A stretch of 64,000 nucleotides of DNA. Origin: Metabacillus litoralis (GTDB lineage: Bacteria > Bacillota > Bacilli > Bacillales > Bacillaceae). Both the position numbers and the translations under genes were made by a program. This document shows, piece after piece, positions 1-64,000 of this stretch (position 1 is the first letter of the stretch; every line of letters begins with the position of its first letter). The stretch covers positions 62,001 to 126,000 of the forward strand of contig NZ_VOQF01000008.1 in NCBI RefSeq assembly GCF_007994985.1, in the 5' to 3' direction. The notes below the pieces were generated by a model. It was not told where the DNA came from. It saw nothing but the letters and a program-made list of their open reading frames with translations, and ran no database searches.

Positions 1-145
1 TCACATTCTTTAAAGCCACATTAATTGAGTTTTTAGCCCGGACAAGTCCTGCTTCAAGTAAAGTAAATCCTGCCTGCATAAAAAACACTAAAAAAGTAGC
101 AATAACAATCCATAAAACATTTACATTAAGTATGATAGTCTCCAT
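1..145 (-). CDS. Ammonium transporter (Amt family), 5' end only
   Basis: Only the first 48 codons are inside the window; the gene continues beyond base 1. The translation starts METIILNVNVLWIVIATFLV and contains FMQAGFTLLEAGLVRAKNSI, typical of the first transmembrane helix and following loop of Amt/MEP/Rh ammonium channels (the stretch with LEAGLVRAKN). The protein would move ammonium across the cytoplasmic membrane. The start is supported by an AGGAGGG ribosome binding site about 5 bases upstream. No glnK is visible, because the downstream side is cut off. The family call is firm but rests on a short fragment; the exact subtype (plain Amt or Amt fused to a signalling domain) cannot be judged. 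Confidence 0.75.
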   Translation of the reverse strand, partial: METIILNVNVLWIVIATFLVFFMQAGFTLLEAGLVRAKNSINVALKNV

Positions 146-300
146 TTTTCCCTCCTGATGATAAGTAATATTACCTATAATGTTATATAATATACCATCT
201 AGTGTGAATAAGGGGAATTTTCTGACAAAAAATTATTTTTTTTTACATTTTTTTATGAAAACCCTACTTAATTAATTAATAATGAACAATTTATTAAATC

Positions 301-338
301 AAAAAAAGCTGTTCCTTATGTCAACTCAAGGAACAGCT
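301..338 (-). terminator. Rho-independent terminator after the DeoR gene
   Basis: An 11-bp perfect stem (AGCTGTTCCTT / AAGGAACAGCT) with a 10-base loop is followed on the minus strand by a run of seven T. It lies 12 bases past the DeoR stop codon and separates that gene from amt. Confidence 0.85.
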
Positions 339-349
339 AAGCGAAAGAT

Positions 350-1099
350 TTAATTTACAAGAATAATCTCAGTTTTTTCTTCATATTTGTTTAATTGAGT
401 CGCAGGTTCACTATTTGTGATTATTTTCACCTCATCTAATTTCGCAAATTTAGAAAATGACACTTCCCCAAATTTGCTACTATCAGCAAGAATAAAGGCT
501 TCTCGTGATAATGATATAGCCCTTTCTTTTATTTGAGCTTCTTCAGGATCTGGAGTTGTTAAACCAAGATCATGATGAACTGCGTTTGTTCCCATAAAAC
601 ACTTATCAAAACGGTAATTCTTAATACTTGTGTATGCATCACGTCCGATTGTTGCTTTCGTTACTTTTTTCACATAACCACCGATAATATAAGTCACAAT
701 ATCTTTTTCGAGTAACGCTTCTAGATGGTCAACACCGTTCGTTACAACAACAATATCTTTTTGATTCAAATAGGTAATCAATTTATAAGTAGTTGTTCCT
801 GCATCCAAATAAATACAATCTCCATCTTGAATTAAATTTGCCGCATATTTAGCAATCATTCCTTTCTCATCAAAGTTTTTAGTAGTTCTTTCATTAACGC
901 TTGGTTCTTCTCGTTTACTTTGAATTAAAGAAGCTCCTCCATGAACTCTTTTTAAATAATTTTGTTTCTCTAATTGATCAAGATCACGTCTTAACGTTGA
1001 TTCAGATGTATTCGTTAAATCCACTAGTTCCTGGAGCTTGACGTTTTTTTTCTCTTTTAATAGGTTTAATATAATTTGATGCCTTTCAGTTATAAGCAT
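350..1099 (-). CDS. DeoR/GlpR-family sugar-phosphate-responsive repressor, FruR-like
   Basis: Cytoplasmic transcription repressor of 249 aa, the usual length for the family. Residues 1-57 form the DeoR winged helix (ERHQIILNLL, recognition helix around TSESTLRRDLDQLEK). The rest is the DeoRC sugar-phosphate sensor domain with LDAGTTTYKL and VVTNG, matching the family phosphate-binding motifs. It most resembles the FruR regulators that sit at the head of fruR-fruK-fruA operons. Here no fruK or fruA follows: a terminator and then amt lie downstream. It may be a displaced FruR or a paralogue with another target. The start ATG has a GGAGGTT site about 7 bases upstream. Family certain; effector and target inferred only. 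Confidence 0.85.
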   Translation of the reverse strand: MLITERHQIILNLLKEKKNVKLQELVDLTNTSESTLRRDLDQLEKQNYLKRVHGGASLIQSKREEPSVNERTTKNFDEKGMIAKYAANLIQDGDCIYLDAGTTTYKLITYLNQKDIVVVTNGVDHLEALLEKDIVTYIIGGYVKKVTKATIGRDAYTSIKNYRFDKCFMGTNAVHHDLGLTTPDPEEAQIKERAISLSREAFILADSSKFGEVSFSKFAKLDEVKIITNSEPATQLNKYEEKTEIILVN

Positions 1100-1189
1100 A
1101 ATCTAACCTCCAAAACACAATGTATGACTTATGTAGTTCTAATCTTCATTCTAATAGTATATGTGAGAAAATACACAGTAAGTTTTGTA

Positions 1190-1376
1190 ATTAATGGCTC
1201 TTTCTTGGGTTTAGGTCTTTATCTCCTTTATGACGACCTTTACCTCAGCTTTCCCACTGCCTTTTGATCTTCATTCATTCCCTTGATAACGACCTTTACC
1301 TGTTTTTCCTCTATCTTTGGTCCTCATCACCTTTACGTCGACCTCTATCTCAAATTTCCATCCGGCTTAAATCTTC
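1190..1376 (-). repeat. Degenerate tandem repeat, about three units of 53-55 bp
   Basis: Between the amidase and the DeoR gene, the minus strand reads as diverged copies of a unit that starts GA(A/G)GA(T/C)C and contains AGGTAAAGGTCGT followed by TAAAGG. Approximate unit boundaries are 1322-1376, 1271-1325 and 1215-1273, with a partial fourth unit near 1190. A 63-codon open frame on the plus strand here has no ribosome binding site and no recognisable protein. No function is assigned. Confidence 0.5.
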
Positions 1377-1392
1377 ATTTAATCATCCATAC

Positions 1393-1427
1393 GAAAAACA
1401 GATCACCCTAATTAAAAGATGACCAGC
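1393..1427 (-). terminator. Possible terminator after the amidase gene
   Basis: On the minus strand CTGGTCATC can pair with GGTGATCTG (two G-U pairs, one mismatch) and TTTTT follows. It lies 17-50 bases past the amidase stop. The stem is imperfect, so this is a weak call. Confidence 0.35.
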
Positions 1428-1443
1428 TTTTAAAATCTTTATC

Positions 1444-2910
1444 CTATAATTTTGGCGCTACTCTATGTTTTGTTCCTTGCTCATAGGAATAAGCTATCTC
1501 AATCAAGGTTGGCTCACTATAAGCTAGACCTGAAAACGTTATTCCTACTGGCTCTCCCTCGTTCGTGTAGCCAGCAGGTACAGTTATCGACGGATATCCC
1601 GCTACTGCAGGTAGAAGTGCACCTATGTTATTTGGAAAGACAATAGCGTCTAAGTGATGTTGGTTCATGACAGCATCAATACCCTGCTTTCTAGCCAAAT
1701 AATAATCCTTTTCTAGACTATTTAGGTAAGTTGGATCTGTTAAACTTCCACTTGTTTTGTTTGAATCAAGAAAGAGCTTTTGACCATATTTCAATGCTTT
1801 CTCACCAATTTGTTCATTCCTTTGTATCACATCTGAAAGTGTACGAACTCCTATGGAAGAATCTACATTTTTTAAATACGCCTCTATATCTGCTTTAAAC
1901 TCATATAAAAGAACATTTATATCCCACTCTTCATTTGTTGAAGGAATAACAATTGGATCAATAACCTCTGCTCCAAGCTCTGTGAGTTTATCAATTGCTG
2001 TATTCATAACAGTAAGCTGTGATTGGCTTAACTCATCAAAATACGTTTCACGAGCTATACCAATCTTTTTACCTTTTAATCCTCCTGATTTAAGAAACTC
2101 TGTGAAATCTACAGAAAGAAGTTCATTACTAAGAGTAATCGGATCTTTATCGTCTGTTCCTTGTAAAGCATTAAGAAGAATCGCTGCATCTTCTACTGTT
2201 CTCGCCATTGGACCTGCTGTATCTTGAGTATGAGAAATTGGTATAATACCTGTTCTGCTAATTAAACCAACAGTAGGCTTAATTCCCACAATAGAGTTTT
2301 GACTTGCAGGACTTAAAATTGATCCACATGTTTCCGTCCCTACCGAAATAGTCGCTAAATTTGCTGCAATTGCTGCTCCAGAACCTGCACTTGATCCACC
2401 AACAATAAATTCCTTTCCATAAGGATTTAATGTTTGTCCACCTCTTGAGCTGTAGCCAGTAGGCATATCTTCGGCTATAAAATTAGCCCACTCTGTTAAG
2501 TTTGTTTTCCCTAAAATTATTGCACCAGCTTCACGCAACCTTTTTACAACAGCCGCATCTTCTTGCGCGTATGAATCTGCCAAAACAAGTGAACCTGCAC
2601 TTGTATGCATTTTATCTCCTGTATCAATATTATCCTTTATGACAACAGGAATTCCATGTAATGCGCCCCGGCTACCTTTCGTTTTTCTTTCATAATCAAG
2701 TGCTGCTGCAATTTGTAATGCTTCTGGGTTCACTTCTATCATTGAGTTAATAGAAGCACCTGATTGGTCGATCTCTGATATTCTGGATAAATAGATAAGT
2801 ACTAGCTCTTTTGATGTAATTTCTTTATTTTCTAGTTTTTCTTGAATTTCACTAATTGTAGCCTCAACAATCCATTCATTCTTTAGTTGCTCCAACTGTT
2901 CATCTTTCAA
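1444..2910 (-). CDS. Amidase signature family amidohydrolase
   Basis: Cytoplasmic amide hydrolase of 488 aa with the Ser-cisSer-Lys triad of the amidase signature family: Lys92 in PVVIKDNID, Ser173 in GGSSAGSGAA and nucleophile Ser197 in TETCGSILSPA. The 24-residue gap between the two serines matches the family. The open frame extends to 2937, but no ribosome binding site precedes that ATG. AGGGGGT lies 6 bases before an in-frame TTG at 2910, so that start is preferred. There are no GatB or GatC partners and tRNA-dependent Gln synthesis is not implied; this is a stand-alone amidase of unknown substrate. It occupies the place where hemY follows hemH in B. subtilis. A 13-bp palindrome lies upstream. 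Confidence 0.85.
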   Translation of the reverse strand: MKDEQLEQLKNEWIVEATISEIQEKLENKEITSKELVLIYLSRISEIDQSGASINSMIEVNPEALQIAAALDYERKTKGSRGALHGIPVVIKDNIDTGDKMHTSAGSLVLADSYAQEDAAVVKRLREAGAIILGKTNLTEWANFIAEDMPTGYSSRGGQTLNPYGKEFIVGGSSAGSGAAIAANLATISVGTETCGSILSPASQNSIVGIKPTVGLISRTGIIPISHTQDTAGPMARTVEDAAILLNALQGTDDKDPITLSNELLSVDFTEFLKSGGLKGKKIGIARETYFDELSQSQLTVMNTAIDKLTELGAEVIDPIVIPSTNEEWDINVLLYEFKADIEAYLKNVDSSIGVRTLSDVIQRNEQIGEKALKYGQKLFLDSNKTSGSLTDPTYLNSLEKDYYLARKQGIDAVMNQHHLDAIVFPNNIGALLPAVAGYPSITVPAGYTNEGEPVGITFSGLAYSEPTLIEIAYSYEQGTKHRVAPKL

Positions 2911-2962
2911 TGGTAGACCCCCTATTTTAACTAACATTGACTTTTATTTTAGAATACATTAT

Positions 2963-2975
2963 TTCGGTAACCGAA
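2963..2975. promoter_or_regulatory. Candidate operator palindrome upstream of the amidase
   Basis: TTCGGTAACCGAA is a perfect 6-bp inverted repeat around one central base, 53 bases upstream of the preferred TTG start of the amidase gene. Its position fits an operator or a promoter-overlapping site. No cognate regulator gene is adjacent, so the role is inferred. Confidence 0.35.
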
Positions 2976-3032
2976 TAAAGTATATAAACATTAAATCATA
3001 AATAGTATTTTTATTATCTTTAAAAACCAAAG

Positions 3033-3064
3033 TAAAAAAGCAATGGAGCTTCCACTGCTTTTTA
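3033..3064 (-). terminator. Rho-independent terminator after hemH
   Basis: On the minus strand AGCAGTGGA pairs with TCCATTGCT (one G-U pair, 3-base loop), followed by TTTTTT. It lies just past the hemH stop, so the hemEH transcript ends before the amidase gene. Confidence 0.7.
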
Positions 3065-3072
3065 AACGTCTA

Positions 3073-4011
3073 TTATTTATTTTCCTTTAAATGCTTCAAC
3101 ACAACGGTTGAAAGACAATCAATAAATTCAGGCTTAGCATTTGGCATTTCTGGACGATAATAGCTTGCACCTAGTTCATCTGTGATCACTTTACATTCAT
3201 AATCATTATCGAAAAGTACTTCTAAGTGATCAGCTACAAAGCCTACAGGAATGTAAACAAATGTTCTATATCCTTCTTCTTCAAAAAGGTCTCGTGTTAA
3301 ATCTTGAACATCAGGACCTAACCAAGGCTCAGGTGTATTTCCTGCACTTTGCCATCCTGTTACATATTTTTTAACACCTGCTGCTTCAGCAATTAAATCA
3401 GCTGTTTCTTGAAGCTGCTGTGGATAAGGATCTCCATTTGCAATGATCTTCTCTGGTAAACTGTGCGCTGATACAACAAGAATGGCTGAATCTTTTTCTT
3501 GCTGAGTCATTTTTTCAAATGTCTCTTTTAAGCGGTCTGCCCAATAGGTAATGAACTTTGGCTCAGTATACCAGCTTTCAACTGAAGTGATTGTTAATCC
3601 TCCAAGTTTTTCAGCCTCTTCTTTTGCTCGTCCATTATAAGATTTCACACTAAATGTTGAAAAATGTGGAGCGAGTACTATACTAACTGCCTCTGTGATC
3701 CCATCTTCATGCATCTGTTTAACAGCATCTTCCACAAATGGTTCAATATGCTTTAAACCTAGATACATTTTAAATTCAATATCATCTTGAATGTCATTTA
3801 GATTCTTTTCAAGGTTTTCCGCTTGATCTAATGTGATTTTTGCTAAGGGAGAAATCCCTCCAATAGCTTCATAACGGTCTTTTAGATCTTGTAGTGCTTC
3901 TGGCGCTGGCTTACGACCGTGGCGGATATGTGTATAATAACGCTCAATATCTTCTTCTTTATATGGTGTACCATAAGCCATAACTAATAGACCCATTTTT
4001 TTCTTACTCAC
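3073..4011 (-). CDS. hemH: Coproporphyrin ferrochelatase HemH (CpfC)
   Basis: Inserts ferrous iron into coproporphyrin III in the Gram-positive haem pathway; a cytoplasmic, membrane-associated monomer. The frame extends to a GTG at 4020, but AGAGGTG sits 6 bases before a second GTG at 4011. That start gives [17 protein letters not shown], 312 aa. With it the conserved metal-site residues fall at His183 (SAHSLPEK) and Glu264 ([10 protein letters not shown]), the same numbers as in B. subtilis HemH, which supports the choice. The gene lies 87 bases downstream of hemE and is very likely cotranscribed with it. In B. subtilis hemY follows as the third gene of the operon; here a terminator and an amidase follow instead. 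Confidence 0.97.
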
Positions 4012-4098
4012 GTCATTCACCTCTAATTCAATTCGTCAGCTTATTTTCTCATCATTTATCGATCTCATCCATTTTGAATGTGTTTAATAATTTATTTC

Positions 4099-5148
4099 TT
4101 ACTTACTTTTAACCTGCTTAGAATAATCATGAACAAAAGCTGTTAACTTCTTCAAAGATTCTGGATTTACCTGTGGGAATACACCATGACCTAAATTAAA
4201 AATATAGCCGTCCTGCTGCATACCTTGATCTAGTATAGCTTTAGCTCTTTCTTCAATTACTTCCCAAGGAGAAAGTAAAATAGCTGGGTCAAGGTTTCCT
4301 TGCAGCGTTTTCGTTAATCCCATACCTCGAGCTTCTTGAACTTGAAGTCTCCAATCAAGACCAACAACATCTAATGGGAGATCATGCCATTCACGGGCTA
4401 AATGACTTGCACCAACACCAAACATAATTAAAGGTACATTTTCTTCTCTTAATTCACTGAAAATGCGTTCCATTGTCGGCTTTATATAATAACGGTAGTC
4501 TGCCACATTAAGTGCTCCTACCCAAGAATCAAAAACTTGAATTGCTTTAGCTCCAGCCTTGATTTGTGCTTTTACATACACAATACTCATCTCTGCTAAT
4601 TTATCCATTAATGCAAACCAAGCTTTCGGTTCAGAGTACATAAATGCTTTTGTTTTGTTATAACTTTTCGATGGTCCTCCTTCGATCATATAACTTGCTA
4701 ATGTAAAAGGAGCACCTGTAAAGCCAATAAGCGGAACATCTAACTGTTCTTGTGTAAGTAATTTAATTGTATCCAATACATAAGGAACATCACTTTCAGG
4801 ATCAATTTCTCCCAATTTTTCTACATCACTTAGTGAACGAATTGGATCATCAATTACAGGACCTATTCCTGATTTAATTTCAACGTCTACTCCAATAGCA
4901 GGAAGTGGCGTCATAATGTCTTTATAAAGAATGGCAGCATCTACACCATATTGTTCAACAGGCAGCCTTGTTACATAAGCACATAGCTCCGGTTGATGCG
5001 TTATTTCAAAAAGACTATATTTTTCTTTAATTGCACGGTATTCAGGCTGTGAGCGACCCGCCTGCCTCATATACCAAACTGGCACATGATCTGTTTTTTC
5101 TCCTCGACACGCCTTTAAAAACGTATCATTGAATCTTTTTTCTGCCAT
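4099..5148 (-). CDS. hemE: Uroporphyrinogen III decarboxylase HemE
   Basis: Decarboxylates the four acetate side chains of uroporphyrinogen III to give coproporphyrinogen III. The protein has 349 aa, the normal length. The N-terminal signature [12 protein letters not shown] carries the substrate-binding Arg residues, and [17 protein letters not shown] and NLGHGV near the C-terminus match the family. The start ATG has AAAGGTGG upstream. It is the first gene of a hemE-hemH operon with its own sigma-A-type promoter about 75-100 bases upstream. A short GC-rich hairpin (AAAGGGG TTTT CCCCTTT, 5173-5191) lies in the leader. Confidence 0.97.
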
Positions 5149-5222
5149 TCTAAAAAGGCCACCTTTCTATGTAAAAGGGGAAAACCCCTTTATTAAATAA
5201 TACTTATTATAATCTAATACTA

Positions 5223-5251
5223 ATTCTATATTATTCTCTCTGCCCTTTCAA
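5223..5251 (-). promoter_or_regulatory. Sigma-A-type promoter for hemEH
   Basis: On the minus strand TTGAAA (5246-5251) and TAGAAT (5223-5228) are separated by 17 bases. Transcription would start about 65-70 bases before the hemE ATG. Confidence 0.6.
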
Positions 5252-5338
5252 CTATAACGGTTTCATTTCATGTTGTATAGCTTTGATATACAAATGTCAA
5301 AAAATAGACGAATAAATCAATGAAACTGTTTTTATTAC

Positions 5339-7483
5339 TTATTCATTTGAACTGAAAAGACTAGGTTTAATCGATTTTGTGAGCATACCTTCTTTATCTG
5401 TTTGTACATTATAAGGAGCTACAGAATAAGTACTTTCTGAAAACACATTAATATAAGGAATCTCATAATGTCCTTCACCTTTAACTTTTCCAACAAGCTT
5501 TGTAGTACCAGTTTGTGTTTTCTCATAAACTCGGTACTCAACACGATCATCCTGCTGAGCATCCCATTCAAGTGTTAATGTAATTAAGCCCAGTGGTTTG
5601 AATGTATATCTAGCATCAACCCGGTTGATTTCCTGTATTCGAATTGGGCTATCAAGATCATTCACACCATCTGGAACTGAAAAAGCGACGTTTTGATCCC
5701 AGCTAGCATCTGTTAAGATATCTTTAAACAGCTTAGTAGGATATGAGCTACCATGCTTTAAGTAATGGTTTTCATCTGTTTTATCATATCCCATCCAAAG
5801 TGCACCAACAACATTCTCTGTATATCCAACAAACCATGCATCTTTTGAAGCACCATCAACATTTGGATAAGAAGTTGTGCCAGTTTTCCCGGCAAGTTCA
5901 CCTTTGAATTCTCCACTTTTCGCTGTTCCTTCACTAACAACATGCTGCAGCATTCTTGTCATATCCCATGAAGTTTGTGGAGAAAAAACCTGTTGTAATT
6001 CACCATAATGTTCAGCTATTACCTTCCCATCATCACTTTTTATTTCATTAATAAGATGGTGCTCACTATAACTTCCACCTTTTGCAAAAGTTCGATATGC
6101 ATTAGCCATTTGAATTGGAGTAACTCCCTCTGATAATCCACCTAAAGCAATAGCTAATCCATCATCTTTAATTCCAATGTCTAGACTTTGTAAATATTTT
6201 TTACTTTCTTTAATTCCTAATTCAGATAATGTCCAGACTGCGGCAGCATTTTTTGATGATATAATAGCATCAAACATTGATACTTCTCCTGAATATTGTT
6301 TATCATAATTCTCAGGAGAATAATCACCATATGTTTCCTTCTCATCCTTTAATAAGGAATAAGGTTTATATAAACCATTCTCAAGAACAGGTGCGTATAC
6401 CGCAACAGGTTTAAACGTGGATCCTGGTTGTCTTTGAATCTTGATTCTATTTAATCCTTTTGGAACATAATTACGGCCACCAACAGCTGCTAATACCCCC
6501 CCTGTATCGTTGTCTAACAATATAAATGCACCTTGTGCTTGATCATCGGTACCAGGAAAATACTCATTTTTTTGAAAAAGATCATAAGCTGATTTTTGTA
6601 ACGTTGATTGAAGTGGAACAGTTATTGTATAACCACCTCTTAACAATTCTTCATTAGAAATTGCATATTTTTCCTTTGCCTCATCAAATACCATATCAAT
6701 ATATGTGGTTAGCCAAGGACTTTCATGTTTTTCACTAACTTGGAGCTTCACAGTTTTCCCTTGTGTTCTAACAACCTCATCATAAGAAATATAATCTTGA
6801 TCTCCCATTAAACTTAAGATAATATCTCTACGCTCTTTGCTTTTAGCAAGATTATTAATCGGAGAATAATTAGTAGGTGCCTTAGGTATACCGGCTAGAA
6901 CTGCACCTTCTTCTAATGTTAGCTCTGAAACATCTTTACCAAAATAAAATTCAGCAGCAGACTTAATTCCATAAGCACCATGTCCAAAATAAACTTGGTT
7001 TAAATACATTTCTAATAATTTTTTCTTGCTATAACGTCTTTCAAGATTGACTGCAATTATCGCTTCTTTCGTTTTTCGAAGAAGTGTTTTATCATTTGTT
7101 AAAAATATGTTTTTCGCTAGTTGTTGTGTAATTGTACTGCCACCTTCAACCTTCCCACCAGCTAGTATATCTTTATAAAGTGCGCGACCAATAGATCTCA
7201 TATCAATTCCGTGATGCTCATAAAACCTTTGATCTTCAACAGCAACAAAGGATTGCTGTACATACTCAGGCACCTCAGATATATCGACCAATTCTCTATT
7301 CTCTAAATAAAGCTTTGTTATTTCATTACCTTCCATATCGACTAATTTCGATGCTGTATTCATAACGAGCTTTTCTTCATCTATTACATAATTCCCCATA
7401 AATATAATGAATAAATAGCCTAACAAAGCAATAATGAACGTCATTACGATTGAGAGTCCTGTTAGAAGAAGTTTCTTTTTCAT
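5339..7483 (-). CDS. pbpF: Class A penicillin-binding protein PbpF (glycosyltransferase/transpeptidase)
   Basis: Bifunctional peptidoglycan synthase of 714 aa, the same length as B. subtilis PbpF. One N-terminal membrane anchor (residues 5-30) is followed by a GT51 glycosyltransferase domain with AVEDQRFYEHHGID (catalytic Glu in EDQRF), GGSTITQQLAKN and a YLNQVYFG helix. The transpeptidase domain has the active-site STFK at 355-358, SKN at 410-412 and KTGTT at 533-537. An Fn3-like tail follows. B. subtilis PbpF is expressed in the forespore and affects spore outgrowth; the same position between hemE and hmoB makes this the orthologue. The ribosome binding site AAGGGGTG precedes the ATG. Divergent from hmoB. 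Confidence 0.95.
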   Translation of the reverse strand: MKKKLLLTGLSIVMTFIIALLGYLFIIFMGNYVIDEEKLVMNTASKLVDMEGNEITKLYLENRELVDISEVPEYVQQSFVAVEDQRFYEHHGIDMRSIGRALYKDILAGGKVEGGSTITQQLAKNIFLTNDKTLLRKTKEAIIAVNLERRYSKKKLLEMYLNQVYFGHGAYGIKSAAEFYFGKDVSELTLEEGAVLAGIPKAPTNYSPINNLAKSKERRDIILSLMGDQDYISYDEVVRTQGKTVKLQVSEKHESPWLTTYIDMVFDEAKEKYAISNEELLRGGYTITVPLQSTLQKSAYDLFQKNEYFPGTDDQAQGAFILLDNDTGGVLAAVGGRNYVPKGLNRIKIQRQPGSTFKPVAVYAPVLENGLYKPYSLLKDEKETYGDYSPENYDKQYSGEVSMFDAIISSKNAAAVWTLSELGIKESKKYLQSLDIGIKDDGLAIALGGLSEGVTPIQMANAYRTFAKGGSYSEHHLINEIKSDDGKVIAEHYGELQQVFSPQTSWDMTRMLQHVVSEGTAKSGEFKGELAGKTGTTSYPNVDGASKDAWFVGYTENVVGALWMGYDKTDENHYLKHGSSYPTKLFKDILTDASWDQNVAFSVPDGVNDLDSPIRIQEINRVDARYTFKPLGLITLTLEWDAQQDDRVEYRVYEKTQTGTTKLVGKVKGEGHYEIPYINVFSESTYSVAPYNVQTDKEGMLTKSIKPSLFSSNE

Positions 7484-7551
7484 TCAAAATCACCCCTTAT
7501 ATTTCTTAGTATTGTTAAAAATAGGTAGGTATATGTGTAAAACACTAAAAT

Positions 7552-7581
7552 TGGAAAAAATCAATATATAGTTGTTATAAT
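7552..7581 (+). promoter_or_regulatory. Probable promoter of hmoB
   Basis: An extended -10 (TGTTATAAT, hexamer at 7576-7581) lies about 47 bases before the hmoB ATG. A TTGGAA about 19 bases upstream could serve as a poor -35. Confidence 0.4.
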
Positions 7582-7628
7582 AATACTAGTACTATTGATC
7601 ATAAACTAACTAATGAGGTGAAGAAATA

Positions 7629-8138
7629 ATGAATCTTTACATAACTTACGGAACAACTGACTATTTGGCAAAAATAAAAAAAGATCATCCCGACAAGAAC
7701 CTGCTTCATATGGAAAACGCTGATACAACTGTACTTTTTCATGAAACAACCGAACAATCCATTTTCAATGAGCCTAAAAAGTATGAAGTGTTAGATTCAT
7801 CAGGAGAGCTAAGCAATGGCCTATATGCTGTCCTAAACAATATCCCTGTTACAGAAGAGGGAAAACCACTTTTTGAAAAACGTTTTAGCGAAAGAGCTCG
7901 ATTAATCGAAAATGAACCAGGCTTCTCTGCAATTCGGGTATTACGACCTAAAAATGGTGATACATATATTATTTTAACATTATGGGAAAATGAACAATAC
8001 TTCAAAGCTTGGCAGGAATCAAAAGCATATGAAAATGCCCATAAAAAAAGAGGAACAAGTGAGGGAGTCGATAAACATTCCATATTCCCGCGACCTTCAT
8101 ATGTAACCACATACTCACTTATAAATATTGAAGAATAA
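7629..8138 (+). CDS. hmoB: Haem-degrading monooxygenase HmoB (ABM domain)
   Basis: Degrades haem to release iron; cytoplasmic. 169 aa, close to the 166 aa of B. subtilis HmoB (YhgC). Residues about 1-60 form the N-terminal extension characteristic of HmoB. Residues about 65-160 form the antibiotic-biosynthesis-monooxygenase (IsdG-like) fold, with NNIPVTEEGKPLFEKRF, GFSAIRVLRPK and the Trp-containing segment LTLWENEQYFKAWQ. The start ATG has GAGGTGAAG 8 bases upstream. It is divergent from pbpF and beside the haem synthesis genes, as in B. subtilis. Confidence 0.92.
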   Translation: MNLYITYGTTDYLAKIKKDHPDKNLLHMENADTTVLFHETTEQSIFNEPKKYEVLDSSGELSNGLYAVLNNIPVTEEGKPLFEKRFSERARLIENEPGFSAIRVLRPKNGDTYIILTLWENEQYFKAWQESKAYENAHKKRGTSEGVDKHSIFPRPSYVTTYSLINIEE

Positions 8139-8146
8139 ACCATATC

Positions 8147-8170
8147 CCTCTGCCTTTGCGGAGGTTTTTT
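8147..8170 (+). terminator. Rho-independent terminator after hmoB
   Basis: CCTCTGC pairs with GCGGAGG around a CTTT loop (one G-U pair), followed by six T; 9 bases past the hmoB stop. Confidence 0.85.
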
Positions 8171-8417
8171 ATTGGCGTCAGTTGCAGATTTTAATTTCCT
8201 AACATTTTCTGCAGTTCTGACAATATTTCCTTGGAAATGACAATATCTTTCTACATAACATTACCCTATTTTTCTACATGGTTCACGAATGCCGGTATAC
8301 CTTAACAATGAAACACTTTAACAAAATTTTGTTGCTTTTTAGTAACCTCAAGGAAACAGCACTGAATAAAGTCTGTTAGAAGAAACAACAACACTACAGA
8401 ATAGAGCTTATATAAAC

Positions 8418-8604
8418 AGAGTGGCTGGGATATTACTAGTTTTAATTTTAAAAACAAAAGGTTCCCTTCTTTTAGAAAGAATTTTTATGTTGTAACATTG
8501 TTTATTAGTGGTCTTTTTTAATTAAATAAAAAATTAAAGCCGGTGACATTTTTAAAATGTCACCGGCTTTATCATCTAAGAGGTGGGCTTTATCCCAATC
8601 TCAT
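8418..8604. repeat. Possible remnant of a short inverted-end element
   Basis: The stretch begins GAGTGGCTGGGATA and ends with the reverse complement of GAGATTGGGATA, resembling the ends of repeat family A (GAGGCTGGGACATA). The interior is unrelated to the other copies and holds a long hairpin. The flanks 8171-8417 show no gene: no open frame with a ribosome binding site. Confidence 0.35.
8536..8570 (-). terminator. 17-bp perfect hairpin, likely terminator of the aldo/keto reductase operon
   Basis: AAAGCCGGTGACATTTT and its exact complement are separated by one base. On the minus strand the arm is followed by an A/T-rich tract with six consecutive T. It lies about 190 bases past the stop of the downstream aldo/keto reductase gene. 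Confidence 0.6.
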
Positions 8605-8609
8605 AATAT

Positions 8610-8695
8610 ATTTGCTCTTTCTTATCGCTTATTTGCTTTATGTTATCATTTATTTGCTTCTTCGGATAATATAATTGCTAATTTCAGTAATATAT
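8610..8695. repeat. Degenerate 21-bp tandem repeat, about four units
   Basis: Plus-strand units start near 8610, 8631, 8652 and 8674 and follow ATTTGCTnTnTnTTATCnTTT. The first two units match best and the last two are diverged. The 21-bp period equals two helical turns and seven codons, but the 60-codon open frame here has no ribosome binding site. No function is assigned. Confidence 0.45.
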
Positions 8696-8757
8696 TAGAT
8701 TTTCGACAAAAAACAACACAAACTAAGAGACCCCTCTAAAGACATATGATCTGAAAA

Positions 8758-9750
8758 TTATTTCTTTAGAATTTGGTCAATTAAAGATAATTCTTCGTTA
8801 CTAAACTCTAGATTATTTAAAGTAGCAATATTCTCTTCAATTTGGCTTACTTTACTTGCCCCAATTAATGCTGAGGTCACTTTTTGTTCTCTCAATACCC
8901 ATGCTAATGCCATTTGTGCTAAAGATTGACCTCTCTCATTTGCAATCGTATTCAGTTTTTGTACTTTCTGAATAACTTCTTCAGTAACATCATCTTTATT
9001 TAAGAAGCTTTTAGATTTTAATGCTCTAGAATCACTAGGAATACCTTCTAGATAACGATTGGTTAATAAACCTTGTGCTAGTGGTACAAATGCAATACAT
9101 CCAACACCTTCTTCACTTAATAAAGATGTTAATCCATCTTCAACCCATCGATTAAACATGGAATAAGCAACTTGATTAATAACAAGTGGTGTCCCAAGTT
9201 CTCTTAAAATCGAAATGGCTTTTTTTGATTCTTCTGTTCCGTAATTAGAAACGCCAACATACAGAGCCTTTCCTTGTCTTACAACTTGATCAAGTGCCAT
9301 CATTGTCTCTTCAAGAGGTGTTTCAGGATCTGGTCTATGGTGATAAAAAATATCAACATAATCTAATCCCATTCGATTCAAGCTTTGATCAAGACTAGAA
9401 ATAAGATATTTTCTTGATCCCCAATTACCATAAGGACCTGGCCACATATCATAACCGGCTTTAGTGGAAATAATCATTTCATCACGATAGCCCTGAAAGT
9501 CTTTTTTCAAGATCCGACCAAATGTTTCTTCAGCTGAACCAGGAGGTGGCCCATAGTTGTTTGCTAAATCAAAATGAGTAATACCCAAATCAAATGCTCT
9601 TTGAATTAATGCTCTAGCATTTTCAAAGGTATCTTCCCCTCCAAAATTATGCCATAAACCTAAAGATAGAGCTGGTAGTTTAATACCTGATTTTCCACAT
9701 CGATTATATTGCATTTCATCATATCTTTTTTCACTTGGTTGATAACTCAT
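8758..9750 (-). CDS. Aldo/keto reductase, YghZ-like (AKR14-type)
   Basis: NADPH-dependent carbonyl reductase of 330 aa with a TIM-barrel fold. The catalytic tetrad is visible: Asp and Tyr in FDLANNYGPPPGSAEE, Lys in ISTKAGYDMWPGPYG and His in IFYHHRPDPETPLEE. The segments GPPPGSAE and MWPGPYGNWGSRKYL are typical of the YghZ/L-glyceraldehyde-3-phosphate reductase branch, which also detoxifies methylglyoxal. GGAGGTTTC lies upstream of the ATG. It is the second gene of a two-reductase operon, 54 bases after its partner, and ends in a strong hairpin. Family certain, physiological substrate inferred. Confidence 0.9.
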   Translation of the reverse strand: MSYQPSEKRYDEMQYNRCGKSGIKLPALSLGLWHNFGGEDTFENARALIQRAFDLGITHFDLANNYGPPPGSAEETFGRILKKDFQGYRDEMIISTKAGYDMWPGPYGNWGSRKYLISSLDQSLNRMGLDYVDIFYHHRPDPETPLEETMMALDQVVRQGKALYVGVSNYGTEESKKAISILRELGTPLVINQVAYSMFNRWVEDGLTSLLSEEGVGCIAFVPLAQGLLTNRYLEGIPSDSRALKSKSFLNKDDVTEEVIQKVQKLNTIANERGQSLAQMALAWVLREQKVTSALIGASKVSQIEENIATLNNLEFSNEELSLIDQILKK

Positions 9751-9804
9751 CTTTTGAAACCTCCGATTAATTCTTTAATTTCTATACTTTATATCACATC
9801 TTTG

Positions 9805-10788
9805 TTAACGTCTAAACTTCTCCAAAAACCTTGTCGGATACTCACTTGGTAGCTTACTTATATTGTCTAACTGATTCCAATGTTCATCACTCAACTTCCA
9901 ACCCACACTCCCCATGTTTTCTTCAAATTGCTCTAAACTGCTAGCACCAAAGATTGGTGAGGTGATTTCCTCTTTGTTATGCAGCCAATTTAATGCAACT
10001 TGTACAGGTGTTTTATTGATAGATTGAGCAATTCCTTGAACTGCATGAAGGATGTCAAAGTTTCTAGCATTAGCTCTATATTCCCAGCTAGACTCTCCAA
10101 TTCCTTTTGATAATCTGCCACTAGATGGAGTTTCTCCTTGTTTATACTTTCCAGTTAAAAATCCACCACCGATTGGTGCCCATGGAATCACTCCGACATT
10201 TTCTTCTTTACAAAGTGGAAGAACTTCGCGATCCATTTCACGATTTAGCAAACTATATTGTGGTTGTATTGAGATAAAACGAACCATATTATGAAAGTCA
10301 CTATAAGAAAGTGCCTTCATCATTTGCCAAGCTAAAAAATTTGAACAGCCTATGTATCTAACTTTCCCAGAACTTACAAGATCATCTAATGTTCTAATTG
10401 TTTCTTCTATAGGTGTAATATTATCCCATACATGAAGCTGATAAAGATCAATATAATCTGTATTTAATCGTTTTAAGCTTTGATCGACTCCTTCTAGTAT
10501 ACGTCTTCTAGAGTAACCAAAATCATTTGGTTGTGGACCTACCCGCATTCTAACCTTTGTTGCTAAAACAACCTCAGATCTTCGTTCCTTAATTGCCTTA
10601 CCAACAATACGTTCAGATTCACCACCAACATATACATCAGCTGTATCTATGAAATTACCGCCTTGATCAAGAAAACTATGTATCATATCTATTGATTGAG
10701 ATTCATTCACCTCATTGCCGAACGTCATCGCCCCTAAACAAAGCTCTGAAACTAATAAACCACTTTTACCTAAAGTTTTATATTCCAT
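9805..10788 (-). CDS. Aldo/keto reductase
   Basis: 327-aa NAD(P)H-dependent oxidoreductase. The tetrad is Asp and Tyr in FIDTADVYVGGESE, Lys in LATKVRMRVG and His in YQLHVWDNITPIEE. The C-terminal FGASSLEQFEENMGSVGW is the family cofactor-binding end. It belongs to the general-aldehyde branch (YrpG/IolS-like) and is not the same subfamily as its downstream neighbour. It is the first gene of the pair, with GGGAGAGA before the ATG. The pair may act on reactive aldehydes or sugars, but nothing in the neighbourhood fixes the substrate. Confidence 0.9.
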   Translation of the reverse strand: MEYKTLGKSGLLVSELCLGAMTFGNEVNESQSIDMIHSFLDQGGNFIDTADVYVGGESERIVGKAIKERRSEVVLATKVRMRVGPQPNDFGYSRRRILEGVDQSLKRLNTDYIDLYQLHVWDNITPIEETIRTLDDLVSSGKVRYIGCSNFLAWQMMKALSYSDFHNMVRFISIQPQYSLLNREMDREVLPLCKEENVGVIPWAPIGGGFLTGKYKQGETPSSGRLSKGIGESSWEYRANARNFDILHAVQGIAQSINKTPVQVALNWLHNKEEITSPIFGASSLEQFEENMGSVGWKLSDEHWNQLDNISKLPSEYPTRFLEKFRR

Positions 10789-10956
10789 GTTCTCTCTCCC
10801 ATCGTTCAGTTTAAAAATTACATCTAATTAAACTATTCGTTAATACTTGATATATTCCTTTAAATAAAGGAGATCATTACATAGAATTATAGCAATTAGA
10901 AATCTTTTACATTTGTTAGTTCAAATAGGAAATAGTATAAAGAAGGAGGTGAAAAT

Positions 10957-11511
10957 ATGCCAAACCCTTTTGAGGCAGTGTGGAATACATTAAAAATTGC
11001 TATTGATAATGTAGATGAACCTAAATCTCCTTTACATGTAATTGAAGTAGGGGATCTTTGGAAATATGTAACTTTGGTTGAGGAGTTTATTCGATATGAA
11101 GAAATAGGGTTAAATACTTCTACAGATGATGAAGTGTTAGAAATGCTTACTGATGCAATTAAATTATGTGAATCACAGGTAAAAAGATTAAGTCAATTTA
11201 TGAAGAAGGAGGGAGTTCCATTACCTGATGTAACATCTGCAAAACCAAATTCTGATTCAAAAGAAGTTCCACTCGGTGTTAAGCTAACAGATGATGAAAT
11301 TACAAATGGAATTACCTTTAAATTAGTTGTTTGTATGCAAGCATGTGCTAAAGGACAAGCTGATGCGATACGAAGTGATGTAGGTTTGATTTGGCTTCAA
11401 TTTTATACAGATTGGGTTGTTTTTGGAACTACTTTAAAAACATTAATGCGAAAACGAGGATGGATTAAAGTTCCGCCATATTATTACCCACCTGGCTTTC
11501 CTAACCAATAA
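10957..11511 (+). CDS. DUF3231 family protein, single-domain form
   Basis: 184-aa soluble helical protein. It matches the DUF3231 family seen in spore-forming Bacillaceae by the segments RYEEIGLNTSTDDEVLEML, EGVPLPDV, PLGVKLTDDEI and the C-terminal LMRKRGWIKVPPYYYPPG. Family members usually carry two such ferritin-like helical domains (about 330 aa); this one has only one. AAGGAGGTG lies 7 bases before the ATG. No function is established for the family. It is monocistronic and ends at a bidirectional terminator. Confidence 0.8.
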   Translation: MPNPFEAVWNTLKIAIDNVDEPKSPLHVIEVGDLWKYVTLVEEFIRYEEIGLNTSTDDEVLEMLTDAIKLCESQVKRLSQFMKKEGVPLPDVTSAKPNSDSKEVPLGVKLTDDEITNGITFKLVVCMQACAKGQADAIRSDVGLIWLQFYTDWVVFGTTLKTLMRKRGWIKVPPYYYPPGFPNQ

Positions 11512-11630
11512 ATTTTAAAAGCTCTTAACTTTAATAATGCTGCTTTTAATGTAATAATTTCAGTTAAATATTTGAACGGATATCCGAAATCACTGATTAC
11601 AGAAAAAATATAATAAAACAGCTATTTCAA

Positions 11631-11665
11631 AAAAACCAACTCTTAGCGCTGGAGTTGGTTTTTTC
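11631..11665. terminator. Bidirectional terminator
   Basis: AAAAACCAACTC and GAGTTGGTTTTTT form a stem with T runs on both strands, between the convergent DUF3231 gene and the exporter operon. Confidence 0.85.
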
Positions 11666-11700
11666 TCTTACTTTTATGAAATTAGTTATGTTCCATTACT

Positions 11701-12426
11701 CTAATTAACATAAATTAAAGATTCACTCGGATCGATAATTTCAACATCTTTTGGTACTTTCACATAAATAACGCTTTCTCCTCTTGCATCAGTATCATCG
11801 TTCATAGTATCAAAGAGACCACCTTCACCTGTAAACTGCGTTATCGTAAATTCTTTGGCAAACTTTCCGACTTGAATATCTAATGGTTCAGGATACATAA
11901 TCGATAATGTTTTTTCATTTAGTTCAACTATATATGGTTTTATTTCTTCTGTTACTTCAATATTACCTAAAATTGCTCTTGTATAATATTGAGTAACATT
12001 TATTTTCTGATCATTCGTAGATTTCCTTTCAACTAATACAATATTACTCCCATGTTGCTCTTCAGCAAATATTTCAAGCTCATTATGTTCAAATGGGATA
12101 TTCAGTTCTTCTCTCGTTAAAACTCCCTTTAGATTTTCTCCACTTATTTTCTTACCTTCAAGAGCAGCAGTCAATAATGCATCACTCTCGTTTTGCGCAT
12201 TAAGAATTTCTTTTTTATTATCCACAACATTTTTTGAACCTATATCAAAAGGAAAAAGGTAAAATAGACAAACCGATAAAATCAAAACAACAGCATATAA
12301 ACCCAGCAACCATTTCAGGTTCAATCTTTCATAAATACCTGTGTTGCTTATAACTTTGTTTAATTGGAAAGCTACAAATATTAAAAATAAAATAATAACG
12401 ATCGGTAGAAGTGATATAAACATCAT
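11701..12426 (-). CDS. Membrane protein of the GntR/ABC operon, function unknown
   Basis: 241 aa. Two hydrophobic helices at the N-terminus (about residues 3-22 and 42-60) are followed by a roughly 180-residue hydrophilic domain, probably extracytoplasmic if the second helix exits. No catalytic motif was recognised. The ATG overlaps the stop of the upstream permease gene by 4 bases, so translation is coupled. Its place as last gene of the regulator-ATPase-permease operon suggests an accessory subunit of the exporter, but the sequence does not show what it does. Confidence 0.75.
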   Translation of the reverse strand: MMFISLLPIVIILFLIFVAFQLNKVISNTGIYERLNLKWLLGLYAVVLILSVCLFYLFPFDIGSKNVVDNKKEILNAQNESDALLTAALEGKKISGENLKGVLTREELNIPFEHNELEIFAEEQHGSNIVLVERKSTNDQKINVTQYYTRAILGNIEVTEEIKPYIVELNEKTLSIMYPEPLDIQVGKFAKEFTITQFTGEGGLFDTMNDDTDARGESVIYVKVPKDVEIIDPSESLIYVN

Positions 12427-13175
12427 TTCCTCACCTCCATTTTATTCGAAAGAATAACTGACAAGAAAAACAAAATACTTGATGTAAAAATAACTTTCGC
12501 AAAAAATAAAAGTAAAGATGATTCTTGGGCAAAAAATTTAACCACTTCAGCAACTAAAAATTCCTCTTTACCTTGATTGGCACTTATGATCGAATTACCG
12601 ATGAGCAATGCGGGAATTAAAACGCCGAACCACTTACTTATTTGAGTTACCATTCCGACAAAATAACCAATTGCAGCCAATAGAATAATATATAAAAAAC
12701 TAACAAACATACCTAAAAGCAATTCTTGAAAACTAATTAATGTACCTAACGTGTAATCATCATGTAAAACAAATAACAAAATCACCTTTAGTAATATTCC
12801 AGATAGTATAGAGGTAACACCACCAACAATGCTTGCTATAATAAGAAAAAGTATATTAGAGAGATTGCTACTTAAGCGATTTGATATAAAGATAAAATCA
12901 TCATTACGACTAGCTTTTGTTGTGATAATAATCGCGCTTATTAAAGCCCATATGATCGTAAAGATGATAATAAGATCACCAGTTAAAAAACTGATATTTA
13001 TTGAATCGCCATTAAAGCCCATACTAGTATTTCCACTTCCATTTGTTGAAAACAGTATACCTACAACTTGGATAAATAATAGTGAGCTAAAAACACTTAA
13101 ATAGGCATTTAACTTATATTGTGTTTGCTTTTTTACAATATCCCACAGCTTAACCTCTGTTAAAAACATCATCAA
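12423..13175 (-). CDS. ABC transporter permease (YtrC/YhcH-type operon)
   Basis: 250 aa, six predicted membrane helices arranged as in ABC-2-type permeases. The first helix region begins near residue 20 after a cytoplasmic amphipathic start. The gene overlaps the 3' end of the ATPase gene by 26 bases and its own stop overlaps the next start (ATGA). With the ATPase it would form an exporter or resistance pump. Substrate unknown; operons controlled by YtrA/YhcF-type GntR repressors often answer cell-envelope stress. The ATPase half is better conserved than this part. Confidence 0.8.
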   Translation of the reverse strand: MMMFLTEVKLWDIVKKQTQYKLNAYLSVFSSLLFIQVVGILFSTNGSGNTSMGFNGDSINISFLTGDLIIIFTIIWALISAIIITTKASRNDDFIFISNRLSSNLSNILFLIIASIVGGVTSILSGILLKVILLFVLHDDYTLGTLISFQELLLGMFVSFLYIILLAAIGYFVGMVTQISKWFGVLIPALLIGNSIISANQGKEEFLVAEVVKFFAQESSLLLFFAKVIFTSSILFFLSVILSNKMEVRK

Positions 13176-14052
13176 TCCCTCCGATCGATTTATTTGTTAA
13201 ATAAGAACAAACATCATCAGAAGGTACAGCACTTAATTCGATATTACTAAAAACAGTCTGTTCTTTTTCTCTTAGCGACAAATCATTTTTCACTACAACG
13301 TAAAGTTGATTTATTCCGATCTTTTTTTCATAAAGAATCTCTCTATTTGATGTGATTTCTTTTACTTTCTCTTCATCACCATTAAGAGCAATAGCATATT
13401 CCTTCAATTCCTCAAGAGATACATGAAGGCATTTTTCTCCGTCTTTAATAAGTAGAATATCTTCTAGCAGATCTTCAATTTCATTTAATAAATGACTAGA
13501 TAAAATGATTGTTCTAGGAAAATTTAGATACTCTTTTAATAATGATCGATAAAAATCTTTTCTAACAGATGAATCCATTCCTGTTGTTGGTTCATCAAAT
13601 ATCGTTAACGGGCATCTTGCAGCCAAGCCAATTATGCTGTTAAATGTACTTTTCATTCCTTTTGATAAATGATGATGTCTCTGCTTCAGGTTGAAAGAAT
13701 AATAGGAAACAAGGCGCTCTGCTAAGTCATTATCCCAATTGTGATAAAAGCTAGCCGCCGTTCTAAGAATGTCCTTTAATGTTAATGAATGAGGAAAAAT
13801 CATTTGATCATCTATAAATATTCTGTTAGCTGATACGTGTAAATTATTAAATGGTTCTTCACCAAAAACAAAAGTCTCGCCCTCTGTTTCATGAATAAAA
13901 CCAGCAATTATTTTTAAAAGGGTTGTTTTTCCAGCTCCGTTTCTACCAATTAAACCTGTAATCTTATTTTCTTCAATCGAGAATGAAAGGTTACTAAGTG
14001 CCTTTTTCTGATGATAAACTTTTGATACCTCTTTACATTCAATTACATTCAT
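13150..14052 (-). CDS. ABC transporter ATP-binding protein (YhcG/YtrB-like)
   Basis: 300-aa cytoplasmic ATPase. Walker A GRNGAGKTTLL is near residues 36-46. The signature is degenerate (LSKGMKSTF in place of LSGGQ), as is common in YtrB/YhcG-like ATPases. Walker B is TIFDEPTTGMD, with the switch His in LSSHLLNEIED. A C-terminal extension of about 80 residues follows. The start ATG overlaps the GntR stop (ATGA). It works with the permease encoded next. Confidence 0.9.
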   Translation of the reverse strand: MNVIECKEVSKVYHQKKALSNLSFSIEENKITGLIGRNGAGKTTLLKIIAGFIHETEGETFVFGEEPFNNLHVSANRIFIDDQMIFPHSLTLKDILRTAASFYHNWDNDLAERLVSYYSFNLKQRHHHLSKGMKSTFNSIIGLAARCPLTIFDEPTTGMDSSVRKDFYRSLLKEYLNFPRTIILSSHLLNEIEDLLEDILLIKDGEKCLHVSLEELKEYAIALNGDEEKVKEITSNREILYEKKIGINQLYVVVKNDLSLREKEQTVFSNIELSAVPSDDVCSYLTNKSIGGIDDVFNRG

Positions 14053-14435
14053 TTAGCTTCCCCCTCACCTTTTTTATTTGCAGCTTTAATCAGTTGTAGC
14101 AGCTCTTCTTCACTAACGTGTAAGCGCTCCGCTTCGATAACAAGATCATTGACTAGTTTCTTTAATATTTGGTTTTTTCTTTTCGTCAAAATAATTTGTT
14201 CAGCTTCTTTAGCTACAAACATCCCTAGCCCTCGTTTTTTATATAAAATTTCCTCATCAGCAAGAATATTTAGACCCTTAGCAGCCGTAGCCGGATTAAT
14301 ATTAAACATATCTGCCAGCTGATATTGAGAATAAATCTTTTCATCTTGTTTATGATTTCCTCTTAAAATTTCAGTTTCTAACCATTCGGCAATTTGAATG
14401 TATATTGGTATTGATTGATTTCCATCAAATTTCAA
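14049..14435 (-). CDS. GntR-family repressor, YtrA/YhcF subfamily
   Basis: 128 aa. The winged-helix domain covers residues about 8-76 (IPIYIQIAEWLETEILRG, FNINPATAAKGLNIL), and a short dimerising tail of about 40 residues replaces a ligand-binding domain, as in the YtrA subfamily. The start is TTG with AAGGAGGTC 6-7 bases upstream. It heads the four-gene exporter operon. A 38-base inverted repeat directly upstream overlaps the -10 region and is the likely autoregulatory operator. Confidence 0.9.
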   Translation of the reverse strand: MKFDGNQSIPIYIQIAEWLETEILRGNHKQDEKIYSQYQLADMFNINPATAAKGLNILADEEILYKKRGLGMFVAKEAEQIILTKRKNQILKKLVNDLVIEAERLHVSEEELLQLIKAANKKGEGEAK

Positions 14436-14458
14436 GCACAGACCTCCTTCACTTGTTT

Positions 14459-14515
14459 AATATATAGTACATTACTGTTGTAATGTACTATATATTACTT
14501 TCCATAATTTATCAA
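14459..14515 (-). promoter_or_regulatory. GntR operon promoter with overlapping operator palindrome
   Basis: A perfect 17-bp inverted repeat (arms 14459-14475 and 14480-14496, centre TGTT) contains AGTACATTAC / GTAATGTACT. On the minus strand TTGATA (14510-14515) and TATAGT (14487-14492) are 17 bases apart, so the repeat covers the -10 and the start point. Binding by the GntR protein encoded 24 bases downstream would block transcription. Confidence 0.75.
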
Positions 14516-14536
14516 GTAAAAAAAGGAATAAAAAAG

Positions 14537-14570
14537 GGGTCAGTTTCCTCTTTAAAGAGGAAACTGACCC
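14537..14570 (-). terminator. Rho-independent terminator after the lipoprotein gene
   Basis: A 17-bp perfect palindrome (GGGTCAGTTTCCTCTTT and complement) is followed on the minus strand by CC and six T; 9 bases past the lipoprotein stop. Confidence 0.85.
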
Positions 14571-14578
14571 TAAAACTG

Positions 14579-15439
14579 TTATTCCATCATATTTTCAATT
14601 CTTCCGTCTGACTTATATACGTAGTACCATCCTAATGTTGCTGTATGTGAGTGATTGTCTTGTTTGACAACTTCAAAAACATGTACAACATATTTATTTT
14701 TCTCCTGATGATCTACTTTCACGGTCATTTTGTTATTTCCATTTAGATTTAGATGGTCTCTCACTAGCCTTACTGCATCTTTTTTACTAATGTTATTCTT
14801 ACTGTCTTCATTATCAATTTTTGGCTTAGTATTACTTTCCACTTTTTCTGTTTGAATACCATCTACAATCCAACGATCATCCTTGAATATTATTTTATAA
14901 GTTACATTCACATGACCTATTAATTCATTATTTCGTTCTTGACTAACTTTATATTCACTTTCATTTATTTTTTCTATTTCAAAGGTTTGACTTAGATCTA
15001 ACCAAGTTGGAGAATCCGTCGCTTTAATATAAACTCCATCACTTTCTACGCGAAAATAAGTGTTAGCATATGATGAAGCAAGGTCTTTTGACATGTTTTG
15101 TTGTAGATATGACATTAACTGCTCTTGTGTTTGAATAGACGTTAGCTTACCATCATTCTCCGCTTCTTGTGCTAAGCTCAAGAAGCTTGTTTTATACTCA
15201 TTCATGATTTTTTCTGCATTAAATTCCGTCTTTTCACTATTTTCATTATCCTCTTGTAGTTGTTCATCATCAGGATCTACTGTTTGGTTTGGGGTTTCTT
15301 CTTTCAAAGGTTCATCATTTTCTTGTTGTGCTTCAGATTGTTCACTTTCTGGTTTATTATCATCACTAGCAGTATTTGAACAAGCAACAACTAAGAAGCT
15401 AAGAAAAAGTATTAGTATGATTCCATGAAGGTTTTTCAT
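14579..15439 (-). CDS. Predicted lipoprotein
   Basis: 286 aa. Signal peptide with lipobox LVVAC (Cys20), then a low-complexity acidic linker rich in Glu, Gln and Asn up to about residue 75. A middle domain follows (about 80-200), and a C-terminal domain (about 215-286) starting SKKDAVRLVRDHLN resembles the small PepSY-like or lipoprotein tail domains of bacilli. The mature protein would be anchored to the outer face of the membrane. GAGTGAATG overlaps the start region. Function unknown. It forms a transcription unit of its own, bounded by the terminator at 14537. Confidence 0.8.
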   Translation of the reverse strand: MKNLHGIILILFLSFLVVACSNTASDDNKPESEQSEAQQENDEPLKEETPNQTVDPDDEQLQEDNENSEKTEFNAEKIMNEYKTSFLSLAQEAENDGKLTSIQTQEQLMSYLQQNMSKDLASSYANTYFRVESDGVYIKATDSPTWLDLSQTFEIEKINESEYKVSQERNNELIGHVNVTYKIIFKDDRWIVDGIQTEKVESNTKPKIDNEDSKNNISKKDAVRLVRDHLNLNGNNKMTVKVDHQEKNKYVVHVFEVVKQDNHSHTATLGWYYVYKSDGRIENMME

Positions 15440-15513
15440 TTTTCATTCACTCCTTTCTTTTTATTTTCACTACTATTGACTTTGCTAAACATAAGTATCG
15501 AATTGTTTAAGCC

Positions 15514-16173
15514 TTATATTGACATGGTTTTCTCTTTCTTAATTAAAAATCTACTATGTATAAAATAATCGATGGAAATCATCGCTACTAACAGTATTCC
15601 ACCTGCTATATAGCCGCCAATCACATCTGTGAAATAATGCTCACCCTCTACTAATCGACTAAATCCAATTAAGAAAAGCAAAATACCAGTAAATAGAATT
15701 GTCCATTTCTTCTTTAAGGCTGTTATATTACTTTGAATTAGATAGTAAGCTATCATTCCATATAGAATTACCCCAACCATTACGTGACCACTTGGAAAGC
15801 TATATCCTTCCTCCAAATGACCAGTAAAGCTAGGACGATCTCTTGCAATAATTTCTTTTACAAGTTTATTTAGGATGTTCCCTACTAAAACTGAAGTAAA
15901 TAGCATAACTGCCGCAATAAACTTTTTTCCTCTGATGATAAAAAAGATCATACTTATAAACAAGATTGCTACAATTCCACCTGTAGAAGCTAACATACCA
16001 ATCCAGTGAATAACGTTAAACAATGTCAGCTCAGACAAATCGTAAAGTCTCTCACCTATTTTCCGCTCCAAATCCATCATTGACTCTAGTTTCGTTAGGA
16101 ACACTAATACAGAAAATAAAATCACTAAAATCGAGACTACAACTATTCTTTTCATCAAACTCTTTTCCTCCAA
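15514..16173 (-). CDS. PAP2 superfamily membrane phosphatase
   Basis: 219 aa, about six membrane helices. All three PAP2 motifs are present: Lys106 to Arg113-Pro114 (KEIIARDRP), PSGH at 127-130, and Ser172-Arg173 with His179 and Asp183 (SRLVEGEHYFTD). The active site faces outward in this family. Likely substrates are undecaprenyl pyrophosphate or another lipid phosphate; the sequence does not separate the two. GAGGAAAA lies upstream of the ATG. Single gene, divergent from yhaA. Confidence 0.9.
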   Translation of the reverse strand: MEEKSLMKRIVVVSILVILFSVLVFLTKLESMMDLERKIGERLYDLSELTLFNVIHWIGMLASTGGIVAILFISMIFFIIRGKKFIAAVMLFTSVLVGNILNKLVKEIIARDRPSFTGHLEEGYSFPSGHVMVGVILYGMIAYYLIQSNITALKKKWTILFTGILLFLIGFSRLVEGEHYFTDVIGGYIAGGILLVAMISIDYFIHSRFLIKKEKTMSI

Positions 16174-16357
16174 AAATAATTCTTGTAATTTTCAAAATTT
16201 TTAACTACAATCGATCTAACCTATTTGGCTTATCACGACTACTAGATTAAATTTCTTACTATTTTAATACATTTGTTTTAACAAACATATGCTTTTACAC
16301 AGACTTTATTGAAAAAAGCTTTTTGAAATATATCTATAAATCTTAAGGAGGAAAAAT

Positions 16358-17566
16358 ATGCTTGATCAGCTATGGTCAAATCTAGACCAACATTTTAACG
16401 ACATGATCGATATTCGTCGATATCTACATATGCACCCAGAGATATCTTTTCAAGAAGTGGAAACAGCTGCCTTTATAAAAAAATATTATCAAGATCTTGG
16501 AATTGAAATCCGAGAGAATGTTGGCGGGAATGGGCTTGTTGCAAAAATCATAGGTGAACTTCCTGGTCCTACAGTTGCATTACGTGCTGATTTTGATGCT
16601 CTACCCATACAAGATGAAAAAGATGTAGAGTATAAATCAACCGTTCCTGGAGTTATGCATGCTTGTGGCCATGACGGTCATACAGCAACATTACTTGTTT
16701 TAGCAAAGGTTCTTAATCAACACAAAAACTTATTAAATGGAAATGTTGTGCTTATTCATCAGCATGCAGAAGAATATGCTCCAGGTGGGGCTTTGTCTAT
16801 GATTAATGACGGCTGCCTAGAAGGTGTTAATGTGATTTTCGGAACTCATCTTTGGGCAAGTGAGCCGGTAGGTAAAATTCAATATCGTTCAGGTCCAATC
16901 ATGGCTGCAGCAGATCGATTTGAGATTATAGTTCAAGGTAAAGGTGGACATGGAGCACAGCCACATAAAACAAAAGATGCTATATTAATTGGTTCGCAAA
17001 TTGTCACAAATCTACAGCAAATTGTAAGTCGTAAAGTAGATCCTGTTTCTTCTGCAGTTGTATCGGTAGGTTCGTTTGTTGCAGAAAATGCCTTTAATAT
17101 AATCGCTAATTCAGCAAAGCTCATTGGCACTGTTCGAACCTTTGATGATGCCATTCGGACACAAATTGAGGAAGATATTGAAAATATTATAAAAGGAACA
17201 TGTTTAATGCATAATGCTGAATATGAATTTGATTTCTTTAGAGGCTATCCAGCAGTTGTGAATCATCACGACGAAACAGAATTTCTGAGGAAACATGCAG
17301 CACAGGTTCCTGGTGTATATGAGGTAGAAGAAACTCCACTTCAAATGGGTGGTGAGGATTTTGCTTATTATTTGCAGCATGTAAAAGGTACCTTCTTTTT
17401 TACAGGAGCTAAACCAGCTCATTCAAAAGATGTTTACCCTCATCATCACCCAAAATTTGATATTGATGAAAAGGGCATGCTAATAGCAGCTAAAACATTA
17501 TGCAAAGCAACGATTCAATATCAGCTGGATTATTGTGAATCACATGGACTTAATCTAAATAAATAG
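16358..17566 (+). CDS. yhaA: M20 family N-acyl-amino-acid amidohydrolase YhaA
   Basis: 402-aa cytoplasmic zinc hydrolase of the IAA-amino-acid hydrolase branch of M20. Metal ligands are visible in HACGHDGHTA (Cys103, His105), in HQHAEEYAPGG (catalytic Glu138, ligand Glu139), and near the C-terminus in PHHHPKFDID. MGGEDFAYYL is the conserved second ligand region. AAGGAGGAA lies 6 bases before the ATG. Position next to ecsC matches B. subtilis yhaA. The natural substrate is not known. A family A repeat with a terminator-like hairpin starts 10 bases after the stop. Confidence 0.9.
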   Translation: MLDQLWSNLDQHFNDMIDIRRYLHMHPEISFQEVETAAFIKKYYQDLGIEIRENVGGNGLVAKIIGELPGPTVALRADFDALPIQDEKDVEYKSTVPGVMHACGHDGHTATLLVLAKVLNQHKNLLNGNVVLIHQHAEEYAPGGALSMINDGCLEGVNVIFGTHLWASEPVGKIQYRSGPIMAAADRFEIIVQGKGGHGAQPHKTKDAILIGSQIVTNLQQIVSRKVDPVSSAVVSVGSFVAENAFNIIANSAKLIGTVRTFDDAIRTQIEEDIENIIKGTCLMHNAEYEFDFFRGYPAVVNHHDETEFLRKHAAQVPGVYEVEETPLQMGGEDFAYYLQHVKGTFFFTGAKPAHSKDVYPHHHPKFDIDEKGMLIAAKTLCKATIQYQLDYCESHGLNLNK

Positions 17567-17576
17567 GCAAAAGCAG

Positions 17577-17903
17577 GAGGCTGGGACATAAGTATTTAAG
17601 CTAATGATAAACCCGAATTATTAGGTGATATTTCAATTAATCATTCGCCTAATAATTCGGGTTTTTATTTGCTGACTTTAATAGATTTTTTGATTTTGGA
17701 AACTATTTTAAAGAACTTAGTGGAATGGAGCGGAAGACATTTGTGACTCCTGCGGGTGCAGAGGAAAGGCTCAAGACCCCACATGCGCGCAGCTTACGAG
17801 GAGGCTTAGCTTCCTCCCCGGCGAATCTTATGTCTGCAGCGCAATGGAACGAACTTGTTTCTTTCAACTTAACTGAATTTAGATTTATTTATGTCCCAGC
17901 TTC
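17577..17903 (+). repeat. Intergenic repeat family A, copy 1
   Basis: Begins GAGGCTGGGACATA and ends with its near complement (ATGTCCCAGCTTC). Near the left end AACCCGAATTATTAGG and CCTAATAATTCGGGTTTTTAT form a long hairpin with a T run. A GC-rich core (17720-17855) contains GACTCCTGCGGG, GGAGGCTTAGCTTCCTCC and ATGTCTGCAGCG. It lies 10 bases after yhaA, in the same direction. An open frame inside the core has no gene features. Confidence 0.85.
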
Positions 17904-17913
17904 TTTTTTTCCA

Positions 17914-18630
17914 CTATTGCTGTTTAGAAAATAGCCTTAAACGATAACAATTCATTGCACATTCCCCTAATTGGTTTAACAGCTGGTAGTTAGCAACCCC
18001 ACCAACAACTGCTCCAATACCAGGTAATACCTGCATTAGCTTAACTAAATCAATATAGTCTCGATATTCTTGCTGAAATACACGCCAATCTAAATCCTTT
18101 ATTTCATGTTTCTTCACTTCCCAGTTTTCAATCATTTCTAGTACCTGTTCTTTATGTGTATCACTGGAGAAAGCTAGTTGAAAAACATATAAAAGAAATA
18201 ACCGCTCTTCATATTCCTTCGTACTGTAGCCATAAATACTTGCTACTTCAAATAAAAATTTCATTTTGATTCCGAGCAATAACGGAAAATCTGCAAGCCC
18301 TAGAAAGATCCCTCCAGCACCTGTAGAAGCACCCTCTATTGCGGCTGTTTTTTTGAAAGCTCCAATAGATTTTTCAACTAATTTCTCCCGCTCTTCAAAG
18401 GTTAAATTGTCAATCTTCTTCGGAAAAGTAGTCATATTTGAACCAACAAGAGTTGCTTCTACCATTTTTTTAATGCTTTCTGTGATTGTCTGATGTACTT
18501 TTTCCGGAATGAAGGTATTCATTTTACTTTGTGCTTTTTTTGATGTTCGTTCAAAAAGAGATGGCCTTCTTAAAAGCTTATGTTTCCATAATCTAGCTTC
18601 TTCAGCCATTTGAGATTCATACCCCATCAT
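17914..18630 (-). CDS. ecsC: EcsC family protein
   Basis: 238 aa, close to B. subtilis EcsC (236 aa). The EcsC domain covers most of the protein; glycine-rich hydrophobic segments ASTGAGGIFLGLADFPLLLG and LPGIGAVVGGVANY are its hallmarks. It is the third gene of ecsABC, and its ATG overlaps the ecsB stop by 4 bases. Biochemical function is unknown; the ecs locus as a whole affects secretion, competence and intramembrane proteolysis in B. subtilis. Confidence 0.93.
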   Translation of the reverse strand: MMGYESQMAEEARLWKHKLLRRPSLFERTSKKAQSKMNTFIPEKVHQTITESIKKMVEATLVGSNMTTFPKKIDNLTFEEREKLVEKSIGAFKKTAAIEGASTGAGGIFLGLADFPLLLGIKMKFLFEVASIYGYSTKEYEERLFLLYVFQLAFSSDTHKEQVLEMIENWEVKKHEIKDLDWRVFQQEYRDYIDLVKLMQVLPGIGAVVGGVANYQLLNQLGECAMNCYRLRLFSKQQ

Positions 18631-19856
18631 AATCCAACCTTTTCTTTCTTCTTTATACGGTTATTCATATAAACAAAAACAAAAATGGCTACAAAAGCTA
18701 TTCCTGACAGAAGCGTTATAGCAAACGTTATTAAGTTTGCAGTGAATACTGTTACTAAAGAATAAACACACACTTGTATAAGTAACATTCTAAACATTAT
18801 TGTTAAAAAGCTCGAAAGTTTTCGTTTTTCTGCTTTAGGATATAAATTTGGTAGCTCCAGAAGCTCATAATGCTTGTAAAGACTCATAATTTGAATACCT
18901 GTTAAAAAGATAAAGAAAATCGCTATCATCGCATTTCCATAAAGCTGATTCTCTATAAACGTTATAATGATACTCCCAATTAACGTTAACCTTACAAAAA
19001 TTCCTAAATAATCCCCAGATCGCAAAAATGCTCTTATAAATAAATACTCATAAACATTTTCCTGACGATACGCTATCTGCTTAACAAACCAATCTAAATA
19101 CTTCCTTCTTTTTGCCTGTTTTTTGAGCTTTGGTACATCAGTAAACAAGTTTGCTATCTTATAAAAGGATTGCTTTTTGCTATCTTCTTTTTGGATTAAC
19201 TGCTCCCACTTTATTGCTTTCTTAGATATAATTTTAGAGAAGTAAAGATCGTATGCAAACATTATGAAAAAGACAATGCCTACAAAAATATACTGCTGCG
19301 AGAGCAGGAAAAAGATTGCCAGTACATTAATGGCAAACCTCACAATTAGATCATTCCATTTGGATGAAGACTCTGTAAAGTATCCCATTTTCCAGCTTAT
19401 TCTCAAATTCCAAAACTTTATGACTAAAAGAAGGACAATACTAAGCAACAGTACTCTTCCATTAGCGTTTGTTGCTTTTAAATATAATGGTGCAAATAAA
19501 ATCATGGATACAATCACAATAAAAGATTGCGATATCATACTATAAGAAAATGCCTTTTTAAAATAGGAGTCAAGCTTATGCTCCATCGGCAGTAGAAAGA
19601 CAATATCTGCTTCTTTTAACAATGTTCGAACGCTTGATGTTAATAGAATAAACGTAAACGTTAGCGTCATTATTAATACAGCAGGAAAATCAGGTGGTAA
19701 TACTTCAAGCCACTGGGAATACGTTAAAGCACCACCAGCACCTAAAAAGATAAATACAAATAACAGATGATCATTTAACATGTATTTCAAATATGCTCTC
19801 GTCTCATTTATATGATGATTTATTCTAGTACTCCAGATTTCCTCAATGCTCTTCAT
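18627..19856 (-). CDS. ecsB: ABC transporter permease EcsB
   Basis: 409-aa integral membrane protein with about eight to ten hydrophobic helices, the same size class as B. subtilis EcsB (408 aa). Basic cytoplasmic loops such as KLKKQAKRRKYLDW lie between helices. It pairs with EcsA in an exporter-type ABC transporter needed for normal protein secretion and RasP activity in B. subtilis. It overlaps the end of ecsA by 14 bases and the start of ecsC by 4 bases. Confidence 0.95.
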   Translation of the reverse strand: MKSIEEIWSTRINHHINETRAYLKYMLNDHLLFVFIFLGAGGALTYSQWLEVLPPDFPAVLIMTLTFTFILLTSSVRTLLKEADIVFLLPMEHKLDSYFKKAFSYSMISQSFIVIVSMILFAPLYLKATNANGRVLLLSIVLLLVIKFWNLRISWKMGYFTESSSKWNDLIVRFAINVLAIFFLLSQQYIFVGIVFFIMFAYDLYFSKIISKKAIKWEQLIQKEDSKKQSFYKIANLFTDVPKLKKQAKRRKYLDWFVKQIAYRQENVYEYLFIRAFLRSGDYLGIFVRLTLIGSIIITFIENQLYGNAMIAIFFIFLTGIQIMSLYKHYELLELPNLYPKAEKRKLSSFLTIMFRMLLIQVCVYSLVTVFTANLITFAITLLSGIAFVAIFVFVYMNNRIKKKEKVGL

Positions 19857-20589
19857 CTTGATCTTCCTTTGTTAACTGAATATAAAGATCATCTAAAGTA
19901 GCATCATTCATCCCAAACTGTTTTCTTAATTCAAGGAGCGTTCCTTTTGCGCGAATTTCTCCATTATGTAAAATAACAAATGAATCACAATATCGTTCAG
20001 CAGTTGCTAAAATATGTGTAGACATCAATATTCCTGATCCTTGATTCTTTGCTTTTTCCATCATTTCTAGCAATGAGTTTATCGCAAGTGGATCTAACCC
20101 AACGAATGGTTCATCTATAATATAAAGTGATGGTTCAATTAAAAAGGCACACATAATCATGACCTTTTGCTTCATACCTTTAGAAAAATGAGCTGGAAAC
20201 CATTTCAAGCGTTTTTCCATGCGAAATTCTTTTAATAAAGGCTGAAGCCGCTTATTAAAGGTGTCTTTATCAAGTCCATATGCCATTGCTGTTAATTCAA
20301 GGTGTTCATGTAAAGTGAGTTCTTCATATAAAATAGGTGTTTCGGGTATAAAACTAAATTGCGATCGATAGCTTGCTGCATCTTTGGCAAAGGAATTTCC
20401 ATTGATCAAGATTTCGCCTTTATGTGCTTCCATTATTCCAATAATATGTTTAATTGTTGTACTTTTACCGGCCCCATTTAAACCAATTAACCCAACAATT
20501 TGTCCTTTGTTCACTTCAAAGGATATTTCTTTTAAAACGGGATTACGAGTATAGCCACCCGTTAATTTTTCTACTTTAAGCAATGTCAT
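19843..20589 (-). CDS. ecsA: ABC transporter ATP-binding protein EcsA
   Basis: 248-aa ATPase. Walker A GLNGAGKSTT is near residues 36-45, the signature is the variant FSKGMKQK, Walker B is LYIIDEPFVGLD and the switch His is in MSTHILATAE. It heads the ecsABC operon, divergent from hit as in B. subtilis. GGAGATCC lies 8-9 bases before the ATG. The 1-kb upstream region holds an unusual repeat array (see 20861-21400). Confidence 0.96.
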   Translation of the reverse strand: MTLLKVEKLTGGYTRNPVLKEISFEVNKGQIVGLIGLNGAGKSTTIKHIIGIMEAHKGEILINGNSFAKDAASYRSQFSFIPETPILYEELTLHEHLELTAMAYGLDKDTFNKRLQPLLKEFRMEKRLKWFPAHFSKGMKQKVMIMCAFLIEPSLYIIDEPFVGLDPLAINSLLEMMEKAKNQGSGILMSTHILATAERYCDSFVILHNGEIRAKGTLLELRKQFGMNDATLDDLYIQLTKEDQDEEH

Positions 20590-20860
20590 TTAGCGGATCT
20601 CCTTTTTCTTTAGAATGCATGTATTTTATCAGTTAACTTAAAAGAAATAATATTTATTTTAATCCACACGATCTCCTAACCATTTCTTTGCAAAATCACT
20701 TATTATTTTATTTGCGATCATGTTTTAAAAGTACTTCTTTAATAGTATCAAAATCACGATAACATGTCCTAATTAAGAAATATATTTTCTCGTATATTCT
20801 TTTGATCTTCGGACATCATAATTAGTGAGGAAGGGTTACTTGTCAAAACGAAAACTTCTA

Positions 20861-21400
20861 AATGAGGTGTTTGTTCCAGACATTCTTTTTTAACTCAAGG
20901 GATTTAGTTCTTTTCCATTGAATTAACACTTTTCGAAATGAGGTGTCTACGGGCCGTAATTCTGCTGAATTAGAAGCTCGCATATAACATCATTTTGTAA
21001 ATGAGGTGTTTGTCAAAGACAGTTCTCTCGTTTGTTAATGATTGTATAAACAACTAACAAGGGGATGGTTGTATTGAACAATGGTGATTTCACATTCAGA
21101 TAGCATTTAAATAAATGTTAAATGAGGTGTTTATCAAAGATAATGAGCTTTCATTATAAACCATTGAAAGTAAACACAAAATTTCGAAATGAGGTGTCTA
21201 CGGGCCGTAATTCTCTGAATTAGAAGCTCGCATTAACATCATTTTGTAAATGAGGTGTTTGTTAAAATACAGTTCAAACTCCGTTAGCTTTTGTTTTATC
21301 AATTAACAAGGGGATGGTTGCGTTGAACAATGGTGAATATCACATCAACTAACATTTAAATAAAATGTTAAATGAGGTGTTTGTCAAAGATAATTTCCCA
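20861..21400 (+). repeat. Tandem array of seven AAATGAGGTGT hairpin motifs in a duplicated 250-bp unit
   Basis: AAATGAGGTGT occurs at about 20863, 20936, 21000, 21120, 21184, 21248 and 21369. Motifs 2-4 and 5-7 are two copies of a 248-251 bp unit. Five motifs extend to the form TAAATGAGGTGTTTGTCAAAGA; two carry GAAATGAGGTGTCTACGGG. Most are preceded by AACA or AACAC about 20 bases upstream, which can pair with TGTT at the motif end. Hairpins TAATTC/GAATTA and AACATTT/AAATGTT persist in both copies while their loops change length. A strong plus-strand terminator follows at 21430. Bases 20590-20860 hold no recognisable gene. The role is unknown. Confidence 0.7.
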
Positions 21401-21429
21401 TTTATTGAGTAAAAATACCCTTTCTCGAG

Positions 21430-21469
21430 GAACAGGATGATCATTCGATTCATCCTGTTCTTTTTGATT
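21430..21469 (+). terminator. Rho-independent terminator ending the repeat array
   Basis: GAACAGGATGA pairs perfectly with TCATCCTGTTC (11 bp, 9-base loop), followed by TTTTTGATTTGATTTTT. It points on the plus strand, 190 bases upstream of hit, so it must end a transcript that starts inside or before the array. Confidence 0.85.
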
Positions 21470-21654
21470 TGATTTTTAAACAAGTACTTCATCTTGATGT
21501 CTGGTACTTTTCTTTATTAAGGTAAAATATTGTGCCAAAGCTTGTAGCTAAACATTTTATACCTTAGAATAAGATTTAAAGTAACATACATACATGAAGA
21601 ATGCTGTTGAAACTTGTTGACTTAGAATATTTTTTAAAAGGAAGTGTACGTACA

Positions 21655-22077
21655 ATGAGTGATTGTATTTTTTGTAAAATCGTTAATGAGGAAATTCCTT
21701 GTGCAAAAGTTTTTGAAAATGACCATGTCGTTGCCTTTCTTGATATTAGCCAAGTAACGAAGGGTCACACCCTTGTTATACCAAAAGTACATAAAGAAAA
21801 CATCTATGAATTAACTCCTGAAATTGCAAGCAAAGTTTTTGAAGTTATCCCTCAGATCTCTAATGCCATTAAAAAGCAATTTAACCCTGTTGGCTTGAAT
21901 TTATTGAACAACAATGGAGAACAAGCAGGACAATCTGTTTTCCATTATCATATGCATATTGTGCCTAGATATGGCAAAGGTGATGGTTTTGGTGCTGTAT
22001 GGAAATCACATGCTGATCAATATTCACCAGAGCAACTACAAGAAATCGCTTCATCTATTAAAAGTGAACTTTCATAA
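21655..22077 (+). CDS. hit: HIT family nucleotide-binding hydrolase
   Basis: 140 aa from the ATG at 21655. The frame is open from 21601, but AAAGGAAG lies about 10 bases before 21655 and the protein then begins MSDCIFCKIVNEEIP, as HIT proteins do. The active-site histidine triad is HYHMHIV (His97, His99, His101), and CxxC (Cys4, Cys7) is a likely zinc site shared with a later His. Members hydrolyse purine nucleoside phosphoramidates or dinucleotides. Position divergent from ecsA matches B. subtilis hit. A terminator follows. Confidence 0.94.
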   Translation: MSDCIFCKIVNEEIPCAKVFENDHVVAFLDISQVTKGHTLVIPKVHKENIYELTPEIASKVFEVIPQISNAIKKQFNPVGLNLLNNNGEQAGQSVFHYHMHIVPRYGKGDGFGAVWKSHADQYSPEQLQEIASSIKSELS

Positions 22078-22113
22078 TTAAAAACAACAAAACAAACGAA
22101 AATAGACTTATTA

Positions 22114-22161
22114 AAAAAGACCAAAATTGCAACGATCAGATCACGCAATTTTGGTCTTTTT
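22114..22161. terminator. Terminator after hit
   Basis: AAAAAGACCAAAATTGC and GCAATTTTGGTCTTTTT form a stem of about 17 bp with T runs on both strands. Confidence 0.85.
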
Positions 22162-22441
22162 GATTTTTAAATGTTTATCGATAAATCAAGTGAAAATCAA
22201 AATCATTTATAGTTAATAATAAAATGACAAAATACATGAACTAGCCTTTGACTGGTTATCTCTGCAATACGAAAAAATAAATTTAACTCAAACATATACC
22301 AGTTAAAATTCTATAAATCACAAATAAAAACGCTTACTTGATAAAATTTCATAAAGATACAAATATTCAGTCTACATTTCCTGCCCTTTTCATGATAGGA
22401 TATGAGTATTATTTTACGTACTATCTTAGGAGGGCAATAGA
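22162..22441 (+). other. serC upstream region, no gene seen
   Basis: AT-rich with no open frame that has a ribosome binding site, and no T-box or riboswitch hallmark. A TTGATA at about 22338 lacks a convincing -10 at 17 bases. Nothing else was recognised. Confidence 0.4.
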
Positions 22442-23521
22442 TTGAGAGCTTATAATTTTAATGCAGGACCAGCAGCAATACCATTACCAGTATTAGAACG
22501 TGCGCAAAAAGAATTGGTTAATTTCAACAACACAGGTATGTCAGTTATGGAACTTAGTCATCGTAGTAAAGATTATGAAGAAGTCCATAACAAAGCTAAC
22601 TCTTTGTTAAGAGAATTACTAGGAATTCCTGATACTTATGAAGTTTTATTCTTACAAGGTGGAGCTAGTTTACAATTTTCAATGATTCCTATGAATTTCT
22701 TACAAGAAAATAAGACAGCACACTTTATTATGTCAGGTGCTTGGTCTGAAAAAGCACTAAAAGAAGCAAAAATGTTTGGTGAAACTCGAATTCTTGCTTC
22801 AAGTAAAGAAGAAAATTATAAACATATCCCTAAAGACTATTCTTTAGCTGATACTGAAGATGGTGCTTATCTTCATATTACATCTAATAACACTATTTAT
22901 GGTACACAATGGAATGAGTACCCAACAAGCTCTATCCCATTAATTGCTGATATGTCTAGTGATATTTTATGTAAAGAAATTGATGTTGAGAAGTTTTCAC
23001 TTATTTATGCTGGAGCACAGAAAAATCTTGGTCCTTCAGGTGTAACTGTTGTGATTGCTAAAAAGGAATTCCTTGAAACTGCGAATGAAAATGTTCCAAC
23101 CATTTTAAACTATTCTACACATGTAAAAAACAATTCTTTATACAATACACCCCCTACGTTTGCTATCTATATGCTTTCTTTAGTGTTGGAATGGGTAAAA
23201 GAACAAGGTGGAGTTAAAAAAGTACAACAGATTAATGAAGAAAAAGCTGGTGCTATTTATTCTGCTATTGATCATAGTAACGGATTCTATAAAGCACATG
23301 CAACAGATGATAGTCGTTCTTTAATGAACATTACTTTCACACTCCCAAATGAAGAGCTAACAAAAAAATTCCTTCAAGAAGCTAAGGAACGTAACTTTAT
23401 TGGTCTTGCAGGTCATCGCTCTGTTGGTGGCTGCCGAGCTTCTACTTACAATGCTGTACCAAAAGAAGCATGTGAGGCACTAGCTTCTTTCATGAATGAG
23501 TTTAGAGATAATAATAAGTAA
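22442..23521 (+). CDS. serC: Phosphoserine aminotransferase SerC
   Basis: PLP enzyme that converts 3-phosphohydroxypyruvate and glutamate to phosphoserine in serine synthesis. 359 aa, standard length. It begins RAYNFNAGPAAIPLPVLE, with Lys194 of AGAQKNLGPSG as the PLP Schiff-base residue and GGASLQFSMIPMNFL as the phosphate-binding loop. The start is TTG with TAGGAGGGC 7-8 bases before it. Position between hit and trpP matches B. subtilis. A family A repeat begins 14 bases after the stop. Confidence 0.97.
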   Translation: MRAYNFNAGPAAIPLPVLERAQKELVNFNNTGMSVMELSHRSKDYEEVHNKANSLLRELLGIPDTYEVLFLQGGASLQFSMIPMNFLQENKTAHFIMSGAWSEKALKEAKMFGETRILASSKEENYKHIPKDYSLADTEDGAYLHITSNNTIYGTQWNEYPTSSIPLIADMSSDILCKEIDVEKFSLIYAGAQKNLGPSGVTVVIAKKEFLETANENVPTILNYSTHVKNNSLYNTPPTFAIYMLSLVLEWVKEQGGVKKVQQINEEKAGAIYSAIDHSNGFYKAHATDDSRSLMNITFTLPNEELTKKFLQEAKERNFIGLAGHRSVGGCRASTYNAVPKEACEALASFMNEFRDNNK

Positions 23522-23534
23522 ACATTAATTTTAA

Positions 23535-23864
23535 GGTGCTGAGACATAATTATTTAAGCTAATGATACACCCGAACTATTAGGCGATTGTTCAATTGATC
23601 TTTGCCTAATAGTTCGGGTTTTTATTTTTTGTCTTAAATATTTTTTGATTTTGCATACTATTTTTAAAAACTAGTGGAATGGAGAGGTAGACACTAAGAC
23701 TCCTACGGCAATAGAGAATGTGCTGAGACCTAAGCACGCGGATGCTCAGCTTCCTCCCTAGGCGAATTTGAGTGTCTGAAGCGCAATGGGACGAACTTGT
23801 TTTTCAGCTAAACTGAACTTAGATTTATTTTTTTTTGATGATTTCTTTAAGTATGTCCCTTCCT
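23535..23864 (+). repeat. Intergenic repeat family A, copy 2
   Basis: Starts GGTGCTGAGACATAATTATTTAA and ends ATGTCCCTTCC. The left hairpin ACCCGAACTATTAGGCGA / GCCTAATAGTTCGGGTTTTT is followed by a T run 14-100 bases after serC, codirectional with it. The GC-rich core (23677-23795) is related to the other copies. Confidence 0.85.
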
Positions 23865-23892
23865 ATCTTTTCTTTTTTTGATCTAATTTTTA

Positions 23893-24097
23893 GGCTCTGT
23901 TAAACTTTGTTGTTGATTTCCGTTACAGGCATTCGCTTTCCCGGGAAAAAAGTACCTTTTTTCCTAGGTCCGGGAGCCTCCTCGTAAGCTGCGCGCCTGT
24001 GGGGTCTCCCTTTGACACGCTTCTCTAAGCAGGAGTCTCATATATTCGCCTCCAATCAACAATGTGCTAAAAATCAACATTAACCTTTAACATAGCC
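23893..24097 (-). repeat. Intergenic repeat family B, copy 1
   Basis: Inverted ends: GGCTCTGTTAAAC at left, and on the other strand GGCTATGTTAAAGG. About 205 bp, with the inserted segment CCCGGGAAAAAAGTACCTTTTTTCC shared with copies 2 and 3. The strand given is that on which the core reads in the same sense as family A. Confidence 0.85.
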
Positions 24098-24140
24098 AAT
24101 TATTAAAGAAATAAAATAACTGTACGTAAAAAACATTTCT

Positions 24141-24149
24141 TGCTATAAT
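24141..24149 (+). promoter_or_regulatory. Extended -10 promoter of trpP
   Basis: TGCTATAAT: a consensus TATAAT (24144-24149) with the TG extension. The -35 at 17 bases spacing (TGTACG) is poor, as is usual for extended -10 promoters. It gives a leader of about 80 bases before the trpP ATG. Confidence 0.55.
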
Positions 24150-24209
24150 AATTCATAACTTCTCTCGCAATAGGAAATGAGTTCACTATTGGGGGGAAAC
24201 ATCTAATAA

Positions 24210-24253
24210 GAGATTAGAAGAGGAGAGATGAGAAATGAATACTAGAGTATTAG
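24210..24253 (+). promoter_or_regulatory. TRAP (MtrB) binding site over the trpP translation start
   Basis: GAG, TAG, GAG, GAG, GAG begin at 24210, 24215, 24220, 24225 and 24230, exactly five bases apart. A TAG or GAG at 24243/24245 and a TAG at 24251 follow the ATG at 24235. TRAP binds (G/U)AG triplets spaced by two or three bases, and in B. subtilis tryptophan-bound TRAP blocks trpP (yhaG) translation this way. The ladder covers the ribosome binding site (GAGGAGAG) and start codon, so tryptophan-dependent repression is predicted. Confidence 0.8.
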
Positions 24254-24756
24254 TTACACTATCTTTATTTTCTGCAATTGGGGCTGTACTAAATATGGTG
24301 ATGCCTCCGTTTTACCAAGGAATGAAACCAGATATGATGTTAATCATGATGTTTATCGGAATTATCTTTTTTCCAAGTGTGAAAAATGTTACTTTGCTAG
24401 GAATTGTTACAGGAATTTTATCTGCTTTAACAACAACTTTCCCAGGTGGACAAATCCCAAATATTCTTGATAAATTCATCACAGCATTCGTGTTTTACGG
24501 TTTGTTCTTACTAGTAAAGAAATTTGCACAAAAGGTAGCAGTAGCAACAGTTCTAACTGTTATTGGCACAATTGTGTCTGGAACAATCTTTTTAGCATCT
24601 GCTTTAGTTATTGTAGGTTTACCAGGTGGAGCAGCGTTTTCCGCTTTATTCATAGGTGTAGTTCTTCCAGCTACTATATTTAATGCAGTATCAATGGTTG
24701 TTGTTTTCCCAATTGTCCAAGCGATATTCAAACGCTCAAATTTAGCAATTGTATAA
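24235..24756 (+). CDS. trpP: Tryptophan transporter TrpP
   Basis: 173-aa membrane protein, about five helices, nearly the same length as B. subtilis TrpP (YhaG, 172 aa). It opens MNTRVLVTLSLFSAIGAVLN and has the conserved PPFYQGMKPDMMLIMMF and TTTFPGGQIPNILDK loops of the TrpP family. It imports tryptophan. Translation is predicted to be controlled by TRAP through the triplet ladder at its start. A strong terminator follows. Confidence 0.93.
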   Translation: MNTRVLVTLSLFSAIGAVLNMVMPPFYQGMKPDMMLIMMFIGIIFFPSVKNVTLLGIVTGILSALTTTFPGGQIPNILDKFITAFVFYGLFLLVKKFAQKVAVATVLTVIGTIVSGTIFLASALVIVGLPGGAAFSALFIGVVLPATIFNAVSMVVVFPIVQAIFKRSNLAIV

Positions 24757-24780
24757 GTTTTTCATTTTAAACATGTTTAA

Positions 24781-24812
24781 GAGGTTGACCATCATAGGTC
24801 AACCTCTTTTTA
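24781..24812 (+). terminator. Rho-independent terminator after trpP
   Basis: GAGGTTGACC and GGTCAACCTC form a 10-bp stem with loop ATCATA and a TTTT tail. Confidence 0.88.
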
Positions 24813-24919
24813 GGTCAATGCCAGTTTTTTTAATTTCCCATGAATTGAAACTCACCAAATGATGAGAGCAGCCAGCAACAAAGCCTAATTAATGACAATC
24901 AAACCTAACTACATTATTC

Positions 24920-25111
24920 CTATTGAAAATAAATTAACATTATTCCTATTAAAAGCATGATAACTCCAGCTGAAGCTAATACATTCACCTTTTGCTTAAC
25001 TATTTTTTTAGGTGGATAAGATGCTGATTGCTGCAATAATTTGAAATAATGAAAAGCTCCGATAAAAAGTAATAAACTAATAACAAAAAATAAAAATATA
25101 ACACCTGACAT
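24920..25111 (-). CDS. Small membrane protein, unknown
   Basis: 63 aa with two membrane helices (about 3-20 and 43-61) joined by a basic cytoplasmic or external loop (PPKKIVKQK). The frame is open to 25138, but GAAGGGGGG lies 6 bases before the ATG at 25111, so that start is chosen. No homologue was recognised at this place in B. subtilis. Good ribosome binding site and hairpin-topology support a real gene; function unknown. Confidence 0.65.
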   Translation of the reverse strand: MSGVIFLFFVISLLLFIGAFHYFKLLQQSASYPPKKIVKQKVNVLASAGVIMLLIGIMLIYFQ

Positions 25112-25409
25112 GCTCATCCCCCCTTCTCTAAAAGTCAAACAACTTAAGCCTTATATACCAGTAAATAAATATACTCATATATTCACTTAGTAAGAACAGA
25201 AATGAGAAAACATTTATAGCTCTTTTCCATCTTGCAGCCTAAATGAGCCTACATATAAAAAATAATTCAAAAAGTACTTATAAATATTTATGCTAACAAG
25301 CCTCTAACTATGTATAATGTTTAATAAAGACACACCTTTGGGTAAATTGTTAAAGAATGGATTAACTATATAAATTAATACATATCCATCATTTTTGGAG
25401 GGATGATTT

Positions 25410-25763
25410 ATGTCAAAAAATAATGCTTTATTTTACGGTCTTGTTGTAGGTGGAATAATTGGTGGAATCACAACATTACTTTCTACTCCTTCTTCCGGAA
25501 AAGAACTACGTGGGAAGATTAACCTAAGCCGTGAACAAATAGAGGACATTTTAAAACAATTAAAGATTGAGAGCAAAGCCCTTAAAGAACAAATCGTTAA
25601 AACAACTCAAGAAGGTACGGAAATTGTCAAAGAAGTATCTGCAGATTTAAAAAAATCAATTAATCAATTCCAACATGATATAGAGCCACATAAAAAAGAT
25701 TTACAAAAGGAAATAGAAGAAATAGAAAAGAAAATTAAACAGCTTGAAAATACACTTCAATAA
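25410..25763 (+). CDS. yhaH: YtxH-like protein YhaH
   Basis: 117 aa. An N-terminal glycine-rich membrane helix (FYGLVVGGIIGGITTLLSTP) is followed by SSGKELRGKI, typical of the YtxH family, and then a long charged coiled coil. B. subtilis YhaH has 118 aa and the same neighbours (trpP and hpr). Function is unknown; YtxH proteins are often stress-induced. TGGAGGGATG lies 6-7 bases before the ATG. Confidence 0.9.
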   Translation: MSKNNALFYGLVVGGIIGGITTLLSTPSSGKELRGKINLSREQIEDILKQLKIESKALKEQIVKTTQEGTEIVKEVSADLKKSINQFQHDIEPHKKDLQKEIEEIEKKIKQLENTLQ

Positions 25764-25844
25764 TGTTTTTTAGCTCATAATTAAAAAAGTCGCTTTACGT
25801 AAGAAACTTTTCTTTTACAAGTAAATTATTTTTCTCTTATTTTA

Positions 25845-25885
25845 AAAAGTGTGTAGGACAAGTATTGTCTACACACTTTTTTTCG
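25845..25885 (+). terminator. Terminator after yhaH
   Basis: AAAGTGTGTAG and CTACACACTTT enclose a short loop, followed by seven T; about 85 bases past the stop. Confidence 0.85.
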
Positions 25886-26011
25886 GCTAAAATCATTGAT
25901 ATATAAGGGTTTATTAAAATTTTTAAAAATTTCGTAAATTTATATCTTTATTAATCTTTATTTTATTGGCATAATAGAGAATAATACATTGAGAGTCAGG
26001 GGTGACCGGTG

Positions 26012-26599
26012 ATGAATCATAATGAAAAGGAATATACAATAAAAGAAGCCTTGTTATTTAGTCAACGAGTTGCGCAGCTTAGTAAAGCATTATGGAAATC
26101 AATAGAAAAGGATTGGCAGCAGTGGATCAAGCCATACGATTTGAATATCAATGAACACCATATTCTGTGGATTGCTGATCATTTAAATGGAGCCTCCATT
26201 TCAGAGATTGCTAAATTCGGAGTTATGCATGTATCTACTGCCTTCAATTTCTCCAAAAAACTTGAGGAAAGAGGTTACTTAGAATTTTCTAAGAAAGCTG
26301 ATGATAAGCGTAACACATATATTAAGCTTACTGCTCAGGGAGAAGAAGTTCTGTCTAAACTGTTAGAAGATTTTAGTCCTGAAAGAAACTCTGTTTTAAA
26401 GGGAGCACTTCCTCTACAAAATTTATACGGAAAGTTCCCTGAAATGATGGAGATGATGTGTATTATCCGCAATATTTATGGAGACGATTTTATGGAGATC
26501 TTTGAACAATCATTTCATAATATTGAGGATACCTACAATGATGAAGATGGAACTTTAACAAAAAAGAATTCTCAAGATGGGCAACTTATATCTAGCTAA
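26012..26599 (+). CDS. hpr: Transition-state regulator Hpr (ScoC), MarR family
   Basis: 195 aa from the ATG at 26012; a GTG one codon earlier is also possible, but AGGGGTG fits the ATG better. The winged helix at about residues 45-110 contains [40 protein letters not shown], nearly identical to B. subtilis Hpr. There Hpr represses extracellular protease genes, oligopeptide permeases and sporulation functions. The C-terminal acidic tail is shorter than in B. subtilis (203 aa). It converges on yhaI with only four bases between stops. Confidence 0.97.
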
Positions 26600-26603
26600 G
26601 AAA

Positions 26604-26945
26604 TTAATATGAGGATTTTATTAACTCAACCAAATCACTCATTAAAATAGGATATAAATTTTGTCTATATAGTGCTTGAATTGTTTCATTTACATCCAGC
26701 TTAGAATTTAACTGTCCAGCAAATTGCGTAAGGAGATCTGTAAAGATTACTAATCCTTGCGTTTTTTGTTCTTCATGAATTGCTTCTAACCCATTAAGAA
26801 GTTGATATATTTCTTCGATTTCAGATTTACTCAATCCCTTTTCCATAACTAACAGATAAAAAGGAAATCGATTTGTATCCACCATTTGTAATAATAGCGC
26901 TTGATAATACTCCAGTCTTTCCAAACGCTCCTCAATAAAATCCAT
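26604..26945 (-). CDS. yhaI: YhaI family protein (DUF1878)
   Basis: 113 aa, the same length as B. subtilis YhaI and in the same position beside hpr. All-helical acidic cytoplasmic protein beginning MDFIEERLERLEYYQALLLQ. No catalytic motif. AGAGGGT lies about 6 bases before the ATG. Function unknown. Confidence 0.88.
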   Translation of the reverse strand: MDFIEERLERLEYYQALLLQMVDTNRFPFYLLVMEKGLSKSEIEEIYQLLNGLEAIHEEQKTQGLVIFTDLLTQFAGQLNSKLDVNETIQALYRQNLYPILMSDLVELIKSSY

Positions 26946-27215
26946 CCTGTACCCTCTTTCTATTCATACATTATTGTCCTTTATTGTATAGTATTCCCGT
27001 TATTTTAGAAAGTTTAAATCCTTTATTATTCATATAATCAAAAAAAGCGCCAGCAGCTTATTGAACAGGTAATTACTATAAAGACTATTCCCTAAAGATC
27101 TGACAAAAAACTATTTTTTAGCAAATTCTTACCCAAATACTTATTACGTATTGATTTTTTCCTCTTACCGTCGTACAGTATGGTAGTACTTAACATGAGT
27201 TTGGACGGTGAGACG

Positions 27216-27752
27216 ATGAACTGCTGGAAAACCATAAACCTTTCTAAGGATGTTGGTCTGCACAGAATATCATTTATTTCGATGTTAACGATGATATGTG
27301 TTTTTATTTTAACCTATTTACCTATTAATTTATTTTTTTCAAAAGTTCATCTAAAAGACGGACATTTTTTAATGTTTGTACTGTTGATGGTTAGCATGAT
27401 TCCAATTCATAAGATATTGCATGCACTTCCACTACTATTATGTGGATGTCGTGTGGAGATGAAAATAAAATTTTATTATATGTTTCCTTCTTTTCAACTA
27501 AAAGCATGTAATGGAATTAAAAAACATAATATGCTTATATCTCTTTTGACACCATTTATTGTTTTCACAACAGTTTTTCTATATGGAAGTATCCTCTTTC
27601 CAGCGTATATGCATTATTTTAGTATTGCAATGGCTTTTCATATAGGTCTTTGTGTACCAGATTTTATTTTTATTAAACATCTGTTACTAGCTCCTAGATC
27701 CTGCTTTGTTGAAGAGTTCGATGATGGATTTGAAGTACTTGTCCAAAAATAG
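27216..27752 (+). CDS. DUF3267-type membrane protein, putative zincin-like
   Basis: 178 aa from the ATG at 27216 (MNCWKTINL), preceded by GGACGGTGAG; an earlier ATG at 27180 has no ribosome binding site. Four membrane helices. The segment IPIHKILHALPLL carries HKxxH where zinc peptidases of this fold have HExxH, so it may bind metal without being a protease. The gene lies between yhaI and prsA, where B. subtilis has yhaJ; orthology is likely but not certain. A terminator follows. Confidence 0.75.
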   Translation: MNCWKTINLSKDVGLHRISFISMLTMICVFILTYLPINLFFSKVHLKDGHFLMFVLLMVSMIPIHKILHALPLLLCGCRVEMKIKFYYMFPSFQLKACNGIKKHNMLISLLTPFIVFTTVFLYGSILFPAYMHYFSIAMAFHIGLCVPDFIFIKHLLLAPRSCFVEEFDDGFEVLVQK

Positions 27753-27833
27753 TGAATAAGAAAATGAGTAAGTTAATATAGATATAGTAGTAATGCCGTT
27801 TGAACGAGGATTTTACGCATATGTAAATAGTCT

Positions 27834-27864
27834 AAAGTGATGTCATATTTTACATCACTTTTTT
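27834..27864 (+). terminator. Terminator after the DUF3267 gene
   Basis: AAAGTGATGT and ACATCACTTT (10 bp) with an 8-base loop, then TTT; 80 bases past the stop. Confidence 0.75.
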
Positions 27865-27948
27865 AACTTGTTATTAGTAGTCAATGCTATCTTTTTCATA
27901 AATAGTTTGGTAATCTAATATGTATATGAAAGAGAAGGGGGATCTCAT

Positions 27949-28128
27949 ATGGTCATTTTCTTCATCTTGTTTGCAGTCTTTATCTTGTTTTATATAAACA
28001 AGCTTACAAACACTCTATGTTTAGTACGCGAGATTCCTGAAGACCGTCAAACAAAAGTTTTTAGAACAATAAATGTTCTTATTACGATTTTGTTAATCTC
28101 ATCATACATTGAAAATTTGTATACGTAG
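27949..28128 (+). CDS. Small membrane protein, 59 aa
   Basis: Starts MVIFFILFAVFILFYINKLTNT; helix at about 1-17, a charged loop REIPEDRQTKVFRT, and a second helix at about 40-54. GAAGGGGG lies 8 bases before the ATG. Unknown function and family. A good ribosome binding site and a typical two-helix protein support it. Confidence 0.65.
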   Translation: MVIFFILFAVFILFYINKLTNTLCLVREIPEDRQTKVFRTINVLITILLISSYIENLYT

Positions 28129-28181
28129 AGCTTCGTTTATACGATCGTAAATCAAAAGAAATACTTCCATGTTCACCTTCA

Positions 28182-28234
28182 TTCTATAGGCAGGTAAGTG
28201 CTCTTACATTGATTAAAGTTATCCGCCTATAGAA
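28182..28234. other. Long-stem hairpin, role unknown
   Basis: TTCTATAGGC-A-GGTAA and TTATC-C-GCCTATAGAA form a 15-bp stem with one internal mismatch and one G-U pair around a 20-base loop. No T run follows on the plus strand, so it is not a simple terminator. Confidence 0.45.
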
Positions 28235-28288
28235 AAGCAAGGATACATAGTTTGATGTAAGAATAACAAATAAAGAGCGCACATTAAT

Positions 28289-28320
28289 GAGGCTGACTCA
28301 ATTGAGTCAGCCTCTCTTTT
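28289..28320 (+). terminator. Terminator between the 59-aa gene and the YjcZ array
   Basis: A perfect 26-base palindrome (GAGGCTGACTCAA / TTGAGTCAGCCTC) followed by TCTTTT. Confidence 0.8.
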
Positions 28321-28323
28321 ATC

Positions 28324-28407
28324 TTATAGCCACGCTGCACCAACGATGATTAACAAGATGAATAATACAACGATTAACGCAAATCCACCTGAATATGCTC
28401 CGCTCAT
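28324..28407 (-). CDS. YjcZ-family spore mini-protein, copy 1
   Basis: 27 aa: MSGAYSGGFALIVVLFILLI then IVGAAWL. The family pattern is a short Gly/Ser/Asn head, FALIVVLFILLIIVGAA and a short tail, forming one membrane helix. Such YjcZ-type proteins are made during sporulation in bacilli. GGGAGGTG lies 6-7 bases before the ATG. It is the member closest to the terminator at 28289 and the only one with the Gly-Gly head. Confidence 0.88.
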   Translation of the reverse strand: MSGAYSGGFALIVVLFILLIIVGAAWL

Positions 28408-28492
28408 TATTACACCTCCCATTCTTAATAAAGATCATTATTCAAAGCAAAATCTAATCAGCTTTAGTCATTTGCCCATTAAAATAGAGAGT

Positions 28493-28579
28493 TTAGTAAA
28501 GGTAAGAAGCACCAATGATAATTAACAAAATGAACAATACAACGATTAACGCAAAGTTATTTGTGTAACCATGACTCAT
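28493..28579 (-). CDS. YjcZ-family spore mini-protein, copy 2
   Basis: 28 aa: MSHGYTNNFALIVVLFILLI then IIGASYLY. AAAGGAGGTAATAAGTT precedes the ATG. CATAAGATA at 28609-28617, on the minus strand upstream, matches the sigma-K -10 (CATAnnnTA), as expected for a late mother-cell gene. The 5' flank is nearly identical to that of copy 3, showing recent duplication. Confidence 0.88.
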   Translation of the reverse strand: MSHGYTNNFALIVVLFILLIIIGASYLY

Positions 28580-28608
28580 AACTTATTACCTCCTTTATCT
28601 TTTCACTT

Positions 28609-28617
28609 TATCTTATG
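28609..28617 (-). promoter_or_regulatory. Sigma-K-like -10 of YjcZ copy 2
   Basis: CATAAGATA fits CATAnnnTA. Sigma-K needs only AC at -35; the upstream sequence TCACAATAG supplies one at a plausible distance. Expression timing is inferred. Confidence 0.45.
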
Positions 28618-28754
28618 GTCATTTGCTCTATTGTGATTGGACGTTTGCCCAATTTAGGTCTTTTTCTTTATTAAAGTTTTTTCTACTTTTTTGTTTCAAT
28701 GTTGTAAACAGCCATATAAATAACACAATATAATCTTCTATCTATAGAAATAGC

Positions 28755-28838
28755 TTATAGATATGAAGCACCAATGATGATTAACAAAATGAACAATACA
28801 ACAAGTAACGCGAAGTTGCTAGATAAACCATGACTCAT
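28755..28838 (-). CDS. YjcZ-family spore mini-protein, copy 3
   Basis: 27 aa: MSHGLSSNFALLVVLFILLI then IIGASYL. The ribosome binding site and leader are almost identical to copy 2; a sigma-K-like CATAGGATA lies at 28868-28876. Confidence 0.88.
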   Translation of the reverse strand: MSHGLSSNFALLVVLFILLIIIGASYL

Positions 28839-28867
28839 AACTTATTACCTCCTTTATCTTTTCACTT

Positions 28868-28876
28868 TATCCTATG
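28868..28876 (-). promoter_or_regulatory. Sigma-K-like -10 of YjcZ copy 3
   Basis: CATAGGATA fits CATAnnnTA; it is conserved with the copy 2 promoter apart from one base in the free positions. Confidence 0.45.
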
Positions 28877-28947
28877 GTCATTTGCTCTAATGTGATTGGG
28901 TGTTTGCCCAAGAAATCTAAGTTAAAGATTTTTTTGTTGGGTAATAA

Positions 28948-29031
28948 TTAAAGATAAGAAGCTCCGATGATAATTAACAAAATGAACAATACGACAAGTA
29001 ATGCAAAATTGTTGGAAGAACCAAAGCTCAT
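28948..29031 (-). CDS. YjcZ-family spore mini-protein, copy 4
   Basis: 27 aa: MSFGSSNNFALLVVLFILLI then IIGASYL. AAAGGAGG precedes the ATG. Upstream AATAGGATA replaces the CATA form, so its promoter has diverged. First in the direction of transcription. All four genes are separated by 85-175 bases. Confidence 0.88.
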   Translation of the reverse strand: MSFGSSNNFALLVVLFILLIIIGASYL

Positions 29032-29342
29032 ATTGAAATACCTCCTTTATCTTTCTCTATATCCTATTAACTTTCTTTAGCTTTGTTTGGACGTTTGCCT
29101 AATTTTTAAGATTTTGTTATATTCAACTATTGCAAAGCTGTAATTATAGCTTTTAATCTATAACAGACAAGTCTTATTATCGAGTTTGTATGATTTGAGT
29201 GTTTACGCATGAAGTTTTTTTCTCAAAAGAGTGTCACAGGGATATTCATCAGAGATTTTCGCTTTAACAGCACTGCAGAAAACAATTACCTATATGGCGA
29301 TCTAGGAACACTGTTTAGCAAAGTAAAATCATAAAAAACTTT
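29032..29342. other. Region between YjcZ copy 4 and the prsA promoter
   Basis: AT-rich. Contains the copy 4 leader (to about 29105); no open frame with a ribosome binding site was seen in the rest. Confidence 0.4.
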
Positions 29343-29370
29343 TTGAACTTGTCACATTATGGTATAGTAT
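29343..29370 (+). promoter_or_regulatory. Probable prsA promoter
   Basis: TTGAAC (29343-29348) and TAGTAT (29365-29370), 16 bases apart. It implies a leader of about 180 bases before prsA. Confidence 0.45.
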
Positions 29371-29559
29371 TTCTTGTACTGTCAGATTTGGGCTTCTAAC
29401 AGGATTATTTTAAAATGATTATTGCTTACAATCTAACTAAGCAACTTTCAATTTTTCAGAAAAAGAAACCAATCAGTATTCGCCGTTAAAACATGGCACC
29501 TAGCCACGTTTTTTCTAATAAAGAATTTCTAAATATTATACTAGGAGTTGTATTAGAAG

Positions 29560-30411
29560 ATGAAAAAGGTAGCAATAGCAATAGCAGCCGCAACAAGCTT
29601 ATTCGCACTTAGTGCTTGTAACAATGCTGAAACTGAATCAGAAGTTGTTGTAGAAACAAAAGCTGGTAACATTACAAAAGATGAATTTTACGAAGCAATG
29701 AAGAATCGTTTCGGAGGAGACGTTTTAACAGAGCTTGTTCATGAAAAAGTATTAAGTGAAAAATACGAGGTTTCTGAGAAAGATATCGAAGCTGAATTTG
29801 AAACCTTAAAAACACAATATGGTGCTCAATTTGAAAGTGTTATCCAAATGCAAGGTGAAGATGTTGTAAAACAAATGGTTAAAGTTGATCTATTAAGAAA
29901 GAAAGCTGCTGCAGAAGAAGTTGAAGTAACTGATGAAGAAATAAAAGCTTATTATGATACATTAGAAGGACAAGTAAAAGCTAGTCATATATTAGTTGCT
30001 GATGAAGCAAAGGCTAAAGAGGTTAAAGAAAAGCTTGAAGCAGGAGAAAGCTTCGAAGATCTTGCAAAAGAATATTCAACTGACCCTGGTTCTGCACAAA
30101 ATGGTGGAGATTTAGGTTGGTTTGGTGAAGGTGCAATGGTTAAGGAATTCCAAGATGCAGCTTTCAAACTAAAAGAGGGCGAAGTTAGTGAGCCAGTTAA
30201 ATCTGAGTTTGGTTATCATATTATTAAAGTAACTGAAACTGTTAAACCTTTCGAAGAAATGAAAAAAGATTTAAAAGAAGAAGTTCGTAAACAAAAGGTT
30301 CAACAACCTGATACCATTCAAAAGGCACTAGATAATGCAATTAAGGATTCTAATGTAGAAGTTAAAGAAGAAGACTTAAAAGATCTTTTTAAAGCACCAG
30401 CAGAAGAATAA
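29560..30411 (+). CDS. prsA: Foldase lipoprotein PrsA (parvulin-type peptidyl-prolyl isomerase)
   Basis: 283 aa. Signal peptide with lipobox ALSAC (lipidated Cys20), so it is anchored outside the membrane, where it folds secreted proteins and PBPs. N-terminal SurA-like helical region to about residue 135. The parvulin PPIase domain at about 136-228 has VKASHILVADEAKAKEV, STDPGSAQNGGDLGWFGEG and EPVKSEFGYHIIKV. A charged C-terminal tail follows. AGGAGTTG lies upstream of the ATG. B. subtilis PrsA has 292 aa and the same neighbours. The bidirectional terminator at 30426 ends it. Confidence 0.97.
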   Translation: MKKVAIAIAAATSLFALSACNNAETESEVVVETKAGNITKDEFYEAMKNRFGGDVLTELVHEKVLSEKYEVSEKDIEAEFETLKTQYGAQFESVIQMQGEDVVKQMVKVDLLRKKAAAEEVEVTDEEIKAYYDTLEGQVKASHILVADEAKAKEVKEKLEAGESFEDLAKEYSTDPGSAQNGGDLGWFGEGAMVKEFQDAAFKLKEGEVSEPVKSEFGYHIIKVTETVKPFEEMKKDLKEEVRKQKVQQPDTIQKALDNAIKDSNVEVKEEDLKDLFKAPAEE

Positions 30412-30425
30412 AATAATCATTAACA

Positions 30426-30460
30426 AAAAAAAATCGGTGAAATTCACCGATTTTTTTTTA
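30426..30460. terminator. Bidirectional terminator between prsA and yhaL
   Basis: AAATCGGTGAA and TTCACCGATTT with runs of A and T on both sides. Confidence 0.9.
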
Positions 30461-30466
30461 TAATCA

Positions 30467-30685
30467 TTAACTTACAGACTGTTCCTCTTGAATATCCTGT
30501 TGCTGATTAACAAGTGCTTGCTTTTTCTGGCGTTCTTGCTCAATTCTTTCTATATAAACCTGTCCTTCTTTTTCAATAAACTCATCATCAATTTCCTTAT
30601 CCTGTTGATGTGTCTTAAAGGCCATATATCCGCTTATGAGAATTCCAATAATACATACATATATCCACCATGGCAATACTAACAT
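30467..30685 (-). CDS. yhaL: Sporulation protein YhaL
   Basis: 72 aa from the ATG at 30685 (MLVLPWWIYVCIIGILISGY), preceded by GGGGGA at 6 bases; a frame start ten codons earlier has no ribosome binding site. One N-terminal membrane helix, then a charged tail. B. subtilis YhaL (70 aa) lies beside prsA too and is a sporulation gene. Function unknown. Confidence 0.85.
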   Translation of the reverse strand: MLVLPWWIYVCIIGILISGYMAFKTHQQDKEIDDEFIEKEGQVYIERIEQERQKKQALVNQQQDIQEEQSVS

Positions 30686-30814
30686 CCATGCTCCCCCTTT
30701 TAAAACCTTGTCCATTTGAACAAGCTATTTACTCAAGCATATGTGGGGGAACTAGAAATTAGAACACTCTGTTCTATTAATCATCGTGAGCTTACTTCGC
30801 CTTTTTAAAAATGA

Positions 30815-31759
30815 TTATTTATGAAATGTTGGTTTGTAAAAGGATCTGTTATCTAATGCAAATATTCTTTCTGTATATTCACCAGGCTTAACACGCTCAA
30901 GTCCACGATCTAGCATATTCATTTTAGCATCAAGGTTATCAATATAATGAAGAATTTCCGCTTCTTTGATCATAGGAGGTTTTGGACTTCCCCACTCAGC
31001 CTTACCGTGATGGCTAAGAACTAAATGCTGAAGGATAACAACTTCCTCACCTTCAATTTGTAAATGCTCTGCAGCCTTTGCAATTTCATTTACCATGATT
31101 GAAATATGTCCTAGTAAATTTCCTTCTACAGTGTAAGTTGTACTAATTGGACCTGACAGCTCAATTACTTTACCTAAGTCATGTAAAATTACACCAGAAT
31201 ATAAAAGATCTGTATCTAGACTTGGATATAAATTTGAGATCGCCTTAGCTAAATCCAACATTGATACAACATGGTATGCTAATCCTGAAACAAATTCATG
31301 ATGATTTTTTGTTGCTGCTGGATATTCAATAAAAGCTGCTCCATGCTTTTTTAGTAAATGGCGTGTAATACGCTGGATATTTGGATTTTTCATTTCAAAT
31401 ATATATTGAGTAATTTTATCATTCATTACATCCTTAGAAAGTGGGGCGGTTTCTAATAAATCTGAGATGTTAATCTTTTCATCGTCATGTTTAGGTCGGA
31501 TTTTGCGAATCTTTAATTGATTACGCCCTCGGTAATGATGGATATCTCCTAAAATTTTCACAATGCTTTGAGGAGAATAAATCCCTTCATCCTCTTGAGA
31601 TGCATCCCAAAGCTTTGCCTCAATTTCCCCAGAAGTATCTTGTAAAATTAACGTTAAAAATGCTTTACCATTACTTGCAATTCCTTTTACAGATGATTTT
31701 ATAAGTAAATGGACCTCTACTTGCTCCCCAACATCGTAGTGTAGAATGCCTTTAGCCAT
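30815..31759 (-). CDS. yhaM: 3'-5' exoribonuclease YhaM
   Basis: 314 aa, the same as B. subtilis YhaM. An N-terminal OB-fold nucleic-acid-binding domain (about 10-90) is followed by an HD phosphohydrolase domain with metal residues His193-Asp194 (VILHDLGK), [12 protein letters not shown] and [12 protein letters not shown]. It degrades RNA (and DNA in vitro) with Mn2+. GGAGGAGC lies 7 bases before the ATG. It follows yhaN on the same strand after a 116-base gap. Confidence 0.96.
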
Positions 31760-31875
31760 AAATATGCTCCTCCAATTTATGTGATCTCTTTAAGAGTAAT
31801 TAATAGTAAAATAATCTTTATATTTTGTATCGTAAGTATAGCATATTTAGATCAAAATCGGCTTCAGAAAAGTCT

Positions 31876-34854
31876 TTAAATCGCCTGAACTGCAGACAAA
31901 TCAATGATATTTTCAGAAGGATAAGTTGCCGAAATATGTTTGTGACATGTAAAATAAATCACTTGATTATCTTGTTTAAGCTCCTCCATCAATCGTAAAA
32001 TATTTGATGTTCTTTGTTTATCAAAATGAACAAAGCTATCATCGATCATGATTGGCAGATGCAGCTGATTATTGATGTTTTTCACTAAAGCTAGGCGAAT
32101 AGACAAATATAATTGTTCTGCTGTTGCCTGACTTAATTCTTCAGCTAAAAACTTCAATCCATCATAACGCTCTACGATAAATGATTGTTTCCCAACTGGC
32201 AAGATTACCTTTTTATATGAATTTGACGTTAGCTTTGCAAAAAAGTAACTAATAGAACCAATTAGTGCAGGAAGCTTTTCCTCACGATGTCTTTCAATCG
32301 TTTTATTTAATAAATCATTCGCAATGGCTTTTACTACCCATTGAGCTGCTGTTTCTCTAATTGCAGCCTTTTCATTTTCAAAGGAATGTCTAAGTGCTGA
32401 ATAAGTACCGTTTTGCTCAATTTCTTGAATTTTAACAACAACTTCTGAATATCTTTGTCTTGTTTCTTTTTCAGATTGTTCAATTACATCTAATTGCTGT
32501 GCTACAAGAGTTAATTCCTCTGTTAAATCAATTTTAGACTTTAACTGACTATCATCTATTATTGTATTCTTTTCACTTGCTAGCTGTTTTTCAATCCATA
32601 AATTTTGTTTCAATAACTCTTCTCTTTCTTGATGTATTTTCGCTAACTTTCGAAAATCATCTTCATCTGCACATCTGCTCTTACTTATTAGCTCTTCCTT
32701 TTGTTTTGATAAATACTTGATTTTCTCTTGAAGTTCTCCAATTGCATCTTCTGTTTCAGATCTTTTGTCAATGAGCTTAAGAAGTAAATCCTTTTTCTCC
32801 ACTTCACTTTGACATCTTCTTGAAAGCTCATATAAGCTATATTCACTTGATCCCTCGACTTGGAACCTGTCTATTACTTCTGATATTTTATTATTAAAGT
32901 GTGCGACTTGATTTTGCAGATCAACATATTCTTTCTCATTCTGTTTTTTCTCCAAAATTAACTGTTGAAGCTTCTGTATGATCTCAAAGGCTTCTAATAA
33001 TGTTTCTGATGTGAAATTATGGTCTAATTGTAACTTTGCTATTAACTTAGATAATGTGACTGTACTTTGAAATTGTTCTTCTTCCCATTCCTCATATTGT
33101 TTAACTATTTTCTCATAGTGCTTTTCATACTGTTTATATAAAAGTTGTTCATGATGAAGTGCAAGTTTCATTTGAGTATCTTGCTCTACTATCATCATCG
33201 CTTCTGGCAATGATGATGAAGCTAACTGAACTGAATTAGCTTCATTTAAGGTTTCCTCTATATTACTTAATTTTGTTGATAGATGATGAAGGAACGGATC
33301 TTTATAATCTGCAGACTTTTTAAAGAAAAATAGTGCCAAAGACAAAACAACTATTAACACTACAGCGATTAGCCAACTTCTTTCTAACAAGAAGAATAGT
33401 GAACCTGTAAATAGCAAGAAAGATAATATCGATAAAATAATTGTCCGTTGTTTTTTATCCTGCTTAAATTGCACTTTTCTGTTAGATATTTCAGATATTA
33501 ATTGTTGTTTTTCGCTATGTAATTGTTTGATATCTAAATTTTCTTGAGTTTTCACCTGTTCTTCTAATTTCAATCTCTCGTCATCAGGCAGAATTTTTTC
33601 TTTGAGATTACTTAATTTCCATTCTGCTTCTTCTAGATCATGTTTTGTTCGATCAAATTGCTCATCAAGCATTTGTTTTCGATGCTTAAGCTTTTGATCT
33701 AATGTGATAGACTTTTTTATCGATTCTTTAATTTGAATGGTGGTACTGATTGTCAATAATTCATCGTCATTCATTGTTGGTAGAACTCTTTGTTTATATA
33801 AAGTAATTTCATGTTGCAGTTTACTGATGCTTTGCTGAATTTGTATCAATCTTTTTTGCTTTTCTTCAAAAACTGGTAGCTGTTCACGTAGATGTTGAAT
33901 TGTAGGTACTATGTTTATAAGATCTTCATCTAGCATAAGTGATTCTTCTTCAAGCTGTATATCTTCTTTTTTTCGATTTAATGAGTAAAGCTGTGCCTCC
34001 ATTGGCTGCAGAGTACTAACCAATTGATCAAGCTGTTTAAGACCTTCTTCTGGAAAATCTTCAGTATCTTGTAAAGAAGCTAATTGATTTCTACACCATT
34101 CTCTATCATTAAGAAGTGGCAATATGGATAATACCTTTTCAAGCTCTTTATGCTTTTTGATATTCCCATTCTTTTTCAACGTTAAAGATGTTAACTCTTC
34201 ATTAAGCTCTTCCTTCAATTCTAGTAGTTGTTGATATTCATTATTTTGTCTCTTTGCATCCATCAACTGATTGTGACTGTTTTTTAGCTTGACTAGCCCT
34301 TCATTAAGCTCAGGTTTTTTACCACTAGGTTTATACAGTAAGTCTTGTTGTTTTATCAGCTTATCTTCTATTGAAAAAAGGGTATCAGCTCCGTAGATGC
34401 TTGAAAGAAATAAATATTTTCCGATTTGGTCAGAGTTGATTTTCTGTATTTGCTGAAGACCATGAACATCAAAAGAAAAGATAGATCGATATGTTTCCTT
34501 ATCGATTCCACTCATCAATGTTTGCAGGTATTCTTCTCCTTTACTTGTACCGTTATCTAACTCTATCGTGACATTTCCTCCATTTTTACCTGGTAGACGC
34601 TCAATTCTGACCAGCTGGTGATTGTCTTCTACAACAAGATATCCTCCATATGCTGCTCCTTTTTTAGGCTCATACCTATTTTCAGCTTGTTGTTTTGTAG
34701 GAAACCCAAATAAAATACTATGTATAAAAGACATGATCGTTGATTTACCAGCTTCGTTTTCTCCATAAATAACTTGCAAAGGATCTTCATGAAATTCAAA
34801 AAACTTGTTTTCAAATTTGCCATATCCATAAATCATAAGCTGTTTAATTTTCAA
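31876..34854 (-). CDS. yhaN: SMC/SbcC-like ATPase YhaN
   Basis: 992 aa. Walker A GENEAGKST at 31-39, Walker B IMIDDSF with Asp938-Asp939, and between them a very long coiled coil (about 170-870). Unusually for the SbcC class, two hydrophobic helices lie in the coil at about 471-490 and 494-511, so the protein is probably membrane-tethered; YhaN relatives share this. It pairs with the nuclease YhaO encoded 11 bases upstream, as SbcC pairs with SbcD. GGTGATAA lies before the ATG. Role in DNA repair or transformation is inferred from relatives. Confidence 0.93.
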   Translation of the reverse strand: MKIKQLMIYGYGKFENKFFEFHEDPLQVIYGENEAGKSTIMSFIHSILFGFPTKQQAENRYEPKKGAAYGGYLVVEDNHQLVRIERLPGKNGGNVTIELDNGTSKGEEYLQTLMSGIDKETYRSIFSFDVHGLQQIQKINSDQIGKYLFLSSIYGADTLFSIEDKLIKQQDLLYKPSGKKPELNEGLVKLKNSHNQLMDAKRQNNEYQQLLELKEELNEELTSLTLKKNGNIKKHKELEKVLSILPLLNDREWCRNQLASLQDTEDFPEEGLKQLDQLVSTLQPMEAQLYSLNRKKEDIQLEEESLMLDEDLINIVPTIQHLREQLPVFEEKQKRLIQIQQSISKLQHEITLYKQRVLPTMNDDELLTISTTIQIKESIKKSITLDQKLKHRKQMLDEQFDRTKHDLEEAEWKLSNLKEKILPDDERLKLEEQVKTQENLDIKQLHSEKQQLISEISNRKVQFKQDKKQRTIILSILSFLLFTGSLFFLLERSWLIAVVLIVVLSLALFFFKKSADYKDPFLHHLSTKLSNIEETLNEANSVQLASSSLPEAMMIVEQDTQMKLALHHEQLLYKQYEKHYEKIVKQYEEWEEEQFQSTVTLSKLIAKLQLDHNFTSETLLEAFEIIQKLQQLILEKKQNEKEYVDLQNQVAHFNNKISEVIDRFQVEGSSEYSLYELSRRCQSEVEKKDLLLKLIDKRSETEDAIGELQEKIKYLSKQKEELISKSRCADEDDFRKLAKIHQEREELLKQNLWIEKQLASEKNTIIDDSQLKSKIDLTEELTLVAQQLDVIEQSEKETRQRYSEVVVKIQEIEQNGTYSALRHSFENEKAAIRETAAQWVVKAIANDLLNKTIERHREEKLPALIGSISYFFAKLTSNSYKKVILPVGKQSFIVERYDGLKFLAEELSQATAEQLYLSIRLALVKNINNQLHLPIMIDDSFVHFDKQRTSNILRLMEELKQDNQVIYFTCHKHISATYPSENIIDLSAVQAI

Positions 34855-34865
34855 TTCTTATCACC

Positions 34866-36107
34866 TCACTTCGATTCATTATTTTGTAAAAGTTCTCTAT
34901 GTAATAGCTGTTCGGCGTCTTTTAATAATTGTTTTCTTTCATCAGTTGTATATCCTTCTATATATTGCCTGAACACTAGATGTTTTGATAGTGGTTCCAT
35001 TATTTCATCAAATGATTGATAATTTTCAACTGTTTTGTGTAAATCAAACAAAAAAGCTTCAAGCTTAGGATTGTTTTCTCTTGGCTGGCTTGTTTGATTA
35101 ATTAGCTTTACCACCCAAACAAAATACTCAGTTTCTTTTGCTTGGTCATTTAAAATATCGACTAAATCTCCTTGAACATCTTGTCCATGAATTGTAGTTG
35201 AAAAAGAGTCAATCCCTGTTAAAACGAATGTTAAACAAGTTGATTTATTTGTCTGTTTCATGGCAAAAATTATTTGCTCACATTTCTGTATTAACTCTGA
35301 GATCGTAGTTATTCCCTCGATTGAAACTTCTACCTCTTTCCAAATAATTTCTTCTGTTGAAATAAACTCAGTCCTCACTTCATGGTCTTCTAGTTCTACA
35401 ACATAAAAGCCCTTCTCCCCTGTTTCCTTTCGATGCCTTCCTTGAATATTACCCGGATAAGCAATCATTGGGTTAGAGTGATGTAAGACATGTCGTTTAT
35501 GGATATGACCCAAAGCCCAATAATCGAAATCTTTAGAAATAAGTTCACTTACTTTAAAAGGTGAATAAACATCGTGTTCTTTATTTCCTTCTACTGATCC
35601 ATGAAGCATACCAATGTGATAAACAGAAGGATTGTCTTTTCGAACATAATGTTTTGTCATATTTTCCATAACAGCTCTAGTAGGATAGCTATATCCATAA
35701 AGATAAGCTAATAAAGAGCCATTCTTCATAAATTCTTTGCATTCGACCTTCTCGCTAGAAAAGACATGAACATTATCGGGCCATTCAATGTTAAGCCACT
35801 TTCCGGACATATGATCATGATTACCATGAATAACATAAACTTCTATTCCAACTTTAGCTAACCTTTCAAACTCTGTTTTTAATTTCAATTGTGCCTTTAA
35901 GCTTCGATCTTCTCCATCATACAAATCACCTGCTATTAAAACAAAATCAATTTCTTCCTTAATTGCAAATGTAACAAGTTTTGTAAAAGCCTGAAATGTG
36001 CTTTCTCTAATTTTCTCAAACAAATGTGATGGCATATGCTTTAAACCAACAAATGGACTATCCAAATGGAGATCAGCTGTATGTATAAATTTAATTTGTT
36101 TCATCAA
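34866..36107 (-). CDS. yhaO: SbcD-like metallophosphoesterase YhaO
   Basis: About 413 aa. The calcineurin-like metal motifs are intact: FIHTADLHLDSPF, GDLYDG, VIHGNHDH, and the later LGHIHKRH. It is a predicted DNA nuclease partner of YhaN. The frame extends to a GTG at 36128, but AAAGGA lies 8 bases before a TTG at 36107, followed directly by ATG at 36104; one of these two is the likely start. Upstream, AAAGGAGG at about 36148 has no usable start near it. The operon is yhaO-yhaN-(yhaM). Confidence 0.93.
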   Translation of the reverse strand: MMKQIKFIHTADLHLDSPFVGLKHMPSHLFEKIRESTFQAFTKLVTFAIKEEIDFVLIAGDLYDGEDRSLKAQLKLKTEFERLAKVGIEVYVIHGNHDHMSGKWLNIEWPDNVHVFSSEKVECKEFMKNGSLLAYLYGYSYPTRAVMENMTKHYVRKDNPSVYHIGMLHGSVEGNKEHDVYSPFKVSELISKDFDYWALGHIHKRHVLHHSNPMIAYPGNIQGRHRKETGEKGFYVVELEDHEVRTEFISTEEIIWKEVEVSIEGITTISELIQKCEQIIFAMKQTNKSTCLTFVLTGIDSFSTTIHGQDVQGDLVDILNDQAKETEYFVWVVKLINQTSQPRENNPKLEAFLFDLHKTVENYQSFDEIMEPLSKHLVFRQYIEGYTTDERKQLLKDAEQLLHRELLQNNESK

Positions 36108-36253
36108 TTGTTCATTCCTTTTAAACACCTGTATTGTTTATTTTCCTCCTTTCATTTTACCATCACTAAAATACGAATGCACGTTCTTATCTAAACAGTT
36201 ATTTTAAATTATTTTATTAAGCGTAACTAAAAAAAGAAAATCAAACTATAACA

Positions 36254-36507
36254 GAGGCTGGACATAATAAAGAAAGCATCCCCTAAAGAAGAATAATCTA
36301 AATTATTCAATATATAATACTGTTTCTATCAATCAGTTAAGCTGCAGACACTTGCTTTCCACTAGTTCTTAAAAATAGTATTAAAAAAATCAAAAAATCT
36401 AATTGAAGACAGTAAAAAGACCCGATACATTAGGTGATAGATTAATTGAAATATCACCTAATGTATCGGGTTTATCATTAGCTTAAAAACTTTATGTCCC
36501 TGCCTCC
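36254..36507 (-). repeat. Intergenic repeat family A, copy 3 (core deleted)
   Basis: Reverse orientation: GAGGCTGGACATA at its left and TTTATGTCCCTGCCTCC at its right. The hairpin GACCCGATACATTAGGTGA / TCACCTAATGTATCGGG lies 46-140 bases downstream of yhaP and codirectional with it. The GC-rich core is missing: only CAGACACTTGCTTTCCACTAG remains at about 36354. Bases 36129-36253 hold no gene. Confidence 0.8.
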
Positions 36508-36553
36508 AGCTTTTAGGGCACAATATACCTTTACCTTTAAAGCCCTGATTATG

Positions 36554-37807
36554 TTACTTATCCTTTGACATCATAAGTGCTCGTTTTAAATCTTTAAAAG
36601 ATGATGATTTTCCGTATATTAAAACTCCACCTTTATATACTCTTGCTCCAAATATCGCTAATGCTGTAATAGAAAGAAGTAAAATTGCTATGGATAATGC
36701 AATTTCCCAAAATGGAATATTTAACATCCCTACACGTAGAAACATAATCATCGGTGTAAAAAATGGGATATACGAGCTAATTGTAATAAACGGTGTTTCT
36801 GGATTTCCAAGACCAAACATCGCAATCATAAATGCTCCGACAATGATAAAAATCATTGGTGAAATTAATTGCTGTACATCTTCAATCCTACTAACAAGTG
36901 AACCTAGAAATGCTGCAAGAGTAGCAAATAAGAAATAACCTAAAATAAAGTAAATTCCTGCATAAACAAAAGTTGATGTTGGAATATCTGAAAAACCTAA
37001 TAATCCACCAGTCATCGTATTCAATTCATCAATTTTCGATTGAATGGAAGCATAACCAAAAACAAGGATTATAAACATTTGCGTTAAGCTTAGAAGTCCG
37101 ATTCCAATTAACTTCGCAAACATCTGCTTGACCGGAGATACACTTGAAATAAGTATCTCCATAACGCGGGATGACTTTTCTGTAGCTACCTCTGTTGCAA
37201 TCATACTTGCATAAAAGATAACAGAAAAATAGATGACGAATAATAATACATAAACAAGACCTCTTGCCTGATTTAACTCCTCTTCCGTTTTTGCATTATC
37301 TTCAAGTGCCACCTTATTTATTTCAACAGGTGTAAATAATACATTTAAATCACTTGAATCAAGACCAAGTTGAACTCGACCTATTTCTTGTTTCGTTTGT
37401 TGCAAAACCTGTTCAATTTGTGCAAATATTTGACTATCTGTCATCGACAACGTTTTTACAGTTGCTGAAGGTAAGTCATTTTGATCTTTAGTAATAATAA
37501 TCATTCCGTCATATTCTTCTTCTAGTACTTTTTTATCTAATTCGGTTTCAGATAATGTAGATTTTTCTATTTCAAAAGGATCTCCTAATTTTTCTACATT
37601 GTCTTCAAATAAAGCAAAATATGTATTCGTTTGATCTAAAACAGCAAATGTTTTTGCTTCTTCATCTTTTTCAAACGCTTGAATGATGGTTGATATATTT
37701 GATATACCAAACAAAATTAATAAAGTAAGTAAAGTAGTAATAATAAATGATTTCGTTTTTACCTTGTTGAAATAAGTATGACCTACTATGATCCAAAATT
37801 TATTCAT
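36554..37807 (-). CDS. yhaP: ABC-2 type exporter permease YhaP (NatB-like)
   Basis: 417 aa from the ATG at 37807, with AAAGGTAGGTG 6 bases before; a GTG three codons earlier is less likely. Architecture: one N-terminal helix, an extracytoplasmic domain of about 150 residues, then five or six helices, the NatB/CcmB-type ABC-2 pattern. ATEKSSRVMEILISSVSP is the conserved cytoplasmic coupling motif. It works with YhaQ, whose gene it overlaps by 8 bases; NatAB-like pumps export sodium. Substrate not established. Confidence 0.92.
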   Translation of the reverse strand: MNKFWIIVGHTYFNKVKTKSFIITTLLTLLILFGISNISTIIQAFEKDEEAKTFAVLDQTNTYFALFEDNVEKLGDPFEIEKSTLSETELDKKVLEEEYDGMIIITKDQNDLPSATVKTLSMTDSQIFAQIEQVLQQTKQEIGRVQLGLDSSDLNVLFTPVEINKVALEDNAKTEEELNQARGLVYVLLFVIYFSVIFYASMIATEVATEKSSRVMEILISSVSPVKQMFAKLIGIGLLSLTQMFIILVFGYASIQSKIDELNTMTGGLLGFSDIPTSTFVYAGIYFILGYFLFATLAAFLGSLVSRIEDVQQLISPMIFIIVGAFMIAMFGLGNPETPFITISSYIPFFTPMIMFLRVGMLNIPFWEIALSIAILLLSITALAIFGARVYKGGVLIYGKSSSFKDLKRALMMSKDK

Positions 37808-38699
37808 AAGAAGCACCTACCTTTTCAATGAAAATATCATTTAGTGAAGGCTCTTCAAGTGCAAATTTTCGAACAAACCCTTTATTTTGTAGCTCGTGAA
37901 AAATCACCTTTGCGACTTCTTCATTTTCGATTTGAAGCTCTACACCTTCAGACAGTTTCTTGCATTTTACTACACCAGGTATCGAAGTTAAAAAGTCCAT
38001 ATCAAAATCGCCTTGTATAAAAACATTCTTTTTGCCGAAAGCTCTTTTTATATCCCTTAAAGATCCATGAACAACAGGCTTTCCTTTATGCATGATACAT
38101 AGGTGCTGACACAATTCCTCAACATGCTCCATTCTATGACTCGCAAAGACGATCGAGGTTCCAGCTTCTTTAAGGTCAACAACTGCTTTTTTTAGTAATT
38201 CAACATTTACAGGATCTAACCCACTAAATGGCTCGTCTAAAATAAGCAGTTTAGGTTTATGTAAAACAGCTGCGATAAATTGTATTTTTTGTTGATTTCC
38301 TTTTGAGAGCTCTTCAATTTTCTTATTCTCGTATTCTGTAACATTAAATCTTTTAAGCCAGCTTTGTAGCTCGTTTACCACTTCTTGCTTGGTCATGCCT
38401 TTTAATCTACCTAAATAAATTAATTGTTCCTTTACCTTTAATTTTGGATATAACCCTCTTTCTTCTGGTAAATACCCAATAGAATCACTAACATTATATG
38501 AAATCCTTTTACCATCCCACGAGATCTCCCCATCAGATGGGTTTAATAACCCTAAAATCATTCGGAATGTAGTTGTTTTACCAGCACCATTTGCACCCAG
38601 AAATCCGAATATCTCCCTCTCAGGTATTGTAATCGATAACTGATCAACTGCTGTATGAGTTCCAAAACGCTTTGTTACATTATCAATAGTAAGACTCAT
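37800..38699 (-). CDS. yhaQ: ABC transporter ATP-binding protein YhaQ (NatA-like)
   Basis: 299 aa, against 298 in B. subtilis. Walker A GANGAGKTTTF near 36-46, signature LSKGNQQK, Walker B LLILDEPFSGLDP, switch His in FASHRMEHVEE. A C-terminal domain of about 80 residues is typical of NatA-like ATPases. GGAGGGATAT lies before the ATG. First gene of a two-gene exporter operon with yhaP. Confidence 0.94.
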   Translation of the reverse strand: MSLTIDNVTKRFGTHTAVDQLSITIPEREIFGFLGANGAGKTTTFRMILGLLNPSDGEISWDGKRISYNVSDSIGYLPEERGLYPKLKVKEQLIYLGRLKGMTKQEVVNELQSWLKRFNVTEYENKKIEELSKGNQQKIQFIAAVLHKPKLLILDEPFSGLDPVNVELLKKAVVDLKEAGTSIVFASHRMEHVEELCQHLCIMHKGKPVVHGSLRDIKRAFGKKNVFIQGDFDMDFLTSIPGVVKCKKLSEGVELQIENEEVAKVIFHELQNKGFVRKFALEEPSLNDIFIEKVGASYE

Positions 38700-38825
38700 T
38701 ATATCCCTCCTCTTTACTATCTACGAAATTGGTAAAAGAAGGTTTCACTTTTTTGCAGGATTATCAATAGAAAAGTAAGAATTATATACTGATAGTATTT
38801 ATTGTACAACAAGGGGGTAAAAAGG

Positions 38826-39011
38826 TTGGAAACATATTATTTAACTGTATTCGAAAAAAATGGAGAAAAGCTTTTAGACGAAAGCTTTCAAGCACCAACA
38901 GAAAAAGAAGCAAAAGAAATAGCAGAGAACAAACTAGCTGAAAAAGATTTATCAGATAAAACACATCGCTGTACATCTTCATCAGGAAAACTAGTTGTTT
39001 TTGGTAGATAG
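38826..39011 (+). CDS. yhzD: YhzD family protein
   Basis: 61 aa from the TTG at 38826 (METYYLTVFEKNGEKLLDES), the length of B. subtilis YhzD; AAGGGGG lies 8 bases before it. The frame is open from a TTG at 38802 that precedes the ribosome binding site. Small charged protein with a central helix (EKEAKEIAENKLAEKD). Function unknown. Divergent from yhaQ. Confidence 0.8.
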   Translation: METYYLTVFEKNGEKLLDESFQAPTEKEAKEIAENKLAEKDLSDKTHRCTSSSGKLVVFGR

Positions 39012-39023
39012 GAAAAATTGTAT

Positions 39024-39182
39024 TTTGAAATAGCTGGCTCTTGAGCTATATCTTTATTTTCCTCTAAGGAAAATTGCTCTTTGAAATAGCTGATCCTGCA
39101 TATGACATTTTTGAAAAGAATTATTCTGCTGGAGCTAGACATGAAAAAGAAGTGAAAGTCTTACTTTATAAAAAAAGATGAC
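39024..39182 (+). pseudogene. Frameshifted remnant of a small gene, with a partial 5' duplication
   Basis: From 39083, GAA ATA GCT encodes EIADPAYDIFEK. After one extra A in an AAA run near 39120, the next frame continues NYSAGARHEKEVKVLLYKKR to a stop at 39180-39182. Read together the two parts look like one continuous small basic protein broken by a single-base insertion. Just upstream (39013-39040) is a diverged copy of the first dozen codons (KLYFEIAGS then a stop). The parent family was not recognised. Confidence 0.45.
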
Positions 39183-39224
39183 TTTTGGGAAATGTAAACT
39201 GTGACCCAAAGTCATCTTCTTTTA
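39171..39224. terminator. Bidirectional terminator between yhzD region and yhaR
   Basis: AAGATGACTTTTGGG and CCCAAAGTCATCTT pair, with A and T runs outside on both strands. It would end yhaR on the minus strand. Confidence 0.8.
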
Positions 39225-39227
39225 CCT

Positions 39228-40004
39228 TTATTGTCCTGTAAATTGTGCAACTCTTTTTTCTAGAAACGCTGCAACTCCCTCAATGTGATCACTTGTTCTT
39301 CTCATGTTAAGCTGATTTTCTGTTTCTGCATTAAGTGTATCTATTAATAAAGCTTTCTCTTGGCAGCTAAAAATTGTTTTCGTTGCGATCATTGCTTGTA
39401 ATGGTCGCGCTTCCATTTTTGTTTTCCAAAGCAGCATCTGTTCTTCAGTATCACCCTCATATACTGAATCAATCATCCCTGTTTTTAGTGCATCCTCTGC
39501 ACTTAGCGTTTTGCCTTCCCAAATCACTTGCTTTGCGGCATGCTCTCCTAATCTTTTCTTTAAAAAGAAATGCCCGCCACCATCTGGAACCAATCCGATA
39601 TTAATAAAGTTCATTGCCACTTTGGCCTGCTTTTCTGCTAATACAATATCACTTGCTAATGCAAAGCTTAATCCTAACCCTGCCGCTGCTCCATTAATAA
39701 AGCTAACTGTTACAGCAGGTAATGTATATAGTGTAATAATCATTTCTTTGATTGTTTCCATAACAGGTTGAAATTGTGACTCATCATTGCTAGATAACAT
39801 TGTTTTTACGTCACCACCAGCCGAAAAGGCACGTCCTCTTCCTGTTATAAACAATAACAAAATATCTGAATCTGCAATTTCTTTTAAGCAATTTGATAGT
39901 TCTTCAAGCATTTTCACATCCATTGCATTCATTGATTGTACTCTATTCAAATATAATGTTGCCGTCTTCCCCACTTGTACTAGCTCTACCGTTTGATATT
40001 TCAT
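39228..40004 (-). CDS. yhaR: Enoyl-CoA hydratase/isomerase family protein YhaR
   Basis: 258 aa from the ATG at 40004 (MKYQTVELVQ), with AAGGGGG 6 bases before; nine upstream codons lack a ribosome binding site. Crotonase fold: the oxyanion-hole segments GRGRAFSAGGDVKTM and NGAAAGLGLSFALASDIVLA are present. The position of the hydratase Glu pair is not clearly conserved, so it may act as an isomerase or on another acyl-CoA. B. subtilis YhaR is the syntenic match (about 255 aa). Confidence 0.9.
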   Translation of the reverse strand: MKYQTVELVQVGKTATLYLNRVQSMNAMDVKMLEELSNCLKEIADSDILLLFITGRGRAFSAGGDVKTMLSSNDESQFQPVMETIKEMIITLYTLPAVTVSFINGAAAGLGLSFALASDIVLAEKQAKVAMNFINIGLVPDGGGHFFLKKRLGEHAAKQVIWEGKTLSAEDALKTGMIDSVYEGDTEEQMLLWKTKMEARPLQAMIATKTIFSCQEKALLIDTLNAETENQLNMRRTSDHIEGVAAFLEKRVAQFTGQ

Positions 40005-40261
40005 TTTCATCCCCCTTAATGTATATATCAATATATCATTTCGGATTAATATAGTAGAATTCCTTCTTTTTAAGAACTCTTTTTTAAAGGGTATTTTTAT
40101 TACACCTTGTTGTTGTGTCTTTAATTATGGTTATTTTGTAAACTTTGTTGCTTTAAGTAGCATGGAGATACAACCTTATAATTTATTTAGACTCTGTTAA
40201 ACTTTATTGTTGATTTCCGTTAGAGGCATTCGCTTTCCCGGGAAAAAAGTACTTTTTTTCA

Positions 40262-40834
40262 ATAAGCGAGGGGAAAACCCTATCAAAAGTCTGTCATAAA
40301 TCCGATGAAGGACATGAGCCTGGGTAAGCCCTATCAAAAGTCCGTCATAAAGCTGATGAAGGACATGAGTACCTATTTTATTAAATGTTCATGGACTTAT
40401 TGAACTTAAAAAGACAAAGCTAGAAAACCGGTTGTAATCTCGATTAAACCACTACGGAAAGTATAAATTATTAATTATTAATTGGTTACCTTCCAAATGA
40501 CAAAGAAGATCCCAATCTACTTAGTCAGCTAATTGATTTAAGATATGAAAAGAAAAGTACTATTTTAACTACAAATATTAGCTTTAAAGAATGAGATGCG
40601 GTGTTCCAGGATACGAAATTGTCAAATGAGTTATTAAATTGTGTTCTACACCACGCAACAGTCGTATAGAATGTTTGGCCTTCTTTCAGAATTAAAAATC
40701 ACTTAGAAAATGAAGATCTTGATTAAGTTCTGTACATTCATAAACGATCAAAATTGTACATCGTTACCTTGACATTTACATTTCCTAGAAGATTAATAAA
40801 AATCCCAACTGCCAGCTTTTTCAAAGGACAATTC
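40262..40834 (+). mobile_element. Degraded IS21-family insertion sequence fragment
   Basis: The fragment interrupts a family B repeat. It opens with two 45-base direct repeats (about 40276-40320 and 40327-40370) that share CCCTATCAAAAGTC and GATGAAGGACATGAG, followed by a decayed istB tail. istA is absent, so this is an internally deleted, immobile remnant. Exact ends and target duplication could not be fixed. Confidence 0.65.
40372..40726 (+). pseudogene. istB C-terminal pseudogene (IS21-family helper ATPase)
   Basis: One frame reads PILLNVHGLIELKKTKLENRL, a stop, then SRLNHYGKYKLLII. After an apparent 5-base loss the frame shifts to IGYLPNDKEDPNLLSQLIDL, RYEKKSTILTTNISFKE, stop, DAVFQDTKLSNELLNCVLHH and so on to a stop at 40724. 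The order GKYKLLII(DE)IGYLP, RYEKKSTILTTN, LLxxVLHH is the C-terminal half of IstB (DnaC-like ATPase). The Trp codon expected after SFKE is now TGA. Clearly non-functional. Confidence 0.85.
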
Positions 40835-41080
40835 TTCCTAGGTCTGGGAGCCTCCCTCGTAAGCTGCGCGCCTGTGGGCTCTCCCTTTGACACACTTCTC
40901 TAAGCAGGAGTCTCATCTCCATATATTCACCTCCAATCAACAAAGTGCTAAAAACCAAAATTAACCTTTAACATAGCCTTTATTTAATACCAACTACCTG
41001 CCTTGCCTTCTGTTTTCATCTTCAAATATAAAAAGCAGGAGGCAACCATACATTCCTCACTGCTTAAACATTTTGCAACC

Positions 41081-42586
41081 TTACTTCGTTGTTTGGAAAA
41101 ACAATTGTTCTAGGATCTTAATTTTTTCCTCTGTATAATGCTTGAAACCATCATTATAGGATTTAGGATCTTTTGGATTTGCAAATTGAGTAATCCTTCT
41201 TGTTATTGGATCAACAAATTTACTAGCAGCACCACAACCAATTCCTATGATTGTTTGTTGCTCCTCCATGATCATAATATTATAAATACTATCCTGACCT
41301 TTTAAGGCATAACCAACGTTTTCTAGATTACCTAATATATTTTTTTGTCGATATAAATAATATGGTGCATAGCCATTCTCATTCGTCCATGAAACAGCAT
41401 GATCCATCATAGTACCAATTTCTTCACGACTTGCAACCTTATATTTATGTTTATTTTTTGTCATTTCAGATGCTCTTTTAAAAGAAAGAGTATGAACTGT
41501 TATAGATTCTGGCATTAGTTTTGCAGATTCTGATAATGTATAATCAAATTCCTTAACACCTTCACCAGGTAATCCTATAATTAAGTCCATATTGATATTA
41601 TTCATTCCCATACTTCGTGCTAAATGGAACTTATCGATTGTTTCTTCTACAGTATGATGTCGACCGATTGCCTTTAATGTATCTTGAATATATGATTGAG
41701 GATTAATACTAATCCGATCTATATTATACTTATTTAAAACATCTAACTTTTCCTTCGTAATTGTATCAGGTCTTCCTGCCTCAACAGTTATTTCCCTTAT
41801 GTTTTTAACATCTGGGAAAGAAGTAATCATTTCCTCATAAAGCATATCCATCTCTTCAGCAGTAATGCTAGTTGGAGTTCCGCCACCATAATATACGGTA
41901 GTGATTTTGATGCCTTTCTCTGTTAACCAACGTCCAATTTCCTTCATTTCAAAATGAAGACCACCTAAGAAGGAGGTAACAGAGCCTTGTCGATTATTTA
42001 TTGCATATGCCGGAAATGTGCAGTACGCACATTTTGTTGGACAAAAAGGAATACCAACATAGATACTTACTTCATTAGCTAGTGTATCTAAGTCTGGGAT
42101 CACCTCTAGCTGACGTTGCACAATTTGCTTCATCAATTCAATTTTCTCTTCCGAAAGCAAATACTCATCTTTAAACATACGATGAATTTCAGCTTCAGTT
42201 AAACCCTCTTGACGTTTTTTATGATAAAGCTTGGTTGGACGAATTCCAGTTAAAATTCCCCATTTTTGAATGATGCCTGTATATTCCTGAAGCATTGTTA
42301 AATACACATATGACAGGGTGTTCTTCACCTGTCTTAAACGATCTTTTCCCTCTAAATGTTCAGGTATTTCTTTTTCTTTCATCGCTTCGTATTGTTTACC
42401 ATCCTCTGATCTAAGAGAACCTCTTACTGAGACACTATTTGATTTCTCATGAATGAAAAACTCTGCTTCAAGGGGTGAATCACCTTTAGTAAAGCAGAGT
42501 TCCGTTTCTTCAAAAAACAAATTCCCAATCAATGTTAATGGACGGTGAAATCGTTCATCATCTATACCTTTAATATATATTTTCAA
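41081..42586 (-). CDS. hemZ: Oxygen-independent coproporphyrinogen III oxidase-like radical SAM protein HemZ
   Basis: 501 aa from the TTG at 42586, the B. subtilis HemZ length, with AAGGTGA 5 bases before; the frame extends three codons further to a GTG. Radical SAM cluster ligands Cys182, Cys186 and Cys189 (PFCPTKCAYCTF); SAM-binding GGGTPTS at 234-240. An N-terminal extension of about 170 residues is typical of HemZ and absent from HemN. It is proposed to act in anaerobic haem synthesis. The position after yhaR/yhaX matches B. subtilis. Confidence 0.94.
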   Translation of the reverse strand: MKIYIKGIDDERFHRPLTLIGNLFFEETELCFTKGDSPLEAEFFIHEKSNSVSVRGSLRSEDGKQYEAMKEKEIPEHLEGKDRLRQVKNTLSYVYLTMLQEYTGIIQKWGILTGIRPTKLYHKKRQEGLTEAEIHRMFKDEYLLSEEKIELMKQIVQRQLEVIPDLDTLANEVSIYVGIPFCPTKCAYCTFPAYAINNRQGSVTSFLGGLHFEMKEIGRWLTEKGIKITTVYYGGGTPTSITAEEMDMLYEEMITSFPDVKNIREITVEAGRPDTITKEKLDVLNKYNIDRISINPQSYIQDTLKAIGRHHTVEETIDKFHLARSMGMNNINMDLIIGLPGEGVKEFDYTLSESAKLMPESITVHTLSFKRASEMTKNKHKYKVASREEIGTMMDHAVSWTNENGYAPYYLYRQKNILGNLENVGYALKGQDSIYNIMIMEEQQTIIGIGCGAASKFVDPITRRITQFANPKDPKSYNDGFKHYTEEKIKILEQLFFQTTK

Positions 42587-42685
42587 TAATATCACCTTAT
42601 CTTTTCAAGAACTTCTTTACGCTTTAACATAGCCTTAAGTTTACAAAAATACTGCTTGATGAGTCAATGTTAGATACTAGAAGTG

Positions 42686-43144
42686 TTAGACAGTGGTTAG
42701 TACAAACCCCTTCTTTTTCATTAAGTATCTTAGTGCAGCTGGAAAACTTGCAAAAGACTCTGCTTTTATTTGCACTCCAGAGGTTACAATCTTTTTTATA
42801 AGCTGTGGCGAAAGACCAACATAATAGGGCTCAACACCCATGAGAATAATTGCTTCTGTTAGTTGATGGATTTCTCTCCCAAGCTCTTCTATTTCCATTT
42901 GTTCGATTTTTTCAAGTGTAATATCTGTTAAATCAATAATAGCTGATTCAATTGGATTACTTTGTATATACTTTAAAATCTTAATTCTAATTTTCTCAAA
43001 TCGTTCTTCAATTAATATACCTGTAATTGGAACTAATATTGTATTAGGAATAATAGACGGAATAATTGGTGCAGACATATCTAATATAACTTCCTCATAT
43101 TCATTAATCTTTTTTTCTAATTTTTCAATATATTCCTGGTTCAT
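42686..43144 (-). CDS. STAS-domain protein, RsbR-like, orphan
   Basis: 152 aa. A short N-terminal coiled coil (1-20) is followed by a STAS domain (about 22-145) beginning APIIPSIIPNTILVPITG, as in the RsbR paralogues of the stressosome. The phosphorylatable Thr/Ser of RsbR (in DTMVAH-like context) is not evident: the matching segment reads LEKIEQMEIEE. No rsbS or rsbT is nearby. It may be a stressosome component encoded apart, or an unrelated STAS protein. Good ribosome binding site (GAGGAAC) before the ATG. Confidence 0.75.
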   Translation of the reverse strand: MNQEYIEKLEKKINEYEEVILDMSAPIIPSIIPNTILVPITGILIEERFEKIRIKILKYIQSNPIESAIIDLTDITLEKIEQMEIEELGREIHQLTEAIILMGVEPYYVGLSPQLIKKIVTSGVQIKAESFASFPAALRYLMKKKGFVLTTV

Positions 43145-43514
43145 ATACTGTTCCTCGTTTCTATCTAAATTCTAGGCTCTTTTTTCATTCAAGCTGCTTA
43201 TGCAATCATTATTTCTTATAAAAAATAATAAGTAACCAATTTATATATAAAATTTAGCAATATCTTTTTTCCATCCAATATTACACTTTATACAGCTTAC
43301 ACCCCATATCAGGAGTGTAAACAACAAGCTTTTTAGAAAAAAGCTAATTATCAACTCTATTACAATAGTAACAATTTACTGTTACCTCTAACAAGCAAAG
43401 TTTATTCTAGATTTACACTAGGATATGTCTTTCATTCTAATTTTAAATAATGTTAATATTTTCACCTATTAAAATCATACAATGTTTATAACTATATCAT
43501 TAGGAGGCTTTATT
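43145..43514. other. Intergenic region, no gene seen
   Basis: AT-rich, with no open frame that has a ribosome binding site. The last 30 bases hold the AGGAGGC site of the next gene. Nothing else was recognised. Confidence 0.4.
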
Positions 43515-43832
43515 GTGAAAATTTTTCTCCCTTTCTTCCTTGTTGCAGTTGTTTTAGTAATTGGTTATTTAGAATCCCCTCTTTTCAGTGAAAAAGAAGA
43601 TGTTGTTACAAGCCTTCCTTTACCAGTTGATGAAACAACTTCAGCAAGCTCGCAGGAAAATGAACAAATAGAATTGGCAGCAGAGTTAGAAAATAAGTTT
43701 GTTGAAGTAACAGAAGAAGATGGATATACCGTTGAAGTGTATCAAGAGTATGAGATTTATAAAGATGCAGAAGGTAATGTTCTTGAAAGTGTTCCAACAT
43801 CTAATTATCACTATTTGCGTTATAAGCAATAA
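43515..43832 (+). CDS. Membrane-anchored or secreted small protein, unknown
   Basis: 105 aa from the GTG at 43515, preceded by TAGGAGGC at 6 bases; the open frame runs 11 codons further up without a ribosome binding site. One N-terminal hydrophobic helix (about 2-18), then an acidic extracytoplasmic part. No lipobox Cys. Family not recognised. A terminator follows 12 bases after the stop. Confidence 0.7.
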   Translation: MKIFLPFFLVAVVLVIGYLESPLFSEKEDVVTSLPLPVDETTSASSQENEQIELAAELENKFVEVTEEDGYTVEVYQEYEIYKDAEGNVLESVPTSNYHYLRYKQ

Positions 43833-43843
43833 AATTGCGGTTC

Positions 43844-43888
43844 CCTCTCTCTGCTAGTTTTCCCTAACATGAGAGAGAGAGGTTTTTA
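43844..43888 (+). terminator. Terminator after the 105-aa gene
   Basis: CCTCTCTCT and AGAGAGAGG stem, 20-base loop, TTTTT tail. Confidence 0.8.
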
Positions 43889-43918
43889 TTGTAAAACTAA
43901 ATCTTGCAAAAAAGTGCT

Positions 43919-44833
43919 CTACATAAAATCAAAGAAATATCTAATAACATGGAAAAATACCGGTGATGTATATGTTAAGCTATCAACACGATTAATATAG
44001 CTTTCTTTAAGCGTGTCTATTTTCTCCTGATCACCAATTAACAAATCACGCTTTAATACTGAGATCGTTAAACTTCCAAAAAATCCACTTAAACTAATGA
44101 GAATGCCAGATAAAATACCAAACTTCATATCAAGTGGTGTTAAATATGGATAGATAAAGTAGGAAACTACAGTTGTAACGATGGCTGCACAAATAAATCC
44201 TTCCCAAGTAATCGTTGGATTTGCTGAGGGTACTACTTTTCTCTTACCAATGTATAGTGAAATCAAGTAATGAACAATATCGTTTACTTGTGTTAGCAAA
44301 ACAAGAAATAACACAAGATTTGCGCCATATTCAGGTGTTGCAAATTGATAATATGCGAGATGACTTAATCCAAACACCATTAACATTAAGCCCCACTGCG
44401 TTGAACTTACTGATCTAAGAAAACCACTCGTACCTTTTCCTAACAATCTTGGTAATGGTAAAAATAAAAACACATAAACGGGAATAAATACGATAAACAT
44501 TCCATACCATCCGATCATTATCCAATAAAACTGAACCGGAATAGCCAAATATGCCCAAAGGAACAAACGTCTGTCTGCTTTTCTAGTTTTCATCATGGAG
44601 AAGTATTCTTTTAAAGCAAAAAAACAAAGAACCATTAAAGACAACAAAGACACAATAGGATTAAATAATGTTGCCATACAAAAAACGGCAAACATTCCCC
44701 ACCATGTTTTCACTCTAACAAACACATGTGAAAAATCCTTTTCAGTTTGCTGTTTACTCATAAATATAAATACTAGATTTACAGTAATTAAACCGATAAA
44801 AATGATCGTCAAAGTCCACAAGGTTGTACTCAA
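43919..44833 (-). CDS. Phosphatidate cytidylyltransferase family protein (CdsA/YnbB-like)
   Basis: 304-aa membrane protein with about eight helices. The C-terminal SVLKRDLLIGDQEKIDTLKE, followed by RVDSLTYTSPVFFHVI, matches the CdsA signature (SxxKRxxxxKD ... DRxD) in a diverged form, closer to YnbB-type homologues than to the housekeeping CdsA. Likely makes or uses CDP-diacylglycerol or an analogous lipid. A second, housekeeping cdsA is expected elsewhere. Single gene. Confidence 0.8.
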   Translation of the reverse strand: MSTTLWTLTIIFIGLITVNLVFIFMSKQQTEKDFSHVFVRVKTWWGMFAVFCMATLFNPIVSLLSLMVLCFFALKEYFSMMKTRKADRRLFLWAYLAIPVQFYWIMIGWYGMFIVFIPVYVFLFLPLPRLLGKGTSGFLRSVSSTQWGLMLMVFGLSHLAYYQFATPEYGANLVLFLVLLTQVNDIVHYLISLYIGKRKVVPSANPTITWEGFICAAIVTTVVSYFIYPYLTPLDMKFGILSGILISLSGFFGSLTISVLKRDLLIGDQEKIDTLKESYINRVDSLTYTSPVFFHVIRYFFDFM

Positions 44834-45098
44834 TTTTCCACCTACTCAAATTTAAAATCCTACTACAACTCATCGATTTTTCTTATAATAAGTCTCATTC
44901 CAGCAAACATGTTTCTTTAAATATGGAGGAAGTAGCTCCTTATTTATTCTGTTCGCAACTTTTCTTCATAAAAATGCTACCCTTATAATACAAAACACTT
45001 TCAGCAAACTATTTTAGTACTTTAGCATCTATAATTCAGAAAAGAGCTTATAATAAAGTATAAAATAAATTAGGAATTTCCAAAAGAGGGAAAGATAT

Positions 45099-45647
45099 AT
45101 GAAATCTACCACATATGTATATATTTTACTAACCGATACAGGTACCTTATTTACTAAATCAATTAAAAAATACACCAGGGCTCCTTATAATCATGCCTCT
45201 ATCGCATTTAACCATGAGTTGACTGAAATGTATAGTTTCGGAAGGAAAAATCCAAGTAACCCAATTAATGGTGGCTTTGTCAAAGAAGATCTGTTCACTG
45301 GCACTTATAGTAAATACCCTAAAACAACATGTGTTATTTATAGACTAGAAGTTTCAGAACGAGAAGTAGAAAAGATGCGTCGAGTTCTTAATGTTTTTAT
45401 AAAAAACAAAAAGAAATTTCTATATAATCTCGCCGGTGTCTTGGGAGTTTCATTAAATGAACCTATTGAATTTAGCAATTCTTATTTTTGTTCACAATTT
45501 GTTGCTGAAGTACTACACAGAGCAGGAATTAAACTATGGGATAAGCTACCAGCACTTGTTACTCCTGATGATTTTAGACAACAAAAAAAACTTGAGCTTA
45601 TATACGAAGGAAAGCTGTTTGATTATCCTGCAATTAAGAATAAATGA
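45099..45647 (+). CDS. Permuted papain-like (YiiX/NlpC-P60 type) protein
   Basis: 182 aa, no signal peptide. A conserved His in APYNHASIAFNHEL near residue 30 comes before the Cys in NSYFCSQFVAEVLHRAG near residue 128. This inverted order of His and Cys is the mark of circularly permuted NlpC/P60 enzymes. Substrate unknown; peptidase, amidase or acyltransferase activity is possible. GAGGGAAAG lies 6-7 bases before the ATG. A family A repeat begins 28 bases after the stop. Confidence 0.75.
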   Translation: MKSTTYVYILLTDTGTLFTKSIKKYTRAPYNHASIAFNHELTEMYSFGRKNPSNPINGGFVKEDLFTGTYSKYPKTTCVIYRLEVSEREVEKMRRVLNVFIKNKKKFLYNLAGVLGVSLNEPIEFSNSYFCSQFVAEVLHRAGIKLWDKLPALVTPDDFRQQKKLELIYEGKLFDYPAIKNK

Positions 45648-45675
45648 TTGAAGATGAGGTACTACAAAACAGAAA

Positions 45676-46016
45676 GAGGATGAGACATAAGTATTTAAGC
45701 TAATGAAAAACCCGAATTATTAGGTGATATGTCAATTAAACATTCGCCTAATAGTTCGGGTAATTATTTGCTGTCATCGATAGATTTTTTATTGCATACT
45801 AATTCTAAGAACTAGTGGAATGGAGCGGAAGACACTCGACTCCTACGGGAATTGAGGAAAGGCTGAGACCCCGCAGGCTTGCCGAGGAGGCTCAGCTTCC
45901 TCCCCGTGGAAAGCGAGTGTCTGCAGCGAAATGGAACGAACTTGTTTCTTTCAGCTTAACTGAGTTTAGATTTGTTCGTATTTTTGTATGACTTCTTTAA
46001 TTATGTCACAGCCTCT
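45676..46016 (+). repeat. Intergenic repeat family A, copy 4
   Basis: Starts GAGGATGAGACATAAGTATT and ends ATGTCACAGCCTCT. Left hairpin ACCCGAATTATTAGGTGA / CGCCTAATAGTTCGGGT. The core (45815-45945) is the best preserved here, with GACTCCTACGGGAATTGAGG, GAGACCCCGCAGGC, GAGGAGGCTCAGC and GGAAAGCGAGTGTCTGCAGC. Codirectional with the upstream gene. Confidence 0.85.
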
Positions 46017-46038
46017 CAGATTGTTTAGTTTAATTATA

Positions 46039-46908
46039 TTATCTATCTATCTTAATTTTACGCAAAAATTCTTGTCTTTGTTGTTTACGAAAATGCTCTT
46101 TAACCATGTATCCTACACCCTCGTGGTTATTTGACCTAGTTACCCAGTCAGCAGCATGCTTAACTTCAAAGGGTGCATTCCACATAGCTACACCTAGCCC
46201 AGCTGATGTAATCATTCCCTTATCATCTTCGGCATCACCAATTGCCACAGTTTCTTCTAATGAAATCTTTAAATGCTTTGCTAACATTCTTAATCCATAT
46301 TCCTTTGATAAACCTTTTTGAACGATTTCCAGCTTCTTTGGTTGTGTCGCTTTTACTTCTACTCCATCGAATGCTTCTGTGATTAATTGCTCTGCCTCTT
46401 CTTTTTCATCTTCCTTTGAAAAATGGACATCAATCTTTGTTGCAGACACAGGCTCATCACGAAGAGTATCACCTAATGAATCAACAAACTGTACAGGATA
46501 AAACATAGAATCTGATGTGTTAAGAATTGATTTACTAAGTAAGTTTGAAGCAATTTTTTTTCTATTTCCAATTGAATATCTTTCATGAGTTAGACGAATA
46601 TTACACTTGAAATTTTCAAGTACTTGAACAAGATTAAACGTCATTTCTTCTGAAATTCTCTTTTCAAATAATGGTTCATCAAGATTATCAGCTATAAATG
46701 CTCCACCATGTGTAATAATGTATGAATCTAGCTTTAATGCTTTTGCAAGCTTTTTCGCAGATTGAAAATGCCTGTTCGTCACAAGTGTTACATAAACACC
46801 TTTATCTTTCACATACTCGATCGCTTCTTTCGTGGACGGCTGGAGGCGACCATTTGAACGAAGCAAAGTACCATCTACATTAAGTGCCAGTAATTTATAA
46901 TTAGTCAT
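46039..46908 (-). CDS. yhaX: Cof-type HAD family protein YhaX, nucleophile position Asn
   Basis: 289 aa from the ATG at 46908 (MTNYKLLALNVDGTLLRSNG), with GAAGGGGGA 6 bases before; B. subtilis YhaX has 288 aa. HAD superfamily type IIB, with a late GDAEDDKGM acid motif and motif II/III (VTNRHFQ, KKLEIVQKGLSKEYGL). The first motif reads NVDGT, where active Cof phosphatases have DxDGT: the nucleophilic Asp is Asn10. It may lack phosphatase activity. B. subtilis yhaX is a mother-cell sporulation gene. See finding. Confidence 0.9.
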   Translation of the reverse strand: MTNYKLLALNVDGTLLRSNGRLQPSTKEAIEYVKDKGVYVTLVTNRHFQSAKKLAKALKLDSYIITHGGAFIADNLDEPLFEKRISEEMTFNLVQVLENFKCNIRLTHERYSIGNRKKIASNLLSKSILNTSDSMFYPVQFVDSLGDTLRDEPVSATKIDVHFSKEDEKEEAEQLITEAFDGVEVKATQPKKLEIVQKGLSKEYGLRMLAKHLKISLEETVAIGDAEDDKGMITSAGLGVAMWNAPFEVKHAADWVTRSNNHEGVGYMVKEHFRKQQRQEFLRKIKIDR

Positions 46909-47095
46909 TGCGGGTCCCCCTTCTACAGATGTCAAAAACCTATTATGAGGTTATGTCCCTTTTAGTAAAAATAGAACAATCAGTATTTACGAAAAGTGGA
47001 AACTCCTTGATGAATAAGACACTTTGTAAAAGACTACCCAGGAAAGTGAATGAGTGTAACAGAAGAAATCAGTCCCAATGTTTATAAGAGACAAA

Positions 47096-47128
47096 TAAAA
47101 AAACAGAATGGAAAAATCCATTCTGTCA
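47096..47128 (-). terminator. Rho-independent terminator after yheA
   Basis: On the minus strand ACAGAATGGA and TCCATTCTGT pair, followed by seven T. Confidence 0.85.
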
Positions 47129-47142
47129 TTTTTATGTACTTA

Positions 47143-47496
47143 TTATTGCTCCATGCTTCCGTACAATTCTTCTAGTGGCTTCATGATAATTTTGTTTAGC
47201 TCTGTAACTACCATGCTTAAACGTTGTTCAGCTGCCATTAGTTGTGAAATCGTCTCATGCTGCTGAACAAGTTGAACTGATTTTTGTGCTTGTTCAATTT
47301 CTTCTTCAGAAATTTCTTGTCCAGACATTTGCTTTTGTTGAAGACCCAATTGAATGTTACGGAAGTTCTCAAACATTTTGCTTGCTGATTCATCCGCGTT
47401 TACTTGATCATAAAGCTTACGTAAAGCTTTGAATTCATCGCTTTCTCGTAAAGCTGTTTCTAAATTGTATGCAACATCATATAAGTTTTCAGGCAT
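47143..47496 (-). CDS. yheA: YlbF/YmcA family protein YheA
   Basis: 117 aa, the same length as B. subtilis YheA. All-helical DUF964 (YlbF family) protein beginning MPENLYDVAYNLETALRESD, with IQLGLQQKQMSGQEISEEE in the middle. The relatives YlbF and YmcA form the Y-complex that acts with RNase Y; a role for YheA itself is not established. AAGGAGGC lies 8 bases before the ATG. Confidence 0.93.
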   Translation of the reverse strand: MPENLYDVAYNLETALRESDEFKALRKLYDQVNADESASKMFENFRNIQLGLQQKQMSGQEISEEEIEQAQKSVQLVQQHETISQLMAAEQRLSMVVTELNKIIMKPLEELYGSMEQ

Positions 47497-47687
47497 ATGA
47501 TGAGCCTCCTTTCTAGTTTTGACCCATGTAGGCTCTCCCCTACACTATAACAAACTATTTGAAAAATATCATATTATGCATGTGAAAAGAGGATTATTTC
47601 AAAAAAAGTTTTCTATTGTAATCTCAAAAAACACTATAAAAGAGGAATACACATTCATGTACATTGCCTCTTTCTTTTTTAAAATTA

Positions 47688-47892
47688 GGCTCTGTTAAAC
47701 TTTGTTGTTGATTTCCGTTACAGGCATTCGCTTTCCCGGGAAAAAAGTACCTTTTTTCCTAGGTCCGGGAGCCTCCTCGTAAGCTGCGCGCCTGTGGGGT
47801 CTCCCTTTGACACGCTTCTCTAAGCAGGAGTCTCATATATTCACCTCCAATCAACAAAGTGCTAAAAATCAAAATTAACCTTTAACATAGCC
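47688..47892 (-). repeat. Intergenic repeat family B, copy 3
   Basis: Complete, about 205 bp: GGCTCTGTTAAAC at left, TTTAACATAGCC at right, with the CCCGGGAAAAAAGTACC insertion. Nearly identical to copy 1. Its right end is 5 bases from the yheB stop codon, so it sits between yheB and yheA. Confidence 0.88.
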
Positions 47893-47897
47893 TAAAA

Positions 47898-49037
47898 TCA
47901 AAACAACATAACAATAATTGCTTGAAAACCACCGATAATTCCACCAAGTAGAGCACCTAAATACGTAATCATTTTAAATTCTTTGCGAGATATTGAGAGG
48001 ATCATATCTTCTAAGCGATCAACAGCAAATGTTTCTACTTGTTCTTTGACAACATCCTCTAGTTTCAGCCTTTTCATCATCTCTTCCAAATGAGATACAA
48101 GATAATTTGTTGTTAATTCAATAGCTTTAGGCAGCCATTTGTTAATTAATATTTCCTCATTTGGTTTTAAATACGTTGAAAGGGGCTTTGTTAATAAATC
48201 ATTAGCATTTACTATCTCAACAATACGATCAATAAGGCCTGATCCCTTTTCAATAACTCCCCATTTTGCATCAATCTCTTCTAGTGTCATTTCTTTAATA
48301 CTCGTCCACTCACGAGCAATTAGTGTTGTTAACAGATTTTTCGTTTCTTGATTTTTCAGGAACTTAACGACTTCTGGTTGAACTTTATCAACTAGACTAT
48401 CATTTCCAAGAAACATGCCAATCATATTACCTAGCATTCCTCTTGTTGATAAAAAATCTTCAATCATCTTTTTAAGCTTTTGTTTTCCTTCAGGACTTTC
48501 AAAGTATGTGATTCCTTTTTCAGTAATGAACGAAGCAACCTTTGGAATTGCTACATATAGATCGTCTTCCACATGCTCTGGCACAATTTCTTGCAGGGAT
48601 TTCTTCTTATTTTCTCTTATCAATTCATTATATTTACTTTGGGCAAACACCTTTAGCTTACTATTAATAAGATCGTTGGAATTTTCAATAGATAAAGCTG
48701 TCATTATTTGCTCTGGTGTTTTGTCCGACTGTATAAGCTTTTTAACTTGAATTTCTCCCCAAGATTTTATTTGCTCTTGAAATTGTGATTGAAGAAATTT
48801 CCGTTTAATACCTTCTGCTGTTAATAGGTGCTCAACGACCATTTTCCCAAGCTGATTAGCAAGCTCCTGTCTTCTTTTTGGAATTAGTCCTGGTGTAAAC
48901 GGTACTCGTTTTCCAAAAACAAAAATAGGCTTATACGGCCGAAAAAGCATCTTGATTGCCAATGAGTTTGTAACTCCTCCAATTGCTGCACCAATACTAA
49001 TCATGATTAATACTAATAATAAATCTTTCATCACCAT
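47898..49037 (-). CDS. yheB: DUF445 membrane protein YheB
   Basis: 379 aa, against 377 in B. subtilis. N-terminal helix with [22 protein letters not shown], the DUF445 signature, then a long helical cytoplasmic or external region and a C-terminal helix ([20 protein letters not shown]). Function unknown. Divergent from the YheC/YheD operon with 110 bases between starts. Confidence 0.93.
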
Positions 49038-49150
49038 CTACCTTCCACCACTTCACCGATTTTGATTCCTTTTCATACGATGATATATAAACATCAGCCT
49101 ATACACATTATAGAGCTTGTCTTAACACCGAGCAAATGAGGGATTTGCAC

Positions 49151-50506
49151 ATGAAACAAGAATTGATTGAACTATCACCATTATTAACAAATTCCAGGCC
49201 TTATATTTGTGAAATCACTGAAGGACTTCGCAAGCAACTAGGTTTGTCTAAATACCTTCAATCCTTGAAAATTAACTGTGGAATGCATACTGTTACATGT
49301 CCAGTCGTATTAATAAATGAGGATCATTTAAGTTTGTCTCTCACTGATAATATTTTAGATGAATTACACTTACCGAAACAATCTTTTAAGCTGCAAGCAA
49401 AACAGATTGACTCTGCCCAAATTAGGCTTGGACCAATTATTGGTGTGTTAACAGAGATTTCAACAAAGCAAGGATTGAATTTTGGGTCTATTCACGATTT
49501 TTGTCATGAACTTGCACGATATTGTCATGCTAATGGATGCTTACTATATATTTTTTCACTAAAAATGTACAACAAAGATCATATGACAGGCTACTGTTTT
49601 ACTGACGACAAATGGGTAAAAACATCTGTACCATATCCAGACGTCGTCCACAACCGAATTCATTCTAGAAAACTAGAACACTCAAAAACATTTTTATCCG
49701 TTACATCTGATTTTATTGAAAATAAAACTCCTTATTTTAATGATCGTTTTTTAAATAAATGGGAGGTACATCAAATATTATCAGCAAGTGAACATCTCGT
49801 TCCTTATTTACCCGATAGTAAGTTACTCGAATCTAAAGCTATATTAGAACAAATGCTTCACGACAAGAAGGATGTTTTTATAAAGCCTATTAACGGAAGT
49901 CAAGGAAAGCGGATTTTTCGAGTGATTGAACAAGAAAATACCTCTTACTTATTAGACTTCACTACCTTTTCTGGAGAAATAAACAAACAATATGATAGCT
50001 TTTACCAACTTTTTTCTGCTCTTTATCCTAGATTAAAAAGAGAGGGTTTCTTAGTGCAGGAAACAATCAATCTAAAAAAATATAATAATCACACACTAGA
50101 TTTCAGATTTTTATGTCATAAAAAGGATCAGCAAAATTGGAAAATTTCCTCAAGCGTTGCACGAGTTTCTGGTGATAACCAATTTGTTGCAAATCTTGCT
50201 AGAGGTGGGAGTATCCATCAAATCAAAAGTTTATTAGATGAGCTTTATGGTGAGAGAGATAGCTTGCATTTACGAAAATTATTAGCGGAATTGTCACTTG
50301 AGATTGTTGAAGTAATCTGTATCCAAGCTGGTGGTGAATTTGGTGAATTTGGGATTGACCTTGCATTAGATGCAGAAGGAAAACCGTGGATTATTGAGGT
50401 TAATACTAAGCCTTCTAAGTCAGAGGATGATCCTAAAAAGGGCAAGGTTCGTCCTTCTGCACGAGCGATTATAAACTACTGCCTTTTTTTGTATAACAAA
50501 AATTGA
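49151..50506 (+). CDS. YheC/YheD-family ATP-grasp protein, paralogue 1 (YheD-like)
   Basis: 451 aa from the ATG at 49151; GAGGGA lies 7 bases before. An N-terminal domain (about 1-95) ending in RLGPIIGVLT resembles that of YheD. The ATP-grasp fold follows, with RFLNKWEVHQIL, DVFIKPINGSQGKRIF (ATP-binding Lys) and EFGEFGIDLALD then IIEVNTKP (metal-binding Glu and Asn). B. subtilis has only yheC and yheD here, so this is an extra gene. First of the operon; 45 bases to the next. Confidence 0.88.
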   Translation: MKQELIELSPLLTNSRPYICEITEGLRKQLGLSKYLQSLKINCGMHTVTCPVVLINEDHLSLSLTDNILDELHLPKQSFKLQAKQIDSAQIRLGPIIGVLTEISTKQGLNFGSIHDFCHELARYCHANGCLLYIFSLKMYNKDHMTGYCFTDDKWVKTSVPYPDVVHNRIHSRKLEHSKTFLSVTSDFIENKTPYFNDRFLNKWEVHQILSASEHLVPYLPDSKLLESKAILEQMLHDKKDVFIKPINGSQGKRIFRVIEQENTSYLLDFTTFSGEINKQYDSFYQLFSALYPRLKREGFLVQETINLKKYNNHTLDFRFLCHKKDQQNWKISSSVARVSGDNQFVANLARGGSIHQIKSLLDELYGERDSLHLRKLLAELSLEIVEVICIQAGGEFGEFGIDLALDAEGKPWIIEVNTKPSKSEDDPKKGKVRPSARAIINYCLFLYNKN

Positions 50507-50551
50507 TTTTCTTATTAGATGGAATAAGAAGGAACGAAGGGAATGACGTAA

Positions 50552-51649
50552 ATGCAAAAGCAAACATTAGGATTTTTGATCATTAATAAAAAGCATGAAA
50601 ACACGTATATCACTGAGATTGCAAAAAGAAGTGAGTTTTTTAATATAGATTGTGTACGATTTGAACCAATGTCAATTGATCCTGATTCTTTACTGATTAA
50701 CGGAGAGAAATTCGATCAACCATCACAGCAGTGGATAAATTCATCCTTTCCAATTCCCTCTTTTATTTATGACAGATGCTTTTACAATAGTCATCATGCC
50801 TCAAAAAAAGGCAAACCAATTGTTGAGTGGCTTAAGAAAAACCCTACTACCACTTTTTTAGGATTTGGTTTACCTGATAAATGGAAGATTTATACTTCGT
50901 TAAGAGGTCAACAAACAATAGATTCCTATCTCCCACAAACAGAGCTCTTAAATGATCCAATTCAAGTGATTAAGCATTTAAAAGTATCAGGGCCTTGTAT
51001 TCTTAAACCTATAAATGGCTCAAGAGGTGTAGGAATTATTGCTGTTAAGCAAGACTCAGAAAATATTACGATTACTTATCATAAAGGCCATGATAAAAAA
51101 ACAAAGAATTTTTCAACACTAAAGGATTTATCAAAATGGTGTGAAAAGCTTATCTCTCAGCAAGCTTATTTGCTACAACCCTTACTTCCCTTAACAGATG
51201 CTAACAATTACCCTTTTGATATCAGGTTATTTCTCCAAAAAGATCAAAATGGAGAATGGAATTTAATTGAAAAAGGTATTCGCAAAGGATACCACGGATC
51301 ATTTTTATCAAATTTAAATAGTGGCGGAGATCCTTTAAGCTTTGCTGATTGGTCTCAATCATTAACATATAAGCAAAAATATCTACTTGAAGATGAACTA
51401 GCAACAATTATCCACTCTTTACCACCATTACTAGAAAAGCAATTTAAACAGCTTTTTGAAATAGGTGTTGATATTGGCTATGCACAAGATGGTTCAATCT
51501 GGATACTTGATATCAATTCTAAGCCTGGTAGAAAAACATTTACCAAAACAAACCCTAAATTAAAAGAGAGGCTTTATAATGCCCCATTAAAGTATTGTCA
51601 GTTTCTTAGTAACGATACAACCGCTAAAGGAGTCGAGATAAATGACTGA
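50552..51649 (+). CDS. yheC: Spore coat-associated ATP-grasp protein YheC
   Basis: 365 aa, against 363 in B. subtilis YheC, and without the long N-terminal domain of YheD. It begins QKQTLGFLIINKKHENTYI. ATP-grasp elements: GLPDKWKIYTSL, CILKPINGSRGVGII, FELGVDI-like FEIGVDIGYAQDG and WILDINSKPGRKTF. Overlaps the next gene by 8 bases, so translation is coupled. YheC and YheD are sigma-E-dependent spore proteins. The substrate ligated is unknown. Confidence 0.9.
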   Translation: MQKQTLGFLIINKKHENTYITEIAKRSEFFNIDCVRFEPMSIDPDSLLINGEKFDQPSQQWINSSFPIPSFIYDRCFYNSHHASKKGKPIVEWLKKNPTTTFLGFGLPDKWKIYTSLRGQQTIDSYLPQTELLNDPIQVIKHLKVSGPCILKPINGSRGVGIIAVKQDSENITITYHKGHDKKTKNFSTLKDLSKWCEKLISQQAYLLQPLLPLTDANNYPFDIRLFLQKDQNGEWNLIEKGIRKGYHGSFLSNLNSGGDPLSFADWSQSLTYKQKYLLEDELATIIHSLPPLLEKQFKQLFEIGVDIGYAQDGSIWILDINSKPGRKTFTKTNPKLKERLYNAPLKYCQFLSNDTTAKGVEIND

Positions 51650-53015
51650 TATTTATTCTATCAATACATCAAACTCCGAAGATTTTATTGTATATCTCCC
51701 ATTAACTTCAAAAAAAAATGATGAGATTAACACAATATCCTTTGGCACAATTACTATTTTATGTGAGGTACAATATCTGCCTGAGCTCCAAGATACAATT
51801 GTTATCTCAGAACAGCTGTGCAAAGAACTTCATCTTCCGAGCCATGGAAAAACTCACTTGATTTTCCATGAACAAACTCTCCATCTTGGACCATTAATTG
51901 GGATTTTTACAGCCGGTTTCACAGATTCACCTCTAAGACCTATTGGAGAACGTTCATTATTTTTTGCTAAGTTTTTATCCATTGATCAGTCAATTGGGTT
52001 ATTCACTTTTGTTTTTGGAGCTCATCATATTGATTGGGAAAATGGAACTGTTGAAGGGTTCACACATGGTAAAGATGGCTGGAAAAAAAGTAGATTCCCC
52101 TTTCCAAATGCTGTTTATGATCGATTACCAAATAGAAGAATTGAAAACCATCAAGCTCTTAAATTAGTAAAAAAACGATTAACTGAGGAATACTCTATCC
52201 CATGGTATAATCCAGGATTTTTCAATAAATGGTCTGTTCACCAACTACTTATTCAAGATATGAAAGTCGCAAAATATCTACCTGAAACTATTCAACAACC
52301 TACAATTAGCCAAATGGAAGAATTACTTTCCATCTATCAAAGCATCTATTTAAAGCCTGAGAACGGAAGCTTAGGACTTGGTGTTTTTCAGTTAATGTAT
52401 TCCCGTGAAGAGAATACATATTATTCACGATATCGAGATGAAAATGAAATAAATCGTTTAAGAAAATACCCATCAATTGAACATTTTTTAAAAATAGCTT
52501 TTAAAGATCGGCTTTTATCAAATTATTTAGCACAGCAAGGAATTAAGCTCATTCGCTTAGATGGAAAGTCCATCGATTTTAGAATTCATACGAATAAAAA
52601 TGAGCATGGCGATTGGAAAATCACTGCTCTTGCAGCAAAGGTAGCCGGAAAAGGCAGTGTAACAACTCACTTAAACAATGGTGGTGTTGTTAAAACATTA
52701 GAAGAAATCTACGATGATCCCAAAGAACGCTTAAAAGCATTTCATGACTTAACTGAAGCAGCTATCCTTTTAAGTGAGAGTATCGATCATTCAATACCTG
52801 GTTTTATAGGAGAAATTGGTTTTGATTTCGGAATAGATCAAGAAGGTAGAGTATGGATGTTTGAAGCAAACTCTAAGCCTGGAAGATCCATTTTTACACA
52901 TCCAGAACTAGTAGATGCAGACCTATTATCAAGAAAGAGCTCTCTGCAATACGGATATTATTTGACAAAAAAAGCGATCTTTTCCCCAGAGGATATTATA
53001 AATGAAGAAGTATAA
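51642..53015 (+). CDS. yheD: Spore coat-associated ATP-grasp protein YheD
   Basis: 457 aa, against 453 in B. subtilis YheD. N-terminal domain of about 95 residues ending HLGPLIGIFT; ATP-grasp with NPGFFNKWSVHQLL, SIYLKPENGSLGLGVF, IGEIGFDFGIDQEG and WMFEANSKPGRSIF. AAGGAGTCG lies before the ATG. In B. subtilis YheD forms rings around the forespore early in coat assembly. Overlaps the following paralogue by 14 bases. Confidence 0.92.
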   Translation: MTDIYSINTSNSEDFIVYLPLTSKKNDEINTISFGTITILCEVQYLPELQDTIVISEQLCKELHLPSHGKTHLIFHEQTLHLGPLIGIFTAGFTDSPLRPIGERSLFFAKFLSIDQSIGLFTFVFGAHHIDWENGTVEGFTHGKDGWKKSRFPFPNAVYDRLPNRRIENHQALKLVKKRLTEEYSIPWYNPGFFNKWSVHQLLIQDMKVAKYLPETIQQPTISQMEELLSIYQSIYLKPENGSLGLGVFQLMYSREENTYYSRYRDENEINRLRKYPSIEHFLKIAFKDRLLSNYLAQQGIKLIRLDGKSIDFRIHTNKNEHGDWKITALAAKVAGKGSVTTHLNNGGVVKTLEEIYDDPKERLKAFHDLTEAAILLSESIDHSIPGFIGEIGFDFGIDQEGRVWMFEANSKPGRSIFTHPELVDADLLSRKSSLQYGYYLTKKAIFSPEDIINEEV

Positions 53016-54039
53016 CTATTTTCCGTTAGTTGGAATTCTAGCTAGTAAAGGTAGAGAAAGTAATAGCTTCCGTGGTGATGCTGTCATGTTTAAAGCAATA
53101 CAACAGGAGCTTATGAATAAAGGTGGCCTTTCCTTTGTCTTTACAACAGATGATATACAAGATAACAGCATAATAGGTTATGTATTTTCAGAAAAAAATA
53201 AAAAATGGGGAAAGGCATCTTTCCCTTTTCCACCTATCATCTACAATAAAATTTCATCTAGAATGGATGAAAAAACAACTGAATTTATAAAATTACAACA
53301 ATCCTATCAACAAAAGAATAAGACCTTTTTTAATCCTTATTTTTTTAATAAATGGCAATGTTATCAGGCTTTAACAAAAGAACAAAAACTTCAAACGTAT
53401 CTTCCAAAAACATGGCTTCATTTAAACAGCTCATTTATCCTGGACTTACTTAAGCTCGGTGCAATATATGCAAAGCCTATAAAAGGACGTAAAGGTAAAG
53501 GCATTTATAAGCTAAAAGAACAAGATAAAATGTACTATATCTTTACTAAAGATACCTTCAAAACTTATCATAAAAGTTCCTTCTTGGATGAACTGGAATA
53601 CATCATCCATAAAGATTATATTTTGCAACAGGAAATTAAAACAGATACTATAGAAGGCTGTAAATATGATTTGAGAATTCATTCTCTATATTCTTCTGGT
53701 TCCTATCAGATAACAGGTATTGGTGTGAGAAAGGCAGCAAAAAATTCAATTATCACTCATGTTCCCAATGGAGGAGAAATCATTTCATTTGCTAGTGTAG
53801 GTGATAAAATTTCAATTAACGAGCTGAATCATCTCACAGAGCTTGTGGGTAATTCCCTTAGTAAGAGCTTTGGATTTGTTGGTGAATTTTCAATGGATAT
53901 CGGCATCACGCCACATGGTAAGCCTTACATATTTGAAGTGAATTCAAAACCTATGTTATTTGATGAAGGAAACATCCAGAAAAAAAGAATAACTGGCCTT
54001 ACTGAGCTATTTATTGAACTTGCAAATAAAAAACAATAA
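53002..54039 (+). CDS. YheC/YheD-family ATP-grasp protein, paralogue 4 (short)
   Basis: 345 aa. It lacks the N-terminal domain and starts directly at the LVGILASKGRESNSF segment that corresponds to the LGPLIGIFT region of YheD. ATP-grasp motifs: NPYFFNKWQCYQAL, IYAKPIKGRKGKGIY, VGEFSMDIGITPHG and YIFEVNSKPML. Not present in the B. subtilis cluster. Its start lies inside the yheD 3' end; AGAGGATAT lies upstream. Confidence 0.87.
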   Translation: MKKYNYFPLVGILASKGRESNSFRGDAVMFKAIQQELMNKGGLSFVFTTDDIQDNSIIGYVFSEKNKKWGKASFPFPPIIYNKISSRMDEKTTEFIKLQQSYQQKNKTFFNPYFFNKWQCYQALTKEQKLQTYLPKTWLHLNSSFILDLLKLGAIYAKPIKGRKGKGIYKLKEQDKMYYIFTKDTFKTYHKSSFLDELEYIIHKDYILQQEIKTDTIEGCKYDLRIHSLYSSGSYQITGIGVRKAAKNSIITHVPNGGEIISFASVGDKISINELNHLTELVGNSLSKSFGFVGEFSMDIGITPHGKPYIFEVNSKPMLFDEGNIQKKRITGLTELFIELANKKQ

Positions 54040-54104
54040 TTACCAAAAGGTATTTTTCCTTTTCATGCCGTATATTTTATATAGCTAGGAAAGGAGCGAG
54101 AAAA

Positions 54105-54314
54105 TTGATTACACATTTTCAATATAAACCTTTATTTAAACAAGCAAATTTACCAGGTTGGAGAATCTCCTTTTATTTTCGAGGTACTCAATACGATGGA
54201 ATTTATCATAAAAATGGACAAATTGAATGGGGATCTATTCAACCTCCAAAGGAAGAAGAATTAGCTATTCATACACAAATTCACGAATTAATGCTTTTTC
54301 ATGTATATGAATGA
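54105..54314 (+). CDS. yheE: YheE family protein (DUF5342)
   Basis: 69 aa, against 72 in B. subtilis YheE. TTG start with AAAGGAGCG 8 bases before. Compact beta-rich sequence: WRISFYFRGTQYDGIYHKNG, then IEWGSIQPP. Last gene of the YheC/YheD operon by position, 65 bases after the fourth ATP-grasp gene. Function unknown; sporulation-linked by context. Confidence 0.85.
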   Translation: MITHFQYKPLFKQANLPGWRISFYFRGTQYDGIYHKNGQIEWGSIQPPKEEELAIHTQIHELMLFHVYE

Positions 54315-54362
54315 TACAAACTCCTAACGTACAAAATACTGTGTATGAGGAGGCATAAAAAG

Positions 54363-54551
54363 ATGACTGACAAACATGACGATGTAAAACAAGATGTGAA
54401 TTATGAAGGAAAGAACAAAGCCTACCTAGATATTGATCGAATGATTAATGAAGGCCTTTCTGGTGGCTCTGTTCATATGAGAGAGGAAACAACTAATATT
54501 GAAGAAGCTAGAGATCTAAAAAAAGAGGATCCACCATTTGAAGCGGAATGA
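54363..54551 (+). CDS. Small acidic protein, unknown
   Basis: 62 aa from the ATG at 54363, with GAGGAGG 9 bases before. Hydrophilic, with no helix or signal peptide: VNYEGKNKAYLDIDRMINEG, then EETTNIEEARDLKKEDPPFE. Probably cotranscribed with yheE (48 bases apart); a terminator follows. Family not recognised. Confidence 0.65.
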   Translation: MTDKHDDVKQDVNYEGKNKAYLDIDRMINEGLSGGSVHMREETTNIEEARDLKKEDPPFEAE

Positions 54552-54565
54552 TTAAAAGCAAGTAA

Positions 54566-54625
54566 AAATCCCCCTCATTATTTATTACTAACTTGTCCTT
54601 AAACCAATGAGGGGGATGGCTTTTT
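54566..54625. terminator. Bidirectional terminator
   Basis: ATCCCCCTCATT and AATGAGGGGGAT pair with a 25-base loop; AAAAA lies before and a TTTTT tract just after. It serves the plus-strand yheE unit and the minus-strand methyltransferase. Confidence 0.78.
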
Positions 54626-54635
54626 AATGATACTC

Positions 54636-55622
54636 TCACTTCTCCAATGTAATAAGATACCAGCCTGCTTCTTTCACAAGAGGTGAAAATGATGTTACCC
54701 CTAAGTCTACATTTCCGGCAATTTTCTTAATCTCTTTTTTTGTAGGCAAAGGATAAAGGTTTTCATAAGCAGAGAAAAAACTATTAAAGATACTCGAAAA
54801 TTGCTTTCCATGCTTCCCATTTTTGATCGGAGTTATGATCGATATTATACCTCCTTCAGATAACCACTTCCCTATATGTTTAAAAAGCTTCTGTCGTTCT
54901 TCCATTGATAAATAATGAAGTAAATTATGAACCAAAACCAAGTCAGCTTTTGTGTCAGGAATCCAGTCAAAAGCATTTCTACATTCAATGTTTACTTTAT
55001 CTAATGAATCAGACCTAGCTTGTGCTTCCAAGGCAACTTCTTCATTCACTTCTAACCCATGCATATTTATTTGTGGATATCTATCTGCTAGTCTTTGTAA
55101 ATATCCACCATGTCCACAGCCTACATCAACAATTTCTTGTATCTTATTTTTCTTCACTAATTTTGATATTTTCCTTAAAGCTATTTGCTCTAACATTGAG
55201 GAAGTTTGTGCCACTACCGTTCCATGTAATTCCTCGTTAAAGACATGTTTCTTATTCGTTTTCATCATTGAAGGGTAACTTAAGAGAGTAGGAATATGTA
55301 ATTCCATCATTTCTTTTAAGATCGCCCCAGTTGAGCGTGTATTTTTCTTTGGTGCTGGTAACATCATTTTCTTTATCGTTTGGAATCTTCCTTTTGATCC
55401 TTTTTTCATATAAGAAATAGCTACACCAACGTCAATCCATCTTTGCAGGAGATCTTCTTGTAAGCTATATTGTTCTGCTACTTGAGAAACTGTTTTTGGT
55501 TTTTTAAAAGCTGTATATAAATTTAATTCATACCCAATGTATGCGTGCCAGCTGTATAGAAATGGAATATTTCGTTTCATCCAACCTCTAGCTTTGATTA
55601 TTCGAATATACTCAGCAATCAT
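54636..55622 (-). CDS. Class I SAM-dependent methyltransferase with N-terminal helical domain
   Basis: 328 aa from the ATG at 55622, with AAGGAGG 8 bases before; the frame extends two codons further. An N-terminal winged-helix-like region (about 15-100, KPKTVSQVAEQYSLQEDLLQRW) as in small-molecule O-methyltransferases, then the Rossmann SAM fold: EIVDVGCGHGGYLQRLA (motif I), INMHGLEVNEE, and ADLVLVHNLLHYLS. The gene overlaps the end of the flavin monooxygenase gene by 11 bases. The pair probably hydroxylates and methylates one metabolite. It has no counterpart here in B. subtilis. Confidence 0.85.
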   Translation of the reverse strand: MIAEYIRIIKARGWMKRNIPFLYSWHAYIGYELNLYTAFKKPKTVSQVAEQYSLQEDLLQRWIDVGVAISYMKKGSKGRFQTIKKMMLPAPKKNTRSTGAILKEMMELHIPTLLSYPSMMKTNKKHVFNEELHGTVVAQTSSMLEQIALRKISKLVKKNKIQEIVDVGCGHGGYLQRLADRYPQINMHGLEVNEEVALEAQARSDSLDKVNIECRNAFDWIPDTKADLVLVHNLLHYLSMEERQKLFKHIGKWLSEGGIISIITPIKNGKHGKQFSSIFNSFFSAYENLYPLPTKKEIKKIAGNVDLGVTSFSPLVKEAGWYLITLEK

Positions 55623-56943
55623 TTGCAACTCCTCCTTTGTATCTCCATGGATAATCCTCTTTCATTGTGAACAAATGATCAGATTGAAGCATATGTTTCT
55701 TCTGAAAAGAACGCGCTGGTAATAAACCAAGTTGAATGAATCTTTCATATAAAGACTCTTTCCACATTCCTAACCCTGAAATATTAAGCATTTGCTTGTA
55801 ATGAAGCATATGGTCATTTTCCATCTGTTTAAACCCACGACCACGTATTTTTGTAAAATAACGAAACGGCTTTGAGTATGCAAGTGCTGCTAAGTGACTA
55901 AGATTTAATAAATGATCAACTCTAGGTTTTCTTACCTTTTCAAACCAGTTAAGATGCTTTTCGGAATAATCACTTTGTTCATCCATCCAGCAAATTAAAT
56001 CACCTAAAGCATCTCCATCTTGAATAGCTAAATTCATCCCTTCACCTGCCATAGGATGTACAGTATGTGCTGCATCACCGATGATCACCTTATTGTGTTT
56101 AGAATAAGCTTTTGCATGATATTGAAAGGGAATCATTAATTGAATTTGCTTCCAAGAAGGAATTTGATTAATAAAAGTATCTAGCTCTGGACAAAGAGAA
56201 ATAACTCTATCAAAAAATTCTTCAATACCCTTCTCCTTAATTGCCTTATATTCTCCCGAAGGAATCAAATAAACTGACCTTACCTTATTATCAGGTAATG
56301 GAAATAAACCTAAAAATGTATCTTTGGTTGAAATCATTTTTCCTTCAGTTAAATCACTCGGTCTAGGAAAAGTTACAGTTAAGAAATGATGATCATACAT
56401 TTGCTCTTTGATATCATTTCCAATGTACTGTCTTACTTTTGATCTCCTTCCCTCTGCCCCGACAAAAACCTTTGCATTTATTTGTAGAGTTGACCCATTA
56501 TAATTAATTAAGGCTTTATCTTGATTAACAAATTCTGTAAACCTTGCAGGTTGATAATAATGAAACGTTGTATATTTCATCGCATTACTCAATATAATTT
56601 TCTTTAACTCTTCATGAGGAATCATTAAACCATAGTTAAACGGTGTACTGATCACGCGATAATCCATCTTTGATTTTCCTCTATGCTGATAATAGCCTGA
56701 TTTATTTTTCTTTTCTTCAACTGAAATGGTGTGAAGTGGATGACCATTCTTTCTAATTTCTTCTGCTATATTTAATCTTCGAAATATTTCTAAGCTCTTA
56801 GGCTGTAACAGTTCCCCCTTATACGTATGGGAACTTCCCTTTTGTTGTTCAACTACAGTCACATCGATTCCACACATCGCTAGCCTTAAAGCAACCGTTA
56901 AACCACCAACTCCTCCACCAATAATTAAAACATCTGTATTCAT
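55612..56943 (-). CDS. FAD-dependent aromatic hydroxylase-type monooxygenase
   Basis: 443 aa of the UbiH/PHBH fold. GGGVGGLTVALRLAMCGIDV at residues 9-28 binds the ADP of FAD; VFVGAEGRRSKVR is the DG-like motif with Ala-Glu in place of Asp; and VIIGDAAHTVHPMAGEGMNL is the GD motif with the HPxxGxGxN flavin contact. Substrate unknown. It leads a two-gene operon with a methyltransferase, a common tailoring pair in quinone, polyketide or pigment pathways. Inserted relative to B. subtilis. No ketosynthase or other scaffold enzyme is nearby. Confidence 0.87.
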   Translation of the reverse strand: MNTDVLIIGGGVGGLTVALRLAMCGIDVTVVEQQKGSSHTYKGELLQPKSLEIFRRLNIAEEIRKNGHPLHTISVEEKKNKSGYYQHRGKSKMDYRVISTPFNYGLMIPHEELKKIILSNAMKYTTFHYYQPARFTEFVNQDKALINYNGSTLQINAKVFVGAEGRRSKVRQYIGNDIKEQMYDHHFLTVTFPRPSDLTEGKMISTKDTFLGLFPLPDNKVRSVYLIPSGEYKAIKEKGIEEFFDRVISLCPELDTFINQIPSWKQIQLMIPFQYHAKAYSKHNKVIIGDAAHTVHPMAGEGMNLAIQDGDALGDLICWMDEQSDYSEKHLNWFEKVRKPRVDHLLNLSHLAALAYSKPFRYFTKIRGRGFKQMENDHMLHYKQMLNISGLGMWKESLYERFIQLGLLPARSFQKKHMLQSDHLFTMKEDYPWRYKGGVANDC

Positions 56944-57033
56944 TTTTTCACCCCTTTAATTGCTTGGTTTGTTTTCCCCTACTAAAAACTCAACGAAACC
57001 TCTAAACTCTCTACTAAAGATTTCTTAAGACTT

Positions 57034-57215
57034 GGCTCTGTTAAACTTTGTTGTTGATTTCCGTTACAGGCATTCGCTTTCCGCGGGCGGTCCGGGAGCC
57101 TCCTCGGCGCAAGCGCCTGCGGGGTCTCCCTTTGACACGCTTCTCCCGCAGGAGTCTCATGCCTTTCACTCCAATCAACAATGTGCTAAAATCAACATTA
57201 ACCTTTAACATAGTC
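57034..57215 (-). repeat. Intergenic repeat family B, copy 4
   Basis: About 182 bp: GGCTCTGTTAAAC to TTTAACATAGTC. Lacks the CCCGGGAAAAAAGTACC insertion; instead CCGCGGGCGGTCCGGG. Core on the other strand reads GACTCCTGCGGGAGAAGCGTG, GAGACCCCGCAGGCGC and GGAGGCTCC. Confidence 0.88.
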
Positions 57216-57240
57216 TAAGACATAAAAAGACTGACATTTG

Positions 57241-57429
57241 TCAGTCTTCATCACATGATTGTTTTCCTAATTTAAATTGATCTAAAAACTCGTTATATCC
57301 TTCTATCTTTCCTTCTATCTTCGCAATTGTAATCTCATCTAAATTTTCCTCATCTAGCTTTTGACAATTTTCTTTTATCATTGTTTTTACATAAGATGCT
57401 ATTGCCGTTTCGTTAAATGTTTCTAGCAT
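57241..57429 (-). CDS. Small helical protein, unknown
   Basis: 62 aa, MLETFNETAIASYVKTMIKE at the start, acidic, single Cys pair (Cys22 and Cys59). GGGAGGC lies 6-7 bases before the ATG. No family recognised. It stands between a family B repeat and the PucR-type gene. Confidence 0.65.
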   Translation of the reverse strand: MLETFNETAIASYVKTMIKENCQKLDEENLDEITIAKIEGKIEGYNEFLDQFKLGKQSCDED

Positions 57430-57576
57430 ATTAAAGCCTCCCTATTATTCGTCTTTATTCTTCTTTACCCTTTTTAAAAAAAGAATAACTTGTGACAATC
57501 ATTCAATTTCCTTTTAAGCAATCCATTTCTTTTCTATAATGTTAATAGAACTTATTGCGCGAAATGAGGAGATTTT

Positions 57577-58479
57577 ATGCTAGAAAGATTAATGCAACAT
57601 TATAAACATGCAATGACAACAAGTTATTCTCCTAATGACTCAACATATGAATGGTTTCAAACTGAACTTGGACAAACCTTTGGAATTCTAAAGTCTTCTC
57701 TATCAGAAACTGAGAAAGAATTACTAGTCACCCTTTTTCACCAAATCCAAAAAACTAATGAAGGTAACTTTTCAGTTAGTCAACAAAAATGGTACGACTT
57801 TCTGTTTTCAGAAAAACCAATTGATACTCCTCCATTGGCTGCTGAACAAAGTAATGTTCGTTTTTACTATTTTTATTTAACAAAACCAATTGATGATAAG
57901 CAAAGCTTTGAGGAGGCAGTTCAAGGTATATTAAATTCAGATCTTATTCTTTGGTTGAACTCTTCACAAGGTATCATAATTGAAGAAAAACCTACTGCTA
58001 TTTTAGAAATGGACTCCTTAAAGAATTTAAGTGATACGCTAACAAGTGACTTCTATGTGGAGCCATTCTTATACATTGGACAACTTCAAAAAAATGACTC
58101 TTATCTTAGAGAAAAGTTCAAGCAAGAGCAAAACTGCTTTCAAACTGTACATCACACTTCAAACCGTGAAAGAGTGATAAGCTTTTATGAAGCGCTCCCC
58201 TTACTTGTGCTCAAATCACCTTCAAAAATTAGTGGGAATTTATTATCAAATCATTTGGTAGAGGCTCTTGAGGATAATGAACTTATTCATACAATAGAAG
58301 CATTTCTTCAATCAAACTTAAATGCTTCGTCAACGGCAAAAAGATTATTTATTCACCGGAATAGTCTTCAATATCGTTTAGAAAAACTACTAGAAAAAAC
58401 AGGTATTGATATTAGAATATTTTCTAATGCTGCATTTATATTTTTAGCAATAATGGTTGCTCGATTAGAAAATAAATGA
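57577..58479 (+). CDS. PucR/CdaR-type helix-turn-helix protein
   Basis: 300 aa. The C-terminal HTH (about residues 250-295: AFLQSNLNASSTAKRLFIHR, then NSLQYRLEKLLEKTGIDIR) is the PucR/CdaR DNA-binding motif, in which the RNSLQYRL helix is diagnostic. The N-terminal 240 residues form a sensor domain of unknown ligand. Located upstream of msmX, as yxkF is in B. subtilis, so it may regulate sugar-transport functions. GAGGAG lies upstream of the ATG. Confidence 0.82.
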   Translation: MLERLMQHYKHAMTTSYSPNDSTYEWFQTELGQTFGILKSSLSETEKELLVTLFHQIQKTNEGNFSVSQQKWYDFLFSEKPIDTPPLAAEQSNVRFYYFYLTKPIDDKQSFEEAVQGILNSDLILWLNSSQGIIIEEKPTAILEMDSLKNLSDTLTSDFYVEPFLYIGQLQKNDSYLREKFKQEQNCFQTVHHTSNRERVISFYEALPLLVLKSPSKISGNLLSNHLVEALEDNELIHTIEAFLQSNLNASSTAKRLFIHRNSLQYRLEKLLEKTGIDIRIFSNAAFIFLAIMVARLENK

Positions 58480-58498
58480 TTACTATATTTCTTTGAAT

Positions 58499-58542
58499 TA
58501 CAAGTTGCACAAAAAGGCTGATTTTTTTTCGTGCAACTTGTA
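58499..58542. terminator. Hairpin between the PucR-type gene and msmX
   Basis: TACAAGTTGCAC and GTGCAACTTGTA form a 12-bp perfect stem; a run of eight T is inside the loop, not after the stem. It may terminate in the minus direction or act as an attenuator. Low certainty as a terminator. Confidence 0.4.
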
Positions 58543-58583
58543 CGTTTACTTTATTCTTTGAAATCCCTTACAATGAAATCAAG

Positions 58584-58597
58584 TTAAAACGCTTTCA
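58584..58597 (+). promoter_or_regulatory. Candidate CcpA cre site upstream of msmX
   Basis: TTAAAACGCTTTCA matches the cre consensus TGWAARCGYTWWCW except at the second base. It lies 21 bases before the msmX ATG and a few bases past a TACAAT -10 (58569-58574). That position suits carbon-source control by CcpA; the effect is inferred. Confidence 0.5.
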
Positions 58598-58617
58598 GAA
58601 ATAGGGAGGAATAGAAA

Positions 58618-59730
58618 ATGGCAGAGATTCAATTAAATAATATTTATAAAATTTATGATAATAAAGTAACAGCAGTAGAGGATTTCAACCTTCACATTCA
58701 AGATAAAGAATTTATCGTATTCGTTGGTCCTTCAGGTTGTGGTAAATCAACTACACTTCGTATGGTTGCAGGATTAGAAGAGATTTCAAAAGGAGATTTC
58801 TTCATCGATGGAAAACGTATGAATGATGTTGCACCAAAAGATCGTGATATCGCAATGGTATTCCAGAACTACGCTTTATATCCACATATGAATGTTTATG
58901 ACAATATGGCATTTGGATTAAAGCTTCGTAAATTACCTAAAGACGAGATTGAGCGTCGTGTAACAGAAGCAGCTAAAATTCTTGGCCTTGAGCAATATTT
59001 ACAACGTAAACCAAAAGCTTTATCTGGTGGACAACGTCAGCGTGTTGCACTAGGTCGTGCAATCGTTCGTGATGCAAAAGTATTCTTAATGGATGAGCCT
59101 TTATCTAACCTTGATGCTAAGCTTCGTGTAGCGATGCGTGCTGAAATCACTAAACTACACCAACGTTTACAAACAACTACAATTTACGTAACACATGACC
59201 AAACAGAAGCAATGACAATGGCTACACGTCTTGTTGTATTAAAAGATGGTGTGATTCAACAAGTTGGTTCACCTAAAGAAGTTTATGACAAGCCTGAAAA
59301 CTCATTTGTTGGTGGATTCATCGGCTCACCTGCAATGAACTTCTTTAAAGGTAAGCTTGGTGATGGTAAATTCACAATGGGTACTACTACTGTAGATGTT
59401 CCAGAAGGTAAAATGAAATACCTTCGTGAGCAAGGATATGTAAACAAAGATATCCTTATGGGAGTTCGTCCAGAAGAAATTCATGATGAGCCAGTATTCA
59501 TCGATTCTTCTCAAGGATCAAAAATCACAGCGAAAATTGAAGTAGCTGAATTAATGGGTGCTGAAACAATGCTTTACTCTGAAATCGATGGGCAAACTTT
59601 CGTAGCACGTGTTGACTCTCGTACAGATGTTAAACCTGGTCAAGAACTTGAACTAGCTTTAGATATGAATAAAGCTCACTTCTTCGATATTGAATCAGAT
59701 TTAAGAATTCGTCCAGCTGGAGAAAAATAA
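58618..59730 (+). CDS. msmX: Multi-sugar ABC transporter ATPase MsmX
   Basis: 370 aa. Walker A GPSGCGKST at 37-45, LSGGQRQR at 135-142, Walker B VFLMDEPLSNLDAKLR at 155-170, switch His in YVTHDQTEAM. The C-terminal OB-type regulatory domain (about 240-370) places it in the UgpC/MalK-type sugar importer ATPases. MsmX energises several sugar importers in B. subtilis. Codon choice (CGT for Arg, GCA and GTT rich) is more biased than in its neighbours, fitting high expression. AGGGAGGAA lies 8 bases before the ATG. A terminator follows. Confidence 0.96.
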   Translation: MAEIQLNNIYKIYDNKVTAVEDFNLHIQDKEFIVFVGPSGCGKSTTLRMVAGLEEISKGDFFIDGKRMNDVAPKDRDIAMVFQNYALYPHMNVYDNMAFGLKLRKLPKDEIERRVTEAAKILGLEQYLQRKPKALSGGQRQRVALGRAIVRDAKVFLMDEPLSNLDAKLRVAMRAEITKLHQRLQTTTIYVTHDQTEAMTMATRLVVLKDGVIQQVGSPKEVYDKPENSFVGGFIGSPAMNFFKGKLGDGKFTMGTTTVDVPEGKMKYLREQGYVNKDILMGVRPEEIHDEPVFIDSSQGSKITAKIEVAELMGAETMLYSEIDGQTFVARVDSRTDVKPGQELELALDMNKAHFFDIESDLRIRPAGEK

Positions 59731-59739
59731 TAAATAAAC

Positions 59740-59772
59740 AAAAGCCATGTTCTACTTGAACATGGCTTTTGT
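59740..59772. terminator. Bidirectional terminator after msmX
   Basis: ACAAAAGCCATGTTC and GAACATGGCTTTTGT form a stem with loop TACTT; both strands end in T-rich sequence. Confidence 0.85.
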
Positions 59773-60015
59773 TTATTCACCTATAGATTTAGTTTCTTGA
59801 TGTTGACACCCAAGACAATAAAAGTAGTGGATGCACTCGTGATTTTCTAAGGATTTTTCATAACCATCAAATAATTTCATTACATCTATATCCATATACG
59901 CGCTATAATCATCAAAATAATCTATAACCTTTCCTTGATCTTCCATTAAACTTTGACAATTAGGACATTGAAATGACTTCGTCTCAAATCCATTACATAA
60001 AGGACATAACCCCAT
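59773..60015 (-). CDS. Small zinc-ribbon-like protein, unknown
   Basis: 80 aa with three Cys pairs: CPLC near residue 4, CPNC at 17-20 and CLGC at 67-70, with HxCxH and HYFYCLGCQH near the C-terminus. Likely binds one or two zinc ions. The middle is acidic (YFDDYSAYMDIDVMKLFDGY). GGAGATGAAAGG lies 5 bases before the ATG. Function unknown. Confidence 0.75.
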   Translation of the reverse strand: MGLCPLCNGFETKSFQCPNCQSLMEDQGKVIDYFDDYSAYMDIDVMKLFDGYEKSLENHECIHYFYCLGCQHQETKSIGE

Positions 60016-60343
60016 CCTTTCATCTCCTTTAACTCTAACTCTTCATACGATTAGATTCTCTCAATAGTGGCTCAATTATGTAATGTTCAAAAGCTGATGC
60101 ATTAGTATCCTCTTTAATACTTGTATTTGGAATAAAATTTTAAAGTCACTACTTTTGCTCCATTCACTATACAGAACTCATATCAATAAATTATCATTGT
60201 AAAAATCTACGTTACTCAAGCTTTTTTATCGTCATTTATTCAAATTGATAAGAATTACAGGCTTTCATACATCGGTTAGAACATCAGAAATATAACGATG
60301 ATTCTTTATTTTTTCACATGAGAAAAATTTACCAAAAAAAATG
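60016..60343. other. Region upstream of the SASP promoter, no gene seen
   Basis: AT-rich; no open frame with a ribosome binding site, no repeat of family A or B, no recognised motif. Confidence 0.4.
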
Positions 60344-60373
60344 TGTATATAAACTTAAAAATCATCCATAATA
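60344..60373 (+). promoter_or_regulatory. Sigma-G/F-type forespore promoter
   Basis: TGTATA (60344-60349) and CATAATA (60367-60373) are 17 bases apart, close to the sigma-G consensus (TGnATA, CATnnTA). It fits expression of the SASP gene in the forespore and would give a leader of about 145 bases that includes the tRNA-like fold. Confidence 0.7.
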
Positions 60374-60424
60374 CTTAGTAACAACAAAGCAACACACATT
60401 ATTAACTAAAGCAAATTATCTTGA

Positions 60425-60495
60425 TGGGTTACGCCGAGTTAGGCGGTGAAGTACAACACTTCATAAGTTTGGTGCAAATCCAACTAACCCAACCA
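60425..60495 (+). ncRNA. tRNA-like cloverleaf with encoded CCA, in the SASP leader
   Basis: 71 nt that fold as a tRNA. Acceptor TGGGTTA/TAACCCA is 7 bp, discriminator A, then CCA (60493-60495). D-arm CGCC-GAGTTA-GGCG, anticodon arm TGAAG-TACAACA-CTTCA, variable TAAG, T-arm TTTGG-TGCAAAT-CCAAC (outer pair T-C mismatched). Departures from a working tRNA: no bases 8-9 between acceptor and D-stem, A at position 33 instead of U, C at 37, G at 55, and a short D-loop without GG. It would read CAA if used. It lies 52 bases after the sigma-G-type promoter and 32 before the SASP ATG. A pseudo-tRNA or a cloverleaf regulatory leader. Confidence 0.6.
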
Positions 60496-60527
60496 TTAAA
60501 AAACTATTATGAGGAGATGAATGACAG

Positions 60528-60749
60528 ATGGCACAAAACAGTTCAAACAACAGCAATTCGTCTAACCAACTAGTAGTACCAGGAGCTTCTCAAGCAATTG
60601 ATCAAATGAAATATGAGATCGCTTCTGAATTCGGCGTTAACCTTGGTGGAGAAACTACTTCTAGAGCTAACGGTTCTGTAGGTGGAGAAATCACTAAGCG
60701 TTTAGTATCAATGGCTCAACAATCTATGAGCGGTTATACTCAACAATAA
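60528..60749 (+). CDS. Alpha/beta-type small acid-soluble spore protein
   Basis: 73 aa. Binds and protects DNA in the dormant spore. [23 protein letters not shown] carries the GPR protease cleavage site (E-IASEFGV); the second conserved block is [18 protein letters not shown]. Position next to the yheE/yheG block corresponds to B. subtilis sspB; orthology among the nearly identical paralogues cannot be fixed. GAGGAG lies 12 bases before the ATG. Confidence 0.95.
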
Positions 60750-60770
60750 CAATTAAATATATTTGGCTAA

Positions 60771-60805
60771 GAGGCTGGCACTTTGTGTCAGCTTCTTCTT
60801 TTTGT
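60771..60805 (+). terminator. Terminator after the SASP gene
   Basis: GAGGCTGGCAC and GTGTCAGCTTC pair (two G-U pairs) around TTT, followed by TTCTTTTT. Confidence 0.8.
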
Positions 60806-60931
60806 GGATTTTTTCACGGTAATAAGTATCAAACAAGTTCTGAAAACCATATAGTATAAAAACATCCATTCTTCCTTTTTAACTATCGATATTCGTTCAA
60901 CAAGGAAATCATCAAAAAGGAGCGGATAATT

Positions 60932-61054
60932 ATGCTCGACTCTGTAGATTGGAAGCAAGTTGCTTTTGTTGGATATACTTTATTTCATGAATATGTTGTT
61001 TATATACGATTTCCCCAGGTTTATTACTGGGAAGAAGCTAAAAAGAAACTATAA
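60932..61054 (+). CDS. Small protein, position of B. subtilis yheF
   Basis: 40 aa: MLDSVDWKQVAFVGYTLFHE, then YVVYIRFPQVYYWEEAKKKL. AAAGGAGCG lies 9 bases before the ATG. The order SASP, 40-codon ORF, yheG equals sspB-yheF-yheG of B. subtilis, where YheF has 41 aa; identity by position, not by recognised sequence. Confidence 0.6.
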   Translation: MLDSVDWKQVAFVGYTLFHEYVVYIRFPQVYYWEEAKKKL

Positions 61055-61100
61055 TATAATCTTAAAGGCTGACAGTTTTTATGTCGGTCTCTTTTTTATT

Positions 61101-61283
61101 GGCTCTGTTAAACTTTGTTGTTGATTTCCGTTACAGGCATTCGCTTTCCGCGGGCGGTCCGGGAGCCTCCTCGGCGCAAGCGCCTGTGGGGTCTCCCTTT
61201 GACACGCTTCTCCCGCAGGAGTCTCATGCCTTTCACTCCAATCAACAATGTGCTAAAAATCAACATTAACCTTTAACATAGCC
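61101..61283 (-). repeat. Intergenic repeat family B, copy 5
   Basis: About 183 bp, GGCTCTGTTAAAC to TTTAACATAGCC, almost identical to copy 4 (short form with CCGCGGGCGGTCCGGG). Between the yheF-like ORF and yheG. An open frame across it is a shadow. Confidence 0.88.
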
Positions 61284-61372
61284 TTTTTATTAACCCCATA
61301 TTAATGCCTTTAATTTTTATTACCATTCAAATATTTTTTATTTTTCTCTAAATAAAGTATGATCTTTATAAG

Positions 61373-61537
61373 AGGCTCTTTTCTGAAAGATTGTTGTTAA
61401 TTAACGTAATTTCCTGTTAGAAACAATGTTGTTTTCTTATAAAAGTTACGAATACAAGAAGAAAAGATGCCTCTAGACTTTATACAGTGCTGTTTTCTTC
61501 ATATTACAAAAAGCAAAACAGTATACGAAAACAGCCT
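61373..61537. repeat. Possible third inverted-end intergenic element
   Basis: Begins AGGCTCTTTTCTG and ends with the complement of AGGCTGTTTTCG. Contains AAAAGATGCCTCTAGAC and two TGTTTTCTT segments. Single copy in this window; called by its ends only. Confidence 0.35.
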
Positions 61538-61586
61538 TATAAGAAGTTTTTCCAGGTAAATTAAATTTGTTTTAGAGGTGAAATAA

Positions 61587-62207
61587 ATGAAAGTTGCATT
61601 ATTAGGAGCTACAGGTCGGGTAGGTACTGAAATTTTATCTTTCCTTTTAAATGATAAATATGAAGTTTCGACTTTAACTCGAACACCAGAAAAAATACAT
61701 ACTACTTCTCCATTACTATCTGTAATAAAAGGAGATGCAAAAAATTACGAAGATATCCAAAATGTTATCGATGGTAACGACCTTGTAATTAGTGCTCTAA
61801 ACACTGACGGAAGTGATACCCTTTCAATCACTACCCCACATCTTATAAAAGCGATGAAGAAAAAAGGACTTCATCGCATCATTACGATTGGTACAGCTGG
61901 GATTTTACAGTCACGAATAGAACCAGAAGTCTTTCGATTTCAATCAAGTGAATCCCGTAGGAAAACAACTAGAGCAGCCGAAGAGCATTTAAGAGTGTTT
62001 CAGCAGCTCAATGCCAGCTCTCTAAATTGGACAATCGTCTGTCCAACATATCTTCCAGATGGTAAGTTAACAAAAAAATATCGCTATGCAGCTGATTTCC
62101 TACCTGAAGCTGGAAGAGAAATCTCTGTACAGGATACTGCGCATTTTGCATTTAAACAAATAGAAAATCAGGAGTTTGTAAAAAAGCGAGTAGGCATTAG
62201 TTATTGA
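61587..62207 (+). CDS. yheG: NAD(P)-binding protein YheG (NmrA-like SDR)
   Basis: 206 aa, the length of B. subtilis YheG. Rossmann motif GATGRVGTEI at residues 7-16, then VIKGDAKNYEDIQ and LVISALNTDG of the atypical SDR (NmrA-like) class; no YxxxK catalytic pair is evident, so it may be a redox sensor or bind NAD(P) only. AGAGGTG lies 8 bases before the ATG. Confidence 0.92.
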   Translation: MKVALLGATGRVGTEILSFLLNDKYEVSTLTRTPEKIHTTSPLLSVIKGDAKNYEDIQNVIDGNDLVISALNTDGSDTLSITTPHLIKAMKKKGLHRIITIGTAGILQSRIEPEVFRFQSSESRRKTTRAAEEHLRVFQQLNASSLNWTIVCPTYLPDGKLTKKYRYAADFLPEAGREISVQDTAHFAFKQIENQEFVKKRVGISY

Positions 62208-62383
62208 TGTTTGATCGAACTTTCGTATGATTGAATCCACTTTTCTCTCGTCTGTTTGCTTGCTAAAGGTCATCGTCCACTCGATGATGACCTCTAACAC
62301 ACCTATTGCCTTGCTTATAGCTATACAATTACGGTAACTTCAAATTTTTAATATGATTTTCCACAATTAACAGCATAAAGAAA

Positions 62384-62730
62384 GAGGCTGGGACAAAATT
62401 ATATAAGCTAATGAAAAATCCGAATTATTAGGTGATATTTTAATTAATCATACACCTAACAGTTTGGGTTTTTATTTCCTGTCTTCAATAGATTTTTTGA
62501 TTTTGCATACTATTTTTTAAGATCTAGTGGAATGGAGCGGAAGACATTTGACTCCTGCGGGTGCAGAGGAAAGGCTGAGACCCCACAGGTGCGCAGCTTA
62601 CGAGGAGGCTTAGCTTCCTCCCCGGCGAATCTTATGTCTGCAGCACAATGGAACGAACTTGTTTTACAGCTTAACTGAATTTAGATTTATACGTCTTTTT
62701 GTATGACTTCTTTAAATATGTCCCAGTCTC
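62384..62730 (+). repeat. Intergenic repeat family A, copy 5
   Basis: GAGGCTGGGACAAAATTATA to ATGTCCCAGTCTC. Left hairpin is more diverged (ATCCGAATTATTAGGTGA / CACCTAACAGTTTGGGTTT). The core (62527-62655) resembles copy 1. It lies 177 bases after yheG, codirectional. Bases 62208-62383 hold only a short hairpin near 62265. Confidence 0.85.
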
Positions 62731-62774
62731 TTTCTTCAACATATATCTATTGAAATCCTCATCAATCTCATCGA

Positions 62775-63092
62775 TTACTCTTCTATTGTCACAGCTGTAC
62801 CATAAGCAATTATTTCTGATGCATTTTGCATAACCGCAGACGATTCTAATCTCATACAAACAATTGCATTTGCGCCTTTTGCCTTTGCATCATCAACCAT
62901 TCGACCGATTGCTTTTTGTCTAGCTTCTTCCATCATTTCTGTGTATTCCTTTAATTCTCCACCGACAATGGTTTTTAACCCAGCCATAATATCTTTACCT
63001 ATATGCTTTGATTGAACTGTGCTTCCTCTAACAAACCCCTTATATTCTTTTGTTACTTTACCTGGTACTGTTTCAGTAGTTACGATAATCAC
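62775..63092 (-). CDS. YbjQ/UPF0145 heavy-metal-binding domain protein
   Basis: 105 aa from the GTG at 63092 (MIIVTTETVPGKVTKEYKGF); AAGGAGG lies 9 bases before it. Two ATGs nearer the site are too close, and the long open frame upstream is a shadow. FVRGSTVQSKHIGKDIMAGL and ARQKAIGRMVDDAKAKGANA are family hallmarks; pentameric, metal-binding inferred. It overlaps the upstream small membrane gene by 20 bases. Confidence 0.88.
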   Translation of the reverse strand: MIIVTTETVPGKVTKEYKGFVRGSTVQSKHIGKDIMAGLKTIVGGELKEYTEMMEEARQKAIGRMVDDAKAKGANAIVCMRLESSAVMQNASEIIAYGTAVTIEE

Positions 63093-63276
63093 TTTCATCA
63101 TCCTCCTTTTTTTCATCCAGTCTAAGCTTAATAAATGCAACAAGTAAGACAGCCAATGATAGGAAATACACAAGAAACAATCCAATTGCAATAGTTATAT
63201 TAATAAACAAAAAAATAATGCCAATAATCTGGGTGAAGACTGCAGTAATCATACTTATGTATTTTACTTTTTCCAT
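63073..63276 (-). CDS. Small membrane protein, operon with the YbjQ gene
   Basis: 67 aa from the ATG at 63276, with AAAGGAAG 6 bases before. Two hydrophobic helices (about 6-25 and 29-48) and an acidic tail DEKKEDDESDYRNY. Coupled with the YbjQ-family gene by a 20-base overlap. Function unknown. Confidence 0.7.
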   Translation of the reverse strand: MEKVKYISMITAVFTQIIGIIFLFINITIAIGLFLVYFLSLAVLLVAFIKLRLDEKKEDDESDYRNY

Positions 63277-63481
63277 CTTCATCTTCCTTTCTTAACAATA
63301 CTTTAACTATACCTTTTTTTAGCAAATTGTTGAATTATTTTTATGATCTTAATAACTACTTTTTTATAAAAATGACTAGGACTATTTTATCATTTTATTT
63401 TGTAAGTGTTTTTATTTTATGAAGTAGAGGTATTAAACGACTAACAACAAATTACAGAAACTTTAAATGGAGGTTTTTGAG

Positions 63482-63799
63482 ATGAACAAGCAATTATCTA
63501 TTAACTTGCAAATAGAAAATCAATTACGTATAGATCAAGTCATTAAAATCAATCAACTTGCCAAATCATATAACGGTAAAATTTATTTACTAACTAAAAA
63601 TAAAAGTGAAATAAACGCTGGTAGCCTCCCTACTTTAATTACATATCTTTTAACAGTAAAAAGTGGACAGGTTCTTAGCGTAGTAATCGATGGCCCTTAT
63701 CCTCAGCTTAAATTAAATGATTTAAAACAGATTTGTTCTTCAACAGTTGTAATGCAAAATCACAGAGTGTTACAGCCAGCATTGAAAATGAAGATTTAA
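63482..63799 (+). CDS. HPr-like domain protein lacking the catalytic His
   Basis: 105 aa from the ATG at 63482, with TGGAGG 8 bases before; five upstream codons are excluded. The pattern QVIKINQLAKSYNGKIYLLT, INAGSLPTLITYLLTVKSGQ follows the HPr fold. The segment where HPr has GIHARP reads NQLRIDQ, so neither the phosphorylated His15 nor a clear Ser46 site is present. It cannot be a PTS carrier as it stands; a regulatory or structural role is possible. Family call tentative. Confidence 0.55.
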   Translation: MNKQLSINLQIENQLRIDQVIKINQLAKSYNGKIYLLTKNKSEINAGSLPTLITYLLTVKSGQVLSVVIDGPYPQLKLNDLKQICSSTVVMQNHRVLQPALKMKI

Positions 63800-63840
63800 A
63801 TGAGTTTGTCTAATAAATATATACAAGGTGGTGAGTTTTA

Positions 63841-63912
63841 ATGTTACGTACGATTTTTATGATTGTCGGTGCCATTGTCGTAATTGGCTTTTTAATTGGC
63901 TTAATCTTTTAA
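63841..63912 (+). CDS. Single-helix mini-protein, 23 aa
   Basis: MLRTIFMIVGAIVVIGFLIG, then LIF: one membrane helix. AAGGTGGTGAG lies 6 bases before the ATG. Too short for family assignment; the ribosome binding site supports translation. Confidence 0.55.
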   Translation: MLRTIFMIVGAIVVIGFLIGLIF

Positions 63913-63990
63913 TGTCAAATTCAGATTAAATGATTAGATTTATGAATATAGGGAAATTAACTAGTATCACATAAGAAAGGATGATGAAAC

Positions 63991-64000
63991 TTGAAAAAAT
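63991..64000 (+). CDS. Possible start of a further gene, cut by the window end
   Basis: AAAGGATGATGAAAC precedes a TTG followed by AAA AAA, the usual opening of a signal peptide (MKK). Only ten bases are visible. Confidence 0.3.

Follow-up and report, generated by a model that had tools for sequence, protein, structure and literature searches.

In E. coli, thrS is autoregulated through an operator in its mRNA leader, which resembles the anticodon arm of tRNA-Thr, the substrate of the encoded enzyme, and controls translation. A related arrangement may exist in the SASP leader described here, although it lacks an anticodon, keeps the acceptor end and precedes a gene that does not encode a synthetase. 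A second described system is the yjdF riboswitch, which we take to be Rfam family RF01764. It is a tRNA-like leader of Firmicutes mRNAs that lies just 5' of the Shine-Dalgarno site and acts at the level of translation, and descent from or mimicry of a tRNA has been proposed for it, too (PMC9142559; this and all other papers are cited from the parts of their text available to us). The yjdF aptamer is related to tRNA-Lys, depends on a ligand, conserves the D-loop GG to >97%, pairs its T-loop with the Shine-Dalgarno site and belongs to another gene (PMC9142559), whereas the SASP element resembles tRNA-Gln, is without the GG in most cases and gives no clear sign of Shine-Dalgarno sequestration. 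The tRNA-Other of B. cereus is likewise a non-decoding tRNA-like element within a longer Bacillus RNA, but it has a Trp anticodon, is part of a larger, iron-responsive regulatory RNA and, in the available text, is not described together with a SASP gene (PMC3399842). A reading of the DNA made beforehand from the letters alone (the sequence-only reading) had invoked this pseudo-tRNA as support for a function; it carries a Trp anticodon and belongs to a different, larger RNA, and the available text contains no link to the element.

A literature search confined to open-licence papers, as far as their text was available, returned no report of a structured RNA in SASP leaders. Spore, SASP and tRNA-like terms in the available main text of three motif-discovery papers (PMC11109978, PMC8632094, PMC2864571) did not lead to this element either. 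The element probably represents an as yet unlisted control RNA that contributes to setting the amount of SASP in the developing spore.

The cloverleaf upstream of the Metabacillus litoralis SASP gene

The window, i.e., the whole stretch of 64,000 nt of M. litoralis DNA that was analyzed, contains the element in the leader of an alpha/beta-type SASP gene with its start codon at 60528 (Table 1). We take the motif GTATA-17 nt-CATAATA upstream of the element to fit the sigma-G consensus. The element has a minimum free energy of -23.9 kcal/mol compared to a mean of -14.5 for shuffled sequences (z -3.2), and 1 of 200 shuffles was equally good. In the D-arm, bases 60433-60435 pair with 60442-60444 and an additional pair C60432-G60445 is possible. 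The fifth T-stem pair, formed in 65 of 79 relatives, is missing from the window copy.

Table 1. Features of the SASP leader and gene, with positions in the window.
Feature	Position	Strand	Details
Sigma-G-like promoter	60345..60373	+	-35 GTATA 60345-60349, -10 CATAATA 60367-60373, spacer 17; read from sequence
tRNA-Gln-like cloverleaf element with R73-CCA	60425..60495	+	Fold, covariance model R3 71.7 bits, covariation
Acceptor stem 5' strand UGGGUUA	60425..60431	+	Pairs with 60485-60491
D-arm GCC-GAGUUA-GGC	60433..60444	+	Near tRNA-Gln D-arm, loop shortened
Anticodon-like arm, variable in sequence and length, without kept anticodon	60447..60463	+	60447-60451 with 60459-60463
T-arm UUGG-UGCAAAU-CCAA	60469..60483	+	60469-60472 with 60480-60483
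Acceptor stem 3' strand UAACCCA	60485..60491	+	Read from sequence and covariation
Discriminator A (A60492) and CCA (60493-60495)	60492..60495	+	
A/T-rich linker to Shine-Dalgarno, 16 nt in window copy	60496..60511	+	G-poor
Shine-Dalgarno AGGAG	60512..60516	+	Read from sequence
Alpha/beta-type SASP gene, 73 aa	60528..60749	+	PF00269, 80.6 bits, E 8.1e-23

Compared with a decoding tRNA-Gln, the window copy has the 7-bp acceptor stem, the D-arm, the T-arm and the CCA, and is devoid of U8-A9, G18-G19, U33 and an anticodon UUG in a 7-nt loop. The sequence-only reading had described a probably non-decoding tRNA mimic, without bases 8-9, D-loop GG and U33, between a sigma-G-type promoter and a SASP gene. 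These absences are correct for the window copy, and the description was right; the interpretation that went with it was supported in part, as it included a decayed tRNA (see below) and overlooked the likeness to tRNA-Gln, the narrow distance to the Shine-Dalgarno site, the joint change of D- and T-loop and the second SASP gene of the genome with its shorter version. ARAGORN made no tRNA call over the 64,000-nt window, and the downstream gene matches PF00269. An Rfam scan of window positions 59000-62000 to E=10 gave no relevant match, including none to T-box riboswitches and none to the yjdF model. At the gathering threshold, 21 element loci matched no Rfam family, yjdF included, except for one borderline tRNA match (L157, one of 10 loci, which just reaches the tRNA cut-off with 29.1 against 29 bits). 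The SASP region of the window is flanked by a 160-nt repeat in two copies (57032-57191 and 61099-61258) that are 99% identical and 4067 nt apart.

The cloverleaf at 60425-60495 was the central claim of the earlier reading, which had named stem covariation in relatives as a way to check it. Indeed, an alignment of 79 elements, spanning 18 families by our own tally, contained 281 double-change cells compared to 75.4 after shuffling, a value reached by 0 of 500 shuffles, and controls with a slid structure gave at most 68. All four helices covary, with double changes at 17 of the 22 pairs (13 of 22 in a set of 37 sequences). The anticodon-like arm shows double changes at all 8 modeled pairs, and no cell of the alignment has an unpaired D-stem. 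Already among 20 full-length sequences from the genus, the arm at the anticodon position had 18 double-change cells versus 8.4 in shuffled alignments (0 of 500). Alignments A6 and A7 were fitted to the model structure, which biases them in favor of that structure. In the plain MAFFT alignment of the genus (A4), three of five measures exceeded all shuffles, whereas the counts of double-changed pairs (455/500) and of further pair types (67/500) did not exceed all of them. The claim thus holds by sequence reading, folding energy and covariation, and we conclude that the element folds as a tRNA-like cloverleaf that is under selection. A chance fold was rejected because the element recurs in relatives. 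The cloverleaf is genuine, does not stand alone and is not the remnant of a tRNA gene.

Distribution of the element in SASP leaders

The leader was found 5' of the SASP gene in all 21 Metabacillus genomes searched. Among 20 members of the genus, the element had a mean pairwise identity of 80%, compared to 50% in the 45 nt preceding it, 24% farther upstream and 62% in the linker that follows; the start of the SASP coding region reached 82%. Eight weaker matches in the genus are leaders of another SASP gene and represent a short form of 51-52 nt without the anticodon-like arm. In the window's genome, two of the five alpha/beta SASP genes carry the element, namely the window gene and a second one with a shorter version (G000:C1:532796). 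The other three, as well as two more distant SASP-family genes, lack it. A 39-nt second-site match to bases of the leader is present on contig C67 of the same genome (G000:C67, L002).

A covariance model built from the 20 full-length SASP leaders of the genus (R1) found relatives in the family. In a second genus the element lies upstream of SASP in 10 of 10 fetched loci, and we take the protein encoded there to be SspB of B. subtilis. The next 20 fetched loci, ten from this second genus and ten from four further genera, were all located before SASP genes. An SspB-type protein follows the element in B. spizizenii, B. mojavensis, B. inaquosorum, B. tequilensis and B. halotolerans. An exact 26-base pattern recovered 51 records in a collection of 84,980 species, all 51 with SASP downstream; the SASP reading frame was recognized by regular expression in 49 and by reading all frames in L250 and L222, the latter being cut by the contig end. 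Genera with the exact pattern include Bacillus, Anoxybacillus, Thermolongibacillus, Heyndrickxia, Rossellomorea, Cytobacillus, Robertmurraya, Niallia, Metabacillus and Sporosarcina. B. subtilis itself is not among the 51 exact-pattern records of this collection. An exact pattern had zero matches in the viral_contigs collection, in which we looked for phage or viral carriage.

An order-wide search was inspected at 45 loci, comprising the best-scoring ones and 20 picked for family spread. Of these, 44 precede SASP genes, one of them with a broken SASP frame (L169), and one is a tRNA-Gln gene. Two left-over loci (L154 and L160) both lie 5' of SASP genes. Among the loci inspected, elements stand before SASP genes in at least 21 of the 47 GTDB families sampled from the order, with L278/L279, L321 and L323 included in the count. 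In a 22nd family the SASP leader L324 has the T-arm, and its acceptor stem was not closed by our script. When the pattern was given an extra base at the joint of T-arm and acceptor stem, 13 matches resembling the short form were obtained, 11 before SASP genes and two by chance. The loci L270-L279 (family f20, genus g81, and family f12) are such short-form-like elements before SASP with the extra base, and in f20 the D-loop reads UAGA. Close to the SASP gene of L270 lies a Bacillaceae-1 RNA (RF01690; L270:1934-2000, minus strand). The anticodon-like arm was lost in two lineages (L023, L312, L320), in which the acceptor stem, D-arm and T-arm remain; L023 is one of the 21 Metabacillus genomes.

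Every inspected locus other than tRNA genes or chance matches thus has a SASP gene downstream. Genome-level match counts (272/299, 80/80 and 134/397) cannot serve as prevalence because tRNA-Gln genes match as well, and prevalence is established for the inspected loci alone. A reversed-pattern control to the search with 134 of 397 genomes matched 3 genomes, counted by eye. At class level, model R3 at E<=1e-6 matched 22 genomes outside the order, and every listed match measured 75 nt, as does tRNA-Gln; this threshold is strict, as several genomes within the order were also blank, and weaker relatives would escape it. Sequences of tRNA-Gln were extracted from loci of this class-level search.

Likeness to tRNA-Gln and conserved parts

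Judged by its sequence, the element is specifically tRNA-Gln-like. With R1, which was built from SASP leaders alone, all 12 fetched non-SASP matches in other genomes were tRNA-Gln(UUG) in exact register. ARAGORN lists 71 tRNA genes in the window's genome, and on their clusters R1 scored four tRNA-Gln genes at 31.9-32.9 bits, above every other tRNA; two tRNA-Cys genes followed with 27.0 and 21.0 bits, and the rest stayed below 20 bits except for the elements. By pairwise alignment to 20 isotypes, tRNA-Gln was nearest for 77 of the 79 elements and tRNA-Cys for two. The element shares with tRNA-Gln(UUG) of Bacillales the UGGG acceptor, the GCC-RAG..AGGC D-arm, a T/acceptor side of the UGG..UCCAGCUA type and the CCA. 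The tRNA-Gln D-arm GCC-AAGCGGUAA-GGC appears as GCC-RAG..A-GGC in many elements. In contrast to tRNA-Gln(UUG), the element has no anticodon, mostly has one base instead of two at positions 8-9, is usually without G18-G19, and in most cases replaces UUC of the T-loop by UGC and G73 by A73. Twelve element loci were run through ARAGORN, and it called a tRNA at none of the 12. Among the tRNA-Gln genes of the window's genome, one (L145; G000:C12:99306-99377) ends in GCTA and not in an encoded CCA.

The acceptor end is nearly invariant. In 78 distinct rows, the pairs U1-A72, G2-C71, G3-C70 and G4-C69 occur 77, 78, 77 and 76 times, respectively; L185 has a C at position 1. Pairs 5-7 vary with compensation, pair 7 being unpaired in 16 rows, and all seven acceptor pairs are formed in 54 of 79 relatives. 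The 3' tails read ACCA (62), GCCA (11), AAAA (5) or GCAA (1), and hence RCCA in 73 of 79. An anticodon is not conserved, and the anticodon-like arm ranges from 5 to 62 nt. In L232, L240, L182 and L169 it has grown by tens of bases, giving elements of 95-128 nt that are otherwise intact. Two bases ahead of the element, at position -2, 78 of 79 loci have a purine (A 55, G 23, T 1), and position -1 is free.

The D-loop comprises 4-9 nt (5 or 6 in 60 of 79) compared to 9 in tRNA-Gln. The T-loop is seven bases long in 79 of 79 and starts with UGCAA or UGCGA in most elements. A D-loop GG is present in 9 and the canonical U55 in 7 of the 79. The two tend to go together: 13 of 17 U55 elements carry the GG versus 4 of 72 G55 elements, three of these four from one genus (Fisher 3e-9, a value that ignores relatedness). 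The 17 consist of the 7 in the alignment and ten fetched by a U55 pattern, whose D-loops were read by eye; the non-U55 loci L321-L324 were left out. This joint tendency of U55 and the D-loop GG fits a D-loop/T-loop elbow that may be retained, or altered, as a unit.

Proposed role in SASP translation

All 79 aligned relatives have a Shine-Dalgarno site, and the element tail lies 11-23 nt (median 14) ahead of it. The linkers are poor in G, with 13 of 948 bases at positions 1-12 and 59 of 1214 over their whole length. A sigma-G-like site was detected upstream of 72 of 79 elements with a loose regular expression, and CATAATA occurs exactly in 44. The distance from this -10 to the element varies between 4 and 121 nt, the extremes possibly being false sites. 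The element is therefore registered to the Shine-Dalgarno site and not to the promoter, and a distance that is narrow on one side and variable on the other is what a cis element working at the level of translation would show. We tentatively favor, as quite possible yet short of probable, that this tRNA-Gln-derived cis element is a translational enhancer acting at initiation on its own SASP mRNA. Sigma-G would transcribe the SASP mRNA in the forespore, the element would adopt an L-shape whose elbow is formed by D-loop and T-loop, and a tRNA-like shape beside the ribosome-binding site might recruit or retain ribosomes, leading to more SASP translation. The preference has an experimental precedent (PMC9142559): in vitro, authentic tRNAs inserted ahead of a Shine-Dalgarno site increased translation 2- to 6.3-fold, and the yjdF aptamer, which resembles tRNA-Lys, binds to ribosomes in its ligand-bound state. 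In the same system mutation of ACCA cost little and leaders with identical D- and T-loops differed twofold in expression (PMC9142559); therefore, the invariant UGGG/CCCA end is unexplained by the enhancer precedent. Its near-invariance suggests that an unnamed factor may also read the acceptor end. Several observations speak against an enhancer: three of the five alpha/beta SASP genes of the window's genome do without the element; GG is missing from most SASP elements (present in 9 of 79), compared to >97% in yjdF (PMC9142559); the SASP start site of L250, outside the 79, lies some 80 nt downstream and not close by as in the others; and when element and leader are folded together in prediction, the Shine-Dalgarno site is open in only 43 of 79, which we also count against it. 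An anticodon-like arm of 5-62 nt is hard to reconcile with a leader that docks in a tRNA site.

The constant acceptor end brings the amidotransferase GatCAB into consideration. Bacilli make Gln-tRNA via the GatCAB pathway, and GluRS needs the tRNA anticodon, which is exactly the part that the element has lost. GatCAB, or GluRS with GatCAB, might bind the element as a tRNA-Gln operator and couple SASP translation to supply of and demand for Gln-tRNA in the forespore. The determinants of GatCAB, U1-A72 (PMC4027206, PMC4206432) and a small D-loop (PMC4027206), are kept in 77 of 78 rows and as loops of 4-9 nt, respectively, and near-invariance of pairs 1-4 next to compensated change at pairs 5-7 is the reverse of what a need for pairing alone predicts. 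However, CCA is absent from 6 of 79 elements and, within the mRNA, does not form a free 3' end, L185 breaks the rule at position 1, and the short three-arm form of the window's genome has a 6-bp acceptor without a clear U1-A72 plus discriminator. SASPs with the element contain 11.0% and 7.4% Gln, those without it 15.3%, 9.1% and 7.9%; within the window's genome a Gln-rich protein is thus unsupported as the reason for a tRNA-Gln shape. On balance we regard the operator as unlikely, though worth serious thought, and its specific version, in which GatCAB alone or with GluRS would recognize U1-A72, the acceptor end and the elbow, as somewhat less likely again. Processing by RNase P would make use of other conserved parts: a cut 5' of U1 could create an mRNA that begins with a paired acceptor stem and is shielded from 5' exonucleases, or, with a further cut after CCA, could free a tRNA-like RNA. 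RNase P recognizes any RNA that presents a T-stem-loop/acceptor structure and dispenses with the D-loop (PMC4919913), and the constant seven-base T-loop, RCCA in 73 of 79, the complete acceptor/T-stem stack of 7+5 bp seen in 46 of 79 and the purine at -2 agree with this. We nevertheless judge it improbable, as the 12-bp stack is missing from 33 of 79 including the window copy, the D-stem is always paired and the elbow co-varies although neither is needed for cleavage, the invariant U1 is unexplained and the narrow distance to the Shine-Dalgarno site is not predicted. Quite improbable in our view is a riboswitch-like device as in yjdF, in which a forespore ligand or condition would fold the element and expose the Shine-Dalgarno site. 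A tRNA-like aptamer has a precedent (PMC9142559), and CAANUCC of the T-loop could pair with GGAG-type sites, but T-arm/Shine-Dalgarno complementarity was not clearly better within than between species (194 of 2000 permutations equal or better), a strong cloverleaf is predicted without ligand, and Rfam riboswitch models matched neither the window locus nor the element loci scanned. The earlier reading had also listed a decayed tRNA, an origin to which the likeness to tRNA-Gln does point. Order-wide conservation with covariation refutes this, and with an identity far above that of the flanks and the same gene context throughout, a decayed tRNA-Gln gene or functionless chance cloverleaf is extremely improbable.

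If the GatCAB operator were true, the tRNA-Gln mimic would make the synthesis of a principal DNA-protecting spore protein dependent on the state of forespore Gln-tRNA formation. To our knowledge, it would be the first mRNA control element for GatCAB. SASPs are well studied, yet leaders of some of their genes carry a tRNA-Gln mimic common to many families of Bacillales, including close relatives of B. subtilis. With it, nature provides an example of tRNA mimicry within an mRNA leader that is amenable to genetics and can be tested directly in sspB of B. subtilis. The element links spore protection to tRNA biology and may help to account for the large amount of one protein that is made in the forespore.
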